Part shown: in pieces, positions 1 to 64,000 of the stretch
Position numbering within the stretch: position 1 is the stretch's first letter
How the letters are laid out: each line of letters starts with the position of its first letter
Assembly (NCBI RefSeq): GCF_002844395.1
Contig: NZ_CP025197.1
Span: 930,001-994,000 of the forward strand
From: Acetivibrio saccincola
GTDB taxonomy: Bacteria > Bacillota > Clostridia > Acetivibrionales > Acetivibrionaceae
Direction of reading: 5' to 3'
DNA length: 64,000 bases
The notes under the pieces: model-generated
The model's input: only the letters and a program-made list of their open reading frames with translations
Database searches by the model: none
Told to the model about the DNA's origin: nothing
Made by a program: the position numbers and the translations under genes

Positions 1-1
1 C

Positions 2-154
2 GGGATTATAATAGGTTCAAGTTTAAGTGCTACAGCGGGAGTAGGAAGTGAGACATCCTTTTTAAATGTTGTAATATTAAGAGTGAGTTTGGCGGTGGCG
101 TCAATTATAGTTATTGTAATGGCGATTTCAATGTTAAAGTCAAAAAATCCTTAA
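2..154 (+). CDS. C-terminal end of an integral membrane protein (partial)
   Basis: Frame 2 is open from the window edge to a TAA at 152-154 and encodes about 50 residues. The last 25 form a hydrophobic helix (around SLAVASIIVIVMAISML) followed by a short basic tail, as at the end of a multi-helix transporter; an MFS permease is possible, but the fragment is too short to say. It is followed at once by a bidirectional terminator, which supports a real 3' end. Confidence 0.5.
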   Translation, partial: GIIIGSSLSATAGVGSETSFLNVVILRVSLAVASIIVIVMAISMLKSKNP

Positions 155-192
155 AGGATGAAAAAAACTATGAAATATTCACGGAACATATA

Positions 193-224
193 AAACCCCA
201 GGGGAATATTCTCACCTGGGGTTT
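193..224. terminator. Bidirectional intrinsic terminator
   Basis: A 10-bp stem (AAACCCCAGG pairing with CCTGGGGTTT) with a 12-nt loop is flanked by A- and T-runs. It sits between two convergent genes, so it can stop transcription from both sides. Confidence 0.85.
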
Positions 225-245
225 TTACCACTTAGAATATCTAAT

Positions 246-1706
246 TTATTTTAACATTTTAAAATTATCAAAGAGTTCTTTTACAGGTACAGATGCAAAA
301 CCTGAATTGGTGTCAGACATTGCATAAGGTATAATTAAGTGGTCATTATGAAGGAGAGCTCCGCAGGAGTATACCACATTTGGCACATACCCTTCACGTT
401 CCTCCTCTGTCGGGGTCAAAAGAGGCTCCTCAAGAACACCGATTACCTTTGAAGGATCTTCTAAATCAAGTAAAATTGCACCGATGCAGTACTGACGCAT
501 AGGTCCTACCCCGTGGGTGAGCAAAATCCAGCCTTCATCTGTTTCGATAGGAGAACCACAATTGCCAATCTGCATTATTTCCCATGGAAACTCAGGTTTT
601 TTCAAAAGCTTGTGTTCATTCCAAAAATGTATATTGTCAGACTCCATTATAAACAACTGTTCTCCGTCTATCCTGGATATCATCATATACTTGCCGTTTA
701 CCTTTCGTGGGAACAAAGCCATGCCTTTGTCTTTTACTGACTTTCCGTTTAATGTTATCATTTTAAAAGAAAGAAAATCTTTAGTTTCAAGTAATTGAGG
801 CAAAATACTCTTACCATTGTATGCGGTATAAGTTGCATAATAGGTAACGCTTCCATTGTCATCTACAAATTTTACAAACCTTGCATCTTCAATCCCGTTG
901 CTTTCATTACTTGACACAGGTACAATTACTCTTTCTGATAATTTTTGATCAAAACTGAATTGTATTTCATAATTTGACTCTGCCAGCCATTTTATATCAC
1001 TGATTGTCTTTTCAAATGCAGAAGTCAAAGAAACTTCACGTTTTTGTATAAGATTTATTGACGCTAAAAGTTCTGATAGTGTAAAACTATCACCCAGGTA
1101 TGAAAAGACCTCATTTACATGGTAATCCATGCAATTCATTTCCTTAAGCTTCATTAAAAAAGTGTGTTTGTCATAAGTAGGGTTTTTCAAAACCTTAGGT
1201 GTTTCAGCAAATCTGCTTACTTCATCAAGTTTTATGGATAGATTTTCGTCAATTACACCGCTTCTAAATTCAATAGAAGAAATATGATTTTCGCCCGTGG
1301 AGCGGAAACTTAATATAAATCTCAAAGAGCCGTCAGGCAATCCATGCTGGTTAAAATGCGGTACAATGGATGGGTTAAAAAAAGCAGCAGCCTGTATTGA
1401 ATATTCATTTGTGAAAGATGCTCCGATAAGTGCCCTTCTAGAATCACTTAAATGAACGCCTTCCGGTATTAAATGCTTTATGGCATTGAAATTTCTATCA
1501 AAAATACGCCATATATTTTTATGTCTGTGGGAGAAATTTTCTATAACTTTGTCAAGAATTGACTGCACTTCACTTTCAGAAAAGGACATGATTCTGTTTA
1601 GGACGTTTTTTACTCTTTCATCTTCTCTGGGGCGGTATAGTTTGGCGATAACTCTGCTCTTATCTAGGAAGAATTTGGGTTGCATACGGTTAACGTTTAC
1701 TGCCAT
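246..1706 (-). CDS. GH130 family beta-mannoside phosphorylase-like protein
   Basis: The 486-aa product has the GH130 five-bladed propeller signature: GIEDAR at 271-276, then near 375-400 GNCGSPIETDEGW and HGVGPMRQYCIG, and a late GYVPNVVYSCG segment. Family members phosphorolyse or hydrolyse beta-1,2- or beta-1,4-linked mannosides. An N-terminal extension of about 200 residues makes it longer than the usual 300-350 aa. That recalls the long clostridial beta-1,2-oligomannan phosphorylases such as Teth514_1788, but the substrate cannot be assigned from sequence alone. It is divergent from a GT4 glycosyltransferase, so the pair may make and recycle one mannoside. The ATG is preceded on the minus strand by AAAGGAG. 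Confidence 0.85.
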   Translation of the reverse strand: MAVNVNRMQPKFFLDKSRVIAKLYRPREDERVKNVLNRIMSFSESEVQSILDKVIENFSHRHKNIWRIFDRNFNAIKHLIPEGVHLSDSRRALIGASFTNEYSIQAAAFFNPSIVPHFNQHGLPDGSLRFILSFRSTGENHISSIEFRSGVIDENLSIKLDEVSRFAETPKVLKNPTYDKHTFLMKLKEMNCMDYHVNEVFSYLGDSFTLSELLASINLIQKREVSLTSAFEKTISDIKWLAESNYEIQFSFDQKLSERVIVPVSSNESNGIEDARFVKFVDDNGSVTYYATYTAYNGKSILPQLLETKDFLSFKMITLNGKSVKDKGMALFPRKVNGKYMMISRIDGEQLFIMESDNIHFWNEHKLLKKPEFPWEIMQIGNCGSPIETDEGWILLTHGVGPMRQYCIGAILLDLEDPSKVIGVLEEPLLTPTEEEREGYVPNVVYSCGALLHNDHLIIPYAMSDTNSGFASVPVKELFDNFKMLK

Positions 1707-2405
1707 ATGAACTCTCCTTTACATAAATACATCTCTATGTTCATTATACAATATTTTTTCCGGATAATAAATACTAATTTCAATATATGATATTATTAAT
1801 AATAAAAAAAATGTGCCATTCCATGAACTTTCCGCACATAATTGTATAGATACTACAAGTTTAAAAAAATTCCTGCAAATTTATGAAAGATATAAAAATA
1901 AAATTTTGTCACAGGAAAGATTAAAAAAACACGCAATTACATGGAGTGGAGGTGGCAGATAATACTTGAAGATGATGAAGGAAAAGTGATAAACTATTTA
2001 AAGAGGTTAGTTCTTGTAATTTTATGATATATTAAGGTGTTCAGTTATTATTTAAGTTTTCAAAAAATTAAAAATAAATTTACTGGATGGCATGAGGTTG
2101 ACATGTTGTATATTATACTATTTATACTGTTATTACCATTTGCTATACTTTTAGAATGTGCATGCCGGTCCTAAGACATACGGGTAAAAAAAACAGCTGC
2201 TGGAACGGAAACAGCTAATAGGAAGGAATGGCGGCCGGTGTTGAATTGTCAATATGGAACAATTAAATATATGTAGAAGCTTTAGTTTTTCACTATACAT
2301 ATTTCACTATACAATACATGCAAAATATTATAAAATAAAATGATAAGCGTCTGTGTAATAGGAGTGGTTTTACAGCAATAATCACAGTAGAAAGGGGTTT
2401 TAGAT
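1707..2405. other. Intergenic region between divergent genes; weak structured element
   Basis: About 700 bp of AT-rich DNA separates the GH130 and GT4 genes. I see no convincing gene; a 28-codon ORF at 1941-2027 has no homology I recognise. The stretch 2162-2240 is much more GC-rich than its surroundings and can form small helices (CCTA with TAGG; AGCTG with CAGCT), so it may be a leader RNA of the GT4 gene. It matches no riboswitch class I know. Confidence 0.3.
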
Positions 2406-3416
2406 ATGAAAGTAGCAATATTATCACCTATTGCATGGAGGACACCTCCAAGGCACTACGGACCGTGGGAAAGGGTTGTGTCCCTTTTGACGGAAGGACT
2501 GGTAAAGGAAAATATTGATGTAACCCTTTATGCAACAAAGGATTCAGTAACAAAGGCAAAGCTAAGGGGAATTTGTGAAAGACCCTATGAAGAGGACAAA
2601 AGTATAGACCCTAAAGTGTGGGAATGCCTTCACATATCTGAAATTATGGAACAGGCAGACGAGTTTGATATAATTCACAATAATTTTGATTTTTTGCCCT
2701 TAACCTACAGCGGGCTTATAAAAACACCTATGGTTACAACCATTCACGGGTTTTCATCACCTAAAATTTTGCCTGTATACAAAAAGTACAACAAGAAAAC
2801 CTATTACGTTTCCATTAGTGATGCTGACAGAAGCTCTGAACTTGACTATATAAGAACTGTATATCACGGTATTGACATTAATAACTTCACATTGAAAGAG
2901 GAAGAGGGGAAATACCTTCTTTTCTTTGGAAGAATTCACCATGACAAAGGAGCTAAAGAAGCAATAGAAATAGCAAAAAAAGCAGGGATGAAACTTATTA
3001 TCGCCGGCATTATCCAGGATGAAAAATATTATGAAGAATTTGTTAAACCTCATTTAGGAGATGATATTGAGTACATAGGATCTGTAGGACCTGAAAAAAG
3101 AGATGAGATTTTAGGAAATGCATATGCACTCCTTCATCCAATTAATTTCAACGAACCTTTTGGTTTAAGCGTTGTTGAATCAATGGCCTGCGGAACTCCT
3201 GTATTGGCATTTAACAAAGGTTCCATGCCAGAATTAATTCAAAACGGTGTAAACGGGTTTATATCAGAAAGTATTGATGAAATGTGTGAACAGATAAAAG
3301 ATGTAAAAAAGATATCCAGAAAAGAGTGCCGCAAGACTGTAGTAGAAAGATTTAGTCAAGAAAAAATGGTAAAGGAATATATTAAAGTTTACGAAGAAAT
3401 ATTAAATACTAGATAA
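2406..3416 (+). CDS. GT4 family glycosyltransferase
   Basis: The 336-aa product has a GT-B fold pattern: an N-terminal acceptor domain starting MKVAILSPIAWRTPP, a linker near 165 (YLLFFGRIHHDKG, the usual start of the nucleotide-sugar domain), and the GT4 signature EPFGLSVVESMACGTPV near 258-274, including the E-x7-E donor-binding motif. Such enzymes are retaining and transfer hexoses from NDP- or GDP-sugars. The closest style is the soluble mannosyltransferase type found next to GH130 genes. The start is fixed by AGAAAGGGG about 8 nt upstream. Donor and acceptor are unknown. Confidence 0.85.
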   Translation: MKVAILSPIAWRTPPRHYGPWERVVSLLTEGLVKENIDVTLYATKDSVTKAKLRGICERPYEEDKSIDPKVWECLHISEIMEQADEFDIIHNNFDFLPLTYSGLIKTPMVTTIHGFSSPKILPVYKKYNKKTYYVSISDADRSSELDYIRTVYHGIDINNFTLKEEEGKYLLFFGRIHHDKGAKEAIEIAKKAGMKLIIAGIIQDEKYYEEFVKPHLGDDIEYIGSVGPEKRDEILGNAYALLHPINFNEPFGLSVVESMACGTPVLAFNKGSMPELIQNGVNGFISESIDEMCEQIKDVKKISRKECRKTVVERFSQEKMVKEYIKVYEEILNTR

Positions 3417-3520
3417 AAATTAAAATACAGTACAAAAATATAAAGCAAAAATATAAAATAAAATATAAAATAAAGATACGAGATAAAAATAATAAGATAG
3501 AAATACAAGATAAGCATTTT
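3417..3520. repeat. A-rich degenerate short tandem repeat after the GT4 stop codon
   Basis: Directly after the stop codon the DNA becomes a slippage-like run of variants of AAATATAAAATA and GATAAAAATA for roughly 100 bp, up to the helD leader. It has no coding capacity. Similar but better ordered arrays follow the dnaJ-like and clpB genes. Confidence 0.55.
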
Positions 3521-3575
3521 AGTAGGTGTTTAAAAGGACTTTGGAAGGATTATTTTTCATTGCAAGGAGGAAATT

Positions 3576-5825
3576 ATGCAGATAAGTGAAAGGGACTGGG
3601 TATATGAGAAGCAGAGGCTTGAAAAAATATATAAAATAATTGAGGCAAATATAGAAGTAATGGATAAATACTTAGAAAGCTTCAAAGGAAAATTAATTGC
3701 TACAAATAAGATGATGTGGGAAGACACTGCACATTTCACAGATGACTTTGACAGGCTGGTTGAAACAAAGCAGTATTTGGATATATTAAAGAATTTTAGT
3801 GAAAAGCGGGAGTTTTTTAACAGGAGAAAGGCTCAACTGGAAAAACTCCAAAAGTCTCCTTACTTTGCAAGGGTGGATTTTTTAGAAAAAGACCACAGGG
3901 AAGCTGAGGAGGTTTATATAGGAATTTCTACTCTCTTTTACAAGGATGACATACTCATTTACGACTGGAGGGCACCTATTTGCAGCATTTTCTATGAATA
4001 TGAAATTGGAAATGCCAGCTATAAATGTCCGGACGGGATAATTGAAGGTGAAATACTTTTAAAGCGACAATTTAAAATATATAAAGACAAAATTGAATAC
4101 ATGTTTAATACCGATGTAAAAATAGATGATGACATACTTCAGGAAATCCTAAGTAAAAATGTGGACAACAAAATGAGGACAATTGTAAGCACCATTCAAA
4201 AAGAACAGAACAGGGTAATTAGAAATGAAGAAAGCCCTATTTTAGTTGTTCAAGGACCTGCGGGGAGTGGCAAAACATCAGTTGCACTCCACCGGGCGGC
4301 TTATCTTTTATATAGATTCAGGGACACAATAACTGCTAAAAATATAATTATTTTTTCACCCAACAAGATATTCAGCAGTTATATTTCCAATGTATTACCT
4401 GAATTAGGAGAAGAAAATATAAAGCAGACTTCTTTTATGGATTTTGCCGCAAAATTTTTTAGCAGTGATATGAAATTAGAGAGTTTTAATTCCCAACTGG
4501 AAAAACTTCTTTGCTTCAGGGATGAAAAGAAGGCAAAGGAGATACAGTTTAAATCAGGGAAAGAATTTGTGGATTTAATGGATAATTATATTGATTATTT
4601 ACAAAACAAAAAAATGCAATTCCCTGATATAGTTTATAAGGGTGAGACCATTGTAAATTCAGAGGAGATATCCAATCTCTATAATGACAGCTATAAATCA
4701 TACCCCTATGGAGAACGCCTGAAGTTAATCCGTCAAAGGCTGTTTACAATGCTGGAAAAGTATAATGACAGAACCATAAGGGAATTGGCTCAAAAACTTG
4801 AAAATGACCCTGAGCATGTTGGTTTATCTTCCGGTGAAATAAGATATATGGCAAGAACAATTGTAAAAAATGAAACTGAAGAATTAAAATCAAAAATAAT
4901 TGAATTTACAAGGTACCGCTCCATTGATTTATACAAGATGCTTTTTGAAAATGATGAGGTATTTAGCAAAGTATCTAAGGGCATTTCTTTGCCTTCAGAA
5001 ATAGATTATATAAGAAAAAGTACAGTAAACAGGCTGAATAATAACATAGTTTCCTATGAAGACATCGCACCTGTTATATACTTAGAATACTTTTCTCAAG
5101 TAGTAAGAAAAAGTCATGCAATAAAACATGTAATTATAGACGAAGCTCAGGACTACTCACCTATACAGTATAAAGTGCTTTTTAAATGTTTTGAAAAAAG
5201 CAATATTACCATTTTAGGTGATTTAAATCAAACAATTCATCCCTACTATAATGTGGGTACTTTTGGAGAAATAACAGGGGAAAAAGAACCGCCTTTTATA
5301 GTGAATTTAGACAAAAGCTACAGGTCTACAAAGGAAATTTCAGATTTTTCCCAAAATATTCTTTTTAAAGAAAAAGTTTATGAGGTGGTGTCCAGACCAG
5401 GGGAAAAACCAATTTTAATAAAGTGTGAAGACAAAAATGAGCTTATTGATAAAATTATAGCCCATGTAAAGGACTACGAAGAAAAGGGTATCAAATCAAT
5501 AGCAATTGTGTGTAAAACGTATGCAGAGTGCAAAGAAGCATACAGCATGTTAAAGGGACGTATTGATGTAAATATTGTGGGAAATGAGGACAGTGAATTT
5601 CCGGAGGGCACAATTATAATTCCAAGCTATCTTATAAAGGGGTTAGAGTACGACGCTGTACTTGTCTACAATGCAAATTATGAAAATTACTACTTAGGGG
5701 AGGACAGAAAACTGTTTTATACAATATGTACCCGTGCGCTGCACCATTTAAGGATATATTTTGTTGGAGAGCCATTTTCCTACTTGAAAGATATAAGAAA
5801 GGATTTTTATTCCATTGAGAAATAG
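3576..5825 (+). CDS. helD: HelD-like RNA polymerase-recycling helicase (SF1)
   Basis: The 749-aa protein begins with a long charged helical region (residues 1-110), the coiled-coil arm that HelD inserts into RNA polymerase. It carries Walker A GPAGSGKT at 227-234, a Walker B/DExQ motif (IIDEAQDYSPIQ) near 520, and the late SF1 motif KGLEYDAVLVYN near 690. It lacks the full 2A/2B set of UvrD. HelD removes stalled RNA polymerase from nucleic acid using ATP. The length fits the family (about 750-775 aa). The ATG follows GCAAGGAGGA at a normal distance. It appears to be monocistronic. Confidence 0.85.
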   Translation: MQISERDWVYEKQRLEKIYKIIEANIEVMDKYLESFKGKLIATNKMMWEDTAHFTDDFDRLVETKQYLDILKNFSEKREFFNRRKAQLEKLQKSPYFARVDFLEKDHREAEEVYIGISTLFYKDDILIYDWRAPICSIFYEYEIGNASYKCPDGIIEGEILLKRQFKIYKDKIEYMFNTDVKIDDDILQEILSKNVDNKMRTIVSTIQKEQNRVIRNEESPILVVQGPAGSGKTSVALHRAAYLLYRFRDTITAKNIIIFSPNKIFSSYISNVLPELGEENIKQTSFMDFAAKFFSSDMKLESFNSQLEKLLCFRDEKKAKEIQFKSGKEFVDLMDNYIDYLQNKKMQFPDIVYKGETIVNSEEISNLYNDSYKSYPYGERLKLIRQRLFTMLEKYNDRTIRELAQKLENDPEHVGLSSGEIRYMARTIVKNETEELKSKIIEFTRYRSIDLYKMLFENDEVFSKVSKGISLPSEIDYIRKSTVNRLNNNIVSYEDIAPVIYLEYFSQVVRKSHAIKHVIIDEAQDYSPIQYKVLFKCFEKSNITILGDLNQTIHPYYNVGTFGEITGEKEPPFIVNLDKSYRSTKEISDFSQNILFKEKVYEVVSRPGEKPILIKCEDKNELIDKIIAHVKDYEEKGIKSIAIVCKTYAECKEAYSMLKGRIDVNIVGNEDSEFPEGTIIIPSYLIKGLEYDAVLVYNANYENYYLGEDRKLFYTICTRALHHLRIYFVGEPFSYLKDIRKDFYSIEK

Positions 5826-5894
5826 ATTTTCTATTTATAAAATAATTTTTTCTGTGTATTTCTAATATATGTTTCTTTAAAAATAAGTTTTTTA

Positions 5895-5923
5895 TTGATT
5901 TTTTTGAAAATTTCTAGTATTAT
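5895..5923 (+). promoter_or_regulatory. Sigma-A-type promoter for the dnaJ-like gene
   Basis: TTGATT (5895-5900) and TATTAT (5918-5923) are separated by 17 bp, giving a predicted start near 5930, some 110 nt before the dnaJ-like ATG. Heptad-like GTCAAA repeats follow immediately. Confidence 0.5.
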
Positions 5924-5937
5924 ATATTTAAGATCAG

Positions 5938-5966
5938 AGAAAGTCAAAGTCAAACTTTCTGTTTTT
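5938..5966 (+). promoter_or_regulatory. GTCAAA direct repeat inside a small hairpin
   Basis: AGAAAGT (5938-5944) pairs with ACTTTCT (5954-5960), and the loop side contains two adjacent GTCAAA units; six Ts follow. It could be a weak terminator for helD or an operator just downstream of the promoter. GTCAAA is the core of the CtsR heat-shock repressor heptad, but CtsR sites have a 3-nt spacer that is absent here. Confidence 0.3.
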
Positions 5967-6041
5967 TAATGATTCGGTGTTGTATTTTAAAGGATTTATG
6001 GTAAATTAAGCATATTGATTACAGGAAAAGGAGGGAAATAA

Positions 6042-6968
6042 ATGGAGTATAAAGATTACTACAAAATTTTGGGCGTTGATAAAAATGCTACACAGGATGA
6101 GATAAAAAAGGCATATAGAAAACTTGCTAAAAAGTACCATCCGGATGTAAATAAAAATAATAAGGAAGCTGAAAGGAAATTTAAAGAGGTAAATGAAGCA
6201 TATGAAGTTTTGGGTGATGAAGAAAAAAGAAAAAAATATGATACTTTTGGAAGCCATTATAATTTCCAGGATGGATATGATTTTGATCCCTCCCAGTTTG
6301 GTTTCGGGAATGTGAGATATGAGTACAGAACAACGGGGGACAGCCAGGGCTACAGCGATTTTTTCAATATGTTTTTTGGTAGGGACAGTGGATTTGATTT
6401 TAGCAGCTTTTTTAGCGAATTCAGAGGTGCCGGGCGTTATTCCAGAAAAGGAGAAGATGTAGAAGTTCAAATAGAGATATCACTGGAGGAAGGTTACAAG
6501 GGAGTTGAAAAAAGGCTGAATTTAAGAAGTGTAAAAGGTGAGAAAAAGATAACTTTCAAAGTGCCCAAGGGTGTAAAAGATGGTGAGAAGATACGCCTTA
6601 AGGGTCAGGGAAGGGAAGGAACTGGCGGAGGTCCAAACGGAGATTTGATTTTGTCAGTGAAAATAAAGCAGGAAGGTAATTATACATTAGAGGGAAATGA
6701 TATTACAACCACATTAGATATACTGCCCTGGACTGCTGCATTAGGCGGTAAAGCGGATGTAGATACATTAGATGGCAGGATAAAAATAAAAATTCCTGAG
6801 GGGATACAGTCGGACAGTAAAATAAGGGTGGCTGGAAAGGGATACATTGACAAAAACGGTAAAAGAGGGGATTTATATATAAAAATCCGTATAGTTAACC
6901 CAAAAATAATAACTGCTGAAATGAAAAAACTCTTCAAAGAATTGGACAGAATAAGTAATAAAGTTTAA
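6042..6968 (+). CDS. DnaJ/CbpA-type co-chaperone without zinc finger
   Basis: The 308-aa product has an N-terminal J domain (residues 5-67) with the HPD motif at 33-35 that stimulates DnaK ATPase. A Gly/Phe-rich linker (about 75-135) follows, then two beta-barrel substrate-binding domains (from [20 protein letters not shown] on). The four CxxCxGxG zinc repeats of true DnaJ are missing, so this is the class II/CbpA type rather than the dnaJ of a dnaK operon. It lies 182 bp upstream of clpB in the same direction, giving a disaggregation pair. The ATG is preceded by AAAAGGAGGGA. Confidence 0.88.
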
Positions 6969-7123
6969 ATAAGTATTAAAGTAGAGATAAGCAGCAGAGT
7001 ATAAATAGGCGGCAAAATATAAATAAGCAGCAAAATATAAATAAGCAGCAAAGTATAAATAGGCGGCAAAGCATAAATAAGCTGTAAGTATAATAAGCGA
7101 TTAAAGTATAAATTAGCAGGAAA
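6963..7123. repeat. 18-bp minisatellite, nine units, starting inside the stop codon
   Basis: Nine consecutive units of 17-18 bp with consensus GTATAAATAAGCAGCAAA run from 6963 to 7123. Units at 7017 and 7035 are identical, as are those at 6999 and 7053. The first unit begins at the last sense codon of the dnaJ-like gene, so its TAA stop belongs to the array. Every unit contains in-frame stops. The array fills most of the dnaJ-clpB gap. Confidence 0.85.
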
Positions 7124-7150
7124 GTATGGCATGAAGCGGAGGTGTAAAAT

Positions 7151-9739
7151 ATGAATTTAGAAAAGTTTACAGAAAGAGCCCAAGCTGCAATTAGTACTTC
7201 CCAGGATGTGGCGATAAAAAAAGGCCATCAGCAATTAGACGGGGAGCATTTGCATTATGCACTGGTAACCCAGGAAGACGGGCTTATACCAAAGCTTATA
7301 AGCTATATGGGTCAGGATGTTGAATGGTATGTGGCAGATTTGGAAAAGGAGCTTTCAAGAATTCCAAGTGTACATGGAAGCAGCGTTTCAAACCTTTACT
7401 TAACCAGAAGATTCAGCCAGATTCTTCTTAACGCCCAGGATGAGGCAAAGCGTTTTAAAGATGATTATACAAGTGTGGAGCACATTTATATAGCACTTTT
7501 AAAGGAAAGGGGTACCCCTTCACAGAAAATTTTTAAAAACTACGGCATAACTTTGGAAAAGTTTATGTCTGCCCTTAGTAAAGTGAGGAGCAACCAGAGA
7601 ATTACTTCCCAAAACCCTGAAGCCATTTATGATGCTTTAAAAAGGTTTGGACGTGATTTGTTGGATCTTGCAAGGGAAGGGAAGCTTGACCCTGTAATTG
7701 GAAGAGATGCTGAAATAAGAAGGGCTATAAGGATTTTGTCCAGAAGGACAAAAAACAACCCTGTGCTCATTGGAGAGCCGGGGGTGGGTAAGACTGCCGT
7801 TGTGGAGGGACTTGCCCAGAGAATACTAAAAGGGGATGTACCGGAAGGATTAAAGGACAAGACAATATTTGCCCTTGATATGGGTGCATTAATTGCAGGG
7901 GCAAAGTTCAGGGGTGAATTTGAAGAAAGGCTTAAAGCCGTTTTAAATGAGGTAAACAGCTCCAACGGAAGGATTATACTTTTTATAGATGAGCTTCATA
8001 ATATTGTAGGTGCAGGAAAGGCAGAAGGGGCAATGGATGCAGGGAACATACTAAAGCCAATGCTTGCAAGAGGGGAGCTAAGATGTATCGGGGCTACTAC
8101 ATTGGATGAATACAGAAAATACATTGAAAAAGATGCAGCGTTGGAGAGAAGGTTTCAACCTATTTTAATAGACCAGCCTACAGTGGAAGACACAATTTCA
8201 ATTTTAAGAGGGCTTAAAGAGCGTTTTGAAATCCACCACGGGGTAAGAATAACTGACAGTGCAATTATTGCCGCATCTGTCCTTTCAAACAGGTATATAA
8301 GCGACAGGTTTTTGCCGGACAAGGCCATAGACCTTATGGATGAGGCGGCGGCAATGATAAGGACGGAAATTGACAGCATGCCTGCTGAATTAGATGAGAT
8401 ATCCAGAAAAATAATGCAGCTGGAAATTGAAAGGCAGGCACTTAAAAAAGAAGAGGATGAAGTTTCTAAAAACAGGCTTTTGGCATTGGAAAAGGAAATT
8501 TCAGACAACAAGGAAATATATGACAGAATGAAGGCGCAGTGGGAATTGGAAAAGGAAGATATTAAAAAGGAGAAGCATTTAAAAGAGGAAATTGAAGAGG
8601 TGAAAAGACAGATAGAGGAAGCTGAAAGGCAGTATGATTTGGACAAATTGGCTATTTTAAAGCACGGAAAGCTTCCGGAACTTCAAAAACAGTTAGAAGA
8701 AGCAAAGAAGCGCAAAGAGTCAAATGAAGGGACTTTGTTAAAAGAAGAAGTGGGAGAAGAAGAAATTGCAGAAATTGTTTCAAGGTGGACAGGTATTCCT
8801 GTAACAAAGCTTGTTGAAAATGAGAGGGATAAGCTATTAAATCTTGACAATATACTGCACCAGAGGGTTGTAGGACAGGATGAGGCAGTGGAAGCCGTGA
8901 CTGACTCTGTCATAAGGGCAAGGTCAGGGCTTAAAGACCCCAGAAGACCTATTGGTTCCTTTATATTTTTAGGTCCGACGGGAGTTGGTAAGACAGAGCT
9001 TGCAAAGGCACTTTCTGAGGCTCTTTTTGACAGTGAGGAAAATATAGTGCGCATTGACATGTCTGAGTATATGGAAAGACATGCAGTTGCAAGATTAATC
9101 GGGGCACCTCCCGGATATGTGGGATATGATGAGGGAGGGCAGCTTACAGAGGCAGTGAGGAGAAAGCCTTATAGTGTAATACTTTTTGATGAAATTGAAA
9201 AGGCTCACCCGGAAGTTTTTAATGTGCTGCTGCAGCTTTTAGATGATGGACGCCTTACTGACAGCCAGGGAAGAACGGTGGACTTTAAAAACACAGTTGT
9301 AATTATGACTTCAAACATAGGAAGCCAGTATCTTTTAGATGGCATTAAAGAAGACGGGGAATTAGAAGAAGGTGTAAGGGATAAAGTAACGGAAAGTTTA
9401 AACATGCATTTTAAACCTGAGTTTTTAAACCGTGTGGATGAGGTTGTAATATTTAAACCTTTGAGAAAAGACGAGATAATACAGATAATAGACATTATTT
9501 TAAAGGACCTTCAAAGAAGGCTTGATGACAGACAGATAAAACTTAATGTGACAAGGGAAGCTAAAGAGTATATTGTGGACAATTCATACAACCCTGTTTA
9601 TGGTGCAAGGCCTTTAAAAAGATATATACAGAAGTTTGTGGAGACGGAGATAGGAAGAATGATAATAAAAGGCGATATAAGTGACGGAACAGATGTAAAA
9701 ATTGATCTGGTGGATAATAAATTAAAGATAGTGGTATAA
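7151..9739 (+). CDS. clpB: ClpB disaggregase (Hsp100)
   Basis: The 862-aa length matches the family. The order is an N-terminal Clp repeat domain (1-145), NBD1 with Walker A GEPGVGKT at 208-215 and Walker [10 protein letters not shown], the coiled-coil M domain (about 400-530, Glu/Lys-rich), NBD2 with GPTGVGKT at 608-615, and the D2-small domain with the conserved [12 protein letters not shown]-type end ([15 protein letters not shown]). The M domain separates it from ClpC and ClpA. With DnaK and the neighbouring J protein it extracts polypeptides from aggregates in the cytosol. The start follows GCGGAGGTG. No CIRCE element is visible upstream. Confidence 0.95.
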
Positions 9740-9742
9740 AAA

Positions 9743-9800
9743 ACAGCCTGAATATTACAGTTTGAATATTGCAGTCTGAATATTAACAGTCTGAACACTT
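9743..9800. repeat. Four-unit 14-15-bp tandem repeat after clpB
   Basis: Four units resembling ACAGTCTGAATATT lie directly behind the clpB stop: 9743-9756, 9757-9770, 9771-9785 and 9786-9800. They show the same post-stop behaviour as the arrays after the GT4 and dnaJ-like genes, with an unrelated unit. Confidence 0.75.
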
Positions 9801-9923
9801 TAAAAAAGGGAGTGTAAATAATTTTGTGGGTTTAGATTTTATGTAAATCCTTCTCAGCAAGAAACATTAATTAATTTTAGTTTACAGAATATATAACTGC
9901 ATTTTGTTTTTCATTATAGAGTT

Positions 9924-9970
9924 TTGCCAATTATTAAAGTTTTATACATAAATTTTTTAATAATTGGCAA
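9924..9970. repeat. 15-bp perfect inverted repeat downstream of clpB
   Basis: TTGCCAATTATTAAA (9924-9938) pairs perfectly with TTTAATAATTGGCAA (9956-9970) across a 17-nt loop. There is no clean T-run on the plus side. It may end the clpB transcript or be the scar of a small element. Confidence 0.5.
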
Positions 9971-10055
9971 TACTTATTTGTCTAGCAAATTTAAAAAAGT
10001 AAAAACATAAAAGTACAATGTTAATTTAATTTGCTTTTTGTCAATAATTCTATTG

Positions 10056-10145
10056 AGGCCCGGCTCTGCCGATACCCTGCAATGCTGGGAAGCAACAGGG
10101 AACCTACAACCGGGCTGAAACCATACAAGTTTCAGGGAAGCGTAT
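10056..10145 (+). ncRNA. Candidate structured leader RNA (class unknown)
   Basis: This is a GC-rich island in AT-rich DNA, with nested helices: GCCCGG (10058-10063) with CCGGGC (10110-10115), CCCTG (10075-10079) with CAGGG (10096-10100), an inner TGC/GCA helix, and a 3' hairpin CTGAAAC (10115-10121) with GTTTCAG (10129-10135). It ends 49 nt before a small ORF on the same strand, as a riboswitch would. The internal GGGAACC and the following GGGCTGAAAC recall parts of the ydaO (c-di-AMP) core, but the CCGxCAGCTAAC segment is missing. The class stays open. Confidence 0.4.
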
Positions 10146-10193
10146 AAAATCCTATATAAGATTCTATATTTTTTATGATGAAGGAGCTTTGCA

Positions 10194-10385
10194 GTGTTTA
10201 ATTTTAGTGCTAATAACATGGTAGTGATAAATTGCAAAGAATTAGATAGATACAATATTTTTACAATGAAGGATCTTGACACTAACCGGGTTTATTTACT
10301 CTATGACTTCAGGAAAAAACATGTCTTTAAAAGAGACAAAATATATTGTGTTTCCGGAAAAGTCAACTCTGCAGACAAATTATAC
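10194..10385 (+). pseudogene. Small protein of unknown function, 3' end cut by IS66
   Basis: A GTG start with AAGGAG 8 nt upstream opens a frame of 64 native codons (MFNFSANNMVVINCKELDR onward). The frame then enters the IS66 terminal repeat at 10386 and stops at 10424 with element-derived residues. The sequence is a mix of beta-strand-like segments (RVYLLYD, KIYCVSGKV) and could be a small OB-like fold. I do not recognise the family. The structured RNA upstream suggests that it, or a gene formerly behind it, was regulated. Confidence 0.5.
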
Positions 10386-10500
10386 GTAAGCGTCAAGAAA
10401 TTAACGTCTAGAATTAAACTTTAATAAATGATATAGTTTTATTTATAAAAAATTATTTTATATTGAACGTTGAAATTTTAATAATATTTAGCTATGAAAA

Positions 10501-12150
10501 TTATTTAGTAGGTATTTTTAAGTTATCTGGCAAACTTTTAGACCAAGGCATTAAATCCTTTAATTTAGACTTATCATTTATTTTTAGATTGGACAAGGCA
10601 TTTATTAAATATGTCAAATATTTTTCCACCATTAGTTTATTAGCTTTTGCTGTTTCCATTATACTATATATAATACTGCTAGCCTTTGCACCTTTTTCGG
10701 TTTTACAAAAAAGCCAATTTTTACGTCCAATTATAAAAGGTTTTATTGCCCTTTCTGAAGCATTATTGTCAATTTCTAATGAGCCATCTTCTAAAAATAT
10801 CTTGAAATTTGGTACATGATTTTTTGCATACTCTAAAGCCCTTCCTAATGCACTTTGCCCTAAGGAATTATATATGTTAGCATTTATAAATTCTATAAAT
10901 TCATCAATTATGGGAGCAGATTTTTCTAGCCTGACATTATAACGAATGTCAAAGTAGTCATCATTTTTACTGTACTTTTCTCGAAGCTCCGTTTCTATTT
11001 TATAAAGTTTTTCACAGTAAACAAACCCTTTATATGCTAATGATTCTTCTCGGGCTTCCTTACTTAGCGTTATTACTATGTCATGAAACTTTCGCCGTAT
11101 ATGGGCTAAGCAATAAAGCTGCTTTACATTTTTTACTCGATTGTAACCGGCATATCCATCAGTTTGAAGATATCCTGAAAACTTCTTGAGAAAATTTTTA
11201 GGATTTATTCCTGATCCTGTCCTTTGATATTCATACAAAATTATTGGATTTATATTAGTTCCACTTTTATATAACCACATATAGTGCTTAGTTCTTGATT
11301 CATCTCCATTTTTCTCTAAAACTTTCAAAGTAGTTTCATCAGCTTGAATGTAATTTCTTTTAAGTAACTCTTTTTTCATTATTTTATAAATTAGTTCAAA
11401 TTCATTAGCAGCTCTAACTATCCAATTTGATAATGTTTGTCTAGATAAGCTTAATCCAAGCATCTTAAAATAGTTTTCCTGTCTATATAGAGGTAGCGCA
11501 TAAAGATATTTAAGACTCATTACATGACTTAATATTTCATTTGAGGCCATACTCTTAGAAAGTAAAGTATTTGGTGCTTTAGAAGTAATTATATTTGTTT
11601 TTTCCTCTTCTGGTTGACAAGATTTACATGCATAACTATAGTTTATATGTTCTTCTACATATAGTTTGGCTGGAATATATTTTAATATTTCTTTAGAAGT
11701 AGTTCCTATAAAATCCATAGGGGTAGAGCAGCAATCACACTGCCTTTCATTTTCTTCAAGTTTGTGATGAATTGTTACCCTTTCTAATTCTGATAAGTTC
11801 TCTTTTTTAGTATTCTTTTTAGAAGACTTGTTTCGTATATATTTAATCTCTTCTTTTTCTGGCTCTTCTTTCTTGAGGTCACTATAAAGTTCAGCTTCAT
11901 TAAAGAGAGATAATTGCTCACCAGAAAATTTTTCGCTTGATTTTCCAAAAATCTTTTTATTTCTATTTAAAATTATACTTTTTAAATTTTCTATTTCGAT
12001 TTTTAATGCATTAATTTCTATATCTTTCGATTTTAATTCTTTGTCTTTCGATTTTAATTCTTTGTCTTTCGATTCTAATTCTTTATTTATATCAAAAATT
12101 AATTTTCTTGTATTTTCATCAAGCTGGATTTCATCGTGAATTTTTTGCAC
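10501..12150 (-). CDS. tnpC: IS66 transposase TnpC
   Basis: The 549-aa protein has a leucine-zipper-like N-terminus with repeated KELKSKD units (residues 25-60), the IS66 zinc-binding region (CDCCSTPM and CKSCQPEEE), and the DDE catalytic domain (YIQADETTLKVL, LQTDGYAGYN, LEIDNNASERAIKP). It ends with the IS66 C-terminal helical domain. It looks complete and could act in trans on other IS66 copies, although its partner TnpB is broken here. Confidence 0.93.
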   Translation of the reverse strand: MQKIHDEIQLDENTRKLIFDINKELESKDKELKSKDKELKSKDIEINALKIEIENLKSIILNRNKKIFGKSSEKFSGEQLSLFNEAELYSDLKKEEPEKEEIKYIRNKSSKKNTKKENLSELERVTIHHKLEENERQCDCCSTPMDFIGTTSKEILKYIPAKLYVEEHINYSYACKSCQPEEEKTNIITSKAPNTLLSKSMASNEILSHVMSLKYLYALPLYRQENYFKMLGLSLSRQTLSNWIVRAANEFELIYKIMKKELLKRNYIQADETTLKVLEKNGDESRTKHYMWLYKSGTNINPIILYEYQRTGSGINPKNFLKKFSGYLQTDGYAGYNRVKNVKQLYCLAHIRRKFHDIVITLSKEAREESLAYKGFVYCEKLYKIETELREKYSKNDDYFDIRYNVRLEKSAPIIDEFIEFINANIYNSLGQSALGRALEYAKNHVPNFKIFLEDGSLEIDNNASERAIKPFIIGRKNWLFCKTEKGAKASSIIYSIMETAKANKLMVEKYLTYLINALSNLKINDKSKLKDLMPWSKSLPDNLKIPTK

Positions 12151-12245
12151 TTATAATAACCTCTAATCTCTTATTTTTTATAACTATATTATATCACAAA
12201 ACCCTTTATATTACCAGCTTTTAAAGGGTTTTGTTTGTAAAATTT

Positions 12246-12418
12246 TTAAAAATATTTTCTACCTTTGACGGATTTAAATTTTGAAGTTGTTCTTACTTCA
12301 TATCCTTTTAATAACCACTTTAACTCGTCTACGTCTACTTTAAGAGCCTCATTTTTTGTCATTGGCCATTTAAATTTATTTTCTTCTAATCGGTAGTAAT
12401 ACAACCAAAATCCATTGT
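12246..12418 (-). pseudogene. tnpB: IS66 TnpB, 3' fragment
   Basis: This encodes the C-terminal half of TnpB (NGFWLYYYRLEENKFKWP, the usual IS66 Orf2 signature, then DELKWLLKGYE). Its 5' half lies at 15828-16011. With the 12419-15827 element and one 6-bp target copy removed, the codons join in frame as HFD-NGFW. Confidence 0.88.
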
Positions 12419-12571
12419 TGTAGATTTTCATTTTAATTTAGGTAAATCTACCCTTATTTTATCACATTAAAATAGGTGAAAAAAATTTTTAACCCTACCG
12501 CAATTTGAAAAAATATTTTCACTTTACAGTAGGATTATTTTTTATAATATATTGCGGAGGGTGATGTAAAA

Positions 12572-13165
12572 ATGCAATATATCTTCAATGTTCATGAAGG
12601 AATTCATGAATATATTAAACTTGGGAGAAATTATCCTTTTCCACCGCCACCAACTAAAAGATGTCACAATCCAAAATGCAATAAATTAGTTAGTTTCCGC
12701 AAACATGGCTTCTATGAAAGATATTATTACTCAAAAGAATATAAAGGGAAAATAGTAATCAGACGCTATATATGTCCTCTATGTGGATGCACCATATCAT
12801 ATATTCCTAACTTTTGTTTACCCGGATTTATTAATGCAATAAATCATATTTTTGAATACATATATAATTTATTTTATCGTAAAGGTAGTATTAATTCAGT
12901 TATAAAACAACTAAATCTAAAAAACAACGTACAGTTTTCAAGGCAAATTCTATACTATTACAGAAAAAAATTCATTAAAAATCTCAATACAATACAAAAT
13001 GGATTAAGACAAATAATACACAAAGTGAAATTACCGGATGAAACACTTGGAAACACAGAAAAAGCAAGAAACGTTTTAGCAATAGTAGTAAGAGAATTCC
13101 CCAACATTCAACTATTCTCTCAAAAATACTATCAAGCTACCGCTAAAACATTTCTTGCAGCATGA
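12572..13165 (+). CDS. Zinc-finger protein of the element (DUF6431-like)
   Basis: The 197-aa product has N-terminal cysteine pairs (CHNPKCNK and CPLCGC) that probably bind zinc, then a basic helical region ending with RQILYYYRKKFIKN. Proteins of this type recur as the first gene in front of an rve transposase and an AAA ATPase in Clostridia. Its role is not established; target or end binding is my inference. The start follows GCGGAGGGTG. The stop is 169 bp upstream of the transposase start chosen here. Confidence 0.6.
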   Translation: MQYIFNVHEGIHEYIKLGRNYPFPPPPTKRCHNPKCNKLVSFRKHGFYERYYYSKEYKGKIVIRRYICPLCGCTISYIPNFCLPGFINAINHIFEYIYNLFYRKGSINSVIKQLNLKNNVQFSRQILYYYRKKFIKNLNTIQNGLRQIIHKVKLPDETLGNTEKARNVLAIVVREFPNIQLFSQKYYQATAKTFLAA

Positions 13166-13334
13166 TTATAACATTAAAATAGGATTTTAAAAAGCGTCTT
13201 ATGAAAAATTTTTAATGAAATCAACCGCAACACCATATTTTCCTTTACTTGAGCAAATAACTATGGTAACATCCGTGGTAAAGAACAGCCTGACCGGTCA
13301 TGGCTTCCTAAAAATGCAACAGGAGGTCAGGAAT

Positions 13335-14693
13335 ATGTTAAGTGAAGAGGTAAGAAATGCCATTGCGTTAAAAAGATTTTCACTGATAAGTCCGATCCTA
13401 AATGGACAAGTGAATAATCGTAAGGACTATTATGCTCAAATTTCATCAAAACCCGTAGAAATGCCACACTATGGCATAAGAAAATATTCACCTAAAACAA
13501 TAGAGTCCTGGTACTGTGATTACATGCGTGGAGGATTGGATGCATTAAAACCCGGATACCGGAAAGACAGGGGTAATTGTAGAAAAATAGATACAGAACT
13601 TGCTGAAAAAATCCTTGAGACGAAAAGAAAATATCCTAAAGCGCCTACTACAATCATCTATGATAAACTAATAAAAAAAGGCATATTAAAAGAAGGGCAA
13701 ATATCACTTACCACACTATACAGGTTTTTAAAATTTTCAAATCATGAAAGCATTTATGAAACTGAAGAGAAAAAAGAAATTAAAAGATTTGCACATCAAT
13801 ATATAAATGAGTTGTGGTATGGGGATTTAATGTATGGACCTTACATACAGGAAGGCAGGAAGAAAAGAGCCACATACTTATTAGCATATATAGATGATGC
13901 ATCAAGACTTGTACCTCACGGAGAATTTTACTATACACAAAATTTAGAATCGTTAAGGCATTCATTTAAAGAAGCGGTGTTAAAAAGAGGCATACCTTCC
14001 TTGCTCTATACGGACAATGGGAAGATTTACCGTTCACAGCAGTTTGAATTTATGTGCGCGGACGTAGGATGCGCTCTTATACATTCGAAACCCTTTGTTG
14101 CACATAGCCGGGGAAAAATAGAAAGGTTCTTTTTAACAGTTAGAAAAAGATTTTTATCCCAACTTAATATGAATAAAATTAAGAGTTTAGAAGACCTGAA
14201 TTTTGAGTTTTGGAAATGGCTTGATGAGGATTACCATAAGAAGCCTCATTCATCACTTAAAGGGGTAACACCGTTAGACTTTTTTATGTCACAGGCTTCA
14301 AGAATAAAACAATGTACTGACCCTGCACAGTTAGAAGAAAAGCTTCTTTTACGTGTAAAACGCAAAATTAACCATGACGGCACATTTTCCATAAACAATA
14401 TACTGTATGAAACTGACATTAAGTTTGCAGGTTTAAGAGTTGAAGTCAGATATGACCCTCAACGGCTTGACATACCTTTTTGGCCGGTATTCATATACTA
14501 TGAAGGCAAGAAAATCGGTGAAGCCTTGCAGGTTAATTTTCATGACAATGCCCATATGAAACGAAGGGGCAGACCTAAAAATTCTGAGTTAATAGTGGAT
14601 TTACAAAATAACGAAGTATCTGTAACACATGCTGACATGCCTAAATCAAAACAAACAATTTCATTTAAAACAATTATGGAAGGAGAGAAATAA
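13335..14693 (+). CDS. DDE (rve) transposase of the Tn7/Mu-like element
   Basis: I place the start at 13335 because AGGAGG (13321-13326) precedes this ATG by 8 nt; the frame is open further upstream to 13215 without a ribosome site. The 452-aa product has a helix-turn-helix region (SPKTIESWYCDYMRGG), an integrase core with catalytic positions in ELWYGDLMYGP, SLLYTDNGKIYRS and SRGKIERFF, and a Mu-type C-terminal beta-barrel (from LLLRVKRKINHDG). It resembles TniA/IS481-type transposases. It overlaps neither neighbour and is 2 nt from the ATPase gene. Confidence 0.85.
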   Translation: MLSEEVRNAIALKRFSLISPILNGQVNNRKDYYAQISSKPVEMPHYGIRKYSPKTIESWYCDYMRGGLDALKPGYRKDRGNCRKIDTELAEKILETKRKYPKAPTTIIYDKLIKKGILKEGQISLTTLYRFLKFSNHESIYETEEKKEIKRFAHQYINELWYGDLMYGPYIQEGRKKRATYLLAYIDDASRLVPHGEFYYTQNLESLRHSFKEAVLKRGIPSLLYTDNGKIYRSQQFEFMCADVGCALIHSKPFVAHSRGKIERFFLTVRKRFLSQLNMNKIKSLEDLNFEFWKWLDEDYHKKPHSSLKGVTPLDFFMSQASRIKQCTDPAQLEEKLLLRVKRKINHDGTFSINNILYETDIKFAGLRVEVRYDPQRLDIPFWPVFIYYEGKKIGEALQVNFHDNAHMKRRGRPKNSELIVDLQNNEVSVTHADMPKSKQTISFKTIMEGEK

Positions 14694-14695
14694 TT

Positions 14696-15496
14696 ATGTT
14701 CAGACAGTTTTTTGGACTAAAATACAATCCTTTTGGAAAAGAAATTGATATTTCTGATGTTTATGAAAGTGAAGATATTAAGGAATTAAATTCAAGATTT
14801 AAATATATTCAAAACATCCGGGGAATGTTTCTTTTAGTCGGTGAACCGGGAATGGGAAAATCCACCGCCTTAAGAAAATTTTCAGCCGGGTTAAATCCGG
14901 GACTTTACAAACCCTGCTATTTTTCTCTCTCAACAGTTACCGTTATGGATTTTTACCGGGGTCTTTTAATATCTTTAGGAGAAGTGCCTTCACATAAGAA
15001 GGTTACAATGTTTCATCAGATACAACAAGCAATAATGTCTTTGTACTATAATCAAAAAATTACTCCGGTTATTATCCTTGACGAGGTACAGATGCTGTCA
15101 AACAGCATACTTGAAGAATTAAGGCTTTTATTTAACTTTAAAATGGACTCTGAAAATCCTTTTATATTAATATTGTCGGGGCAATCGCAAATCAGGAACA
15201 AATTACAGTTAGCGGTAAATGCACCTTTAAAGCAGCGTATAGCCGTAAAATACGTAATGCAGGGGTTAAAGCCTGAGGAACTTTCAGACTATATTTTTAC
15301 AAGGCTAAAGTCTGCCGGTTTACATGAAAATATATTTACCCAGGCTGCAATTGAAGCTATTTATTCTGCATCAAAAGGCGTACCCCGCCTTGTTAACAGT
15401 CTTGCAACCTCAAGCCTTATGTATGCTTGTTCAATAAAGCAAAAGCATGTAGATGAAGAAATCGTATACCAAGGACAAAAAGATTTTGATATCTAA
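14696..15496 (+). CDS. AAA+ ATPase, TniB/ExeA-like transposition regulator
   Basis: The 266-aa protein begins with the ExeA-type leader MFRQFFGLKYNPF. It has Walker A GEPGMGKST near 45, Walker B VIILDEVQML near 123, sensor ILSGQSQIR, and a C-terminal helical part with GVPRLVNSLA. Such ATPases pair with rve transposases (TnsC, TniB, MuB) to choose targets and give transposition immunity. The transposase stop and this ATG are separated by 2 nt, so translation is probably coupled; GGAGAG lies just upstream. Confidence 0.85.
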   Translation: MFRQFFGLKYNPFGKEIDISDVYESEDIKELNSRFKYIQNIRGMFLLVGEPGMGKSTALRKFSAGLNPGLYKPCYFSLSTVTVMDFYRGLLISLGEVPSHKKVTMFHQIQQAIMSLYYNQKITPVIILDEVQMLSNSILEELRLLFNFKMDSENPFILILSGQSQIRNKLQLAVNAPLKQRIAVKYVMQGLKPEELSDYIFTRLKSAGLHENIFTQAAIEAIYSASKGVPRLVNSLATSSLMYACSIKQKHVDEEIVYQGQKDFDI

Positions 15497-15712
15497 AATA
15501 CTTTTATCTTTAACCGGCAGCCTTAGTACAACGGTTATAAACCGTTTAAGTAATAAATGTTGTGAACTTATTGAATTTATACTTAAAAGTTTTCTATTAT
15601 CAATATTTTGATTAAAATTTTAAGAGCAGTTAATCTGCTCATTTTTATTATACAAATTTGAAAGTGTTATGCAATACTTATTTTTCCAAATTTTATTTTG
15701 AATCCTACTGGA

Positions 15713-15827
15713 ATTTGAAAATTTGATTATCGCGTTCCTATTTTAATTTGAAAATATTCACTAATTTGTGGTAAAATTGACCTAAAATAATTTGAAAATA
15801 TTATCTAATTTAATTTGAAAATTTACA
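15713..15827. repeat. Four transposase-binding-site-like boxes at the right end
   Basis: AATTTGAAAAT occurs at 15713, 15746, 15789 and 15812, all in the same orientation and ending at the element tip. A single similar box (AATTTGAAAAA) lies near the left end at 12502. Unequal arrays of binding sites at the two ends are typical of Tn7-like elements. The rest of 15497-15712 shows only a small hairpin (AACGGTT/AACCGTT). Confidence 0.7.
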
Positions 15828-16011
15828 CATTATCAAAGTGTAATACTTTTAGTTTGTTCATCTGTCTGTTACAAAAAACAAATAGTGCCTTTTCATAAGG
15901 ATCTAGCTTAAGCTCCATCTTTATTATAACCATTAACCCATCTATACTTTTTCTTAAGTCCGTGACACCACTAGCTAAATATACAGTATCTATCTCATTA
16001 ATATTTAACAA
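15828..16011 (-). pseudogene. tnpB: IS66 TnpB, 5' fragment
   Basis: The first 61 native codons of TnpB (MLNINEIDTVYLASGVTDLR, ending KLKVLHFDN) are present, including the conserved TDLRKSIDGL motif. The frame is then cut by the right end of the 12419-15827 element. The start overlaps the end of tnpA, as in intact IS66 operons. Confidence 0.9.
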
Positions 16012-16340
16012 CTTCTTACTATCTCCTTTAGTGCATTTGATAAAGATAACTCATCTGAATTAGATATATATATTTTAGCCTTTCCAATTTCTATTCTTAT
16101 TTCATTAGATGGGTTAAGATTATTTTTTACATCAGGTGAGTTCTCTATTTTATTTTTCCTACCATTTAAATTAATAGCATGAAATATTGATTCGTTTTTC
16201 TTCCTTAGTTTTTTTCTTTGATAATATAACCTATGGATATTTACATCATACTCTCTACAAAAACCAGATATTGTTCCTTCATATTTTGAGAATTTTTCTA
16301 AAATATCCTTCCAATATTCATTTGTCTCTATTTGATTCAA
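16005..16340 (-). CDS. tnpA: IS66 TnpA
   Basis: The 111-aa accessory protein has an N-terminal helix-turn-helix part (WKDILEKFSKYEGTISGFCREYDVN) and the late segment IRIEIGKAKIYISNSDELSL that is typical of IS66 Orf1. It is the first gene of the IS66 operon and lies 83 bp inside the terminal repeat. It appears intact. Confidence 0.85.
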   Translation of the reverse strand: MNQIETNEYWKDILEKFSKYEGTISGFCREYDVNIHRLYYQRKKLRKKNESIFHAINLNGRKNKIENSPDVKNNLNPSNEIRIEIGKAKIYISNSDELSLSNALKEIVRSC

Positions 16341-16727
16341 TTAAAAAACCCCCTATACTTTTGATAATTCAATTGTATAGCAAATTTTTTAGTATTTATA
16401 TCCGTTAATTCTTTTACGCTTACATTTAAACTCTCAGCCAACTCTTTTATTTCTTCTGTAAATTGAGCTTCTGAAGTCTCTTTCAAATCTTCTTCTGCCG
16501 GTATATTTGAAAAAACTGAAGCCTTCTTTTCCGTCGAACTCATCTTATTTATACCGGTTATTTGTGTATCTTTTGACAATATAGAAGGTTCAACTTGTAC
16601 ATTTTTATGCGGTAGACTGCTACCTAAAGTCTGATTTGCCTGAACAGGCTTTATAAGCTTACCCAACTCTACAATCTTCTTTATTACTACTTTATGATAA
16701 AAAGATTTACATAATACAATATTTGTG

Positions 16728-16767
16728 TTAAAACATATATAGAACATTTGTTCTATATATGTTTTAA
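16728..16767. repeat. 40-bp palindrome in front of the IS91 transposase
   Basis: Two 19-bp arms (16728-16746 and 16749-16767) pair perfectly around a TT loop. The palindrome is repeated unchanged at 29069-29108, 40062-40101 and 58592-58631. It lies 14 nt before the transposase ATG, so it could be the operator or translation-control hairpin of the transposase, or the terminator (terIS) hairpin of the element. All sequence to its left differs in extent among copies. Confidence 0.8.
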
Positions 16768-16781
16768 GAGTGTGAGTACTA

Positions 16782-18230
16782 ATGCTTTATGAAAGTTCGA
16801 ATAATCAGGGGATATATTCTCCAAGAGAGCCACGGAAAAATTATTATTATAGGTGCGTAGAAGAGAATTTTGAAGTTTTGGAGAGAGTGTGGGATGATAG
16901 GTACCAAAATACATACGGTTATTGGAGATCCCATATTCTAGATGTTATATATGATTACCTTGATTGTGGGAATTTGCATCTAGGGTTTGCCCGTGTTAAG
17001 TGTGAAGATTGTAACAAGGAGTATCTATTGCCTTTTTCATGTAAACGGAGGGCGTTCTGTCCTTCATGTCATCAGAGAAGAGTAGTTGAATTTGGAGAGT
17101 TTTTATACACTGAGGTTTTAAAAGAAGTTTCCCACAGGCAGTGGGTCTTTAGTATACCCAAAAGACTTAGATGCTATTTTATGTATGACAGAAAGCTACT
17201 TGCAAAACTATCAAGATGTGCATGGAAAGTCTTATGTGATTATCTTAAAAGTTCATCTGGAGATAAAGATTCAGTTCCTGGTGTTGTTATAGCTGTACAA
17301 ACATTTGGAGATTTTTTAAACTTTAATCCTCATTTACATGTAATTGCAACAGATGGTTGTTTTAAAGGGGACGGAGATTTTATAAAATCAGTATTACCTC
17401 AAGGAAAAGATATTGAGAAGGTTTTTCAGTCAGAAGTACTAAAGATGCTCAAAAAAGAGGGGAAAATTAATCAATTTATTATAGATAACATGCTTAGTTG
17501 GGAAAATACTGGATTTAATGTTTATTGTGGGGAGGCAATATACGCAGAGGAACAGGAGAGTATTGAAAAACTTGCTCAATATGTAGTTCGTGCTCCAATT
17601 TCTCAGGAAAGAATGTTTTACATACCACCAGAAGAAAGTTCAAATGAAGTTGGGAAAATTATTTACAAGGGTAAAAATAGCAGAGAAATTCAAGCTTTTG
17701 ATGCTTTGGATTGGTTAGCACGATTGGTAACTCATATCCCAAATAAGGGAGAGCAATTTGTAAGATGTTATGGTTATTATTCAAATAAGAGTAGAGGACA
17801 AAGGAAAAAAGCTGAGATAGATGATAAAGTACCTGCAATTGTAAGTAGTGATTTATCTAAAAAAGCTTTTCGTAAAAACTGGGCAAGACTTATTCAAAAG
17901 GTTTATAATGTTGATCCTCTAAAATGTAAATATTGCAATGGGAAAATGAGAATAATTTCGTTTGTAGAGGATGAAGAAACTATCGAGAAGATTTTGAAAC
18001 ATTTGAAGCTTTGGGGAATTCAGAATCATGATCCGCCTAATCATTTCAAAATACCACAACAATTTGAACATTTTATATTGGCCAATTCATTGCTAATTGG
18101 AAACAATGAAAAAAGTAATGAAAATATGGGCAAAAATAAAGACGGTAATTATGAAGAACACAATTCTAATAATGTTTTTCCTGATTATGAAACTTGTGAT
18201 GAAATGCCAAAATATGAGGACTGGTTTTAA
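16782..18230 (+). CDS. IS91-family HUH transposase (copy 1)
   Basis: The 482-aa protein has an N-terminal zinc domain (C74, C77, C87, C93, C96), the HUH metal motif FNPHLHVIATDG (H184, H186), and a single candidate catalytic tyrosine Y267 in QYVVRAPISQERM, as in Y1-type ISCR relatives. A second zinc pair near 385-390 (CKYCNGKM) follows. It nicks one strand and drives rolling-circle, one-ended transposition. Copy 1 differs from copies 2-4 by C at 329 (Y in the others) within RYYGYYSN and by I instead of T in AETDD; the first change may weaken it. Confidence 0.9.
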   Translation: MLYESSNNQGIYSPREPRKNYYYRCVEENFEVLERVWDDRYQNTYGYWRSHILDVIYDYLDCGNLHLGFARVKCEDCNKEYLLPFSCKRRAFCPSCHQRRVVEFGEFLYTEVLKEVSHRQWVFSIPKRLRCYFMYDRKLLAKLSRCAWKVLCDYLKSSSGDKDSVPGVVIAVQTFGDFLNFNPHLHVIATDGCFKGDGDFIKSVLPQGKDIEKVFQSEVLKMLKKEGKINQFIIDNMLSWENTGFNVYCGEAIYAEEQESIEKLAQYVVRAPISQERMFYIPPEESSNEVGKIIYKGKNSREIQAFDALDWLARLVTHIPNKGEQFVRCYGYYSNKSRGQRKKAEIDDKVPAIVSSDLSKKAFRKNWARLIQKVYNVDPLKCKYCNGKMRIISFVEDEETIEKILKHLKLWGIQNHDPPNHFKIPQQFEHFILANSLLIGNNEKSNENMGKNKDGNYEEHNSNNVFPDYETCDEMPKYEDWF

Positions 18231-18427
18231 AGAATAAATTCTTATAACCTTAAGTTTGTAGTGCTATTTTTTGTTTTGTGCAGGAGGTTCAATACTTAAA
18301 GATAATATTATTTTGGGATTATTATTTAAAAATGAAGCAAATGTATATTGTTTTGGATGATTTTTGATTTTAGTAGTGAAAAACAGAATTTAATATGATA
18401 TTATGAAAAAAGCAAATACCTATCTAT

Positions 18428-18656
18428 CCCCTTTTAAAGCCGTAAGCTTTGATACACTGCTTAAAAACCATGAATCGGATTTAACATCAGAAAACTTTTC
18501 CACTGTATATTTTTGAAGCTCCTCCAACTTTTCATTTACCTTGTTTATATCCGGATCCTTTCCTACTATATCCTCAATACTCTTTGCATTTACTAACAAG
18601 CTTGACATAATCATAACAACCGCTACGGTCATCAATAAAAATTTTTTCATGTTCAT
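18428..18656 (-). pseudogene. Secreted SLH-domain protein, 5' stub cut by IS91
   Basis: The frame starts with a signal peptide (MNMKKFLLMTVAVVMIMSS, cleavage after VNA) and a linker. It then shows the beginning of an SLH motif (FSDVKSDSWFLSSVSKLTAL KG) before running into the right end of IS91 copy 1, where it stops. GGGAGGA precedes the start. The remainder of the gene is not in this window. It lies 229 bp beyond the 3' end of a second SLH-protein gene in the same direction. Confidence 0.75.
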
Positions 18657-18786
18657 TATCCAATCCTCCCATATTACTGTTTCAAAATTATTCTAATTCC
18701 ACTAATATAATATTACTAAAATGTACCTTATGTTTCAAGCTGCCATTTTAATAGCAAAAAGCCTGTCATCCGTGCAATATTAGTTA

Positions 18787-18832
18787 AAAAAGCTAAGTTC
18801 ATAATTCATATCTTATTATGAACTTAGCTTTT
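18787..18832. terminator. Intrinsic terminator of the CLCA-like gene
   Basis: An 18-bp stem (AAAAAGCTAAGTTCATAA with its complement) and a 10-nt loop end in a T-run when read on the minus strand. It lies 54 bp after the stop of the large surface-protein gene. Confidence 0.85.
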
Positions 18833-18885
18833 TGAAAATTATTTTAAAACCGCTAAATTGCTATACTCATCATACAATAATATAT

Positions 18886-21800
18886 TTATTCCGCATTAAC
18901 AATCTTCATCGTATGGTAAATCATTGTGAACATTTCTGCTCTTGTGACGATTCTTTCTGGCAAGAAATAGTTATTCTCATATCCTTTAATTATTCCTAAC
19001 TCATTAGCCTTTTTAACAAAGCCTTTTGCCCATAGGGCTATATCCTTATCATCTTCAAAATCGGTTTCTCCTTCTGAAATTCCCAAATTAAACGCATTCA
19101 TTATCATGGCACAGGCCTGATTCCTGGTCAGTTTGCTGTCAGCCCTGAAGCTCTTATCTTCAAATCCCTTTATAATTCCATTTTCTTGCGCCGCAGCCAC
19201 AGCCTCTCTAACCCATTCAGGAATTTCATCCGCATCAGAAAAATCTAATTTATCCGGATTTTGGGCTTTTAAATTTAAGCTGTTAACAAGTATCGTGACA
19301 GCTTCTGCTCTTGTTATTTCGGAATCAGGCTTTATAGAACCGTCCGGATACTTATTTATAATGCCTTTGCCAAGCAAATCTAATATATATGGTTCAGCCC
19401 AATGTCCTTCTGCATCGGTTCCACTTATTCCCGGAATATCTTCAATCGGTTTCTCCGTAATATCCGGCGTGGCAGTCGGTGTAGATGTAGGTGTAGATGT
19501 CTGGGTAGGCGTAGGAGACTGCGTAGGTGTTGAAGTAGGTTCAGGAGTATTTTTTGAGCCGGAAGAAGTACCACCGGATGGCTTTGAAGCCCTATAAACT
19601 GTTATCATGTATGTTTTTTTTGTTTCACCGTTTTCAGCTGTAACCACAACGGGAATCTTGTTTGTACCTGTATTCAAGTCAATACCTGCGGAGGGATATC
19701 CCGATAAAACAGGATTTCCATTGATAGTCAATTTAGAACGAATATCATATACTGAAGCAGTTACACTAATCTTATCGGTACTATATGGAACAGAAATCTT
19801 ATAGTCAGTTACATCAGGTGAAAAAGGCTTATCAAAAGAACCACAATCGGTTACAAGGTTCTTAAGATCTGCATTATTTGAAAGCTTTATTCTATTAATA
19901 TATATTTCCGCAACAGAAGGTACCCCTAGCACAGCATTAACCGGATTTTCCAAAGTTAATTTAAAATTCTTGGTTCTTGCTTCATTCTGTGAAGGTACTT
20001 TAAGTAATTTTATTTCAATTGTTTTTTCAGCCTCTCCGGCTTCAAAAGTCAGTGTTCCGCTGGGAGCAGCATAATCAACATCAGCAACTGCCGATCCGTC
20101 TTTTGTAGAATAATCTACACTCATAGTTCCACGCAGGTTACCACTCCTTCGAACAGTCACTAAAGCACTCTGATTCGATTCATCCAACGTATACACATCA
20201 TTGTCAAGCTGCACAATACTTACCTGGTTGGAAGTTCCACTGACAGTTATGGTGGGAAGAGTGAGACTCCTGGTGAAATTTTCATTTAAATAAACTACTT
20301 CCGGCACATTCACCATTCCGTTTTCGTCAGGCTCAATATCAACAAAAGCCTCACCTTCTATGGCCTTTAAATCATCATTATTAGCATGGATTGATATCTG
20401 ATATCCCCCATCACCTTTGAATTCCGAGAAAAAGGCTGTATATAAACCATCTCCCGGCATAAGGTCGCCCATCTGACCATTATCATAAAGAGTTACAATT
20501 GTTTCTGAGTTGTCAGGTGCTATTACTTTTGCATACACATTTGCATTTATCACGGGCTTTCCGTTTTTGCTTAATAATGCTGTTATCTTAACGGGAGTCG
20601 GATAAGTATATGTAATATCATCTGTACTACCTTGAAGAGACAGAGTTGTTCTACCTGAAAAATCAAAGGAAATCTCCGTATTGGCTTGAGAATTGTTTTT
20701 GATATTAACCTCCCAAGCACCTATCTGGGGATTATCTATTATATATATCTGATATGTATCTTCAATCATATAAGATGCACCATTTGTGCTGTCCGGAGAA
20801 TAAATAGTACCATCCGGAGCTTTTAATGTGAAAGAAACATTACCTGCATTTACCGAACTTATTGTAAATACTGCCTGTTTCATTGAGCTATCTACAAAAA
20901 CAACTTCGGTTGATTCTTCCATAGAACTAAATACTCTACGTATGAATTTTATTAGCCTGTCAAAGATACTTAACTTATTCTTTATTGTCTTGTAAATCAT
21001 GCTAATATCACCAGCAGAAGAAACAAAATAGTATTCTCCTCCTGTTTCTTTAGCAATACTAGTCAGTAAATTCGCATCAGCTCCACTTCCCACTCCGATA
21101 GTATATACAGGTATACCTTCGGATTGAAGCATGGAAATCTCTGTCGATGGTAGAGAAGCTTGCCCGTCTGATAAAAGTATAATAGCTCCTGCACCTTTTC
21201 TGTAGTCTTTAGATATCATGTCATTTAAGGCATTCCATAAGCCAGCTCCTATATTGGTTCCTCCACCCGAAGAAATATTATCGATTTTTGATTTTATGGC
21301 ACTCTTATCCGATATCGTAGCTACTCTTGTCAATGAATGATTCAATGTTGCACTGTTCTCAAAAGAAACAACACTAATGCCGTCTCCCAACTGTCCTTCT
21401 TGCGGAAGCTCTAAACAGTCTACAAACATTTTCGCTGCACCTTTGGCTAATTGAATTTTTGATCCTCTCATCGACCCTGATTTGTCGATAACTAAAGCTA
21501 TATCGTTCCATTTATTATTTTGCCTTACTTCAAACACCGGATCTTTCTTTTCAATTGGTTGAATATTTCCCCCAGGAGCAGTTAAATTAAATTTCTTATT
21601 TTCAACCATTACTTCCCAACAAGATTTGTTTCCATGAATTCTGTTATGATGACTGGGAGCCGATGAATTATGGCTGCTATCGCAAAAATCTACTATGCTG
21701 CTTTCATGCTGTATCCACATAATACTTGCTTTAGCACCATTAGAATTATAACTCGGTCTATAATTCTCTCCTTGTACAACTTCTGTAATTGTATTGCCGT

Positions 21801-22458
21801 TAGAATCTCTCATTAACATACTGGCCTGCGATTCACAAGTGTTCCACGTAATACTCCCATCAGCATTAAGTGTGCCGAACACCTGATAACTTCTTCCATT
21901 TTTGGTTTCATAATCACAATACTCATCTCCCAGGCCGTAACCATAGTGTCCAAACTCATGTACAATCGTTTTCCCTAATGAATGAGTTCCATTAGTATCA
22001 AATGCCTTGTCAATTCCAATATACATGTGCGATTCTTTTGAACCCATAAATCCCGCAAGATTAGCAGACGCTCCTCTTCCGGGTCTTATATAAACATCAG
22101 AATCTTCAGGGTTAAAATTGTCCATTGGAAGTGCACCTTGAATTTCAGGCCATCCGCCTTCTCTTGCTGCCGGAACATAAATTGTTATTTTGCCAAATCT
22201 GTTCTGTCCCTATGTAGCTTCATACAAGTAATTTGAAGCTTCAATAAAACTTTCCTTTACCTTTTCAACTATGTCACTTGGATCCTGACCGTACTTGTCG
22301 GTTGAATCTGTGTCATCCAGTATCATTACTCTTAAGTCTATTACACCTCCGGTAATACTGCCACTTGTACCTGTGGAAGCAAGAACCGTAGTACAGGTTG
22401 TAATAAGGATAGTAAAAACTAATAAGAATGATACAACTTTTTTAATACTGTGATTCAT
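18886..22458 (-). pseudogene. CLCA-like metalloprotease/VWA surface protein with SLH anchor, split by one amber codon
   Basis: The 1190-codon frame encodes a signal peptide (residues 1-28), a CLCA-type metalloprotease domain with HEFGHYGYGLGDEY (zinc motif at 167-171), and a VWA domain with the MIDAS DKSGS (325-329). Calx-beta and cadherin-like beta domains follow, then a Thr/Pro linker and three C-terminal SLH repeats for S-layer attachment. Codon 83 (22210-22212) is TAG in NYLYEAT-stop-GQNRFGKITIYVP. The frame continues unbroken on both sides, and relatives have Glu there, so a GAG-to-TAG change is the simplest explanation. Reinitiation at 22125 would lack a signal peptide. GGGGAG precedes the start. 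Confidence 0.85.
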
Positions 22459-22825
22459 TTTTATCTCCCCTTTTAATATCTTTTAATATTATATTAAAAC
22501 ATAATTAAATTTTGATCAAAATCTTTATTTCACTGGCTTTCACCAGTTATTTTGTATCTCACTGAAAAATAAAAATTTTAATACCATCAAATTACTCAAA
22601 CTACACTTTAGAAATAAGTATTTAATTGTAGTTGTATATATGTGGAAAAACATCATGTATATTATACCATAAAATTATAATATATACAATAGATTTTTTG
22701 GTAAAATTTTAGCAATTCTTTGGAAATAAGAAATAATCATTATTCAGAAATAAAGAAGTCGCTCAAATAAGTTTTTACTATTTCAACACTATTGCAACTC
22801 TTCAGTTATAATATGTAAATAAAAA
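22459..22825. other. AT-rich intergenic region
   Basis: This separates two genes that diverge from it: the CLCA-like gene (minus) and the lipoprotein gene (plus). Apart from the promoter at 22826-22854 I see no gene or ordered repeat. Confidence 0.6.
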
Positions 22826-22854
22826 TTGCATTTCACTTATAAGTAGTATATAAT
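22826..22854 (+). promoter_or_regulatory. Strong sigma-A promoter of the repeat lipoprotein gene
   Basis: TTGCAT (22826-22831) and TATAAT (22849-22854) are spaced by exactly 17 bp. The coding start is about 45 nt downstream of the expected transcription start, preceded by AAAGGAGG. Confidence 0.75.
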
Positions 22855-22906
22855 ATTAATGTAATTAAGATATTGCTAATCAGCAATAATAAAGGAGGAT
22901 AAGTTC

Positions 22907-23464
22907 ATGAAGTTCTCTATATTTCCAATTCTATTAATAGTTGTATTGTTGATTGTATCATGCAAGTATAAAGCTGACTTAGATTCCTCTGACAATGTAG
23001 ATATTACTAAAGAATTCTCTGACGATGACGTTATTAATAAATCCGAAAATTTCTGGGATACCGACGAAAAGACTATACCGTCTCCCACCCCTACTATTGA
23101 TATTACCAAAGAATTCTCTGACGATGACGTTGTTAATAAATCCGAAAATTTCTGGGATACCGACGAAAAGAGCATTCCGTCTCCCACCCCTACTATTGAT
23201 ATTACCAAAGAATTCTCTGACGATGACGTTATTAATAAATCCGAAAATTTCCGGGATACCGATGAAAAGAGCATTCCGTCTCCCACCCCTACTATTGATA
23301 TTACCAAAGAATTCTCTAACGATGACGTTATTAATAAATCCGAAAATTTCTGGGATACCGACGAAAAGACTATACCGTCTCCCACCCCTACTATTGATAT
23401 TACCAAAGAATTCTCTAATGATGACGTTATTAATATGTCAGAGAATTTCTGGGATACCAATTAA
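22907..23464 (+). CDS. Lipoprotein built of 33-residue tandem repeats
   Basis: The 185-aa protein has a lipoprotein signal (hydrophobic core, lipobox IVSC with C19) and a short spacer. It then has 4.7 copies of a 33-residue acidic unit running from DITKEFSDDDVINKSENFW to PSPTPTI. The acidic half may be a binding module; the Pro/Thr part looks like a cell-wall spacer. It is a membrane-anchored, surface-exposed protein of unknown function. The strong promoter and ribosome site suggest real expression. The last unit ends at DTN plus stop. No homologue is recognised. Confidence 0.8.
   Translation: MKFSIFPILLIVVLLIVSCKYKADLDSSDNVDITKEFSDDDVINKSENFWDTDEKTIPSPTPTIDITKEFSDDDVVNKSENFWDTDEKSIPSPTPTIDITKEFSDDDVINKSENFRDTDEKSIPSPTPTIDITKEFSNDDVINKSENFWDTDEKTIPSPTPTIDITKEFSNDDVINMSENFWDTN
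23000..23464. repeat. 99-bp in-frame tandem repeat (4.7 units)
   Basis: Units start at 23000, 23099, 23198, 23297 and 23396. They differ by only a few bases (for example GACGAT or AACGAT after TTCTCT), so the array is young. Because 99 is a multiple of three, gain or loss of units keeps the frame. Confidence 0.95.
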
Positions 23465-23699
23465 GGAGTTACTAGCAGAGACATTACCAATCCCCATACA
23501 GTAGTGCGAAAGAGCAAAGCCACCTTTACTCAAAGCGAAAATAATAATCAAAAAAACATTTTATTGCTTTTTGTCAACCAATTGTGTTTATTTCAACAAA
23601 TTCTTCAGGTCTACCGACTTTACATCGGCAGCCTTTTTATTTTCAGCCTGTATTTCTAAAAATATCTCTTTTCTATAAATAGAAACACTTTTAGGAGCA
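23465..23699. other. Non-coding region between lipoprotein gene and broken IS
   Basis: A small GC-richer hairpin (CCGA with TCGG near 23620, followed by CTTTTT) could terminate the lipoprotein transcript. The end of the outer insertion sequence must lie here, but I could not find a convincing terminal repeat. Confidence 0.35.
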
Positions 23700-24646
23700 T
23701 TACTTATGCTCATGTATTTTATCTGCAAGGATTACAGTTATCAACTGTGTAATGCCTGCGATGTATAAGTCCGCCTTGATTGTTTGATTATCTCTTGTTT
23801 TAAGCTTGCCACAGGCCATGGGCTCTTTTAAATACTGGATATTTTTTTCGACTACAACTCTGATTTTGTAATCCGAAATCCATTCTTCAGAGCCACGTAT
23901 TGCACCTGGATACATGCGTTGGTCTTGAGCAGGAGATGTGTAAGTTATTCTTCCACAAGGCTTTCCGTTACAGGGGTTTTCACAGGATGTAATCCATTTG
24001 CCATTAATTCTTTTTACAAGGGGACACCGCCATTTAAATCTATCACTACGTCCTGCTTCCCGGGTCCATCCAAAGGGTTTCATAGTTACTGATGGATCTT
24101 TAAAGCAAAGTGGCCATCCGTTTACATCGTACTTAATTTCAGGGATGTCAGGATTGGAGTTTCTTGAGTTTAGAGGGATTAGAGCTCTTTTGAATTTAAA
24201 ATCACCTAGAAGCAAGGGATAAGTGGCATAGGTATCAAAAATAGAGTCCCCTAGAAAGGTATGAGGCTTAAAATCCGGGTGAAGATTGAAGAAGTCTGTA
24301 AGTACTGGTTTAAGGGATTTTGAATCACTAATAGATTTATCTTCATCAGGAGAATCTGATTTTTTATCAATCTGCATTTCAGGGTGTTTTTGCTTGAAAT
24401 CATTATCTAAAAAGGTTATATTTCTTGGAATACCAAGGCCATTAGTGATAATGCCAAACTTGTAAACATAACAGAAATAGCCGTTTATGTAAAGCTGCTT
24501 AATTTCTTCATTGGCAGATGCACAAGAAGGCATAAGGCCATAAGCCATTTTGTAGACATCAACGTCTGGATTGTTTTTATAGAAAGCCTTAAGCTTTTTT
24601 ATAATAGAATTAATGAACTTGGGATTATTCTCGGTTACAAAAGCTT
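23700..24646 (-). pseudogene. DDE transposase, 3' part (split by an inner IS)
   Basis: This is the C-terminal two-thirds of a DDE transposase: FVTENNPKFINSIIKKLKAF, then KMAYGLMPSCASANEEIKQ and the late DDE region (GDSIFDTYATYPLLL). The N-terminal part is at 26906-27368. The first usable ATG in this half is at 24548, but the reading frame runs unbroken to the AAGCTT junction at 24641-24646. Confidence 0.85.
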
Positions 24647-26905
24647 AAGTTAATTTAAGAACTTGCAAACAATGATATATGTATATTTTATTGGACATAG
24701 AAAATTAAATCAACCCAAAAGTTCATACATGCTTGCACCTTATGGAAAAAAATAAAGGTTGACACTTATCATGCCAACCCCTATTCTAAAAAGCAAACTC
24801 AGAACATGGGGGATATGATAATGTATTTGAATAAAAAAGTAAAGAGGTTTTGGCTTAGTAATATAAGGAAAGAAGTTAGGCAAGCTATTGAAAAACTTTC
24901 AACCCAGCTAAAAGTTGAATTTCCTAAAGAACCCGAAAGACTACTCTCAAGTTATGTGTACAGAGAATTTAAGATTCATATTGATAAAGACGGAAGTATT
25001 AAAGGTGGTTTATTACGTCTATTGTTTAGTTTGATAGATTTTACATTTGTGAGAAGTCTGATAGCTGATTGTTATAGTGTTGAAGGTGGAAATTGTTATG
25101 ACCCAGTTTCACTAATACTCTTAGAAGTAATAAAAATATGGGAAAGGTATCAATACTACCCAGATTTCTTGAAGGACTTAGAGGATAAGGAAAAAGGTGC
25201 TCAATACAGATATTATACAGGCATTGATGCTGAAAATGTTCCAACTGATGCCACTCTTCACAACTTTAGAGACAGGTTGGGAGAAGAAAAATTCAAGGAT
25301 ATAATGAATTTTTTAGTACAGATATTTACAATGGTAGAAATCATATCAGGTAAAATACTCTGCACTGACGGAACTCTGTTAAAAGCATTTGCAAGATACA
25401 GAGGGTGTAATTATATGGAAGACTGCTGTAAATGTATTTCTTGTCCTGAAAGTATAGTTGATGACGTAAATACAAGCATAAACGGAGCAGTTAAAGAGAT
25501 AGAAGAAAAGGATAAAAAATCAGCTGTAGCAGTAATGAAAATGCAGTGTCCAAGAACTGAAATAATACAAAAAATAATTGAAATGGTTAAGAAAAAAGAC
25601 AAGGATGCATTAATAGAAAATATAGGGACTTTTTCAATAATAAAGCTCCGTGTTATTAAAGGAACTATATCTGAATTTAAAGCACACAGTAAATATCTTC
25701 GCAGTATATTTGGAGAAAGTTTCAAATCACCTGATGGATATAGTCTTGAAGTAATATCCTGTGCTATTAGACTTGATCAAAATGAAAAATTGATATTTGA
25801 ATGTCCCAAATCATGTAAAGATGTATCTGCAAGAATAGGATATAGGCGTAGTAAAGATAATCCAAGCAAGACAGAAAAAGTATTTGGATATAAGGCGGTA
25901 ATAATTACAAGTATAGAAGCTGAATTTAATCTTGAAATACCAGTTGCAGTAATAACAGGTTCGGGAAATATCAGTGAGGCACAAACATTTGTTAACCTGC
26001 ATCAAGAGCTTAAAAGGCATGTAAGCTTTAAAACAGAGTATCAAGTGTTAGACAGTGGCTATGATTACGAGTATGTATATTCATATATACGCAATGGCAA
26101 TGGAAAACCTATAATAGACTACAACAAAAGACGTGAAAAGCTTGATGAGAAAAGCATGAAAAAAAGAGGATATAACCAAAATGGTTATCCATATGCTCCC
26201 TGCGGCAGAGTATGTACACCTAATGGATTTGATTCTTCTAGAAATGCATTAAAGAACACATGTAATAAGCAGTGTTTGAAAAGTAAGGATTTAGACAAAC
26301 TTTGTAAATGTAGTTATAGAAAAAACAAGTGTGGGTATACAAAATGGATGACAATAAAGGAACTGCCTCGATTAATACTTGAAATTCCAAGGGGCACAAA
26401 GAAGTATAAAAAGATAAAGGCATTGAGGACATCATCTGAGAGAACTAATGGTTATGGTAAAGAATGGACAGGTATGTCCAATTTAAGGCTTCGAACTTTA
26501 GAAGCGTATGCTGCAAGAGTTGCATTGTGCTGTATTGTTATAATGTTGAAAAAAATTATGGGTTTAATTTTACAAGCAACTATTGAACATAGGAATCCTT
26601 CTTTAGCAAAAAAGCTTTATAACAAAAAAGCAACCTCTAAACTCAAAGATTCTGCTTGAGATTATATACATTGAAAGGAGTGAAGTGAAGTTTTTGCCAA
26701 AAACTGATTTGCAAAATTTAATCTCTACATTAGCACCATATTTTAGAATGAAACTTCCGAACTGTAGAGGTCTAGTAGTAGTTATTTGGTTTTAGAATTG
26801 GATTATTTATACTCAATACCCATGGACAAAAATACTAATAATGTTTTGCCCATAAGTATTGATTTGTAATTACTGGAATAAAGAACTTAGTTCTTAAATT
26901 AACTT
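24647..26905 (+). mobile_element. Insertion sequence nested in another transposase gene
   Basis: The 2259-bp element has perfect 17-bp inverted ends, AAGTTAATTTAAGAACT, and is bounded by AAGCTT on both sides (24641-24646 and 26906-26911). The duplication is 4 bp (AGCT) or 6 bp, ambiguous because the site is palindromic. Joining the flanks through one copy gives the uninterrupted codons GIEA-FVTEN of the outer transposase. Confidence 0.9.
24821..26659 (+). CDS. DDE transposase of the nested IS (IS4/IS1182-like)
   Basis: I choose the ATG at 24821 (MYLNKKVKRFW) because GGGGGAT lies 7 nt upstream; an in-frame ATG at 24806 has no ribosome site. The 612-aa product has an N-terminal TATLHNFRDRLG-type motif (PTDATLHNFRDRLG), the first catalytic Asp in CTDGTLLKAF, a cysteine-rich insertion (CCKCISCPE), the second region in YQVLDSGYDYEYVY, and a Cys-rich C-terminal part (CNKQCLKSKDLDKLCKC) before the last helix. 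It appears intact. The exact IS family is uncertain. Confidence 0.8.
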   Translation: MYLNKKVKRFWLSNIRKEVRQAIEKLSTQLKVEFPKEPERLLSSYVYREFKIHIDKDGSIKGGLLRLLFSLIDFTFVRSLIADCYSVEGGNCYDPVSLILLEVIKIWERYQYYPDFLKDLEDKEKGAQYRYYTGIDAENVPTDATLHNFRDRLGEEKFKDIMNFLVQIFTMVEIISGKILCTDGTLLKAFARYRGCNYMEDCCKCISCPESIVDDVNTSINGAVKEIEEKDKKSAVAVMKMQCPRTEIIQKIIEMVKKKDKDALIENIGTFSIIKLRVIKGTISEFKAHSKYLRSIFGESFKSPDGYSLEVISCAIRLDQNEKLIFECPKSCKDVSARIGYRRSKDNPSKTEKVFGYKAVIITSIEAEFNLEIPVAVITGSGNISEAQTFVNLHQELKRHVSFKTEYQVLDSGYDYEYVYSYIRNGNGKPIIDYNKRREKLDEKSMKKRGYNQNGYPYAPCGRVCTPNGFDSSRNALKNTCNKQCLKSKDLDKLCKCSYRKNKCGYTKWMTIKELPRLILEIPRGTKKYKKIKALRTSSERTNGYGKEWTGMSNLRLRTLEAYAARVALCCIVIMLKKIMGLILQATIEHRNPSLAKKLYNKKATSKLKDSA

Positions 26906-27368
26906 AAGCTTCGATACCGGAAGTATCATAAGCGATAGTTGATGCAAGAGTAGGGTCTATTTTCTGACAAATAGGCTCAGTAATATCTACAAGATGATTA
27001 AAGAAATTTTCGAGATGTGAAACAAAATCTTGTTTAAAACGAGTGAACTGAGAATTGTCAGGAACTTTGGAAAGGCCACAAAATTCACGGGCTTCTTTGC
27101 ACAGAGTAAGAAAAATTATTAAAAGTGAGACTGTAGGAATCCCGAGTAGTTTCTGTAATATTAAGGCTGAAAGCATAGAAGCGATAGAGTAATCTCTATT
27201 TCGTCCTAAATGTTTGTGGTAAGCCCAGTAGAATTCCTGAGGAATTAAAGAAGATAAATCAAGATGCTCAGTGAGTAACTCAAGAAATTTGGGTTTATCA
27301 TTTTGATAGATATCTTTACATTCTTCAAAAGTGTCAGAAAGTGAAATTTGATTAAAAAGTTTTACCAT
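26906..27368 (-). pseudogene. DDE transposase, 5' part (split by inner IS)
   Basis: This half encodes MVKLFNQISLSDTFEECKD, then the N-terminal helical domain with DNSQFTRFKQDF, and ends at the first catalytic region AYDTSGIEA, where the inner element begins. AGGAGG lies just upstream of the ATG. It continues at 24646 after removal of the inner element. Confidence 0.85.
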
Positions 27369-27611
27369 TTGTTTTCCTCCTTTTTTTGTGGAAAAATTGG
27401 ATTTGTCAACTATATTTTACACTATTTAGAGGGGGAAAACAATAAAAATATACTGCTAAAACCCTTTGGTTTCAAGGGTTACAGCATTTTATAAACAACT
27501 ATATTATAAGTATATTAACGGGGGGATTCAGGGATTCGGATGGCCTTAGGTTAACCTAGAAGAAATAGGAGCGTTAGGAGTTTTAGAGAAAAATACAAAA
27601 AAAAGAGGTGG
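27369..27611. other. Leader region between broken IS and captured integrase
   Basis: It contains a hairpin (AACCCTT with AAGGGTT, 27461-27481) that may mark the end of the outer IS. A purine-rich leader with AAGAGGTGG directly upstream of the integrase start follows. This natural-looking ribosome site is missing in the equivalent place of IS91 copy 4. Confidence 0.4.
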
Positions 27612-27616
27612 AATAA

Positions 27617-28010
27617 ATGAGGAGGTCAAAAGGTGAAGGATCATTGACCTATATTAAAAGACTTAAAAAATATCAAGTACGGTATGACGTAAGTATAGAT
27701 GAGAACGGAAAAAGGATACAGAAGGCTTCATATTTTTCTAAGAAAAAAGATGCAATTGCCTTTATGCAAGATGAGTTAAGTGCTCTAAATAGGGGCAAAT
27801 ATGTATCCCTGTCAAACGAATCGCTATACTCCTACTGCAAAAAATGGTATGAACTATACAAAGAACCAACGCTAACAAAAATAAATACAAAGGAAAAATA
27901 TAAATACACGCTTAATAGAATTAAAGGGCTATCGGTAGGTTCGGTTCGTTTAATGGATCTATCAAGCGAGATATTGCAAAGAGCATATAACAAAATGAAA
28001 GCTGATATAT
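27617..28010 (+). pseudogene. Tyrosine recombinase, N-terminal fragment
   Basis: This encodes the arm-binding and SAM-like core-binding domains of a phage- or ICE-type integrase (RRSKGEGSLTYIKRLKKYQV, then YSYCKKWYELYK). It is fused near 28010 to antisense transglutaminase sequence. The catalytic domain (R-HxxR-Y) is absent, so it is inactive. AGAGGTGG precedes the ATG. Confidence 0.8.
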
Positions 28011-28012
28011 TC

Positions 28013-29068
28013 TCTCTCAATTCTTTTGGCACAACACTTGTCTTCTCATATACAGCATCAACCTTATATGGAAGTGAGAGAGGCAGCATATCAAGGTCTT
28101 GAGGAATAATCCTTTTCCCTCCAATTAATTCCTCACTCTTTATTTTTTCCAAACCCTTTTGATTAATAAATTCTTCAATTTTAGCATCTACATTCTCTAT
28201 CTTTTCTGAAACGCTCTGGACATTTACTCTTGAAACTGAAAGCAATTTATCTGATACAATGATGCCATCCTTAAAACCCTCTATTGAAGCTTCTGTATCA
28301 ATGTCTATAATGCTGCTCAAGTCAAGGCCTTCAATTTTTTCATGCTGTTTGAAGCTCGGATCTAAAGGAACCCATATTTTTTGGCCCTTCATAGGTCCTG
28401 CACCCCTGTAGTACTGATAAGGCACATAAGCTTCAACCCATACGTGTTCTGTTCTGACGTGAGATATCTTTCCGCCACTGACGACAGAAACTGTTGGTAT
28501 TCCAAGAGATGCCAGAATTCTCACTGCATCCTGTGGTGTTTCCCCTCCAGTTCATCCCATCACCTTCTCTACAGGTATCTCAATTGTTCCTCTCACATAT
28601 CGAGCAGGAATTCCTTTATATCGAAGAAGGGAAATAAGAAGCGATGCCTGGTCAATATCATTCCCTGCCATTTGGTCAAGGGTTCCCACTGCACCTTTTC
28701 TCGACCCGTAATATGCCTCGAAATTTATATTATTCCGGACATATTCATAAATCTCTATAACAGAATTTAAACTCTCAGCCAACTCTTTTATTTCTTCTGT
28801 AAATTGAGCTTCTGAAGTCTCTTTCAAATCTTCTTCTGTCGGTATATTTGAAAAAACTGAAGCCTTCTTTTCCGTCGAACTCATCTTATTTATACCGGTT
28901 ATTTGTGTATCTTTTGACAATATAGAAGGTTCAACTTGTACATTTTTATGCGGTAGACTGCTACCTAAAGTCTGATTTGCCTGAACAGGCTTTATAAGCT
29001 TACCCAACTCTACAATTTTCTTTATTACTATTTTATGATAAAAAGATTTACATAATACAATATTTGTG
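28013..29068 (-). pseudogene. Transglutaminase-like gene fragment carried by IS91 copy 2
   Basis: Read on the minus strand from the palindrome, the frame gives an N-terminal region (QFTEEIKELAESLN), the transglutaminase-like core start (YEYVRNNINFEAYYGSRKG, then NDIDQASLLISLLRYKGIPA), and further HVWVEAYVPYQYYRG and IWVPLDPSF with the catalytic His/Asp context. A TGA replaces the expected Trp after VEKVMG (28552-28554). The gene is also cut at both ends, so it is a dead passenger. Family members are secreted or periplasmic enzymes of unclear substrate. Confidence 0.75.
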
Positions 29069-29122
29069 TTAAAACATATATAGAACATTTGTTCTATATA
29101 TGTTTTAAGAGTGTGAGTACTA

Positions 29123-30571
29123 ATGCTTTATGAAAGTTCGAATAATCAGGGGATATATTCTCCAAGAGAGCCACGGAAAAATTATTATTATAGGTGCGTA
29201 GAAGAGAATTTTGAAGTTTTGGAGAGAGTGTGGGATGATAGGTACCAAAATACATACGGTTATTGGAGATCCCATATTCTAGATGTTATATATGATTACC
29301 TTGATTGTGGGAATTTGCATCTAGGGTTTGCCCGTGTTAAGTGTGAAGATTGTAACAAGGAGTATCTATTGCCTTTTTCATGTAAACGGAGGGCGTTCTG
29401 TCCTTCATGTCATCAGAGAAGAGTAGTTGAATTTGGAGAGTTTTTATACACTGAGGTTTTAAAAGAAGTTTCCCACAGGCAGTGGGTCTTTAGTATACCC
29501 AAAAGACTTAGATGCTATTTTATGTATGACAGAAAGCTACTTGCAAAACTATCAAGATGTGCATGGAAAGTCTTATGTGATTATCTTAAAAGTTCATCTG
29601 GAGATAAAGATTCAGTTCCTGGTGTTGTTATAGCTGTACAAACATTTGGAGATTTTTTAAACTTTAATCCTCATTTACATGTAATTGCAACAGATGGTTG
29701 TTTTAAAGGGGACGGAGATTTTATAAAATCAGTATTACCTCAAGGAAAAGATATTGAGAAGGTTTTTCAGTCAGAAGTACTAAAGATGCTCAAAAAAGAG
29801 GGGAAAATTAATCAATTTATTATAGATAACATGCTTAGTTGGGAAAATACTGGATTTAATGTTTATTGTGGGGAGGCAATATACGCAGAGGAACAGGAGA
29901 GTATTGAAAAACTTGCTCAATATGTAGTTCGTGCTCCAATTTCTCAGGAAAGAATGTTTTACATACCACCAGAAGAAAGTTCAAATGAAGTTGGGAAAAT
30001 TATTTACAAGGGTAAAAATAGCAGAGAAATTCAAGCTTTTGATGCTTTGGATTGGTTAGCACGATTGGTAACTCATATCCCAAATAAGGGAGAGCAATTT
30101 GTAAGATATTATGGTTATTATTCAAATAAGAGTAGAGGACAAAGGAAAAAAGCTGAGACAGATGATAAAGTACCTGCAATTGTAAGTAGTGATTTATCTA
30201 AAAAAGCTTTTCGTAAAAACTGGGCAAGACTTATTCAAAAGGTTTATAATGTTGATCCTCTAAAATGTAAATATTGCAATGGGAAAATGAGAATAATTTC
30301 GTTTGTAGAGGATGAAGAAACTATCGAGAAGATTTTGAAACATTTGAAGCTTTGGGGAATTCAGAATCATGATCCGCCTAATCATTTCAAAATACCACAA
30401 CAATTTGAACATTTTATATTGGCCAATTCATTGCTAATTGGAAACAATGAAAAAAGTAATGAAAATATGGGCAAAAATAAAGACGGTAATTATGAAGAAC
30501 ACAATTCTAATAATGTTTTTTCTGATTATGAAACTTGTGATGAAATGCCAAAATATGAGGACTGGTTTTAA
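29123..30571 (+). CDS. IS91-family HUH transposase (copy 2)
   Basis: 482 aa, with all motifs of the family (HUH 184-186, Y267, zinc Cys clusters) and Y329 present. Copy-specific change: S for P in NNVFSDYE near the C-terminus. It appears functional. Confidence 0.9.
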   Translation: MLYESSNNQGIYSPREPRKNYYYRCVEENFEVLERVWDDRYQNTYGYWRSHILDVIYDYLDCGNLHLGFARVKCEDCNKEYLLPFSCKRRAFCPSCHQRRVVEFGEFLYTEVLKEVSHRQWVFSIPKRLRCYFMYDRKLLAKLSRCAWKVLCDYLKSSSGDKDSVPGVVIAVQTFGDFLNFNPHLHVIATDGCFKGDGDFIKSVLPQGKDIEKVFQSEVLKMLKKEGKINQFIIDNMLSWENTGFNVYCGEAIYAEEQESIEKLAQYVVRAPISQERMFYIPPEESSNEVGKIIYKGKNSREIQAFDALDWLARLVTHIPNKGEQFVRYYGYYSNKSRGQRKKAETDDKVPAIVSSDLSKKAFRKNWARLIQKVYNVDPLKCKYCNGKMRIISFVEDEETIEKILKHLKLWGIQNHDPPNHFKIPQQFEHFILANSLLIGNNEKSNENMGKNKDGNYEEHNSNNVFSDYETCDEMPKYEDWF

Positions 30572-30768
30572 AGAATAAATTCTTATAACCTTAAGTTTGT
30601 AGTGCTATTTTTTGTTTTGTGCAGGAGGTTCAATACTTAAAGATAATATTATTTTGGGATTATTATTTAAAAATGAAGCAAATGTATATTGTTTTGGATG
30701 ATTTTTGATTTTAGTAGTGAAAAACAGAATTTAATATGATATTATGAAAAAAGCAAATACCTATCTAT

Positions 30769-32254
30769 ACTGTCGGGTACCGTAACGAAAATCCAACTCT
30801 TTAAATTCTATCAATCCCTTAAGTGTGCTTGGTGCTATTTTTTTGTCTTCATTTTCACTCTTTTCAAGTTCCAAATCCAATATTTCTCCCAATCTATCAG
30901 AAGCAACAATAGCTGTCTGCATCATAGGCTGAAGGTTAATCAGATTTTTTATAGGGTCGAGGAAATATGCTAGTAATGCATTAAAAGCCAACAGCTGTCC
31001 AACTGACATATCACCCTTTATAACGCTGTATGCGCCTACCCAAAGGATTACAATTCCTCCTACTGAAGCAACAAATCCTGTAAGGGAATTCTCAAGATTG
31101 TTTATCCAACCACCTTTGAAAATGCTCTTCAAAAGCTTTACAAACTTTTTCTCGGTTTCGATATTTGCCTTACGTTCGGCGTTAAAGGTCTTTACTGTTT
31201 CAATACCATTTAAGGACTCAACCAAATATGATGTAAGCTGTGCATTGTTCTCCATCTGCACCCGGTTAATTTTTCTTATAGGCTTATTAAAGGAAAATAC
31301 AATGATTGCATAGGCTATAACCATAATGAAGGCAATGGCAAATAAAAACGAGCTTTGAGAATAGAGTATTATTCCACCCGCTATTGCCATTAGGGTATCA
31401 ATCATTATTGTAAGTGTTGCTCCAGATATGGCTTCTCTCACCTTTGATGCATCCATAAATCTCGATATAATTTCACCAACTTTTCTAGTTCCAAAGAAAT
31501 TCATGGGTAGTTGAAGAACATGGTTGTAATAGCCAAGGATTAAGGATATGTCTAGCTTTTGACTGAGGTATAGAAGCAAATGTGATCGGAACGCATTTAA
31601 CAGAAGTTTGAAAATGCTTAAGAGAATGATACCCACCGAAACAATATGTAATGTTTTCATTAAATTGTTTGGCAGTATATCATCCATCATGAATTTAAAA
31701 TAGAAAGACCCCAGTATCCCTAAGATAGTATAAATAAGGGATGCCAGAAATATATTTATAATCAACTTCTTTTGAGGGATCAATAACCCGAAGAAGCGTG
31801 AGAATATCCCCTTTGTTTCATTGCCTTTTTTGAATTGTGCTGATGGTACAAGCAAAATAAGCACACCTGTCCAGACTTCAAAAAACTCTTCTAGGGTATA
31901 CTTGACAATGCCCTTTCCCGGGTCAGCAACAACTACTTGGTTTTTTGTTATTTTATGAATTACAACATAATGAAGTAAGCTTCCATCAACCACTACATGG
32001 GCAATTGCAGGAAGCGGAAATTCAGAAAAAAAAGCCTCCTTATTGCCACGTACAGCTTTAGACGTGAAACCTAATTGTTCAGCTGCTTTAACGACACCAT
32101 ATGCATTAGTCCCTTGTTTGTCAGTCCCGGCTACTTCACGAATTTTTGTAATTGGAATCTTCAATCCATACTGTTTGCTGATAGTGGCAAGACATGCAGC
32201 ACCACAGTCAGTTATATCATATTGTTTTATACAGTAATACTTCTTAAATAGCAC
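30769..32254 (-). pseudogene. C39-peptidase ABC exporter, ATPase domain cut off by IS91
   Basis: About 495 codons encode an N-terminal peptidase C39 domain (QYDITDCGAACLATI with catalytic C17, and HYVVIHK His near 102), then the six-helix ABC membrane domain (about 160-440). The frame is lost at LDFRYGTRQ, just before where Walker A should be, at the right end of IS91 copy 2. Intact relatives of about 720-730 aa cleave double-glycine leaders and export bacteriocins or other peptides. The export system is therefore dead unless another ATPase is supplied. Two small ORFs lie upstream. Confidence 0.88.
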
Positions 32255-32294
32255 AATTTAAACCTCACCTTTAAAAATATAAACCTAACTTAAC

Positions 32295-32510
32295 TTATGT
32301 TCTCTCATTGAAGTTTTGTGGTTTATCAACATACCACTCAACTAAACCACATTGTGAACACACATAAGGAATTACTATGCTACTCTCTTTAGTGGTAAAA
32401 TACTTAATTGGCTCCTTTATTAATGTTAGTTTTCCTGAAAGACTTGATGCTCTAGATTTTGTCATCTTATTATTGCATTTCAAACAATTAATATTCATAT
32501 TTAAACCCAT
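32295..32510 (-). CDS. Small two-CxxC zinc-ribbon protein
   Basis: With the ATG at 32510 (GAGG 5 nt upstream) the product is 71 aa: CLKC near the N-terminus and CSQC near residue 53, separated by a stretch with basic residues (KMTKSRASSLSGKLTL). The pattern is that of a small zinc-ribbon protein of unknown role, resembling nucleic-acid-binding or PF20097-type proteins. It sits 40 bp before the exporter gene in the same direction and may be co-transcribed. Confidence 0.6.
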   Translation of the reverse strand: MGLNMNINCLKCNNKMTKSRASSLSGKLTLIKEPIKYFTTKESSIVIPYVCSQCGLVEWYVDKPQNFNERT

Positions 32511-32720
32511 CCCTTCCTCTAATGAAATGTACAAAAAGTAATAAAAGCTTCTGTTAGAGTAATTATTAAACTTTATTTTATCTGGCTTCTTGATTCTTTC
32601 AAGTTATTTTGTAGATTTACCCTAAGTATTCCTTGTTATCTATACAATATCAAACCTTTTTTCATGACATTTATTTATTAATTAGTAAATAGTTACTCTA
32701 AAATTTCAACTACCATCCAC

Positions 32721-33017
32721 TTATTGTTTATTTGGAACGCTGTTTAGCAGCCAACTTATTCTTTTTTCAAACGAAGGATGCGTTTGAAATTTATCATCAA
32801 ATTTATTAGTTTTAGTCATAGCATCATTATCAAGAACATTGTTTTCTAGTACTGCAAAAGTAGTTGTAACTATAGGTCCTGCTTTTTTTATTCCATTCGC
32901 TGCAAATAACTTACTTATTTTTATCATTTCCTCATTTATTTCAGTACTCAACATTTTCTTTCTTAAACTAAGCAAATTTTCAAGGGTAATGCTCTTATTT
33001 GTTTCTATATCAGCCAT
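32721..33017 (-). CDS. Small hypothetical protein upstream of exporter
   Basis: The 98-aa product starts MADIETNKSITLENLLSLRK (a GTG 18 nt further up is the alternative). It is helical in its first half (LLSLRKKMLSTEINEEM). Its tail KFQTHPSFEKRISWLLNS resembles the C-terminal THPxxEKRI motif of M48 peptidases without the catalytic part. It may be an immunity, precursor or accessory protein of the peptide exporter, but no double-glycine leader is visible. Function unknown. Confidence 0.45.
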   Translation of the reverse strand: MADIETNKSITLENLLSLRKKMLSTEINEEMIKISKLFAANGIKKAGPIVTTTFAVLENNVLDNDAMTKTNKFDDKFQTHPSFEKRISWLLNSVPNKQ

Positions 33018-33228
33018 ATGGATTTTATACACCACACTTTTCTTATAATTTTTAATGTTAATTGTATTCTAAAATTAATAATTTTGATTAAATAATTTTT
33101 CCAATTTACTTTCTAAATTTTAACACACATAAAAGTCCTTTGTCAACAACCATATGGTCTGTCGATAGTGTCAATTTGTTGTAGGATAATTAAACTTAAA
33201 GGTATCCCCATCTTTTTGATACAACGGG

Positions 33229-34566
33229 CTATATCACATACCCGCTGCGTTGTATGCCCTTTAAAATTGTTGATATTGGAGTTTTTTTACCCATGTTAAA
33301 AGCGGGTATGTTGTTTAATTTCTCATGTGTAGTTTTACTAAATACTTCTTTGCCCTTTTTTATGGTTTCTTTTTTTATCTTGTATTGTAAATTTACTTTT
33401 GTAAAATGATTTGGAGTTATCTTCCCACCGTTTTGGCAATAGATTCTTATATCTGCTATGGTTTTTAGACCTTTCTTGCTCCAGCCCATAGGTCGAGAAC
33501 TAAAACGGCTGGATAATATATGGCTAATATGACCCTCTGTGCAGCTGCCACTTACTCCTTCTTCTTTGTATATAGTGATGGCTTCCCAGTTGTTTTTTAT
33601 GTAGGTTCTAAATTCATGTATTCTCTCTCGCTTTTTAGGGCTTTGAACACCATGCTTAAGCTCTGTTACTAGTTTACAAAATTCAATCCAATTGCCTTCG
33701 TAAATACTTCTGTATATTGATTTTCTGTATTGCTCTTGACCTGCTGTAGCTTTGAGGATGGCTTTGTTTAGGTGATATTTGTCTAGGACCATTTTGGATT
33801 TGGGTAACCATTCTTGGCCGGTTTTTATCCAAAGGGCACCATCTCCGTGAATATAGATGCGCTTTAAATAGTCTATGTCATATCTGTCATAAATGTAGTT
33901 GGCAACTTTTAACCATGTTTCTTCAGGATTTTGACCGTATCCATGTATGTGGTAGGGATTTATACATTTTCCCCGTTTTCCTATTCTTTTTGTGCCTTCG
34001 TATATGGTAATCAGTGGAACTATGGCGTTTTTGCCATTCTGCAGAGCAACATGGTCTTCATCGGCATCTATGTGTATAACCTGCATTTTGCGCTTTGGCC
34101 CTTCAGCTTCCATCTTTAGTTTTTCTTCCTTTAGTTTTCTCGTTTTGTTCATTACTGTTTGCCGACTTATCAGGCCACCGGTTGTATATTGACTGCTTTT
34201 AGCGTAGGAGTTATCGCCGGAGTATTCTACCATGTCAGCTGCTACCGCTGTTGATATTCTATCATAGGGGTCTATTCCTAAGACTGTATCGACTAGGTAT
34301 ATATATGTATCATTTTTCTTATCGTAAAAGTAGGTCCTGTGGTATGTGAGCACTCCGAACTTTGTAAAGATTTCTCGTTTATCACTATTTCGCTCTACTA
34401 CAATGCCGTTTTTTCTTCGCCATTTCTTATCGGCTTTTATCTCCTTATCAAGGTTTTCCACGTAGATTTTCATCATATTTAGTATGAAGTCAAAGGTGAT
34501 GGTCTCTAGTCCAGTTTCCAGTTCTTCTAGTTTCTTAGCATTAGGTTCGCTCATGAAATTCATGAT
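33229..34566 (-). pseudogene. ISLre2 (UPF0236) transposase, main part
   Basis: 444 codons of a UPF0236/ISLre2 transposase remain after the split: HIDADEDHVALQ, IHGDGALWIKTG, VLDKYHLNKAI and CTEGHISHILSSRFSSRPMGW are the family signatures. The native N-terminus (GTG at 36690, MNTIVIQNCKNFIHKI) is on the far side of the inserted element. An ATG coincides with the target duplication, so reinitiation from it is conceivable but has no ribosome site. Confidence 0.9.
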
Positions 34567-34685
34567 GTTAGCGTAAAGTTATTGTAGGGAATGAGACATA
34601 AAATACCATATAAAATTGAAAAGAAGATGACATCCTGTTAAGATATTAATACAAAAAAAATCTAACAGAAAGGATGACATCTTCT

Positions 34686-36125
34686 ATGTATAATAGTATA
34701 CAACATTTTAATGAATTTGGGGCAAAAAGAATTGAAAAAAAGATAAAAAATTTTATTGAAGAAGGAAAAGACTTAGCTGATCTTATTCTTGGTCTGAAAG
34801 AAGATTTATTTAAACTTGGACGCGATATACTTAAAGAAGTGCTTGAAGATATGGATGAATATTTACGTAACTGTGAAATAAGGAAACAGTATTGGGAAAT
34901 TATAAGAAAAGATAAAACATCTATTTTAACGACATTTGGAACACTAAGTTATAACAGGACATATTTTAAGCATAAGGAAAATGGTAATAGACAACACCTG
35001 GTCGACAGGATTGTAGGTGTAGAACCACATGACAGAGTAAGTGCCGATGTTGTAATTAATGCAATAGAAGAAGCAGCTGACAGCAGCTACAGAAAGGCAG
35101 GAGAAAAGGCGACATATATTGATGAAATCAGCAAACAAGCTGTGATGAATAAAATACATAATATTGAAATAGTTGAGCCTGAAATAAAAGTAGATAAAAA
35201 GAGAAAAGTAAAAATATTGTATGTTGAGGCAGACGAGGATCATGTAGCATTACAACAAAAAAGTATATTGAGACAGAATGAGAAGGGCAAGAGAAATACA
35301 ATTATGCCAAAACTTGTATATGTGCATGAGGGAATTGACTTTGAAAAAAGTAATAAGAAGAGAAAAGTATTAAAGAATGTTCGATATTTTGGGGGTGTGT
35401 ATAATAATTCAGAAAATTTGTGGCTTGAAGTATCGGAATACATATATAAACAATATGACGTTGATTTTTTAGAGACGGTGTATATATTAGGAGATGGGGC
35501 GTCATGGATAAGGCAAGGAGTTAACTGGCTTTCAAAAAGTAAATTTGTACTTGATAGATACCATCTTCAAAAATACGTAAGAGTTGCAACCACACATTTA
35601 AATGATGAAGCAATAAGCCAAGATTTACAGGACGCATTGAATTTATCTGATAAAAAAAAGCTAACAAAGGTTTTTAAAAAGATAATCGAAAAGACAGGCG
35701 ATAATGAAAGTAAAATAAAGGCTATAAAAAATGCAAAGCGATATATTTTAAATAATTGGGATGGTATAGAAATAAGGTCAAACAGAGGAATAGTGGGTTG
35801 TAGTGCTGAAGGTCATGTGAGTCATGTATTTTCATCCCGTTTAAGTTCAAGACCTAAAGGCTGGTCGAGAAAAGGTGTAGAAAAGATGTCAAAGCTGATA
35901 ATATACAAGAAGAATGGCGGTAAGGTATATGACATAGTTATGGCACAAAAACAAAAAAAGTTAGCAGCTAGTAGGCAAGAAATTCAGGAAAAATTAATTA
36001 AGGAATTAAAGAAGTCATCAAACAGGTATGAGAGTGTATGGAATAGTAATTTAACTGTTATTCATAAGGGGTGTAAAACTGGTTTATATAAAGAATTAAG
36101 GCGTATTATAGGTATATGCGGATAG
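34686..36125 (+). CDS. ISLre2 (UPF0236) transposase
   Basis: I place the start at 34686 (MYNSIQHFNEFG) because AGAAAGG is 12 nt upstream; the in-frame ATG at 34674 touches that site. The 479-aa protein has YVEADEDHVALQ, ILGDGASWIRQGV, VLDRYHLQKYV and CSAEGHVSHVFSSRLSSRP, all family hallmarks, and appears complete. It differs clearly from the outer element's transposase, so the two are distinct ISLre2 lineages. Confidence 0.9.
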   Translation: MYNSIQHFNEFGAKRIEKKIKNFIEEGKDLADLILGLKEDLFKLGRDILKEVLEDMDEYLRNCEIRKQYWEIIRKDKTSILTTFGTLSYNRTYFKHKENGNRQHLVDRIVGVEPHDRVSADVVINAIEEAADSSYRKAGEKATYIDEISKQAVMNKIHNIEIVEPEIKVDKKRKVKILYVEADEDHVALQQKSILRQNEKGKRNTIMPKLVYVHEGIDFEKSNKKRKVLKNVRYFGGVYNNSENLWLEVSEYIYKQYDVDFLETVYILGDGASWIRQGVNWLSKSKFVLDRYHLQKYVRVATTHLNDEAISQDLQDALNLSDKKKLTKVFKKIIEKTGDNESKIKAIKNAKRYILNNWDGIEIRSNRGIVGCSAEGHVSHVFSSRLSSRPKGWSRKGVEKMSKLIIYKKNGGKVYDIVMAQKQKKLAASRQEIQEKLIKELKKSSNRYESVWNSNLTVIHKGCKTGLYKELRRIIGICG

Positions 36126-36292
36126 GGATGAGGTAATAATAAAGCAAAAATTACGGGAAAGTTTACAAGTAAGCCTATCCAATAGGAATTATACATATCT
36201 AAAAAAAGACAAAGAAAAAGAAAAAACATAAAAAAAGAAAAAGAAAAGAAAAAAGCAAAACTTTAGTACCATGACCCGCGAAGCCCTACTAC

Positions 36293-36334
36293 TTGTCAAG
36301 GCCGGGCTTTGCCCGCTTGTTTTAGCCTTGACAA
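36293..36334. repeat. Cruciform/hairpin inside ISLre2 element 2
   Basis: TTGTCAAGGC (36293-36302) pairs with GCCTTGACAA (36325-36334); inside it CGGGC and GCCCG form a second short stem. It is a GC-rich structure within an AT-rich tail and is followed by TGGAAAATGG without a T-run. Confidence 0.6.
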
Positions 36335-36636
36335 AATGGAAAATGGTACAATAGAAATACTTTTTTCTTTTAAAAGTAGCGTTAAAATGTGAAGGAACAT
36401 AGATAACAAAATGTACTGATTTGTGACAATCATTGAGTAAAATGGATTCTTTATAGGAAGAAAGAGTTATATGGTATAATAGAGAATAAGTTAGAGGAGT
36501 TATAAAAGAAAATAATTAGCTCAGCATGCAAATTATGCAAAATACTCTCGTTACTAAGAGACCGTTATTTGAAATAGTTGTATAAAAAATGGGATGCCAT
36601 CTACTTTTCTTTTTCCTACAATAAATTGACGCTATC

Positions 36637-36690
36637 ATTCATGATTTTATGGATGAAATTTTTGCAGTTTTGTATTACAATAGTATTCAC
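36637..36690 (-). pseudogene. ISLre2 element 1 transposase, first 18 codons
   Basis: A GTG preceded by AAAGGAGG opens the frame MNTIVIQNCKNFIHKIMN, which joins the 34566 side in frame once element 2 and one ATTCATGAT copy are removed. It fixes the native start and shows a 460-aa ancestor. Confidence 0.85.
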
Positions 36691-36807
36691 AAGAGATCCT
36701 CCTTTTCAAAGGTTTTTGATGGTGATTCTATTGTATCAAAAAGTGAGGATCTCTTGTTTTTTTATCCTTAAAATGTCCTACAATTATTTTACACTATGTG
36801 GTCTGTC

Positions 36808-37061
36808 CTGATTAAACTGGACATGCAATTACGTTAGTTTACTACCTCATTCTCAAAATTCCTCTGTCTTTCGTTAGGTCAATTGTTTATTTCCGGAGTG
36901 CCCTTGACAACAAGCATCTCCCGTATGATTTTAGCAGCCAAAGCGCAACCACATTATATGTGGTAGGCCTCTGGCGATAGGTGGCTACCGCCTTTAGCAG
37001 GGTATCATACAGATTCCTCTTATTGTAAAGGAAAGCTTCGCCACTTCTTCTTTGTTTCGCA
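36808..37061. other. Decayed insertion-sequence DNA
   Basis: There is no intact gene. On the minus strand, pieces such as EAFLYNKRNLYDTLLKAVAT and AAKIIREMLVVKGTPE look like a frameshifted C-terminal part of a transposase. The segment beginning CCTGATTAAACTGGACATG at 36807 resembles an IS3-type terminus. Confidence 0.35.
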
Positions 37062-37172
37062 TCAGGCTACTTTTTTCTGATTCCTATAATAGTCATTTAT
37101 ATATTCTCTTGGAGATTTATATCCTAGTGATGAATGCAAACGCCTTGAGTTATAAAATCCTTCTAAATGCCG
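37062..37172 (-). pseudogene. IS3-family transposase (OrfB), C-terminal remnant
   Basis: The minus strand reads HLEGFYNSRRLHSSLGYKSP then REYINDYYRNQKKVA and stop. This is the typical IS150/IS3 integrase tail (EGFYNxRRLHSSLGYxSPxxY). Everything upstream is missing; the fragment abuts the tRNA terminator. Confidence 0.85.
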
Positions 37173-37197
37173 AAAAACCCTTGCAATAAGGGTTTTC
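37173..37197 (-). terminator. Terminator of the tRNA-Ala gene
   Basis: On the minus strand, AAAACCCTT pairs with AAGGGTTTT around a 5-nt loop and is followed by Ts, 28 nt after the tRNA end. Confidence 0.8.
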
Positions 37198-37224
37198 GAT
37201 TGTATCAAAATCAGAGTCTTTATT

Positions 37225-37300
<76 letters not shown>

Positions 37301-37378
37301 AAAATTAATACCGCAAGGAATATTGTAATACAATTCCGGTTAAAATTCAATAACCTTTTTTTATGGAATTTCCAAACC

Positions 37379-37669
37379 TTAATCCACATATATGCTTTCA
37401 GTGCTGTAATCAGTAAGCACAACCCTGCCGTCATTTTCAATGAAATTTACCATATTCGCCATCATACTGTCCACATGTGCCGCTTCATTTGAAATACAGG
37501 ATATGCCAATAACCGCATTCTTCCATTTATCATTCAGATCAACTTCTGCAACAGACGCATTAAACCTGGATCTGAGTCTTTGTACAATGCTTTTTACAAT
37601 ATGCCTTTTTTCTTTCAACGAAAACACCTCATTGATATATAAAACCACACGGCAAACACCAATAACCAT
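37379..37669 (-). CDS. DUF503 (YlxP-like) protein
   Basis: With the start at 37669 (MVIGVCRVVLYINEVFSLKE; AGGTG 6 nt upstream) the product is 96 aa, the usual DUF503 size. The SLKEKRHIVKSIVQRLRSRFN motif block and the AVIGISCISNEAAHVDSMM segment are typical. Relatives are small dimeric ferredoxin-like proteins near ribosome-maturation genes, with an RNA-related role suspected. It and the tRNA are the only clear core genes in the IS-rich stretch. Confidence 0.85.
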   Translation of the reverse strand: MVIGVCRVVLYINEVFSLKEKRHIVKSIVQRLRSRFNASVAEVDLNDKWKNAVIGISCISNEAAHVDSMMANMVNFIENDGRVVLTDYSTESIYVD

Positions 37670-37924
37670 ATTCATCACCTGTTACTCAAGTATTGTATCA
37701 GTTTATACGATTATATATTATAGCATACTTTATGCATTATGTTTCACAAATCCCTTGCCGGTATTTAATAAACCGCCTGAAAAAACGGTTATGTTTGCAT
37801 ATGATATGCAACCACGGTGAAATCATGAAGGAAGATTAAGCCATGGCATAAATTACAGATAAACTTTATTGAGCCTTTGTAGTAAGATGTTACCCATAGA
37901 TAATGAAAAGTGGGGTTATACTAA

Positions 37925-39028
37925 ATGGGTAAGAAATTATACAAAGGGAGCTTTTTCAAACATTTTATAATAATATATGATCCACGGCAGGAAGGGAAAG
38001 TCCGGCATAAATTGATAGATATACTGTTCATCGCTGTAGCTGCTAGCATATGCTACTGCAACGAGTGGCTGGACATGGAAGACTGGGCTACACAAAACGA
38101 AGAATGGCTACGTCAGTACTTAGAACTTCCCAACGGAATTCCTTCATGGTATACGATAAAACGAGTTTTTGATGTAATAGACCCTAAGCAGTTTGAAAAG
38201 TGCTTTGCGGGTTGGGTAAGGCAAATCACCAAAATGAAAGAAGGTACTGTTGTAGCCATAGATGGTAAGACAATGCGGGGCACTGATGATGAGAAATCGG
38301 GTAAAAGAGCTGTTCATATTGTTAGTGCGTGGTGCAGTGAGAACAATCTTGTTATGGGACAGGTAAAAACGAAAGACAAGAGTAATGAAATTACTGCGAT
38401 TCCTGAACTTTTGGATTTACTGCTTATAAAAGGTGCAATTGTGACTATAGATGCTATGGGTTGTCAAAAAGACATAGCAACAAAAATAGCGAAGACCAAA
38501 AAAGCTGACTATGTTTTATCGCTCAAAGAAAACCATCCCCTATTGCATGAGGAAGTTGAAGCATACTTTAAAGACGCAGAACAAAATGATTTTCAAGGCA
38601 TAGGGCATTACCGCACATTAGATAAAGGACATGGACGAATAGAAGATAGGAAGTACTATTATTCTACGGACATTAAATGGATGGATGCACGTAAAGATTG
38701 GACAAAGCTTACTGGAATAGGAATGGTCATTCGCAGGTGTGAAAAAAAGGGTAAAGTGACAGAAGAGCGTGCATACCATTTGAGCAGTGTCGCAACAGTT
38801 GAAGAATATGCAAGCGGAGTACGAAAGCACTGGGGTGTAGAGAGCATGCATTGGAGCCTGGATGTTACATTTAGAGAAGATGCCAACAGGACCAGAACTG
38901 GGCAAGCTCCACAAAACTTAGCGTTACTGAAGAGAATGTCGATGAATATGGTGAAAAAAGATCAAGAAAGATACCCTAAAAGAAGTTTGAGGTCCAGACG
39001 TTTTCTTGCCTCTTTAAAATATGTAACA
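37925..39028 (+). pseudogene. ISAs1-family transposase, C-terminus cut
   Basis: The frame encodes an ISAs1/DDE_Tnp_1-type transposase: RHKLIDILFIAVAASICYC, VVAIDGKTMRGT (first Asp), VTIDAMGCQKDIA (second Asp), and HWGVESMHWSLDVTFREDAN (Glu). After RRFLASLKY the sequence changes near 39028 into the antisense of the DUF4349 fragment, so about ten native residues and the right end of the IS are lost. It may still fold, because the catalytic part is complete. Confidence 0.8.
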
Positions 39029-39031
39029 ATA

Positions 39032-39845
39032 TCATTCGTTCTCAGTATTGTCAGATTTCTTCTCCGGCTTCTTAATTTTGAGCTTTAAGAACTTTTTGCT
39101 TACAAAGTATACTATTAGAAGCATTAGTCCTAAGAGTACCAATACCGGTAATGCAGCAACTACGATTATAAGAAGGTTTCCTAAAAATTCTATTACTCCG
39201 CTGAGGCTATCTAAAAAGTTGTCTTTTAGTTTGCTGACATATGTAGGTTCAACAGGTTCTATTTTAGAATCGGGAGCTTTTTCATTCATGTTTATTGTGA
39301 TGGTTGAGAGTTTAACTAAGTTAGAAAGTTTGTTTAGAGTGCCAGTAAGTTGTTCAATTTCGTGTCTTATTTCAGTTAGTCTTTTTTCGGTTTTAAATAT
39401 GGTATCGGGGTCTTGAATTTTTTTCAAATATTCTTCAAGTCTGCTTTCTTCATATCTGATAAGTCTTAATCTAGAATCAATATCAAAGAATTTTTCAGTA
39501 ACATCGTCAGTTTTTATGTTTTCATCAGTCAATAAGCCCAGACCTTTTATATCTTTTAGTACGCTGCTGAATTTATCTGAATCAACTCTTATAATTATTA
39601 CTCCGCTTGTAACGAGAACTTCTTTATTATCTACATAGTGTTTTGTCTTATTTATTTTTGATTCCTGGACATATCCTACATTGGAAATTATATACTCGAT
39701 TTTGCCGTAGGCTGCATCAAAGTTATCAACTTCTACGCTTATATTTGCATTACTGACAAAGCTGCCATTGATATGGCATATTTTAGGTTTTCCCTTATTG
39801 CTCCAGTGATACAGGGGACTTTTACCGACCCTACAAAAACTGCAT
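39032..39845 (-). pseudogene. DUF4349 protein, N-terminus replaced by IS91 copy 3
   Basis: About 270 codons encode the typical DUF4349 body: IEYIISNVGYVQESKINK, VTEKFFDIDSRLRLIRYEESRL, a long coiled-coil (HEIEQLTGTLNKLSNLV) and a C-terminal membrane helix (GNLLIIVVAALPVLVLLG) with a basic tail. Signal peptide and N-terminal part are missing, because the IS91-linked sequence begins at 39846. The frame crosses that joint without a stop. Intact relatives are anchored surface or periplasmic proteins of unknown role. Confidence 0.8.
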
Positions 39846-41761
39846 AAAACTGAAGCCTTCTTTTCCGTCGAACTCATCTTATTTATACCGGTTATTTGTG
39901 TATCTTTTGACAATATAGAAGGTTCAACTTGTACATTTTTATGCGGTAGACTGCTACCTAAAGTCTGATTTGCCTGAACAGGCTTTATAAGCTTACCCAA
40001 CTCTACAATCTTCTTTATTACTACTTTATGATAAAAAGATTTACATAATACAATATTTGTGTTAAAACATATATAGAACATTTGTTCTATATATGTTTTA
40101 AGAGTGTGAGTACTAATGCTTTATGAAAGTTCGAATAATCAGGGGATATATTCTCCAAGAGAGCCACGGAAAAATTATTATTATAGGTGCGTAGAAGAGA
40201 ATTTTGAAGTTTTGGAGAGAGTGTGGGATGATAGGTACCAAAATACATACGGTTATTGGAGACCCCATATTCTAGATGTTATATATGATTACCTTGATTG
40301 TGGGAATTTGCATCTAGGGTTTGCCCGTGTTAAGTGTGAAGATTGTAACAAGGAGTATCTATTGCCTTTTTCATGTAAACGGAGGGCGTTCTGTCCTTCA
40401 TGTCATCAGAGAAGAGTAGTTGAATTTGGAGAGTTTTTATACACTGAGGTTTTAAAAGAAGTTTCCCACAGGCAGTGGGTCTTTAGTATACCCAAAAGAC
40501 TTAGATGCTATTTTATGTATGACAGAAAGCTACTTGCAAAACTATCAAGATGTGCATGGAAAGTCTTATGTGATTATCTTAAAAGTTCATCTGGAGATAA
40601 AGATTCAGTTCCTGGTGTTGTTATAGCTGTACAAACATTTGGAGATTTTTTAAACTTTAATCCTCATTTACATGTAATTGCAACAGATGGTTGTTTTAAA
40701 GGGGACGGAGATTTTATAAAATCAGTATTACCTCAAGGAAAAGATATTGAGAAGGTTTTTCAGTCAGAAGTACTAAAGATGCTCAAAAAAGAGGGGAAAA
40801 TTAATCAATTTATTATAGATAACATGCTTAGTTGGGAAAATACTGGATTTAATGTTTATTGTGGGGAGGCAATATACGCAGAGGAACAGGAGAGTATTGA
40901 AAAACTTGCTCAATATGTAGTTCGTGCTCCAATTTCTCAGGAAAGAATGTTTTACATACCACCAGAAGAAAGTTCAAATGAAGTTGGGAAAATTATTTAC
41001 AAGGGTAAAAATAGCAGAGAAATTCAAGCTTTTGATGCTTTGGATTGGTTAGCACGATTGGTAACTCATATCCCAAATAAGGGAGAGCAATTTGTAAGAT
41101 ATTATGGTTATTATTCAAATAAGAGTAGAGGACAAAGGAAAAAAGCTGAGACAGATGATAAAGTACCTGCAATTGTAAGTAGTGATTTATCTAAAAAAGC
41201 TTTTCGTAAAAACTGGGCAAGACTTATTCAAAAGGTTTATAATGTTGATTCTCTAAAATGTAAATATTGCAATGGGAAAATGAGAATAATTTCGTTTGTA
41301 GAGGATGAAGAAACTATCGAGAAGATTTTGAAACATTTGAAGCTTTGGGGAATTCAGAATCATGATCCGCCTAATCATTTCAAAATACCACAACAATTTG
41401 AACATTTTATATTGGCCAATTCATTGCTAATTGGAAACAATGAAAAAAGTAATGAAAATATGGGCAAAAATAAAGACGGTAATTATGAAGAACACAATTC
41501 TAATAATGTTTTTCCTGATTATGAAACTTGTGATGAATTGCCAAAATATGAGGACTGGTTTTAAAGAATAAATTCTTATAACCTTAAGTTTGTAGTGCTA
41601 TTTTTTGTTTTGTGCAGGAGGTTCAATACTTAAAGATAATATTATTTTGGGATTATTATTTAAAAATGAAGCAAATGTATATTGTTTTGGATGATTTTTG
41701 ATTTTAGTAGTGAAAAACAGAATTTAATATGATATTATGAAAAAAGCAAATACCTATCTAT
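39846..41761 (+). mobile_element. IS91-family element, copy 3
   Basis: Identity with the other copies starts at AAAACTGAAGCC (39846), about 90 bp nearer to the transposase than in copies 1, 2 and 4, and ends at the common right end 41761. To the right it cuts pseB, to the left it joins the DUF4349 fragment. The remaining passenger is about 215 bp of the transglutaminase N-terminal region. Confidence 0.85.
40116..41564 (+). CDS. IS91-family HUH transposase (copy 3)
   Basis: 482 aa with H184, H186, Y267 and Y329 intact. Private differences are WRPHIL (P for S at 50), NVDSLKC (S for P) and CDELPK (L for M). None falls on a recognised catalytic residue. Confidence 0.9.
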   Translation: MLYESSNNQGIYSPREPRKNYYYRCVEENFEVLERVWDDRYQNTYGYWRPHILDVIYDYLDCGNLHLGFARVKCEDCNKEYLLPFSCKRRAFCPSCHQRRVVEFGEFLYTEVLKEVSHRQWVFSIPKRLRCYFMYDRKLLAKLSRCAWKVLCDYLKSSSGDKDSVPGVVIAVQTFGDFLNFNPHLHVIATDGCFKGDGDFIKSVLPQGKDIEKVFQSEVLKMLKKEGKINQFIIDNMLSWENTGFNVYCGEAIYAEEQESIEKLAQYVVRAPISQERMFYIPPEESSNEVGKIIYKGKNSREIQAFDALDWLARLVTHIPNKGEQFVRYYGYYSNKSRGQRKKAETDDKVPAIVSSDLSKKAFRKNWARLIQKVYNVDSLKCKYCNGKMRIISFVEDEETIEKILKHLKLWGIQNHDPPNHFKIPQQFEHFILANSLLIGNNEKSNENMGKNKDGNYEEHNSNNVFPDYETCDELPKYEDWF

Positions 41762-42234
41762 TTAAAAAACAAATACTAGAAAGTAAAGAAATAACAGTAA
41801 CCGATTCTAATATGACAAGGTTTATGATGACTCTTTCTGAGGCGGTAGACTTGACGTTGGAAGCATGTGTGAGGGCGCAGGGGGGAGAAATTTTCGTGTT
41901 AAAGATGCCTGTTATATGTCTTAAAGATCTGGTAGATGTTACCATTGAAGAGGTTTCCAAAAAATACAATGTAAATAGTGAGGAGATCAAAATTAAGGAG
42001 ATTGGATTAAGACCTGGGGAAAAGCTTTATGAAGAGTTGATGACATGTGAGGAGTCAAAAAATGCTGTTGAGCTAGACAGAATGTTTGTTATACCTTCCC
42101 TTTATTCCAATAAATTCAGCGGAGAAAATGAAGGAGCTCCTTTAGCAAAGGTGCAGAATTATTCTTCTCATAACCAAATTCCTTTAACAAAGCAGGAATT
42201 AAAGGAACTTATATTGAAAGAAGAAATAATATAA
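41762..42234 (+). pseudogene. pseB: UDP-GlcNAc 4,6-dehydratase (PseB-like), C-terminal half
   Basis: The native part starts FKKQILESKEITVTDSNMTR and continues FMMTLSEAVDLTLEA and the conserved IGLRPGEKLYEELMT near the end. This is the last ~155 of about 330 residues of a PseB/FlaA1-type SDR dehydratase. The Rossmann GxxGxxG and the catalytic YxxxK are gone. An ATG 25 bp inside the IS91 end (41737) continues in frame into it, but the chimera would lack the active site. PseB makes the first intermediate from UDP-GlcNAc for pseudaminic acid. Confidence 0.88.
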
Positions 42235-42323
42235 TATTTTTTTGATTATGTAAACATCTGTGAAGCTCAATGTATATATTGAAATTTAAATTTAATAAAT
42301 TGTCAATGATTTAGTATTTGATG

Positions 42324-42555
42324 ACGAATGCAGGGACTAATTTTGGACAAAGTACATTTCCTAGGGGATTGGATGTTGAGGTGTTTTCCTTCAGTACATT
42401 GGAAAACGCCTTTAATTATACTTAAAAAAGTTATTTAATGACAGTATGATCAGGCAAATATGCCAAAACGGAACGTTACTGTTTCCCATTTATAACTGAG
42501 ATTTTTATAAAGGAGAAACCTTTGATTATAAAATACCGTTTTTCGGACGGGTTCA
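42324..42555 (+). pseudogene. Remnant of an spsF plus AAC(3)-like gene pair
   Basis: 42324-42440 matches 46131-46250 (inside spsF), sharing for example GGGGATTGGATGTTGAGGTG. 42442-42555 matches 46684-46797 (inside the AAC(3)-like gene), sharing AACGTTACTGTTTCC. About 430 bp between the two parts is deleted and there are frameshifts and stops. It is a decayed second copy of the intact pair downstream, in the same order and orientation. Confidence 0.85.
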
Positions 42556-43274
42556 TTGCTTTTCAATTTTTTCAACCGTAATTATAATGATTCTATCATA
42601 TTCCTATCTGATATACCATGTCACTTTCTTTTTGTCACTTACCATATCCTTTGGTTTGCAGTTAAAGTAAGTACTAAAACTATTAATAAAAATATTAGCG
42701 CAAAAAAGTTGAAACCAGCATAATAAAGTTAAACTTAGATGGTAAACATATATAATAGTTAATTTTGTCCTATTACTGGAGTTGTGCATTGAAAAGTAAA
42801 TAGTTACATTACCAATAAGATGGGAAGCAAAAGCATAAGTTAACCGAGTGTGGTATTGTTTAAATTGATAAAGAACCTAACTATTTCCATGGAGGTAATT
42901 TTGTGCCTGAGAAAGTGATAGAAACAAACACAATTTTAATCAATTATATAAAACGGTTTTAGGCATTGTTACTTCCGAAGGGAGCAAAAATGGTTCCAAA
43001 ATCTATTCAAAATGCACTTGTAACCGGGATAGAAGTTGTGGCTCAAGATTTCTCGGAAAATATAAACGGAATACTATATGGTCACATTTTGTAGTTACTT
43101 CATACTATAAAATCTTCGAGAATTCACTGCCGCAAAACTTTAAGATCTACCTTAGAGAATAATATTTGAACAATAAAGCGAAGAAACATTTATAAGAATA
43201 AACAAGGTAATGATCTATAATGATTAAAATTATTACACCTTTGCACAATTGTTCTAAGGAGGGAGTCTTTTATA
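42556..43274. other. Non-coding decayed DNA upstream of the KASIII gene
   Basis: About 720 bp without a convincing gene. Short open stretches (for example MVPKSIQNALVTGIEVVAQ at 42990) have no family I recognise and are probably further decay products. The ribosome site AAGGAGGGAG for the next gene ends it. Confidence 0.5.
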
Positions 43275-44285
43275 ATGAATATATGCATTAAGGATATTGC
43301 GTATTATTTGCCTGAAAAAGTGCTGACGAATGAAGAACTGGAAAAGGAATATGATAAGTGGGATTCGGAAAAAATATTTAATAAGATAGGTATAAAATGC
43401 AGACATATTGCATCTGACAATGATACTGCTGTAGATTTGGCTGAAAAGGCTTCAATACAGCTTTTTAATAGGAATCCTGATTTAAGAAATAAAATTGATT
43501 TTATGATGTTATGTACTCAGAGTCCGGATTATTTAATTCCTACATCTGCTTGTATTCTTCAGGATAGGCTTGGTATTCCAAAGACCTGTGGGGCACTAGA
43601 TTATAATTTAGGATGTTCAGGCTTTATATATGGGTTAGCTTTGTCAAAAGGCTTAATTGCTACAGGAATTGCTAATAACGTTCTATTACTGACGTCTGAA
43701 ACCTATACAAAACATATTCATCCAAAGGATATGAGTACAAGAACAATTTTTGGTGACGGTGCCGCAGCAATATGGATATGTAAAAGTTCAGATGGAGGTT
43801 CGATAGATGAGTTTGTACTTGGAAGTGATGGATCGGGTGCACAAAACTTGATTATACCTTCTGGAGGTTTAAAACTTAGTCGAAGTAATGAAACAGCCAG
43901 AGAGTATGTGGATGAAAATGGAAACATCCGTTCTAAAGATAATTTGTATATGAATGGATCTGAAGTATTTAGCTTTACAATAAACGTTGTTCCAAAGCTT
44001 GTTGAGCAAACACTAATAAAAAACAATTTGGAAATGGGTGATATAGATTATTTTATATTTCATCAGGCAAATAAATATATGCTGGATTATTTGAGGAAAA
44101 AAATTAACATACCGGAAGAAAAATTTTATTTGGATATGGAAACTACCGGAAACACAGTGTCTTCAACTATTCCTATTGCTGTTTCACAGGCATTAAATAA
44201 AGGTTTTATTAAAAAGGGTTCCAAATTGATGCTGGTTGGTTTTGGGGTGGGCTATTCGTGGGGAGCATGTGTTGTTAGCTTGTAG
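43275..44285 (+). CDS. 3-oxoacyl-ACP synthase III (FabH-like)
   Basis: The 336-aa KASIII has the catalytic triad: Cys114 in NLGCSGF, His near 262 in FHQANK, Asn near 293 in GNTVSST. It condenses a short acyl-CoA starter with malonyl-ACP. Here it is followed by its own ACP and an SDR reductase, so it probably makes a dedicated short 3-hydroxyacyl group rather than housekeeping fatty acids. It resembles the fabH2 genes of nonulosonate glycan loci. The ATG follows AAGGAGGGAG. Confidence 0.88.
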   Translation: MNICIKDIAYYLPEKVLTNEELEKEYDKWDSEKIFNKIGIKCRHIASDNDTAVDLAEKASIQLFNRNPDLRNKIDFMMLCTQSPDYLIPTSACILQDRLGIPKTCGALDYNLGCSGFIYGLALSKGLIATGIANNVLLLTSETYTKHIHPKDMSTRTIFGDGAAAIWICKSSDGGSIDEFVLGSDGSGAQNLIIPSGGLKLSRSNETAREYVDENGNIRSKDNLYMNGSEVFSFTINVVPKLVEQTLIKNNLEMGDIDYFIFHQANKYMLDYLRKKINIPEEKFYLDMETTGNTVSSTIPIAVSQALNKGFIKKGSKLMLVGFGVGYSWGACVVSL

Positions 44286-44346
44286 TAATGTGATTTTAAA
44301 CAACAAAGAAGTAAGAATTTCAATTTTTAATGGAGGTATTACTAAT

Positions 44347-44562
44347 ATGGATAAAAAAGAGATTTTGAAGATGATATTGGATAATTTAGAGATAGAAGAT
44401 GATTTGGGGTTTGATGCTGAATTAGACAAGTTGGAACAGTGGGATTCAATGGCTGTAATCGCTTTTATTGCTTTTGCAGACGATAAATTTAATAAAAGTA
44501 TTAGTGTTTCAAATATTAAAAGTTGTAGGACAATAGGAGATTTAGTTGATCTTCTTTTGTAG
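44347..44562 (+). CDS. Acyl carrier protein 1
   Basis: The start at 44347 follows TGGAGG; upstream in-frame codons are not used. The 71-aa product has the helical ACP pattern with the phosphopantetheine serine S34 in QWDSMAV (Met instead of the usual Leu after Ser). It lies 61 bp after the KASIII gene and 54 bp before the SDR gene, and very likely serves both. Confidence 0.85.
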   Translation: MDKKEILKMILDNLEIEDDLGFDAELDKLEQWDSMAVIAFIAFADDKFNKSISVSNIKSCRTIGDLVDLLL

Positions 44563-44616
44563 TTCAGTATTAGTAAAATTCATTATTATTAGAAAATTAT
44601 TATTTGGAGAGAACGT

Positions 44617-45384
44617 ATGCCATATGATCCAATAGACATTAAAGGTAAAAGAATATTGGTAACGGGTGCATCATCGGGTATTGGTAGAGAAACATCTAAG
44701 TTATTATCTCAATTAGGAGCACTTGTTGTTCTTGTATCCAGGAACGAGTATAATCTCGAAAATACAAAGAATATGTTGGATGGGACAGGACATATTTCTG
44801 TTCCATTTGATTTAACAAATATAAACGGAATAGTAGAATTAGTGGATGGCATTGTTGCAAAAGCAGGGCCAATGGATGGCCTTGTTCATTGTGCCGGTAT
44901 TGATTATACGGCACCTTTGAAACTTACTAAATATAAAAATTACAGCCAACTCTTTGACTTAAACTTGTTCAGCTTTATTGAATTGGTTAAGGGTTTTACA
45001 AAGAAAGACAATTACTCGAAAAACGGTGCAAGTATTGTGGCTGTGTCTTCAGTAATGGGCTCCATTCCTGCTCCGGGATTAACTGCATATGCTGCAAGCA
45101 AGGCAGCTATGGATAATGTAGTAAAGACATTTGCACTGGAATTTGCACCTTTGAATATCAGGTTTAATACAGTAGTGGCAGCATACGTCAATACTGAGAT
45201 GTTTAAAAGAATGAGTCGAATGATTACAGAAGAACAAATAAACGTACTTATGTCAAAAATACCTCTTGGTTTAGGAGAGCCAGCTGATATTGCAAATCCT
45301 ATAGTATTTTTGCTATCTAATGCAGCAAAATGGATTACTGGTACGAATATGGTTGTGGATGGCGGTTATCTGTTGAAGAAATAA
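44617..45384 (+). CDS. SDR oxidoreductase (FabG-like)
   Basis: The 255-aa protein has the NAD(P) motif TGASSGIGRE (residues 16-25), NAG-type segment CAGIDY, catalytic Ser near 145 (VSSVMGS) and YAASK with Tyr near 158 and Lys near 162. The end is the usual GTNMVVDGGY. As third gene of the KASIII-ACP-SDR set it most likely reduces a 3-oxoacyl-ACP to 3-hydroxyacyl-ACP. A PtmA-like role on a sugar is the alternative. Confidence 0.85.
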   Translation: MPYDPIDIKGKRILVTGASSGIGRETSKLLSQLGALVVLVSRNEYNLENTKNMLDGTGHISVPFDLTNINGIVELVDGIVAKAGPMDGLVHCAGIDYTAPLKLTKYKNYSQLFDLNLFSFIELVKGFTKKDNYSKNGASIVAVSSVMGSIPAPGLTAYAASKAAMDNVVKTFALEFAPLNIRFNTVVAAYVNTEMFKRMSRMITEEQINVLMSKIPLGLGEPADIANPIVFLLSNAAKWITGTNMVVDGGYLLKK

Positions 45385-45759
45385 ATATTGATTTGAGTTT
45401 ATCCGATAAAAGACTCAATACATGTAGAATTTAGATAAGGCAGTACGAATAATGGATATTGGTAATGTCAAGATACAGAAAATCTATATGCTTCCCAAGT
45501 GTGAATTTTAAAAAATACTATTTTCTATGGATACTAATTAAAATTTTATTAAAGAATAGTAATCATTTTGCCGATAAAGATAGAAAATTGAAAACTTTAT
45601 GAAAAATTGATGACATGCGAGAAATCAAAAAAGTTGTTGAACTCGATATATGAAAGGAACATAAATTGTAGGGTTTATTGCTTTTGAAATTTTAATTAAA
45701 GAAAAGTAAACGACTTTATGTAAAGGGAAAGATAATACTAATGATTCCAGGAGGAGCAT
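45385..45759. other. Spacer with a pseB remnant
   Basis: No intact gene. 45589-45652 matches the end of pseB (42017-42080), sharing the frame of LYEELMTCEESK in decayed form. It places a lost pseB copy directly upstream of the intact spsF. Confidence 0.75.
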
Positions 45760-46512
45760 ATGAAAACAGGGGTTATTGTACAAACAAGAATGGGGTCAAC
45801 ACGATTGCCCGGTAAGGTTATGATGGATTTATGCGGTAAACCTGTTATAGATCATGTAATAGATAGGTTAAAGCGGTCAAGACTTTCGGATGAAATAATC
45901 ATTGCGACAACTACACTAGAGAGAGACAAGGTAGTTGTGGAACAAGCTAAAAAGAACGGAGTAAAATGGTTTTGCGGTAGTGAGGATGATGTATTGTCAA
46001 GGTATTATTGTGCGGCTAAAGAAAACGATCTTGATGTAGTAGTTCGTGTTATGTCAGATTGTCCTTTAATTGATCCGGTAATATTAGATAATGTTGTTGA
46101 CTTCTATATGAGCAACAATTATACATTGGTTACGAATGCAGGAATTAATTTTGAGCAAAGGACATTTCCAAGGGGATTGGATGTTGAGGTGTTTTCCTTC
46201 AGTATGTTGGAATACGCCTTTAATAATGCTCAAAAAAGTTATCAGAGAGAGCATGTTACGCCTTATTTATATGAAACATATTTTGACAGTATCTACTATT
46301 ATAAAAATGATGTTGATTATTCTAATTTCAGGTGGACTTTGGATACCGATGAAGATTATGCATTGATTAGTGCAATTTATGATAGATTGTATAAAAAGTA
46401 TGGCAGCAACTTCGGTCTTTATGAAGTTTTAGAGTTGATGAAATCTAATCCTGAGTTAAGCATGATTAATGCTCATGTTCAGCAAAAAAGCTGGTTTATA
46501 ATTAATAAATGA
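45760..46512 (+). CDS. spsF: SpsF-type cytidylyltransferase
   Basis: The 250-aa protein starts with the nucleotidyltransferase signature VIVQTRMGSTRLPGKVM and has DVVVRVMSDCPLIDP and VTPYLYE, typical of SpsF/KdsB-like enzymes. No separate NeuA/PseF-type gene exists in the window, so this is the best candidate to activate the nonulosonate as a CMP-sugar. This is inferred from context. GGAGGAG lies just upstream of the ATG. A decayed second copy lies at 42324-42440. Confidence 0.8.
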   Translation: MKTGVIVQTRMGSTRLPGKVMMDLCGKPVIDHVIDRLKRSRLSDEIIIATTTLERDKVVVEQAKKNGVKWFCGSEDDVLSRYYCAAKENDLDVVVRVMSDCPLIDPVILDNVVDFYMSNNYTLVTNAGINFEQRTFPRGLDVEVFSFSMLEYAFNNAQKSYQREHVTPYLYETYFDSIYYYKNDVDYSNFRWTLDTDEDYALISAIYDRLYKKYGSNFGLYEVLELMKSNPELSMINAHVQQKSWFIINK

Positions 46513-46528
46513 AATTTTTACAAGGTCG

Positions 46529-47323
46529 GTGAGAATATTGTCTGACTATATTCCTTACGAAAAAGTAGTTGATTATTTAGACATTAATGAAGGAGATATC
46601 CTTCTGGTTGGTTCTGACATAACCCTTTTGGGATTAAATGCTTATTATAATGGTGAACAATTTGAGCCAAACAAGTTTATAGACAGTATAATCAGGAAAA
46701 TAGGTCAAAAAGGAACGTTACTGTTTCCAACTTATAACTGGGGATTTTGCAAAGGAGAAACTTTTGATTATAAAAACACCGTTTCTCGGACGGGCTCATT
46801 GAGCAATGCAGCTCTAAAGAGAAAAGATTTTGTACGAACAAAACATCCCATATATTCTTTTGCGGTATGGGGACGAGACAGTGATAAGCTGTATCACATG
46901 AATAATATCAGTTCTTTTGGGAAGGATTCTCCCTTTGCGTATATGAAGGAAAATGGTGCTAAAATGCTTATTATTGGGGTGTCATATCAAAACTCATTCA
47001 CTTTTATGCATCATGTAGAGGAAATGGAAAAAGCACCGTATAGGTATTTAAAAAGTTTTACAAGTAAGTATATCGATGAAAAAGGAGAAGAGAGCATTAG
47101 AACTTATTCCATGTATGTGAGAAATCTTGAACTGGGAGTTGAAACTAAATTTGATTTGGAAAACGAAATGAAAGAAAGTGGTGCAGCAAAGCATTACACG
47201 ATAAACAACGTAGAGATTATTAATGTGGATCTTAAAAAGGCTTATGAGGTAATAAAAGATGACATTATAAATAATGAAGGCAAGAAGTTGCACAAACGGG
47301 AAAGGGCGGCTGATGTTAAATGA
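46529..47323 (+). CDS. AAC(3)-like N-acyltransferase
   Basis: The 264-aa product belongs to the aminoglycoside 3-N-acetyltransferase fold family: GDILLVGSDI, KGTLLFPTYNWGFCKGE, the TKHPIYSFAVWG segment with the active His, and FTFMHHVEEM. In glycan loci such proteins are thought to acylate amino-sugars, not drugs (compare Cj1296/Cj1297 in Campylobacter). It starts with GTG at 46529 (a TTG 9 nt later is possible) and its stop overlaps the next start (ATGA). Confidence 0.8.
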   Translation: MRILSDYIPYEKVVDYLDINEGDILLVGSDITLLGLNAYYNGEQFEPNKFIDSIIRKIGQKGTLLFPTYNWGFCKGETFDYKNTVSRTGSLSNAALKRKDFVRTKHPIYSFAVWGRDSDKLYHMNNISSFGKDSPFAYMKENGAKMLIIGVSYQNSFTFMHHVEEMEKAPYRYLKSFTSKYIDEKGEESIRTYSMYVRNLELGVETKFDLENEMKESGAAKHYTINNVEIINVDLKKAYEVIKDDIINNEGKKLHKRERAADVK

Positions 47324-48630
47324 CCTCAACTGAAATGGATTATTCAAAAGTCGGGGAATATATGTATCAGTTATTAAAGGAATTGTTTCCAATATGCCGC
47401 AGTATAACCGGAGAAGGTGTGAGGGAAACATTAAGAATTATTCAAAAACATATCCCTATAAAAATACATGGAATACCATCGGGAACAAAGGTTTTTGATT
47501 GGGAGGTTCCTAAAGAGTGGAATATAAAAGACGCATATATTATGGATGAAGAAGGAAATAAAATAGTCGACTTTAAAAAGAACAATCTTCATGTTGTAGG
47601 ATATTCAATACCGGTAGATAAAACTGTCAACTTGGAAGAACTTGAGTCTCACTTGTATTCAATAGAAGATCAGCCGGAGGCCATCCCGTACATAACTTCT
47701 TATTATAAGGAACGCTGGGGATTTTGCATATCGCACAATCAAAGAAAGAAATTAAAAGACGGTAATTATAGAGTTTATATTGACAGTAGCCTTAAAGATG
47801 GATATTTAAATTATGCCGAGTTGATTATTCCGGGAAGAACCAGTAAAGAAATATTTTTATCGACATATATTTGCCATCCTTCAATGGCAAATAATGAACT
47901 GTCAGGTCCTGTACTTCTGACTTATTTGGCAAAGTGGGTTATGAGTGAGCCGCGAAAATTTTCTTATCGGTTGGTTTTTATACCTGAAACAATAGGTTCG
48001 ATTACTTATTTGAGCCAGAATTATAAAGAGATGAAAGAAAACATTATTGCCGGTTATAATTTAACATGCGTAGGAGATAACAGGGCATATTCTTTTATGC
48101 CATCCAGATATGGTAATACCTATGCTGACAAAGTGGCGTTGAATGTATTGAGATACAGTCAACCGGATTTTATACAATATTCATATCTGCAAAGAGGAAG
48201 TGATGAGCGTCAATACTGCAGTCCAGGTATAGATTTGCCTGTTGCCAGTATAATGAGAACTAAATATGGAGAGTATCCTGAATATCACACATCATTGGAC
48301 AATTTAGATTTGGTTTCATCAGAAGGATTGCAGGGAAGTTTTGATATATATAAGGAATGCATAGAGTTGATAGAAAGAAATGAAAAATATAAGATTAAAT
48401 GCTTAGGGGAACCTCAGCTTGGGAAGAGAGGATTATATCCTACATTAAGTACAAAGGATTCAGGTCGGATCGTAAGGGATATGATGAATTTTATTGCATA
48501 TGCAGATGGTAAAAACGATTTGATTGATATAAGTAATATTATAGGAGTGCCGGCAAGAAGTTTGTATCCTATTATAGAGAAACTTGAAGGTAGTGGATTG
48601 TTGACTAAAGAAGCAGTAGAAGTGATGTAA
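47320..48630 (+). CDS. DUF4910 aminopeptidase-like protein
   Basis: The 436-aa protein has the DUF4910/DUF2172 architecture: N-terminal FPICRSITGEGVRETL, metal-site-like STYICHPSMANNELSGP, ERQYCSPGIDLPV and EYHTSLDNLD, then a C-terminal winged-helix-like domain (ISNIIGVPARSLYPIIEKLE). It is an M28-type zinc hydrolase fold. The Campylobacter homologue type Cj1295 has been linked to addition of a di-O-methylglyceric acid group to flagellar pseudaminic acid (from memory). Translationally coupled to the AAC(3)-like gene. Confidence 0.8.
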   Translation: MTSTEMDYSKVGEYMYQLLKELFPICRSITGEGVRETLRIIQKHIPIKIHGIPSGTKVFDWEVPKEWNIKDAYIMDEEGNKIVDFKKNNLHVVGYSIPVDKTVNLEELESHLYSIEDQPEAIPYITSYYKERWGFCISHNQRKKLKDGNYRVYIDSSLKDGYLNYAELIIPGRTSKEIFLSTYICHPSMANNELSGPVLLTYLAKWVMSEPRKFSYRLVFIPETIGSITYLSQNYKEMKENIIAGYNLTCVGDNRAYSFMPSRYGNTYADKVALNVLRYSQPDFIQYSYLQRGSDERQYCSPGIDLPVASIMRTKYGEYPEYHTSLDNLDLVSSEGLQGSFDIYKECIELIERNEKYKIKCLGEPQLGKRGLYPTLSTKDSGRIVRDMMNFIAYADGKNDLIDISNIIGVPARSLYPIIEKLEGSGLLTKEAVEVM

Positions 48631-48690
48631 TATACAGATTATTAAGAAAAAAAGTGTATTAACAAATAAAGTGGCAGGGAGGTACATTTT

Positions 48691-49434
48691 ATGTCACCTT
48701 ATAGCACAAAAAACAATAGTAGTGATAAAGAGAAATGTATACGTAGTGAGTTTTACAATTTATTTAAGAATAGTCCTATACCGGAAAATGAATTGCTTTC
48801 AAATCTGGGCCTTTACACCAACAGGCAAACCTTATCAAGAATACTTTTTATGAATGAGATTTATAAAAAAATAATTAATGTTCATGGAGTTGTTATGGAG
48901 TTTGGGGTAAGATGGGGACAGAACCTTGCATTATTTGAGAATTTCAGAGGTATGTACGAGCCGTTTAATTACAACAGAAAGATTATAGGATTTGATACCT
49001 TTAACGGTTTCCCATCGGTTACATGCATAGACAAAGGACTTAAAAAGGGTGATTATGGTGTATTTGAAAACTATGAGGAATATCTTGCGAAGGTGCTGGA
49101 TTATCATGAGTCAGAAAGCCCAATTTCACACATGAAAAAGTATGAATTGATTAAAGGAGATGCAACTGTAACCTTAAAAGAGTATTTAAAGAACAATCCC
49201 CATACTGTAATTGCATTGGCTTATTTTGATTTTGATATTTATGAGCCAACCAAGGAGTGTTTGAAATTAATAAAAGATCATATTACAAAAGGAACTATAA
49301 TAGGATTTGACGAACTAAACACAAGTGATTTTCCGGGAGAGACTGTAGCCCTTAAAGAAGTTTTAGGTCTGAGCTCTTACAGAATACAAAGGCTGCCGAT
49401 AAGCCCATTACAATCTTATATTGAAATTGATTAG
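48691..49434 (+). CDS. SAM-dependent methyltransferase (TylF/macrocin-like)
   Basis: The 247-aa product shows VMEFGVRWGQNLALF (SAM motif I), IIGFDTFNGFPSV (acidic loop), LAYFDFDIYEPTKECL (metal-binding Asp pair) and IIGFDELNTSDFPGE, all typical of TylF-like O-methyltransferases. Relatives are often misnamed crotonobetainyl-CoA transferase. In this cluster it could O-methylate the glyceryl side group or a sugar hydroxyl. GGGAGG precedes the ATG. Confidence 0.75.
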   Translation: MSPYSTKNNSSDKEKCIRSEFYNLFKNSPIPENELLSNLGLYTNRQTLSRILFMNEIYKKIINVHGVVMEFGVRWGQNLALFENFRGMYEPFNYNRKIIGFDTFNGFPSVTCIDKGLKKGDYGVFENYEEYLAKVLDYHESESPISHMKKYELIKGDATVTLKEYLKNNPHTVIALAYFDFDIYEPTKECLKLIKDHITKGTIIGFDELNTSDFPGETVALKEVLGLSSYRIQRLPISPLQSYIEID

Positions 49435-49458
49435 AAAGATAATATGTAGAGGTGATTT

Positions 49459-50511
49459 ATGAAGAACAAAAGAATTAAAATTGGGAATCGGGAAATCGGT
49501 GAGGGATGTCCCTGTTACATTATTGCAGAAATGTCTGCGAATCATGCAGGAGATTTGAACAGAGCAGTAGAAATAATACATGCAGCAAAAGAAGCCGGTG
49601 CTGATTGCATAAAAATACAGACTTATACGCCGGATACTATGACTATAAATTCTGATAAAAAGTACTTTCATATAGATGACGGCACTTGGAAAGGCGAAAA
49701 TTTGTACGGTTTGTATCAGAAGGCCAATACCCCCTGGGAATGGCATGGACGGCTCAAAGAAGAAGCTGAAAAAACAGGAATTCATTTTTTTTCAACTCCT
49801 TTTGACAAATCGGCTGTGGATTTTTTGGAGGAACTGGGGGTTGAGTTTTATAAAATAGCATCTTTTGAGATTGTAGACATTCCCCTGATAAAATATATTG
49901 CGTCAAAGAAAAAACCTATTATTATGTCAACAGGTATGGCAACTTTGGGAGAAATTGAGGAGGCTGTGGAAACCATTAAGGCACAGGGAAATAACCAATT
50001 CTGTCTTATGAAGTGTTCCAGTGCCTATCCGGCGGTACCGGAACAGATGAATTTAAAAACCATATCTCATCTGAAGAACACATTTAATGTTCCGGTAGGT
50101 TTGTCAGATCATTCTTTAGGTTCGGTGTCTGCAGTTGTGGCAGTTGCCATGGGAGCAAGCATTATTGAAAAACATTTTTGCTTGAGCAGAGAAATTAAAA
50201 GTCCCGATTCTACTTTTTCCATGGAACCGGACGAGTTCAAAAGAATGGTTGAAGATATAAGGGCTGCGGAAAAATCAATAGGGAAAGTAAGTTACAGTAT
50301 TTCAGAAAATGAAGCTGTCAGCCGCAGCCACAGAAGATCGATTTTTGTTGTGAAGGATATAAAAAGGGGGGAAGCATTTACAGAGGAAAACATAAAAGTA
50401 ATAAGACCTGCAGATGGTTTGGAGCCGAAATACTATGAACAGGTTTTAAACAGGAAGGCGTCAGAGAATATTGAAAGGGGGACACCGCTGAAGTGGACAA
50501 TGATAAGCTGA
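49459..50511 (+). CDS. pseI: Pseudaminic acid synthase
   Basis: The 350-aa NeuB-family enzyme has SANHAGDLNRAVEII, IKIQTYTPDTM and the PseI-type segment YGLYQKANTPWEW; a TIM barrel (1-280) is followed by the antifreeze-like SAF domain (from RSIFVVKDIKRGEAF). It condenses 2,4-diacetamido-2,4,6-trideoxy-L-altrose with phosphoenolpyruvate. The PWEWH motif separates it from NeuB and LegI. It overlaps the pseH start by 19 bp. Confidence 0.9.
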   Translation: MKNKRIKIGNREIGEGCPCYIIAEMSANHAGDLNRAVEIIHAAKEAGADCIKIQTYTPDTMTINSDKKYFHIDDGTWKGENLYGLYQKANTPWEWHGRLKEEAEKTGIHFFSTPFDKSAVDFLEELGVEFYKIASFEIVDIPLIKYIASKKKPIIMSTGMATLGEIEEAVETIKAQGNNQFCLMKCSSAYPAVPEQMNLKTISHLKNTFNVPVGLSDHSLGSVSAVVAVAMGASIIEKHFCLSREIKSPDSTFSMEPDEFKRMVEDIRAAEKSIGKVSYSISENEAVSRSHRRSIFVVKDIKRGEAFTEENIKVIRPADGLEPKYYEQVLNRKASENIERGTPLKWTMIS

Positions 50512-51104
50512 AAGACGGGTATGTAAGTTTTATAAATATTCTTGAGCTTGACGATATATATATTAAAAATTTGCGAGACTGGCGCAATCAGGATTTTGTA
50601 AGACAAAGAATGTTTAACCAGGAGATTATTACGGAAGAGGAACATGCCGGATTTATTGAGCATCTGAAGAATAATAAAGAAAAAAGATATTACATAAGCT
50701 TTTTGGGAAGCAGGCCTTTTGGTGTATTGTGTTATGATTTCGATAAAAAAAATAATAATCTTGAATTCGGTTATTACCTGATTGAGCAAGATCTTATAAA
50801 TAGCGGACTCGGAATAGTTATGGAGTATTCGTTGTTAAATCATGCGTTTTATGACTTAAAGGTAAATAAAGTGTTTTGCAGGACGCTTGCGAGCAATGAA
50901 AAGGTTGTGAGTTTGCATACGAAACTTGGTTTTGTGACGGAAGGAATATTGAAACAGCATGTAAAAACAATTGGGGGTTATGATGATATAACTTTACAGG
51001 CTATAACTGAAAGCATGTGGGCGCAAAAAAAGGAAAAGATTGAGAAGTATATTAGGGTAATAGTGGACATTGACAGAATTGGTCCTATAAACAGGGAGGG
51101 TTGA
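50493..51104 (+). CDS. pseH: Amino-sugar N-acetyltransferase (GNAT)
   Basis: The 203-aa GNAT protein has LRDWRNQDFVRQRMFN (the usual PseH start after a short leader), FGYYLIEQDL and the CoA loop region SGLGIVMEY, then LASNEKVVSLHTKLGFVTEG. PseH acetylates the 4-amino group of UDP-4-amino-4,6-dideoxy-AltNAc. The GTG start lies inside pseI, so the two are co-translated. An extra basic tail of about 25 residues after the GNAT fold is unexplained. Confidence 0.82.
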   Translation: MDNDKLKDGYVSFINILELDDIYIKNLRDWRNQDFVRQRMFNQEIITEEEHAGFIEHLKNNKEKRYYISFLGSRPFGVLCYDFDKKNNNLEFGYYLIEQDLINSGLGIVMEYSLLNHAFYDLKVNKVFCRTLASNEKVVSLHTKLGFVTEGILKQHVKTIGGYDDITLQAITESMWAQKKEKIEKYIRVIVDIDRIGPINREG

Positions 51105-51109
51105 TTTGA

Positions 51110-51325
51110 ATGGAAAAACTGATTGAATTGATGGCCGATGTATTAAATCTTGATAAAGAGAGTATAAGTCTTGAAACTACAAGAGAAAACATTCCTGCAT
51201 GGGATTCACTAAATCACATCAGATTGGTGGCTGAGGTTGAAGAACAGCTAAACATAAAAATTCCTTTTGAAAAAGTACCGGATATAAAAAAAGTTGGTGA
51301 TTTTCTAAATTATATTAAGGAGTGA
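51110..51325 (+). CDS. Acyl carrier protein 2
   Basis: 71 aa with the phosphopantetheine serine S33 in AWDSLNHI and the usual four-helix pattern. GGGAGG lies 9-14 nt upstream. It is immediately followed by (and overlaps at the stop) the FkbH-like gene, so it is most likely the carrier loaded with glycerate. Confidence 0.87.
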   Translation: MEKLIELMADVLNLDKESISLETTRENIPAWDSLNHIRLVAEVEEQLNIKIPFEKVPDIKKVGDFLNYIKE

Positions 51326-51330
51326 TTGCT

Positions 51331-52977
51331 TTGAGACTGTCAGTGCTTTCTAACATAAATCTGGATTCTCTTGTCGGCAGGTTATCAAAGCTCAATGATG
51401 TATACAAAACCGAAGGGTACGGAACGTGGGTACAGGAGATAATCAACCCTAATTCCGGGTTGTATTCTTTTGGACCGCAGGCGGTTTTTATTATTATTGA
51501 CGGAGAAGAAATGTTCAAAGGTCAAAGTAGAAATAACAGCACAATTGATATGAATATAAATTATATTGAAGAAACAGTAAAAAACAATCCTGATATAACC
51601 TTCTTTGTAAGTAATATCGATTTATGGACAAGAAAGATTGATAGTGCAAAGGCCGGCTCAAAGGAAAGAGGGCTTGAATTCCTGTGGGAAGATGGCCTTT
51701 TTTTGCTAAGCAGGAAATATAGAAATCTATATGTTTTTGATTTGAAAAGCATTGTGGAGGATATAGGAAGAGAACAGTTTTACTCTAAGAAGTTATGGTA
51801 TTTAGGCGGAATAAAGTTCTCGATGAAGGCAGAAAAAGTGTTGGAGCAGTATATAAACAGATGTGTTGATTCTGTTAAAGGCAAAAGGAAAAAGTGTATG
51901 GTCTTAGACCTAGATAACACCTTGTGGGGTGGTGTTGTAGGGGAAGTTGGTATGGAAGGAATAGAACTATCGGATTATAAGGAAGGAGCCAGATATAAGG
52001 ATTTTCAAAAAAAGCTGAAAGAAATAAAAGATTTAGGAATAATACTTGCTGTGGTGTCTAAAAACAATTTTGATGATGCGATAAAGGTTATAAGAGAACA
52101 TAAACACATGGTACTGAAGGAGGAAGATTTTGTTGCACTAAAAATAAACTGGGATTTGAAATCTCAAAACATAAGGGATTTATCCGAAGAGCTCAATATT
52201 GGTCTTGATTCCATTGTATTTATTGACGATAATCCGGTGGAAAGGGAAAGCGTAAAAAGAGAACTGCCTGAGGTAACGGTTCCTGGTTTTCCGCAAGATA
52301 CTTCGGAGCTTTTGAATTTTGCGGTTGAACTTTATCATAATTATTTTTATACATTAGATATAACGGATGAAGATACGGTGAAAACCGAAATATATCGTCA
52401 GAACATGAAGCGAAGGGATGCACAAAAATCCAGTGCTTCTTATGAAGACTTTTTAAAATCTTTAGAAACCAAGATCGAGATTCGTAGGATAAGTGCAGAA
52501 AATGTTCAAAGAGCTGCTCAACTTACGCAAAAAACTAATCAATTCAACTTGACTACAAAGAGATATAGTGAACAGGAACTCTTGGCTTTGATAGATGAGG
52601 AGGGGTTTGAAGGATTTGTAGCTTATGTCAGTGATAGATTTGGCGATAACGGCATGGTCAGTGTTGTAATAACAAAACGTAAGACCGACACTGAAATTGA
52701 ATTGGATACGTTTTTGCTAAGCTGCAGGGTTATGGGCAGGTTTATCGAAGAGCAGATAATAGGTTTTATTGAAGATTTATATAAAAAGTCGGGATATAAA
52801 AGGTTGGTTACATACTATAAACCCACGGAAAAAAATGCTCCGGTAAAGGATTTTTTTGAAAGATTGGGCTATTCGGTTTTAGATGTGGATTCAGCAGGCA
52901 ACAAAAAATACATTCTGGATCTGGAAAAATCAAGCATAGACTCCAGAAAGAAATTCGGGGAGTTGATGATATTATGA
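51331..52977 (+). CDS. FkbH-like HAD-IIIC glyceryl-ACP synthase
   Basis: I choose the TTG at 51331 because AAGGAG (51317-51322) is 8 nt upstream; a GTG at 51322 overlaps that site. The 548-aa protein has an SGNH-like N-terminal half, the HAD motif VLDLDNTLWGG near 190, SKNNFDDA and IDDNPVERESVK, and a C-terminal GNAT-like part (RVMGRFIEEQIIGF). FkbH proteins take 1,3-bisphosphoglycerate and load D-glyceryl onto an ACP. With ACP 2 directly upstream the pair is complete. Confidence 0.88.
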   Translation: MRLSVLSNINLDSLVGRLSKLNDVYKTEGYGTWVQEIINPNSGLYSFGPQAVFIIIDGEEMFKGQSRNNSTIDMNINYIEETVKNNPDITFFVSNIDLWTRKIDSAKAGSKERGLEFLWEDGLFLLSRKYRNLYVFDLKSIVEDIGREQFYSKKLWYLGGIKFSMKAEKVLEQYINRCVDSVKGKRKKCMVLDLDNTLWGGVVGEVGMEGIELSDYKEGARYKDFQKKLKEIKDLGIILAVVSKNNFDDAIKVIREHKHMVLKEEDFVALKINWDLKSQNIRDLSEELNIGLDSIVFIDDNPVERESVKRELPEVTVPGFPQDTSELLNFAVELYHNYFYTLDITDEDTVKTEIYRQNMKRRDAQKSSASYEDFLKSLETKIEIRRISAENVQRAAQLTQKTNQFNLTTKRYSEQELLALIDEEGFEGFVAYVSDRFGDNGMVSVVITKRKTDTEIELDTFLLSCRVMGRFIEEQIIGFIEDLYKKSGYKRLVTYYKPTEKNAPVKDFFERLGYSVLDVDSAGNKKYILDLEKSSIDSRKKFGELMIL

Positions 52978-53374
52978 GGATACACCATCTTGGTTATGCA
53001 GTTAAAAGTATGGATGTTTCCATTGAGGAATTTGTAAAATTGGGATATGAGAGAGTAGGAGAAACCGTAGCTGATGAAGCAAGAGGGGTTATGATTCAGT
53101 TTATGAATCTTGGGAATTACTGTATAGAGTTGGTTGCACCGAGAATGCCGCTTCTTCAATAAACGGCATTATTACCAAATTGGGCAATACTCCGTATCAT
53201 ATATGCTATAGTGTTGATAATATAGATGAAGCGGTTGAGAGACTGAAAAATGAAGGCTATGTTTTGATGGAGAAACCCTCCTGTGCGATTGCTATTGATT
53301 CCAATAAGGTTGCATTTCTTTATAACAAGCATATGGGAATAATTGAACTGGTAGAAGAAAACGAACATGTTTAA
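52974..53374 (+). pseudogene. VOC/glyoxalase-fold protein with a single-base frameshift
   Basis: Frame one encodes MRIHHLGYAVKSMDVSIEEF up to NYCIELVAP. A missing A in GAGAATGCC (about 53145) shifts the frame, and the rest continues as NAASSINGIITKLGNTPYH, then ICYSVDNIDEA to the end at 53374. Restoring one base gives a normal methylmalonyl-epimerase-like VOC protein of about 133 aa. The ATG overlaps the FkbH-like stop. Its role in the cluster is unclear. Confidence 0.82.
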
Positions 53375-53401
53375 TGAGAATAACATATGTGAGAGGTTAG
53401 T

Positions 53402-54484
53402 ATGCTGAATATAGGAATTAGAGCTGACGGCAGTACCAATATCGGCATGGGTCATATAATGCGTTGCCTGTCACTGGCCAAGGGATTTAGAGATGCCGGT
53501 GCCAAAGTATATTTTATGAGCCGGTATGAACAGGGAACAGCAAGAATACGGCAGGATGGGTTTGAAGTTATCGAAATGCCATACCGAAAGAGCGAAAATC
53601 CAAAAGGCTTTTCCTATGGAGATATTTCCGAGCTAAAAGAGGATGCACAGCAGATAATAGCCGGTATTAAGGCATTTAACTTGGATGTGTTAATCGTTGA
53701 CTCTTACAATGTAACCGAAGAGTTTTTTTTAGAGTTGAAGACCCATGTAAAAAAACTTTGCTACATTGATGATGTGAATAAATTCCCATATCCTGTGGAT
53801 GTTTTGATAAATGGAAATATTACCGGAACGACCTTAAATTATATCAGATACAGCAATGACCAGCTTATGCTTTTAGGCTTGAAATACAATCTTATAAGGG
53901 ATGAATTCAGAGGCTTGCCTGAGAGAATAATAAACAGGGAAGTAAAAGAAATAATGATAACAACGGGGGGCTCCGATCCCTTTAATCTAAGCCTAATACT
54001 GGCTAACATAATTCTGTCGGATGAAGGATTTAAAGGTATAAGGCTTAATATAGTTGTCGGAAGCGGGTTTACCGATGTCGATAATCTTAGAAAACTGTGC
54101 AAAATCAATAAAAACGTAGTTCTGTATGAGAATGTATCGAGGATCTCTGAAATAATGCTCAGGTCAGATATGGCCTTATCGGCCGGAGGAAGTACATTGT
54201 ATGAGCTTTGTGCCTGCGGGACACCTACCTTGGGGATTGTGATTGCCGACAATCAGAGGGAAGTAGTGGATATGTTGGCTTCTGAAGGCTACATTACCAG
54301 TCTTGGATGGTACAGCGAACTTTCAGACCGTAAAGTATTGGATAGTTTAAAGCTTTTGTGTAAAGATTATGACAGGAGGGTATCCGTTAGCAGAAAGATG
54401 CAAAAACTGGTTGACGGAGAAGGAGTAAGGCGTGTAGTTGAAGAAATAATGAGAACAGGGAGAAACACAAATGGACAGAATTAA
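53402..54484 (+). CDS. pseG: UDP-sugar hydrolase PseG
   Basis: The 360-aa GT-B-like protein starts IGIRADGSTNIGMGHIMRCL, a PseG hallmark with the catalytic His in MGHIMR. It has ITTGGSDPFN and DMALSAGGSTLYELCACGTP. It removes UDP from UDP-2,4-diacetamido-2,4,6-trideoxy-L-altrose by C-O cleavage, giving the substrate of PseI. It overlaps pseC by 14 bp. Confidence 0.9.
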   Translation: MLNIGIRADGSTNIGMGHIMRCLSLAKGFRDAGAKVYFMSRYEQGTARIRQDGFEVIEMPYRKSENPKGFSYGDISELKEDAQQIIAGIKAFNLDVLIVDSYNVTEEFFLELKTHVKKLCYIDDVNKFPYPVDVLINGNITGTTLNYIRYSNDQLMLLGLKYNLIRDEFRGLPERIINREVKEIMITTGGSDPFNLSLILANIILSDEGFKGIRLNIVVGSGFTDVDNLRKLCKINKNVVLYENVSRISEIMLRSDMALSAGGSTLYELCACGTPTLGIVIADNQREVVDMLASEGYITSLGWYSELSDRKVLDSLKLLCKDYDRRVSVSRKMQKLVDGEGVRRVVEEIMRTGRNTNGQN

Positions 54485-55640
54485 TAATGCAAAGTTTATT
54501 CCTTACGGACGGCAGTGGATTGATGAGGATGACATTAACGCTGTCATTGAAGTATTAAAAGGCGATTATTTAACCACCGGACCGAAAATCAGGGAATTTG
54601 AAGAGAAGTTGGCACAGTACACCGGTGCAAAATATGCTGTTGCAATTTCAAACGGTACTGCGGCACTTCATGCTGCTTGTTTTGCAACCGGAATAAAAGA
54701 GGGGGATGAGGTAATTACAACCCCTATTACCTTTGCTGCTTCAGCCAACTGTGTGCTGTATATGGGGGCAAAGCCCGTATTTGCCGATATAAATCCTGAG
54801 ACTTACAATATTGATCCGGACGAAATAAGGTCTAAGATAACTGAAAGAACCAAGGCTATTATTCCGGTTCACTTTACCGGTCAGCCTTGTGATATGGATG
54901 AAATACAAAAAATTGCACAAGAATATAATCTTACAATAATTGAAGACGGAGCCCATGCTCTTGGAGCAGAATATAACGGGAGAAAAATCGGGAGCATAGG
55001 AGATATGACCACTTTTAGTTTTCACCCGGTGAAAAATATCACAACCGGTGAAGGTGGAGCAATTACAACAAATAATGACGAGTTATATAAGAAACTTGTA
55101 CTTTTCAGGACCCATGGTATAACAAGGGACAAGGATATTTTATTAAAAGATAAAGGTCCGTGGTATTATGAGCAGCAACATTTAGGCTATAATTACAGGA
55201 TTACGGATATTCAGGCTGCACTGGGTATCAGCCAGTTGGACAAGCTGGAAAGGTTTCTTGCCGTAAGAAGAGATTATGTCAGAAAATATAATGAAGCTTT
55301 CAGTGCGGTAGAGGAGGTAGAAACTCCTTATCAACTTGAAAACACAAATTCTGCATGGCATTTGTATATTATAAAGCTTAAACTGGAAAAAATGAATTGT
55401 GGCAGAAGGCAGGTGTTTGAAGAGCTTAACGAAAGAGGAATAGGAGTAAATGTCCACTATATTCCGGTATATTACCATCCTTATTACAGGCAGTTGGGCT
55501 ACAATAAAGGCTTATGCCCGAGAGCGGAAGAGCTTTATGAAAGCATAATAACCCTTCCGTTGTTTCCTAGAATGGAAAAAGAAGATGTTGAGTACGTAAT
55601 TTCAAATGTGAAAGAGGTAATCCAAAACCATGCAATATAG
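54471..55640 (+). CDS. pseC: PLP aminotransferase PseC
   Basis: The 389-aa DegT/DnrJ/EryC1 enzyme starts FIPYGRQWIDEDDINAV and has AVAISNGTAALHAACFA, IEDGAHALGAEY, and the PLP lysine in SFHPVKNITTGEGG (around residue 187). GINVHYIPVYYHPYY completes the PseC pattern. It aminates the 4-keto group of the PseB/C5-epimerised product. It is in the same operon as pseG. Confidence 0.92.
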   Translation: MDRINNAKFIPYGRQWIDEDDINAVIEVLKGDYLTTGPKIREFEEKLAQYTGAKYAVAISNGTAALHAACFATGIKEGDEVITTPITFAASANCVLYMGAKPVFADINPETYNIDPDEIRSKITERTKAIIPVHFTGQPCDMDEIQKIAQEYNLTIIEDGAHALGAEYNGRKIGSIGDMTTFSFHPVKNITTGEGGAITTNNDELYKKLVLFRTHGITRDKDILLKDKGPWYYEQQHLGYNYRITDIQAALGISQLDKLERFLAVRRDYVRKYNEAFSAVEEVETPYQLENTNSAWHLYIIKLKLEKMNCGRRQVFEELNERGIGVNVHYIPVYYHPYYRQLGYNKGLCPRAEELYESIITLPLFPRMEKEDVEYVISNVKEVIQNHAI

Positions 55641-55655
55641 AGAGGATGATGTGAT

Positions 55656-56642
55656 TTGAATATACTGGTTACAGGCGGTGCAGGATTTATCGGCCGTTGG
55701 GTGGTTAAGAGGCTTTTGGATGACGGTCACAGGGTTTGGGGTTTAGATGACCTTTCAAACGACCGGGTGTCAAATTTAGAAGAGTTTTTTGACAACCCCA
55801 ACTTTGTTGAATTTATTGAGGGTGATATAAAAGACATTTGTGCTCTTGAGAGGCTTTTCGAAAACAAATTTGATATTTGCTATCATTTGGCGGCTAGTAT
55901 TAATGTGCAGGACAGTATTGATGATCCTGGAACGACATTTCAAAATGATACGGTAGGAACCTTTAATGTGTTGGAGCAATGCAGAAAACACAATACCAAA
56001 ATTGTATTCATGAGCACCTGTATGGTTTATGACAGGGCAACCGATGAAAACGGGATAACCGAAGAACATCCTGTAAAGCCGGCTTCTCCTTATGCTGGCA
56101 GCAAAATTGCAGGGGAGAATATGGTGCTTTCCTACTGGTATGCCTATAAGCTGCCGGCAGTGGTTATACGACCCTTCAACACTTATGGCCCCATGCAAAA
56201 GTCCAGCGGTGAAGGTGGTGTTGTAGCGATTTTTATTAAGAGAAACCTTGAAGGACTTTCTCTCAATATTTACGGTGATGGCTTCCAGACCCGGGATTTG
56301 CTTTATGTTGAGGACTGTGCGGATTTTGTTGTAAAAGCCGGTTATTCTGACAGGGTAAACGGCGAAATAGTCAATGCGGGGCTTGGAAGGGATATAACCA
56401 TAAATGACCTGGCACTTTTGATAGCTCAAGATAAGAGTAAAATAAAGCATGTTCCTCATATACATCCTCAAAGCGAGATACCGAAGCTTTTATGTAATTA
56501 TCGAAAAGCAAAGGAACTTTTAGGATGGTCGCCGAAGACGAATTTAGAAGAGGGAATAATTAAGACAACCGAGTGGATAAAAGAGCAGATGGAGCTTGAA
56601 ACCGCAGGGTGTTGCGGAGGCAAAGCTCTAAGTATGAGGTAA
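55656..56642 (+). CDS. NAD-dependent sugar epimerase/dehydratase (extended SDR)
   Basis: The 328-aa protein has TGGAGFIG at 7-14, a STCMVYD catalytic-Ser region, YAGSKIAGE with Tyr near 147 and Lys near 151, and RPFNTYGP. It resembles GalE/WbpP-like 4-epimerases. It starts with TTG at 55656 preceded by AGAGGATG. It is the last gene of the cluster, before a terminator. It lacks a PseB-like signature, so it is unlikely to replace the lost dehydratase. Confidence 0.82.
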   Translation: MNILVTGGAGFIGRWVVKRLLDDGHRVWGLDDLSNDRVSNLEEFFDNPNFVEFIEGDIKDICALERLFENKFDICYHLAASINVQDSIDDPGTTFQNDTVGTFNVLEQCRKHNTKIVFMSTCMVYDRATDENGITEEHPVKPASPYAGSKIAGENMVLSYWYAYKLPAVVIRPFNTYGPMQKSSGEGGVVAIFIKRNLEGLSLNIYGDGFQTRDLLYVEDCADFVVKAGYSDRVNGEIVNAGLGRDITINDLALLIAQDKSKIKHVPHIHPQSEIPKLLCNYRKAKELLGWSPKTNLEEGIIKTTEWIKEQMELETAGCCGGKALSMR

Positions 56643-56663
56643 TTAAGTATGAGGTAATAAATA

Positions 56664-56707
56664 AAAGGATGTGGGAAACCTGCCAAATGACAGATACCAC
56701 ATCCTTT
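56664..56707. terminator. Bidirectional terminator after the glycan cluster
   Basis: AAAGGATGTGG (56664-56674) pairs with CCACATCCTTT (56697-56707) and is followed by A5T5. It ends the pse operon and the convergent minus-strand fragment. Confidence 0.88.
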
Positions 56708-56715
56708 AAAAATTT

Positions 56716-57135
56716 TTATGGTCTATCCTTTATTTCAATATACCATTCACTATAATTTTCCCATTTGGTACCCTTTTCTATTTTCTGTGAGTTTTCATTA
56801 TCGAACCTTGAAAAATACAGTTTATTGCCATACTCATTCAAATCCCAATAAAATGTTTTTAACTCGTTTTTAAAATTATCAACCATTTCACTGTCCCTAA
56901 TTGAAGTGATAAATTTGTAAGAAGGCTTGGCATCACCCCATACCTCAACCGTTGTTGCTGCCTCTTTCCCTAAAAAATTCGGAATGTCGTTTGTTGAAAG
57001 AGTTTCACCTACCGGAGGAGTGGTATAAATATTCCCGGACTCTTTAAATAAAGCATATCTTCCGTAATTTTTCGATGTAGGAAGCATGCACACATAAGAA
57101 GTTCCCATGAAAATATCCGATGTAAATTCAAAATT
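56716..57135 (-). pseudogene. Unknown protein, 5' end removed by IS91 copy 4
   Basis: About 140 codons remain (from INFEFTSDIFMGTSYVCM to YSEWYIEIKDRP). The frame continues to the right only into the IS91 passenger. The sequence is mixed alpha/beta with several aromatic residues and no motif I recognise. The native start and any signal peptide are lost. Confidence 0.6.
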
Positions 57136-57140
57136 AATAA

Positions 57141-57534
57141 ATGAGGAGGTCAAAAGGTGAAGGATCATTGACCTATATTAAAAGACTTAAAAAATATCAA
57201 GTACGGTATGACGTAAGTATAGATGAGAACGGAAAAAGGATACAGAAGGCTTCATATTTTTCTAAGAAAAAAGATGCAATTGCCTTTATGCAAGATGAGT
57301 TAAGTGCTCTAAATAGGGGCAAATATGTATCCCTGTCAAACGAATCGCTATACTCCTACTGCAAAAAATGGTATGAACTATACAAAGAACCAACGCTAAC
57401 AAAAATAAATACAAAGGAAAAATATAAATACACGCTTAATAGAATTAAAGGGCTATCGGTAGGTTCGGTTCGTTTAATGGATCTATCAAGCGAGATATTG
57501 CAAAGAGCATATAACAAAATGAAAGCTGATATAT
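57141..57534 (+). pseudogene. Tyrosine recombinase N-terminal fragment (copy in IS91 copy 4)
   Basis: Same sequence as 27617-28010, with arm- and core-binding domains only. It has no native ribosome site here because the joint lies directly upstream of the ATG. Confidence 0.8.
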
Positions 57535-57536
57535 TC

Positions 57537-58591
57537 TCTCTCAATTCTTTTGGCACAACACTTGTCTTCTCATATACAGCATCAACCTTATATGGAAGTG
57601 AGAGAGGCAGCATATCAAGGTCTTGAGGAATAATCCTTTTCCTCCAATTAATTCCTCACTCTTTATTTTTTCCAAACCCTTTTGATTAATAAATTCTTCA
57701 ATTTTAGCATCTACATTCTCTATCTTTTCTGAAACGCTCTGGACATTTACTCTTGAAACTGAAAGCAATTTATCTGATACAATGATGCCATCCTTAAAAC
57801 CCTCTATTGAAGCTTCTGTATCAATGTCTATAATGCTGCTCAAGTCAAGGCCTTCAATTTTTTCATGCTGTTTGAAGCTCGGATCTAAAGGAACCCATAT
57901 TTTTTGGCCCTTCATAGGTCCTGCACCCCTGTAGTACTGATAAGGCACATAAGCTTCAACCCATACGTGTTCTGTTCTGACGTGAGATATCTTTCCGCCA
58001 CTGACGACAGAAACTGTTGGTATTCCAAGAGATGCCAGAATTCTCACTGCATCCTGTGGTGTTTCCCCTCCAGTTCATCCCATCACCTTCTCTACAGGTA
58101 TCTCAATTGTTCCTCTCACATATCGAGCAGGAATTCCTTTATATCGAAGAAGGGAAATAAGAAGCGATGCCTGGTCAATATCATTCCCTGCCATTTGGTC
58201 AAGGGTTCCCACTGCACCTTTTCTCGACCCGTAATATGCCTCGAAATTTATATTATTCCGGACATATTCATAAATCTCTATAACAGAATTTAAACTCTCA
58301 GCCAACTCTTTTATTTCTTCTGTAAATTGAGCTTCTGAAGTCTCTTTCAAATCTTCTTCTGCCGGTATATTTGAAAAAACTGAAGCCTTCTTTTCCGTCG
58401 AACTCATCTTATTTATACCGGTTATTTGTGTATCTTTTGACAATATAGAAGGTTCAACTTGTACATTTTTATGCGGTAGACTGCTACCTAAAGTCTGATT
58501 TGCCTGAACAGGCTTTATAAGCTTACCCAACTCTACAATCTTCTTTATTACTACTTTATGATAAAAAGATTTACATAATACAATATTTGTG
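57537..58591 (-). pseudogene. Transglutaminase-like gene fragment in IS91 copy 4
   Basis: It matches 28013-29068 and shares the in-frame TGA after VEKVMG. In addition a one-base deletion (CCTTTTCCTCC against CCTTTTCCCTCC in copy 2) shifts the frame after EELIGGK. It is therefore further decayed than the copy 2 version. Confidence 0.75.
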
Positions 58592-58645
58592 TTAAAACAT
58601 ATATAGAACATTTGTTCTATATATGTTTTAAGAGTGTGAGTACTA

Positions 58646-60094
58646 ATGCTTTATGAAAGTTCGAATAATCAGGGGATATATTCTCCAAGAGAGCCACGGA
58701 AAAATTATTATTATAGGTGCGTAGAAGAGAATTTTGAAGTTTTGGAGAGAGTGTGGGATGATAGGTACCAAAATACATACGGTTATTGGAGATCCCATAT
58801 TCTAGATGTTATATATGATTACCTTGATTGTGGGAATTTGCATCTAGGGTTTGCCCGTGTTAAGTGTGAAGATTGTAACAAGGAGTATCTATTGCCTTTT
58901 TCATGTAAACGGAGGGCGTTCTGTCCTTCATGTCATCAGAGAAGAGTAGTTGAATTTGGAGAGTTTTTATACACTGAGGTTTTAAAAGAAGTTTCCCACA
59001 GGCAGTGGGTCTTTAGTATACCCAAAAGACTTAGATGCTATTTTATGTATGACAGAAAGCTACTTGCAAAACTATCAAGATGTGCATGGAAAGTCTTATG
59101 TGATTATCTTAAAAGTTCATCTGGAGATAAAGATTCAGTTCCTGGTGTTGTTATAGCTGTACAAACATTTGGAGATTTTTTAAACTTTAATCCTCATTTA
59201 CATGTAATTGCAACAGATGGTTGTTTTAAAGGGGACGGAGATTTTATAAAATCAGTATTACCTCAAGGAAAAGATATTGAGAAGGTTTTTCAGTCAGAAG
59301 TACTAAAGATGCTCAAAAAAGAGGGGAAAATTAATCAATTTATTATAGATAACATGCTTAGTTGGGAAAATACTGGATTTAATGTTTATTGTGGGGAGGC
59401 AATATACGCAGAGGAACAGGAGAGTATTGAAAAACTTGCTCAATATGTAGTTCGTGCTCCAATTTCTCAGGAAAGAATGTTTTACATACCACCAGAAGAA
59501 AGTTCAAATGAAGTTGGGAAAATTATTTACAAGGGTAAAAATAGCAGAGAAATTCAAGCTTTTGATGCTTTGGATTGGTTAGCACGATTGGTAACTCATA
59601 TCCCAAATAAGGGAGAGCAATTTGTAAGATATTATGGTTATTATTCAAATAAGAGTAGAGGACAAAGGAAAAAAGCTGAGACAGATGATAAAGTACCTGC
59701 AATTGTAAGTAGTGATTTATCTAAAAAAGCTTTTCGTAAAAACTGGGCAAGACTTATTCAAAAGGTTTATAATGTTGATCCTCTAAAATGTAAATATTGC
59801 AATGGGAAAATGAGAATAATTTCGTTTGTAGAGGATGAAGAAACTATCGAGAAGATTTTGAAACATTTGAAGCTTTGGGGAATTCAGAATCATGATCCGC
59901 CTAATCATTTCAAAATACCACAACAATTTGAACATTTTATATTGGCCAATTCATTGCTAATTGGAAACAATGAAAAAAGTAATGAAAATATGGGCAAAAA
60001 TAAAGACGGTAATTATGAAGAACACAATTCTAATAATGTTTTTCCTGATTATGAAACTTGTGATGAAATGCCAAAATATGAGGACTGGTTTTAA
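58646..60094 (+). CDS. IS91-family HUH transposase (copy 4)
   Basis: 482 aa with all family motifs intact. It carries no private amino-acid change against the consensus of the four copies, so it is the best candidate for the active version. Confidence 0.9.
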   Translation: MLYESSNNQGIYSPREPRKNYYYRCVEENFEVLERVWDDRYQNTYGYWRSHILDVIYDYLDCGNLHLGFARVKCEDCNKEYLLPFSCKRRAFCPSCHQRRVVEFGEFLYTEVLKEVSHRQWVFSIPKRLRCYFMYDRKLLAKLSRCAWKVLCDYLKSSSGDKDSVPGVVIAVQTFGDFLNFNPHLHVIATDGCFKGDGDFIKSVLPQGKDIEKVFQSEVLKMLKKEGKINQFIIDNMLSWENTGFNVYCGEAIYAEEQESIEKLAQYVVRAPISQERMFYIPPEESSNEVGKIIYKGKNSREIQAFDALDWLARLVTHIPNKGEQFVRYYGYYSNKSRGQRKKAETDDKVPAIVSSDLSKKAFRKNWARLIQKVYNVDPLKCKYCNGKMRIISFVEDEETIEKILKHLKLWGIQNHDPPNHFKIPQQFEHFILANSLLIGNNEKSNENMGKNKDGNYEEHNSNNVFPDYETCDEMPKYEDWF

Positions 60095-60291
60095 AGAATA
60101 AATTCTTATAACCTTAAGTTTGTAGTGCTATTTTTTGTTTTGTGCAGGAGGTTCAATACTTAAAGATAATATTATTTTGGGATTATTATTTAAAAATGAA
60201 GCAAATGTATATTGTTTTGGATGATTTTTGATTTTAGTAGTGAAAAACAGAATTTAATATGATATTATGAAAAAAGCAAATACCTATCTAT

Positions 60292-61241
60292 TATCAAATA
60301 ACTTGATAATGAGTATTTTTAGAATATTTATTATTATCATGGAAGACGATAAAAAGTTGGCTTCTAGCCTAGCAAATAAATTATTTGATTTTGTCGAAGA
60401 AGTTACTATTGATGAATCTAAATTTTCTATGGGTGCGAAATCAATAATAGCACGTGAATATGCTTTTATTAATTATTACAGACCTGCATTAGCTGATAGG
60501 ATGATTGAATCATTTGATATAAATATTGATAGAGATTGTGCAAGATTAATGTGGGAAGAATTCCTTAAAATGGGTAAATGTAATGATGGTGTAATAAAAA
60601 AGTTGTTTGATAACTTTAAAAAATTGTATAGTGATATTTCGACAGAAGATGATGATTATATTGAAGCATTTTGTGATAAAGCTGTTTATATTGCAATTTT
60701 TTGTGAAATAGATGAAACAAAAGATAAAAAGTGGATAATAGAAATGATGAGTGTTGTAAGTGATCATGTTAGAGCGATTTTTGCAAAGGTACTTCGTAGA
60801 GAACTTTCTAGTCTTGATACAAATAAAAATGATCGACTATGGGATGATTGGATTCGTGATTATTTCAGTAATCGTAATAGGAATATTCCCATTAAACTTA
60901 GTACATCTGAGATAAATGAAATGATGTACTGGGTTTTTTGTTTTGATAAATATTTTAACGAAGTTGTAGAATATATAACTCAGAATGATATTTCATTTAA
61001 TATTTTTATAATACATGCTTTATGGAATGAGGGCAGGGACCTTATAAATAAGCATCCAGACAGTGTGGGTAAATATTTTTACCATTTGATAAAGGGTGTT
61101 TCAGCTCTATGTGCACCTTACGAAAAGAATTTAATTACAAAATTCAGTGGAAAAATTCTCAATAGTGTAAATGATAGTATTGTTAGAAATTTAATTGTAG
61201 AAGAATTGGTGCGGCTTGGTATTAAAATTGCTGATATGTAA
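60292..61241 (+). pseudogene. DUF4020-type C-terminal domain of a truncated (SIR2-associated) protein
   Basis: About 315 native codons (from SNNLIMSIFRIF on) show the DUF4020 pattern: DDWIRDYFSNRNRNIPIKLS, TSEINEMMYWVFCFDKYF and LINKHPDSVGKYFYHLIKG. DUF4020 is known as the C-terminal half of large SIR2-like proteins, some of which act in phage defence. The N-terminal SIR2 part is missing, replaced by the IS91 right end, from which an in-frame ATG at 60267 reads into it. The assignment is by pattern and moderately sure. Confidence 0.6.
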
Positions 61242-61337
61242 TGTGTAATACTCTATATAATAATGTATCTTTAAATTTTGTTAAAATCGTGTTGAAATTT
61301 TTTGAAGACTTAATTAAATTTTAAGGAGAGATGAACA

Positions 61338-61610
61338 ATGACAGAATATTATTTGACTGGTGATCAAGTTCTAGAAGTATCTATTCTAGAAGTATTACAT
61401 GAAATCGAAAGTGCAACTAATTTTTATATATATAAAAAAGTTCAAGAAAAGATGAATGTTAGCGAAAATGCTGTTTATTGTGCAATTGATAATCTTCATA
61501 GAAGGCTATTTATTTTATCTAATGAAGATATTACAAATAATGTTACTACTATAACAGGTAACTTTGAAAAAAAGTATTACTTAAACCCTGAAAAATGGAG
61601 TAAGAAATAA
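61338..61610 (+). CDS. Small hypothetical protein, winged-helix-like
   Basis: The 90-aa product (MTEYYLTGDQVLEVSILEVL onward) is helical, with a NVSENAVYCAIDNLHRRLF stretch that looks like a recognition helix and a beta-hairpin tail. It may be a small DNA-binding regulator. AAGGAGAG precedes the ATG. It lies 96 bp after the DUF4020 fragment, in the same direction. Confidence 0.5.
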   Translation: MTEYYLTGDQVLEVSILEVLHEIESATNFYIYKKVQEKMNVSENAVYCAIDNLHRRLFILSNEDITNNVTTITGNFEKKYYLNPEKWSKK

Positions 61611-61853
61611 AATTGATTTTTTTGAAAGGCCATATCGATTTTTTTATTAATCCAAATGTGAAGCTATAACTTGAATTTTAACACAATATCTTGTTGGTAA
61701 GCCTGACCTGGTGGTATAACTTTTATATCCATAAATTGAACCGCTATAGCCGTAAACTTATGATGACGATCGTATATAGATTAAATAAATAATATCAGTG
61801 TTGTGTAAGGGTAAGGAATGTTTTTATAATTAAACCTAAAGGAGAAAAAGTAA

Positions 61854-62024
61854 ATGGCAAATATATCAGGACCTCAACCAGAAATAAAATACTGCCCAAT
61901 TTGTAAAGGAGACCTTCAAAATGTTCCAAGAGATAAAATGAAAACAAAAAAAGGGCCGGAACACACGCATACTTATGACTGTTTAAAATGTAGTAATAGG
62001 TTCGAAATAAATCAAGCACAATAA
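61854..62024 (+). CDS. 56-residue zinc-ribbon protein
   Basis: This short gene starts after AAAGGAGA and encodes MANISGPQPEIKYCPICKGD onward with CPIC and CLKC pairs 29 residues apart plus a HTH-containing spacer (EHTHTYDC). The pattern is a treble-clef or zinc-ribbon mini-protein. Function unknown. Part of the small-gene island right of IS91 copy 4. Confidence 0.65.
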   Translation: MANISGPQPEIKYCPICKGDLQNVPRDKMKTKKGPEHTHTYDCLKCSNRFEINQAQ

Positions 62025-62171
62025 TAGATTATTAATTTATATATCATTATAATATTTCAAAAAGGTATACATTTTTGGTTACTTTAAAAAGTGCTAAAAG
62101 GGTATTTATTTTGTGTTCGAAAAGGTATGAAATTAATTTATGAATATATTCAAAAATTAACACACCTTTTT

Positions 62172-62251
62172 GTAAGTGCTTCAAAAGATGACGTATAGCA
62201 ATATAACTATCATTGCGATAAGCTAATGCTGTCATTTTTTGAAGCACTTAC
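62172..62251. repeat. 21-bp near-perfect inverted repeat (MITE-like)
   Basis: Arms at 62172-62192 and 62231-62251 (outer end GTAAGTGCTTCAAAA) match in 20 of 21 positions around a 38-nt loop. An 80-bp palindromic unit in AT-rich DNA suggests a small non-autonomous element or IS scar. The rest of 62025-62370 shows no gene. Confidence 0.6.
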
Positions 62252-62370
62252 TGTATATATAATCCAATTTCATATAAAAGTATCCTTGTTTTATTCCGAT
62301 ATGATTAATAATAAATCAAAAAAATTACCTTTAATATTAACAATGCGACTTTTAGGATGGTGATATACAC

Positions 62371-63093
62371 ATGACAATAAAGCAAACAATAATTGCAGTT
62401 GCTATAACAATGTTAATTAGTTTTGGTATAGGTATTAGTCTTATATTCTTTTCTCTTTCACAAAACAGAAGTCCGAAAACAACCTATGTTTCTGTATCAA
62501 CTACATCAACATCTTCAATTACATCGCTTCCTACACATAACAATGCAAATTACACTACAGCAACATCTTCAACAGTTACATCGCTTCCTACACATAATAA
62601 TGCAAATTACACTACATCAACATTTTCAACAATTACATCGCTTCCTACTCCTAAAGCAAGTGTAGTAGAATCAAAAAAGTTTGAACCATTTAGAATTGAG
62701 TTCGAATATGTTCATGAATATAATAACTATTATCAGGGAGATGCTTATATTTATAATAATACCGATTATATTATCTCACAAATTTATCTTATAATACCTT
62801 ATTATTATGATTTTTTTTGGATAGTAGGAAACCGCCGTTACTTAAGTGAAGCTACAGGGGGCAGTAAGTATGGTCTGTCTATTTATGAAGAGGAAGCAGA
62901 AAAGAGAGAATATAAGCAGTATTTTCTCAGAAAAAAATTTTACATAAAAATAGAAGTAGGTACTGAGAATTATCGGATTAATGCAAAAGACGCATATGTA
63001 GTTAGCTTTGATGCTATAGTTGACGGACAAAAAAAGCGTTTTAAGATCGATTATGAAAATCAAAAAATAGTTGAAGATAAGGAACAGAATTAA
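62371..63093 (+). CDS. Membrane-anchored protein with Ser/Thr repeat stalk
   Basis: The 240-aa protein has an N-terminal membrane helix (residues 8-28, IIAVAITMLISFGIGISLI) without lipobox. A stalk of 19-residue repeats (TSLPTHNNANYTT, 57-bp DNA units from 62521) follows, then a C-terminal beta-rich domain of about 130 aa (FRIEFEYVHEYNNYYQGDAY, NNTDYIISQIYLI) that looks like an Ig-like or FxLYD-type extracellular domain. Function unknown. Confidence 0.7.
   Translation: MTIKQTIIAVAITMLISFGIGISLIFFSLSQNRSPKTTYVSVSTTSTSSITSLPTHNNANYTTATSSTVTSLPTHNNANYTTSTFSTITSLPTPKASVVESKKFEPFRIEFEYVHEYNNYYQGDAYIYNNTDYIISQIYLIIPYYYDFFWIVGNRRYLSEATGGSKYGLSIYEEEAEKREYKQYFLRKKFYIKIEVGTENYRINAKDAYVVSFDAIVDGQKKRFKIDYENQKIVEDKEQN
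62521..62645. repeat. 57-bp in-frame repeat in the stalk
   Basis: ACATCGCTTCCTAC recurs at 62521, 62578 and 62635, with almost identical DNA between the first two. Length variation would keep the frame. Confidence 0.85.
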
Positions 63094-63324
63094 ATTAAGC
63101 TGTATAAAATAATATACACTAAAATCTTATTTTCATTAGCATATTATTACATATTATTAATATTTAAATATGTATTCCATATAATTACATACATGCGTTA
63201 GCCGTGAGAGGATTTAGAGGATTTTTCAATGTCTTTAATCTACTAGGTCTTTCAATTCGTAAATTCTTATATATTGTACGATATATGCTGTAATTTTATG
63301 TAAGTTCTTAACATCTATTAAAGT

Positions 63325-63636
63325 TCATTTTGAATTATCATTTTCTACAGAATTTTCTTCAATGTTAATTTCTTCTACCCCATACATTTCCATTATTTCC
63401 ATGCATTGCTGAGACATATCACTATCCTTATGAAGGGCTTTGAATGAACAGCCTCTAATCATTAATCCGGATGTGTTTATAATACTTCTTATGCATTCAC
63501 CTGTTAATACATCCCATTCCGTTATGCTCTTACCCCAAGAAGTAGATAGTATACGTTTGCCATCCATACTGTACATTGCTCTATAAACAGACGAAAAATG
63601 ACCTTTATAGCTTCTTATGCGTTCACCCGTTACGGC
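63325..63636 (-). pseudogene. WD40 repeat protein remnant
   Basis: The open frame encodes the end of one WD repeat (VTGERIRSYKGHFSSVYRAM), a full blade (SMDGKRILSTSWGKSITEWD) and the start of another (VLTGECIRSI), then an acidic tail. A TAA lies directly upstream (63637-63639), so the N-terminal blades are missing. Fewer than two blades cannot form a propeller. Confidence 0.7.
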
Positions 63637-64000
63637 TTATTTGTAAATTATATAATAGTCAACTAAGAAAAACCATTATATAAAAATAGTATATAATTAT
63701 TTTTATATTTTGTCTATCCAATAAAAATAAAAAACTAAGTTTTGAATGCAATCATTGCACAAACAACATATCCTATGATAATATGTTATTGAAAAATACT
63801 ACTTGTATTTTTTTATTCAAATTTTACTTTTGAAATTTGGAAATAATTTTAGACATTTCTTGGCTATCGACAAGGGAAGCTAACGAAAGCTAAAAAAGAT
63901 GATATGAGAATATGTATTATAGATTAAACTCAATCAAGGATAAAACATGCCGTGTTTTTGCTGCATCATTTTGTGTGAGCTTAGATGTTGAAATTTAGGA
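63637..64000. other. AT-rich sequence without recognisable content
   Basis: No gene, RNA or ordered repeat seen in the last 364 bp of the window. Confidence 0.5.

Follow-up and report, generated by a model that had tools for sequence, protein, structure and literature searches.

The window analysed here, a 64,000-nucleotide stretch of the Acetivibrio saccincola genome, carries on its minus strand a gene for a CLCA-like, SLH-anchored surface protein (18886..22458). The frame starts with ATG at 22458 and comprises 1190 codons (22458-18889) followed by a terminal TAA. Direct reading showed exactly one internal stop in this frame, a TAG at codon 83 (22210..22212, minus strand), confirming the amber codon that a sequence-only reading of the DNA had noticed at 22208-22214. 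That reading had also regarded the TAG as the only defect, which is borne out by the absence of a frameshift and by an end-to-end alignment with an intact orthologue from Pseudobacteroides cellulosolvens. Codon scores for the 50 codons before and the 50 codons after the TAG (0.353 and 0.240) indicate coding-like sequence, and GC3 values are alike on both sides (0.28 and 0.29). A ribosome-binding-site-like AGGGGAG is located ahead of the start codon (22465..22471, minus strand), with a duplex energy of -8.2 kcal/mol which, computed against an assumed 16S tail, is equalled at 4.5% of 507 gene positions. A search of the whole genome returned the same frame with one TAG inside and 45 other matches, all of which fall within residues 315-490 of the VWA region or residues 948-1190 of the C-terminal part. 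The search showed no further CLCA-type protein, PF08434 being matched once in the genome. Two SLH/VWA loci of the genome, L012 and L013 (G000:C1 3317404-3320922 and 1346095-1349613), one on each strand and at a large distance from one another, do not differ at any of the 3519 bases compared, and represent either a recent inverted duplication or a feature of the assembly.

The domain architecture noted before, CLCA, VWA and SLH, was recovered by Pfam, and the HExxH motif could be read directly from the frame. Ahead of the stop, a hydrophobic N terminus of about 28 codons resembling a signal peptide (22375..22458) was recognized by eye, with a helix predicted for residues 3-26. The CLCA N-terminal domain PF08434 (residues 61-295; 21574..22278; E 1.1e-20), scoring 74.7 bits and thus above the gathering score of 25.6, is cut by the TAG. 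It contains the zinc-protease motif HEFGHYGYGLGDEY (residues 167-180; 21919..21960), which matches HExxHxxxGxxDEY, the consensus given for the CLCA active site (PMC3650047). Further downstream, a VWA domain (PF00092; 21001..21504; E 2e-23), a Calx-beta domain (PF03160; 19894..20229; E 3e-21), a cadherin-like domain (PF12733; 19591..19857; E 1.2e-19) and, as cell-wall anchor, three SLH repeats (PF00395; 18904..19419; E 3.2e-36; extent taken from the first matching stretch to about residue 1185) follow, all on the minus strand. The profile TIGR00868, representing animal calcium-activated chloride channel proteins, was matched with 183.1 bits, below its curated cut-off of 900.85; judged by this score, the predicted protein is homologous to that subfamily and no member of it. 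An AlphaFold2 model of residues 1-320, built from 35 sequences, reached a mean pLDDT of 72 and a pTM of 0.73. The top PDB matches of this model in Foldseek are metzincins, but they are weak (two at E <= 0.001, TMq 0.28-0.29). Taken together, the gene appears to have coded for a secreted, SLH-anchored surface protein resembling CLCA-type zinc metalloproteases, with export signal and activity as predicted properties.

Within the order, PF08434 was detected in two of 58 genomes, the window genome and P. cellulosolvens (G788), in one of 391 sampled genomes of the class, and in one of 398 of the phylum, the last two hits being the window's own genome; the genomes surveyed are partly incomplete, with completeness of 90% or more and contamination of 5% or less in 42 of the 58. 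That the family was unmatched in 56 of the 58 genomes of the order was counted toward dispensability of the gene. Upstream, a divergently oriented lipoprotein-like gene (22907..23464, plus strand) is built for the most part from 4.6 tandem copies of a 99-bp repeat, with 94% matches. A divergent lipoprotein-like neighbour occupies the same place next to the P. cellulosolvens gene (L103:795-1214); the two are similar by BLASTP at E 8e-5, a similarity residing partly in low-complexity sequence. Window positions 22788-23702 are also 99.5-100% identical, apart from a run of 138 Ns, to L131:1-829, where an 86,865-base contig ends in G009, a genome placed in another genus of the family. This genome has the adjacent lipoprotein gene in common with the window, yet no CLCA gene was seen in it, which was likewise counted toward dispensability. 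The identity breaks off sharply at 22788, which suggests a recent exchange or a stray contig. Elsewhere in the window, four transposase genes of 482 codons, at least 99.65% identical to each other, are present on the plus strand (16782-18230, 29123-30571, 40116-41564, 58646-60094), two of which were submitted to Pfam and are both IS91-type. A stretch of 128 bases beside the first of them is found again at seven sites in the 960-1024 kb region of the genome, and also in genomes of other family members, recurrences resembling a local IS array. The same mobile-element-rich region includes an ORF matching UPF0236 (34674-36125, plus strand; E 1.7e-84).

The nearest relative found, the P. cellulosolvens gene (L103:1486-5124), is intact and codes for 1212 amino acids. 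Its product is 57% identical to the window protein over query residues 5-1187, with Pfam domains in identical order and lysine in the column of the stop. Synonymous sites are saturated in comparison with this only orthologue, so that relaxed selection on the window branch, as measured by dN/dS, lies beyond the comparison. To a wider set of homologues, a DNA pattern search for the active site contributed 35 loci, 34 of which reach the stop column; L084 was left out of the column count, since its stretch starts seven codons ahead of the motif. All 34 have a sense codon in the column, a count to be read with their distance (19-62% identity over the part fetched) and with the way they were chosen, as frames lacking stops in the vicinity of the motif: any stop in the column would shorten the frame and drop the row, and L084 is the sole row dropped. 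The residues are Asp in 16, Asn in nine, Glu in six, Ala in two, and Lys in one. From the family pattern, Glu (GAG) had been expected at this position. With Glu in just six of 34 homologues and Lys in the nearest orthologue, this expectation was not upheld, and in view of the column counts Glu is one possibility among several. The following position is a conserved glycine, present in at least 90% of the 35 aligned sequences, and the window gene retains it as Gly84. When regions of the window protein were compared to the 35 homologous frames by phmmer, VWA was detected in seven, Calx-beta in one, and SLH in none; the P. cellulosolvens frame in this set ends before its SLH repeats and truncation may affect further frames, so that absence is not proven for all. 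A protein scan of genome contigs for conservation of the stop yielded no relative, plasmids gave no match, and the pattern across the stop site was not found in viral contigs.

What the TAG would do to the product can be deduced from its position. In the AlphaFold2 model, residue 83 lies in a turn between a helix (60-81) and a strand (87-95) of the protease domain. Termination by RF1 would leave 82 residues, the signal peptide and a stub of the protease domain. Because the stop interrupts the protease domain and separates the signal peptide from the rest, loss of function is to be expected, and the allele would most likely be null or nearly so. Codon 83 would have become TAG by a point mutation, most likely recently. 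In this gene, 4.5% of single substitutions create a stop; from this rate and the lack of any further stop, neutral divergence since the break is estimated at less than about 1.9% per site at 95%, a bound that assumes neutrality since the break and ignores indels, and a gene still used despite its stop would look alike.

To obtain a base rate of such interruptions, the window and two sets of 20 stretches of 20 kb each were inspected, about 0.86 Mb of the 3.6 Mb genome. In total, 515 pairs of open stretches separated by a stop in the same frame were detected (265 and 250 in the two sets), and 24 of these (12 and 12) were coding-like on both sides, the separating stops being TAA in 16, TAG in seven, and TGA in one. 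Pfam searches with all 24 revealed 12 ordinary gene boundaries, 11 with different families on the two sides and one flanked on both sides by complete VWA domains. One family spans the stop in five cases and seven were left unclassified. Frames continuing across the stop include, besides the window gene, an ISL3 transposase interrupted by TAG (L111:16243-17601, minus strand), a thioredoxin/thioredoxin-reductase fusion interrupted by TAG (L146:14115-15434, plus strand), a scaffoldin-like gene whose TAA is flanked by cohesins on either side (L147:11215-15966, plus strand; assigned by Pfam with some judgement by eye), and a PtsI-like gene (L160:6091-7536, minus strand). The last one is an older ruin, since it contains an upstream frame change besides its TAA. 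The broken transposase differs from an intact sister copy (L124) at only four of 1359 bases, the sister having Trp at the stop, which indicates that young nonsense lesions do occur in this genome. For the reductase fusion, the three PDB relatives that match best have Ser, Lys or Arg in the stop column. As other frames are also broken by one stop and no common residue is found at the respective columns, the CLCA-like gene is one of several nonsense lesions. From the sequences, the pattern looks like a general nonsense load, produced by mutation or by base errors, and unlike a recoded amber. In the lone-stop frames judged real, the stop is TAG in three of four (window gene, transposase, and reductase fusion); this constitutes a weak excess, as the window gene itself was chosen for its TAG, and it would also fit leakiness of amber codons.

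Of the three explanations offered by the sequence-only reading, fresh nonsense mutation, suppression, and sequencing error, the first fits best: the gene is probably a young nonsense allele, most likely null or nearly so. A mobile neighbourhood and the absence of the gene from most relatives fit such a loss by point mutation.

Sequencing error remains the main alternative. The TAG would then be a base error in the assembly consensus and the gene would be intact, a reading to which we assign a distinctly lower, though appreciable, probability. An isolated single substitution in an otherwise perfect frame, with a sense codon at this column in an intact orthologue, is what such an error would look like, and a modest error rate would also produce a few other good genes with one stop, as encountered in the sample. 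On the other hand, the genome is represented by one contig of 3,604,547 bases at 99.73% completeness, and substitution errors left in finished genomes are rare. In addition, among the broken genes at least L160 has a second defect in its frame change, as expected from real decay. The lone-stop genes elsewhere in the genome by themselves fit mutation and base error equally.

Suppression, or on-off reading of the gene, was not supported. One form of it is a stop that is tolerated, near-cognate readthrough yielding little full-length protein and the codon acting as dampener or switch. The gene shows no further decay, codon 83 lies in a loop of the predicted model, two more lone-TAG genes are present in the sample, and many inserted residues might work at this position, since D, N, E, A, and K are all accepted in the column. 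A precedent is also available, many bacterial in-frame stops having been proposed to be dampeners or switches (Belinky et al. 2021; PMC7918605). Against this, the only close orthologue is without the stop. Three stretches of RNA around the stop were compared with shuffled sequences. Downstream of the TAG, folding is no better than in shuffles (z 0.12). The stretch centred on the TAG, with its main hairpin just upstream, is the only one of the three more stable than shuffles (z -2.86), a stability that is ordinary within the gene, being equalled by 28 of 175 windows of 80 nt. Back-up stops within ten codons are in no excess after TAG (48 of 85 genes) compared to TAA (130 of 214) and TGA (31 of 49). 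A dedicated decoding apparatus was not detected either. The best match in a PylS search of the genome reached 30.8 bits, compared to a cut-off of 178.15 (in a control set, 13 of 14 genomes gave some match and one a match above the cut-off), while RF1 is present with 561 bits against a cut-off of 423.25. None of 51 tRNAs matching RF00005, each also called by ARAGORN, has a CUA anticodon; scoring covered 150 of the 237 candidates from the first look, which leaves room for an odd tRNA to have escaped. A direct ARAGORN scan of 0.8 Mb revealed five tRNAs, none of them with CUA. Neither pyrrolysine decoding nor a suppressor tRNA found support in these searches. Tolerance of the stop by readthrough is accordingly considered improbable. 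The same has to be said of its more elaborate version, in which the amber would be kept as a dampener, so that readthrough at a tolerant loop would supply traces of the SLH-anchored CLCA protease, variable from cell to cell, with the other lone-TAG genes behaving likewise; we regard this as quite improbable.

The TAG could also separate two working genes, translation restarting at Met112, the first in-frame start past the stop (22123..22125, minus strand). The ATG at 22125 opens a frame of 1079 amino acids, but its product would have no signal peptide and an incomplete zincin core, losing the strand 39-46, the helix 60-81, and the strand 87-95 of what is predicted as a single domain (mean pLDDT of the model 72). 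This start is located 29 codons past the TAG within coding-like sequence, and its Shine-Dalgarno-like duplex is unremarkable, being equalled at 28% of the 507 gene positions, which makes a restart very improbable. Recoding of amber in this organism, by pyrrolysine or by reassignment of TAG, would account for the in-frame TAG and the two other genes with a lone TAG in the roughly 0.86 Mb sampled, but can practically be dismissed on the PylS, tRNA, and RF1 results above, with TAG as terminal stop in 85 of 348 sampled genes and with Lys, Trp, and Ser/Lys/Arg as disparate counterparts of the TAG in the orthologue, the ISL3 sister, and the reductase relatives, respectively.

Under the preferred reading, a young nonsense allele, the stop itself matters little, since alleles with a lone nonsense codon occur commonly in bacteria and further examples exist in this genome. 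Of greater interest is the gene that carries it, predicted to specify an SLH-anchored CLCA-type protease, a rare architecture present in two clostridia of one order. Such a gene could help to explain the role of prokaryotic CLCA proteins, and the window strain is possibly a natural null for comparison with its relatives. A limited literature search yielded no paper naming both 'Pseudobacteroides cellulosolvens' and 'CLCA'. The lone stop in an otherwise well-kept gene resembles the cases treated by Belinky et al. 2021 (PMC7918605), whose focus is on stops common to at least two species; a second genome with the window stop was not found here. According to the parts of the family description used (PMC3650047), occurrence of CLCAs in prokaryotes is very patchy, with Chloroflexi, Synergistetes, Proteobacteria, and Thermococcus listed for CLCA_N and Firmicutes named just for the related CLCA_X family. 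The window gene agrees with CLCA_N (PF08434) as characterized there in the succession of CLCA and VWA domains, in the HExxHxxxGxxDEY motif, and in its scattered prokaryotic occurrence. It departs from that description in being clostridial, in having Calx-beta, cadherin-like, and SLH domains, and in being interrupted by TAG. The closest parallel is the P. cellulosolvens orthologue, which has the same domain order, a similar length, and a divergent lipoprotein-like neighbour, and which, unlike the window gene, is intact with lysine at the column of the stop.
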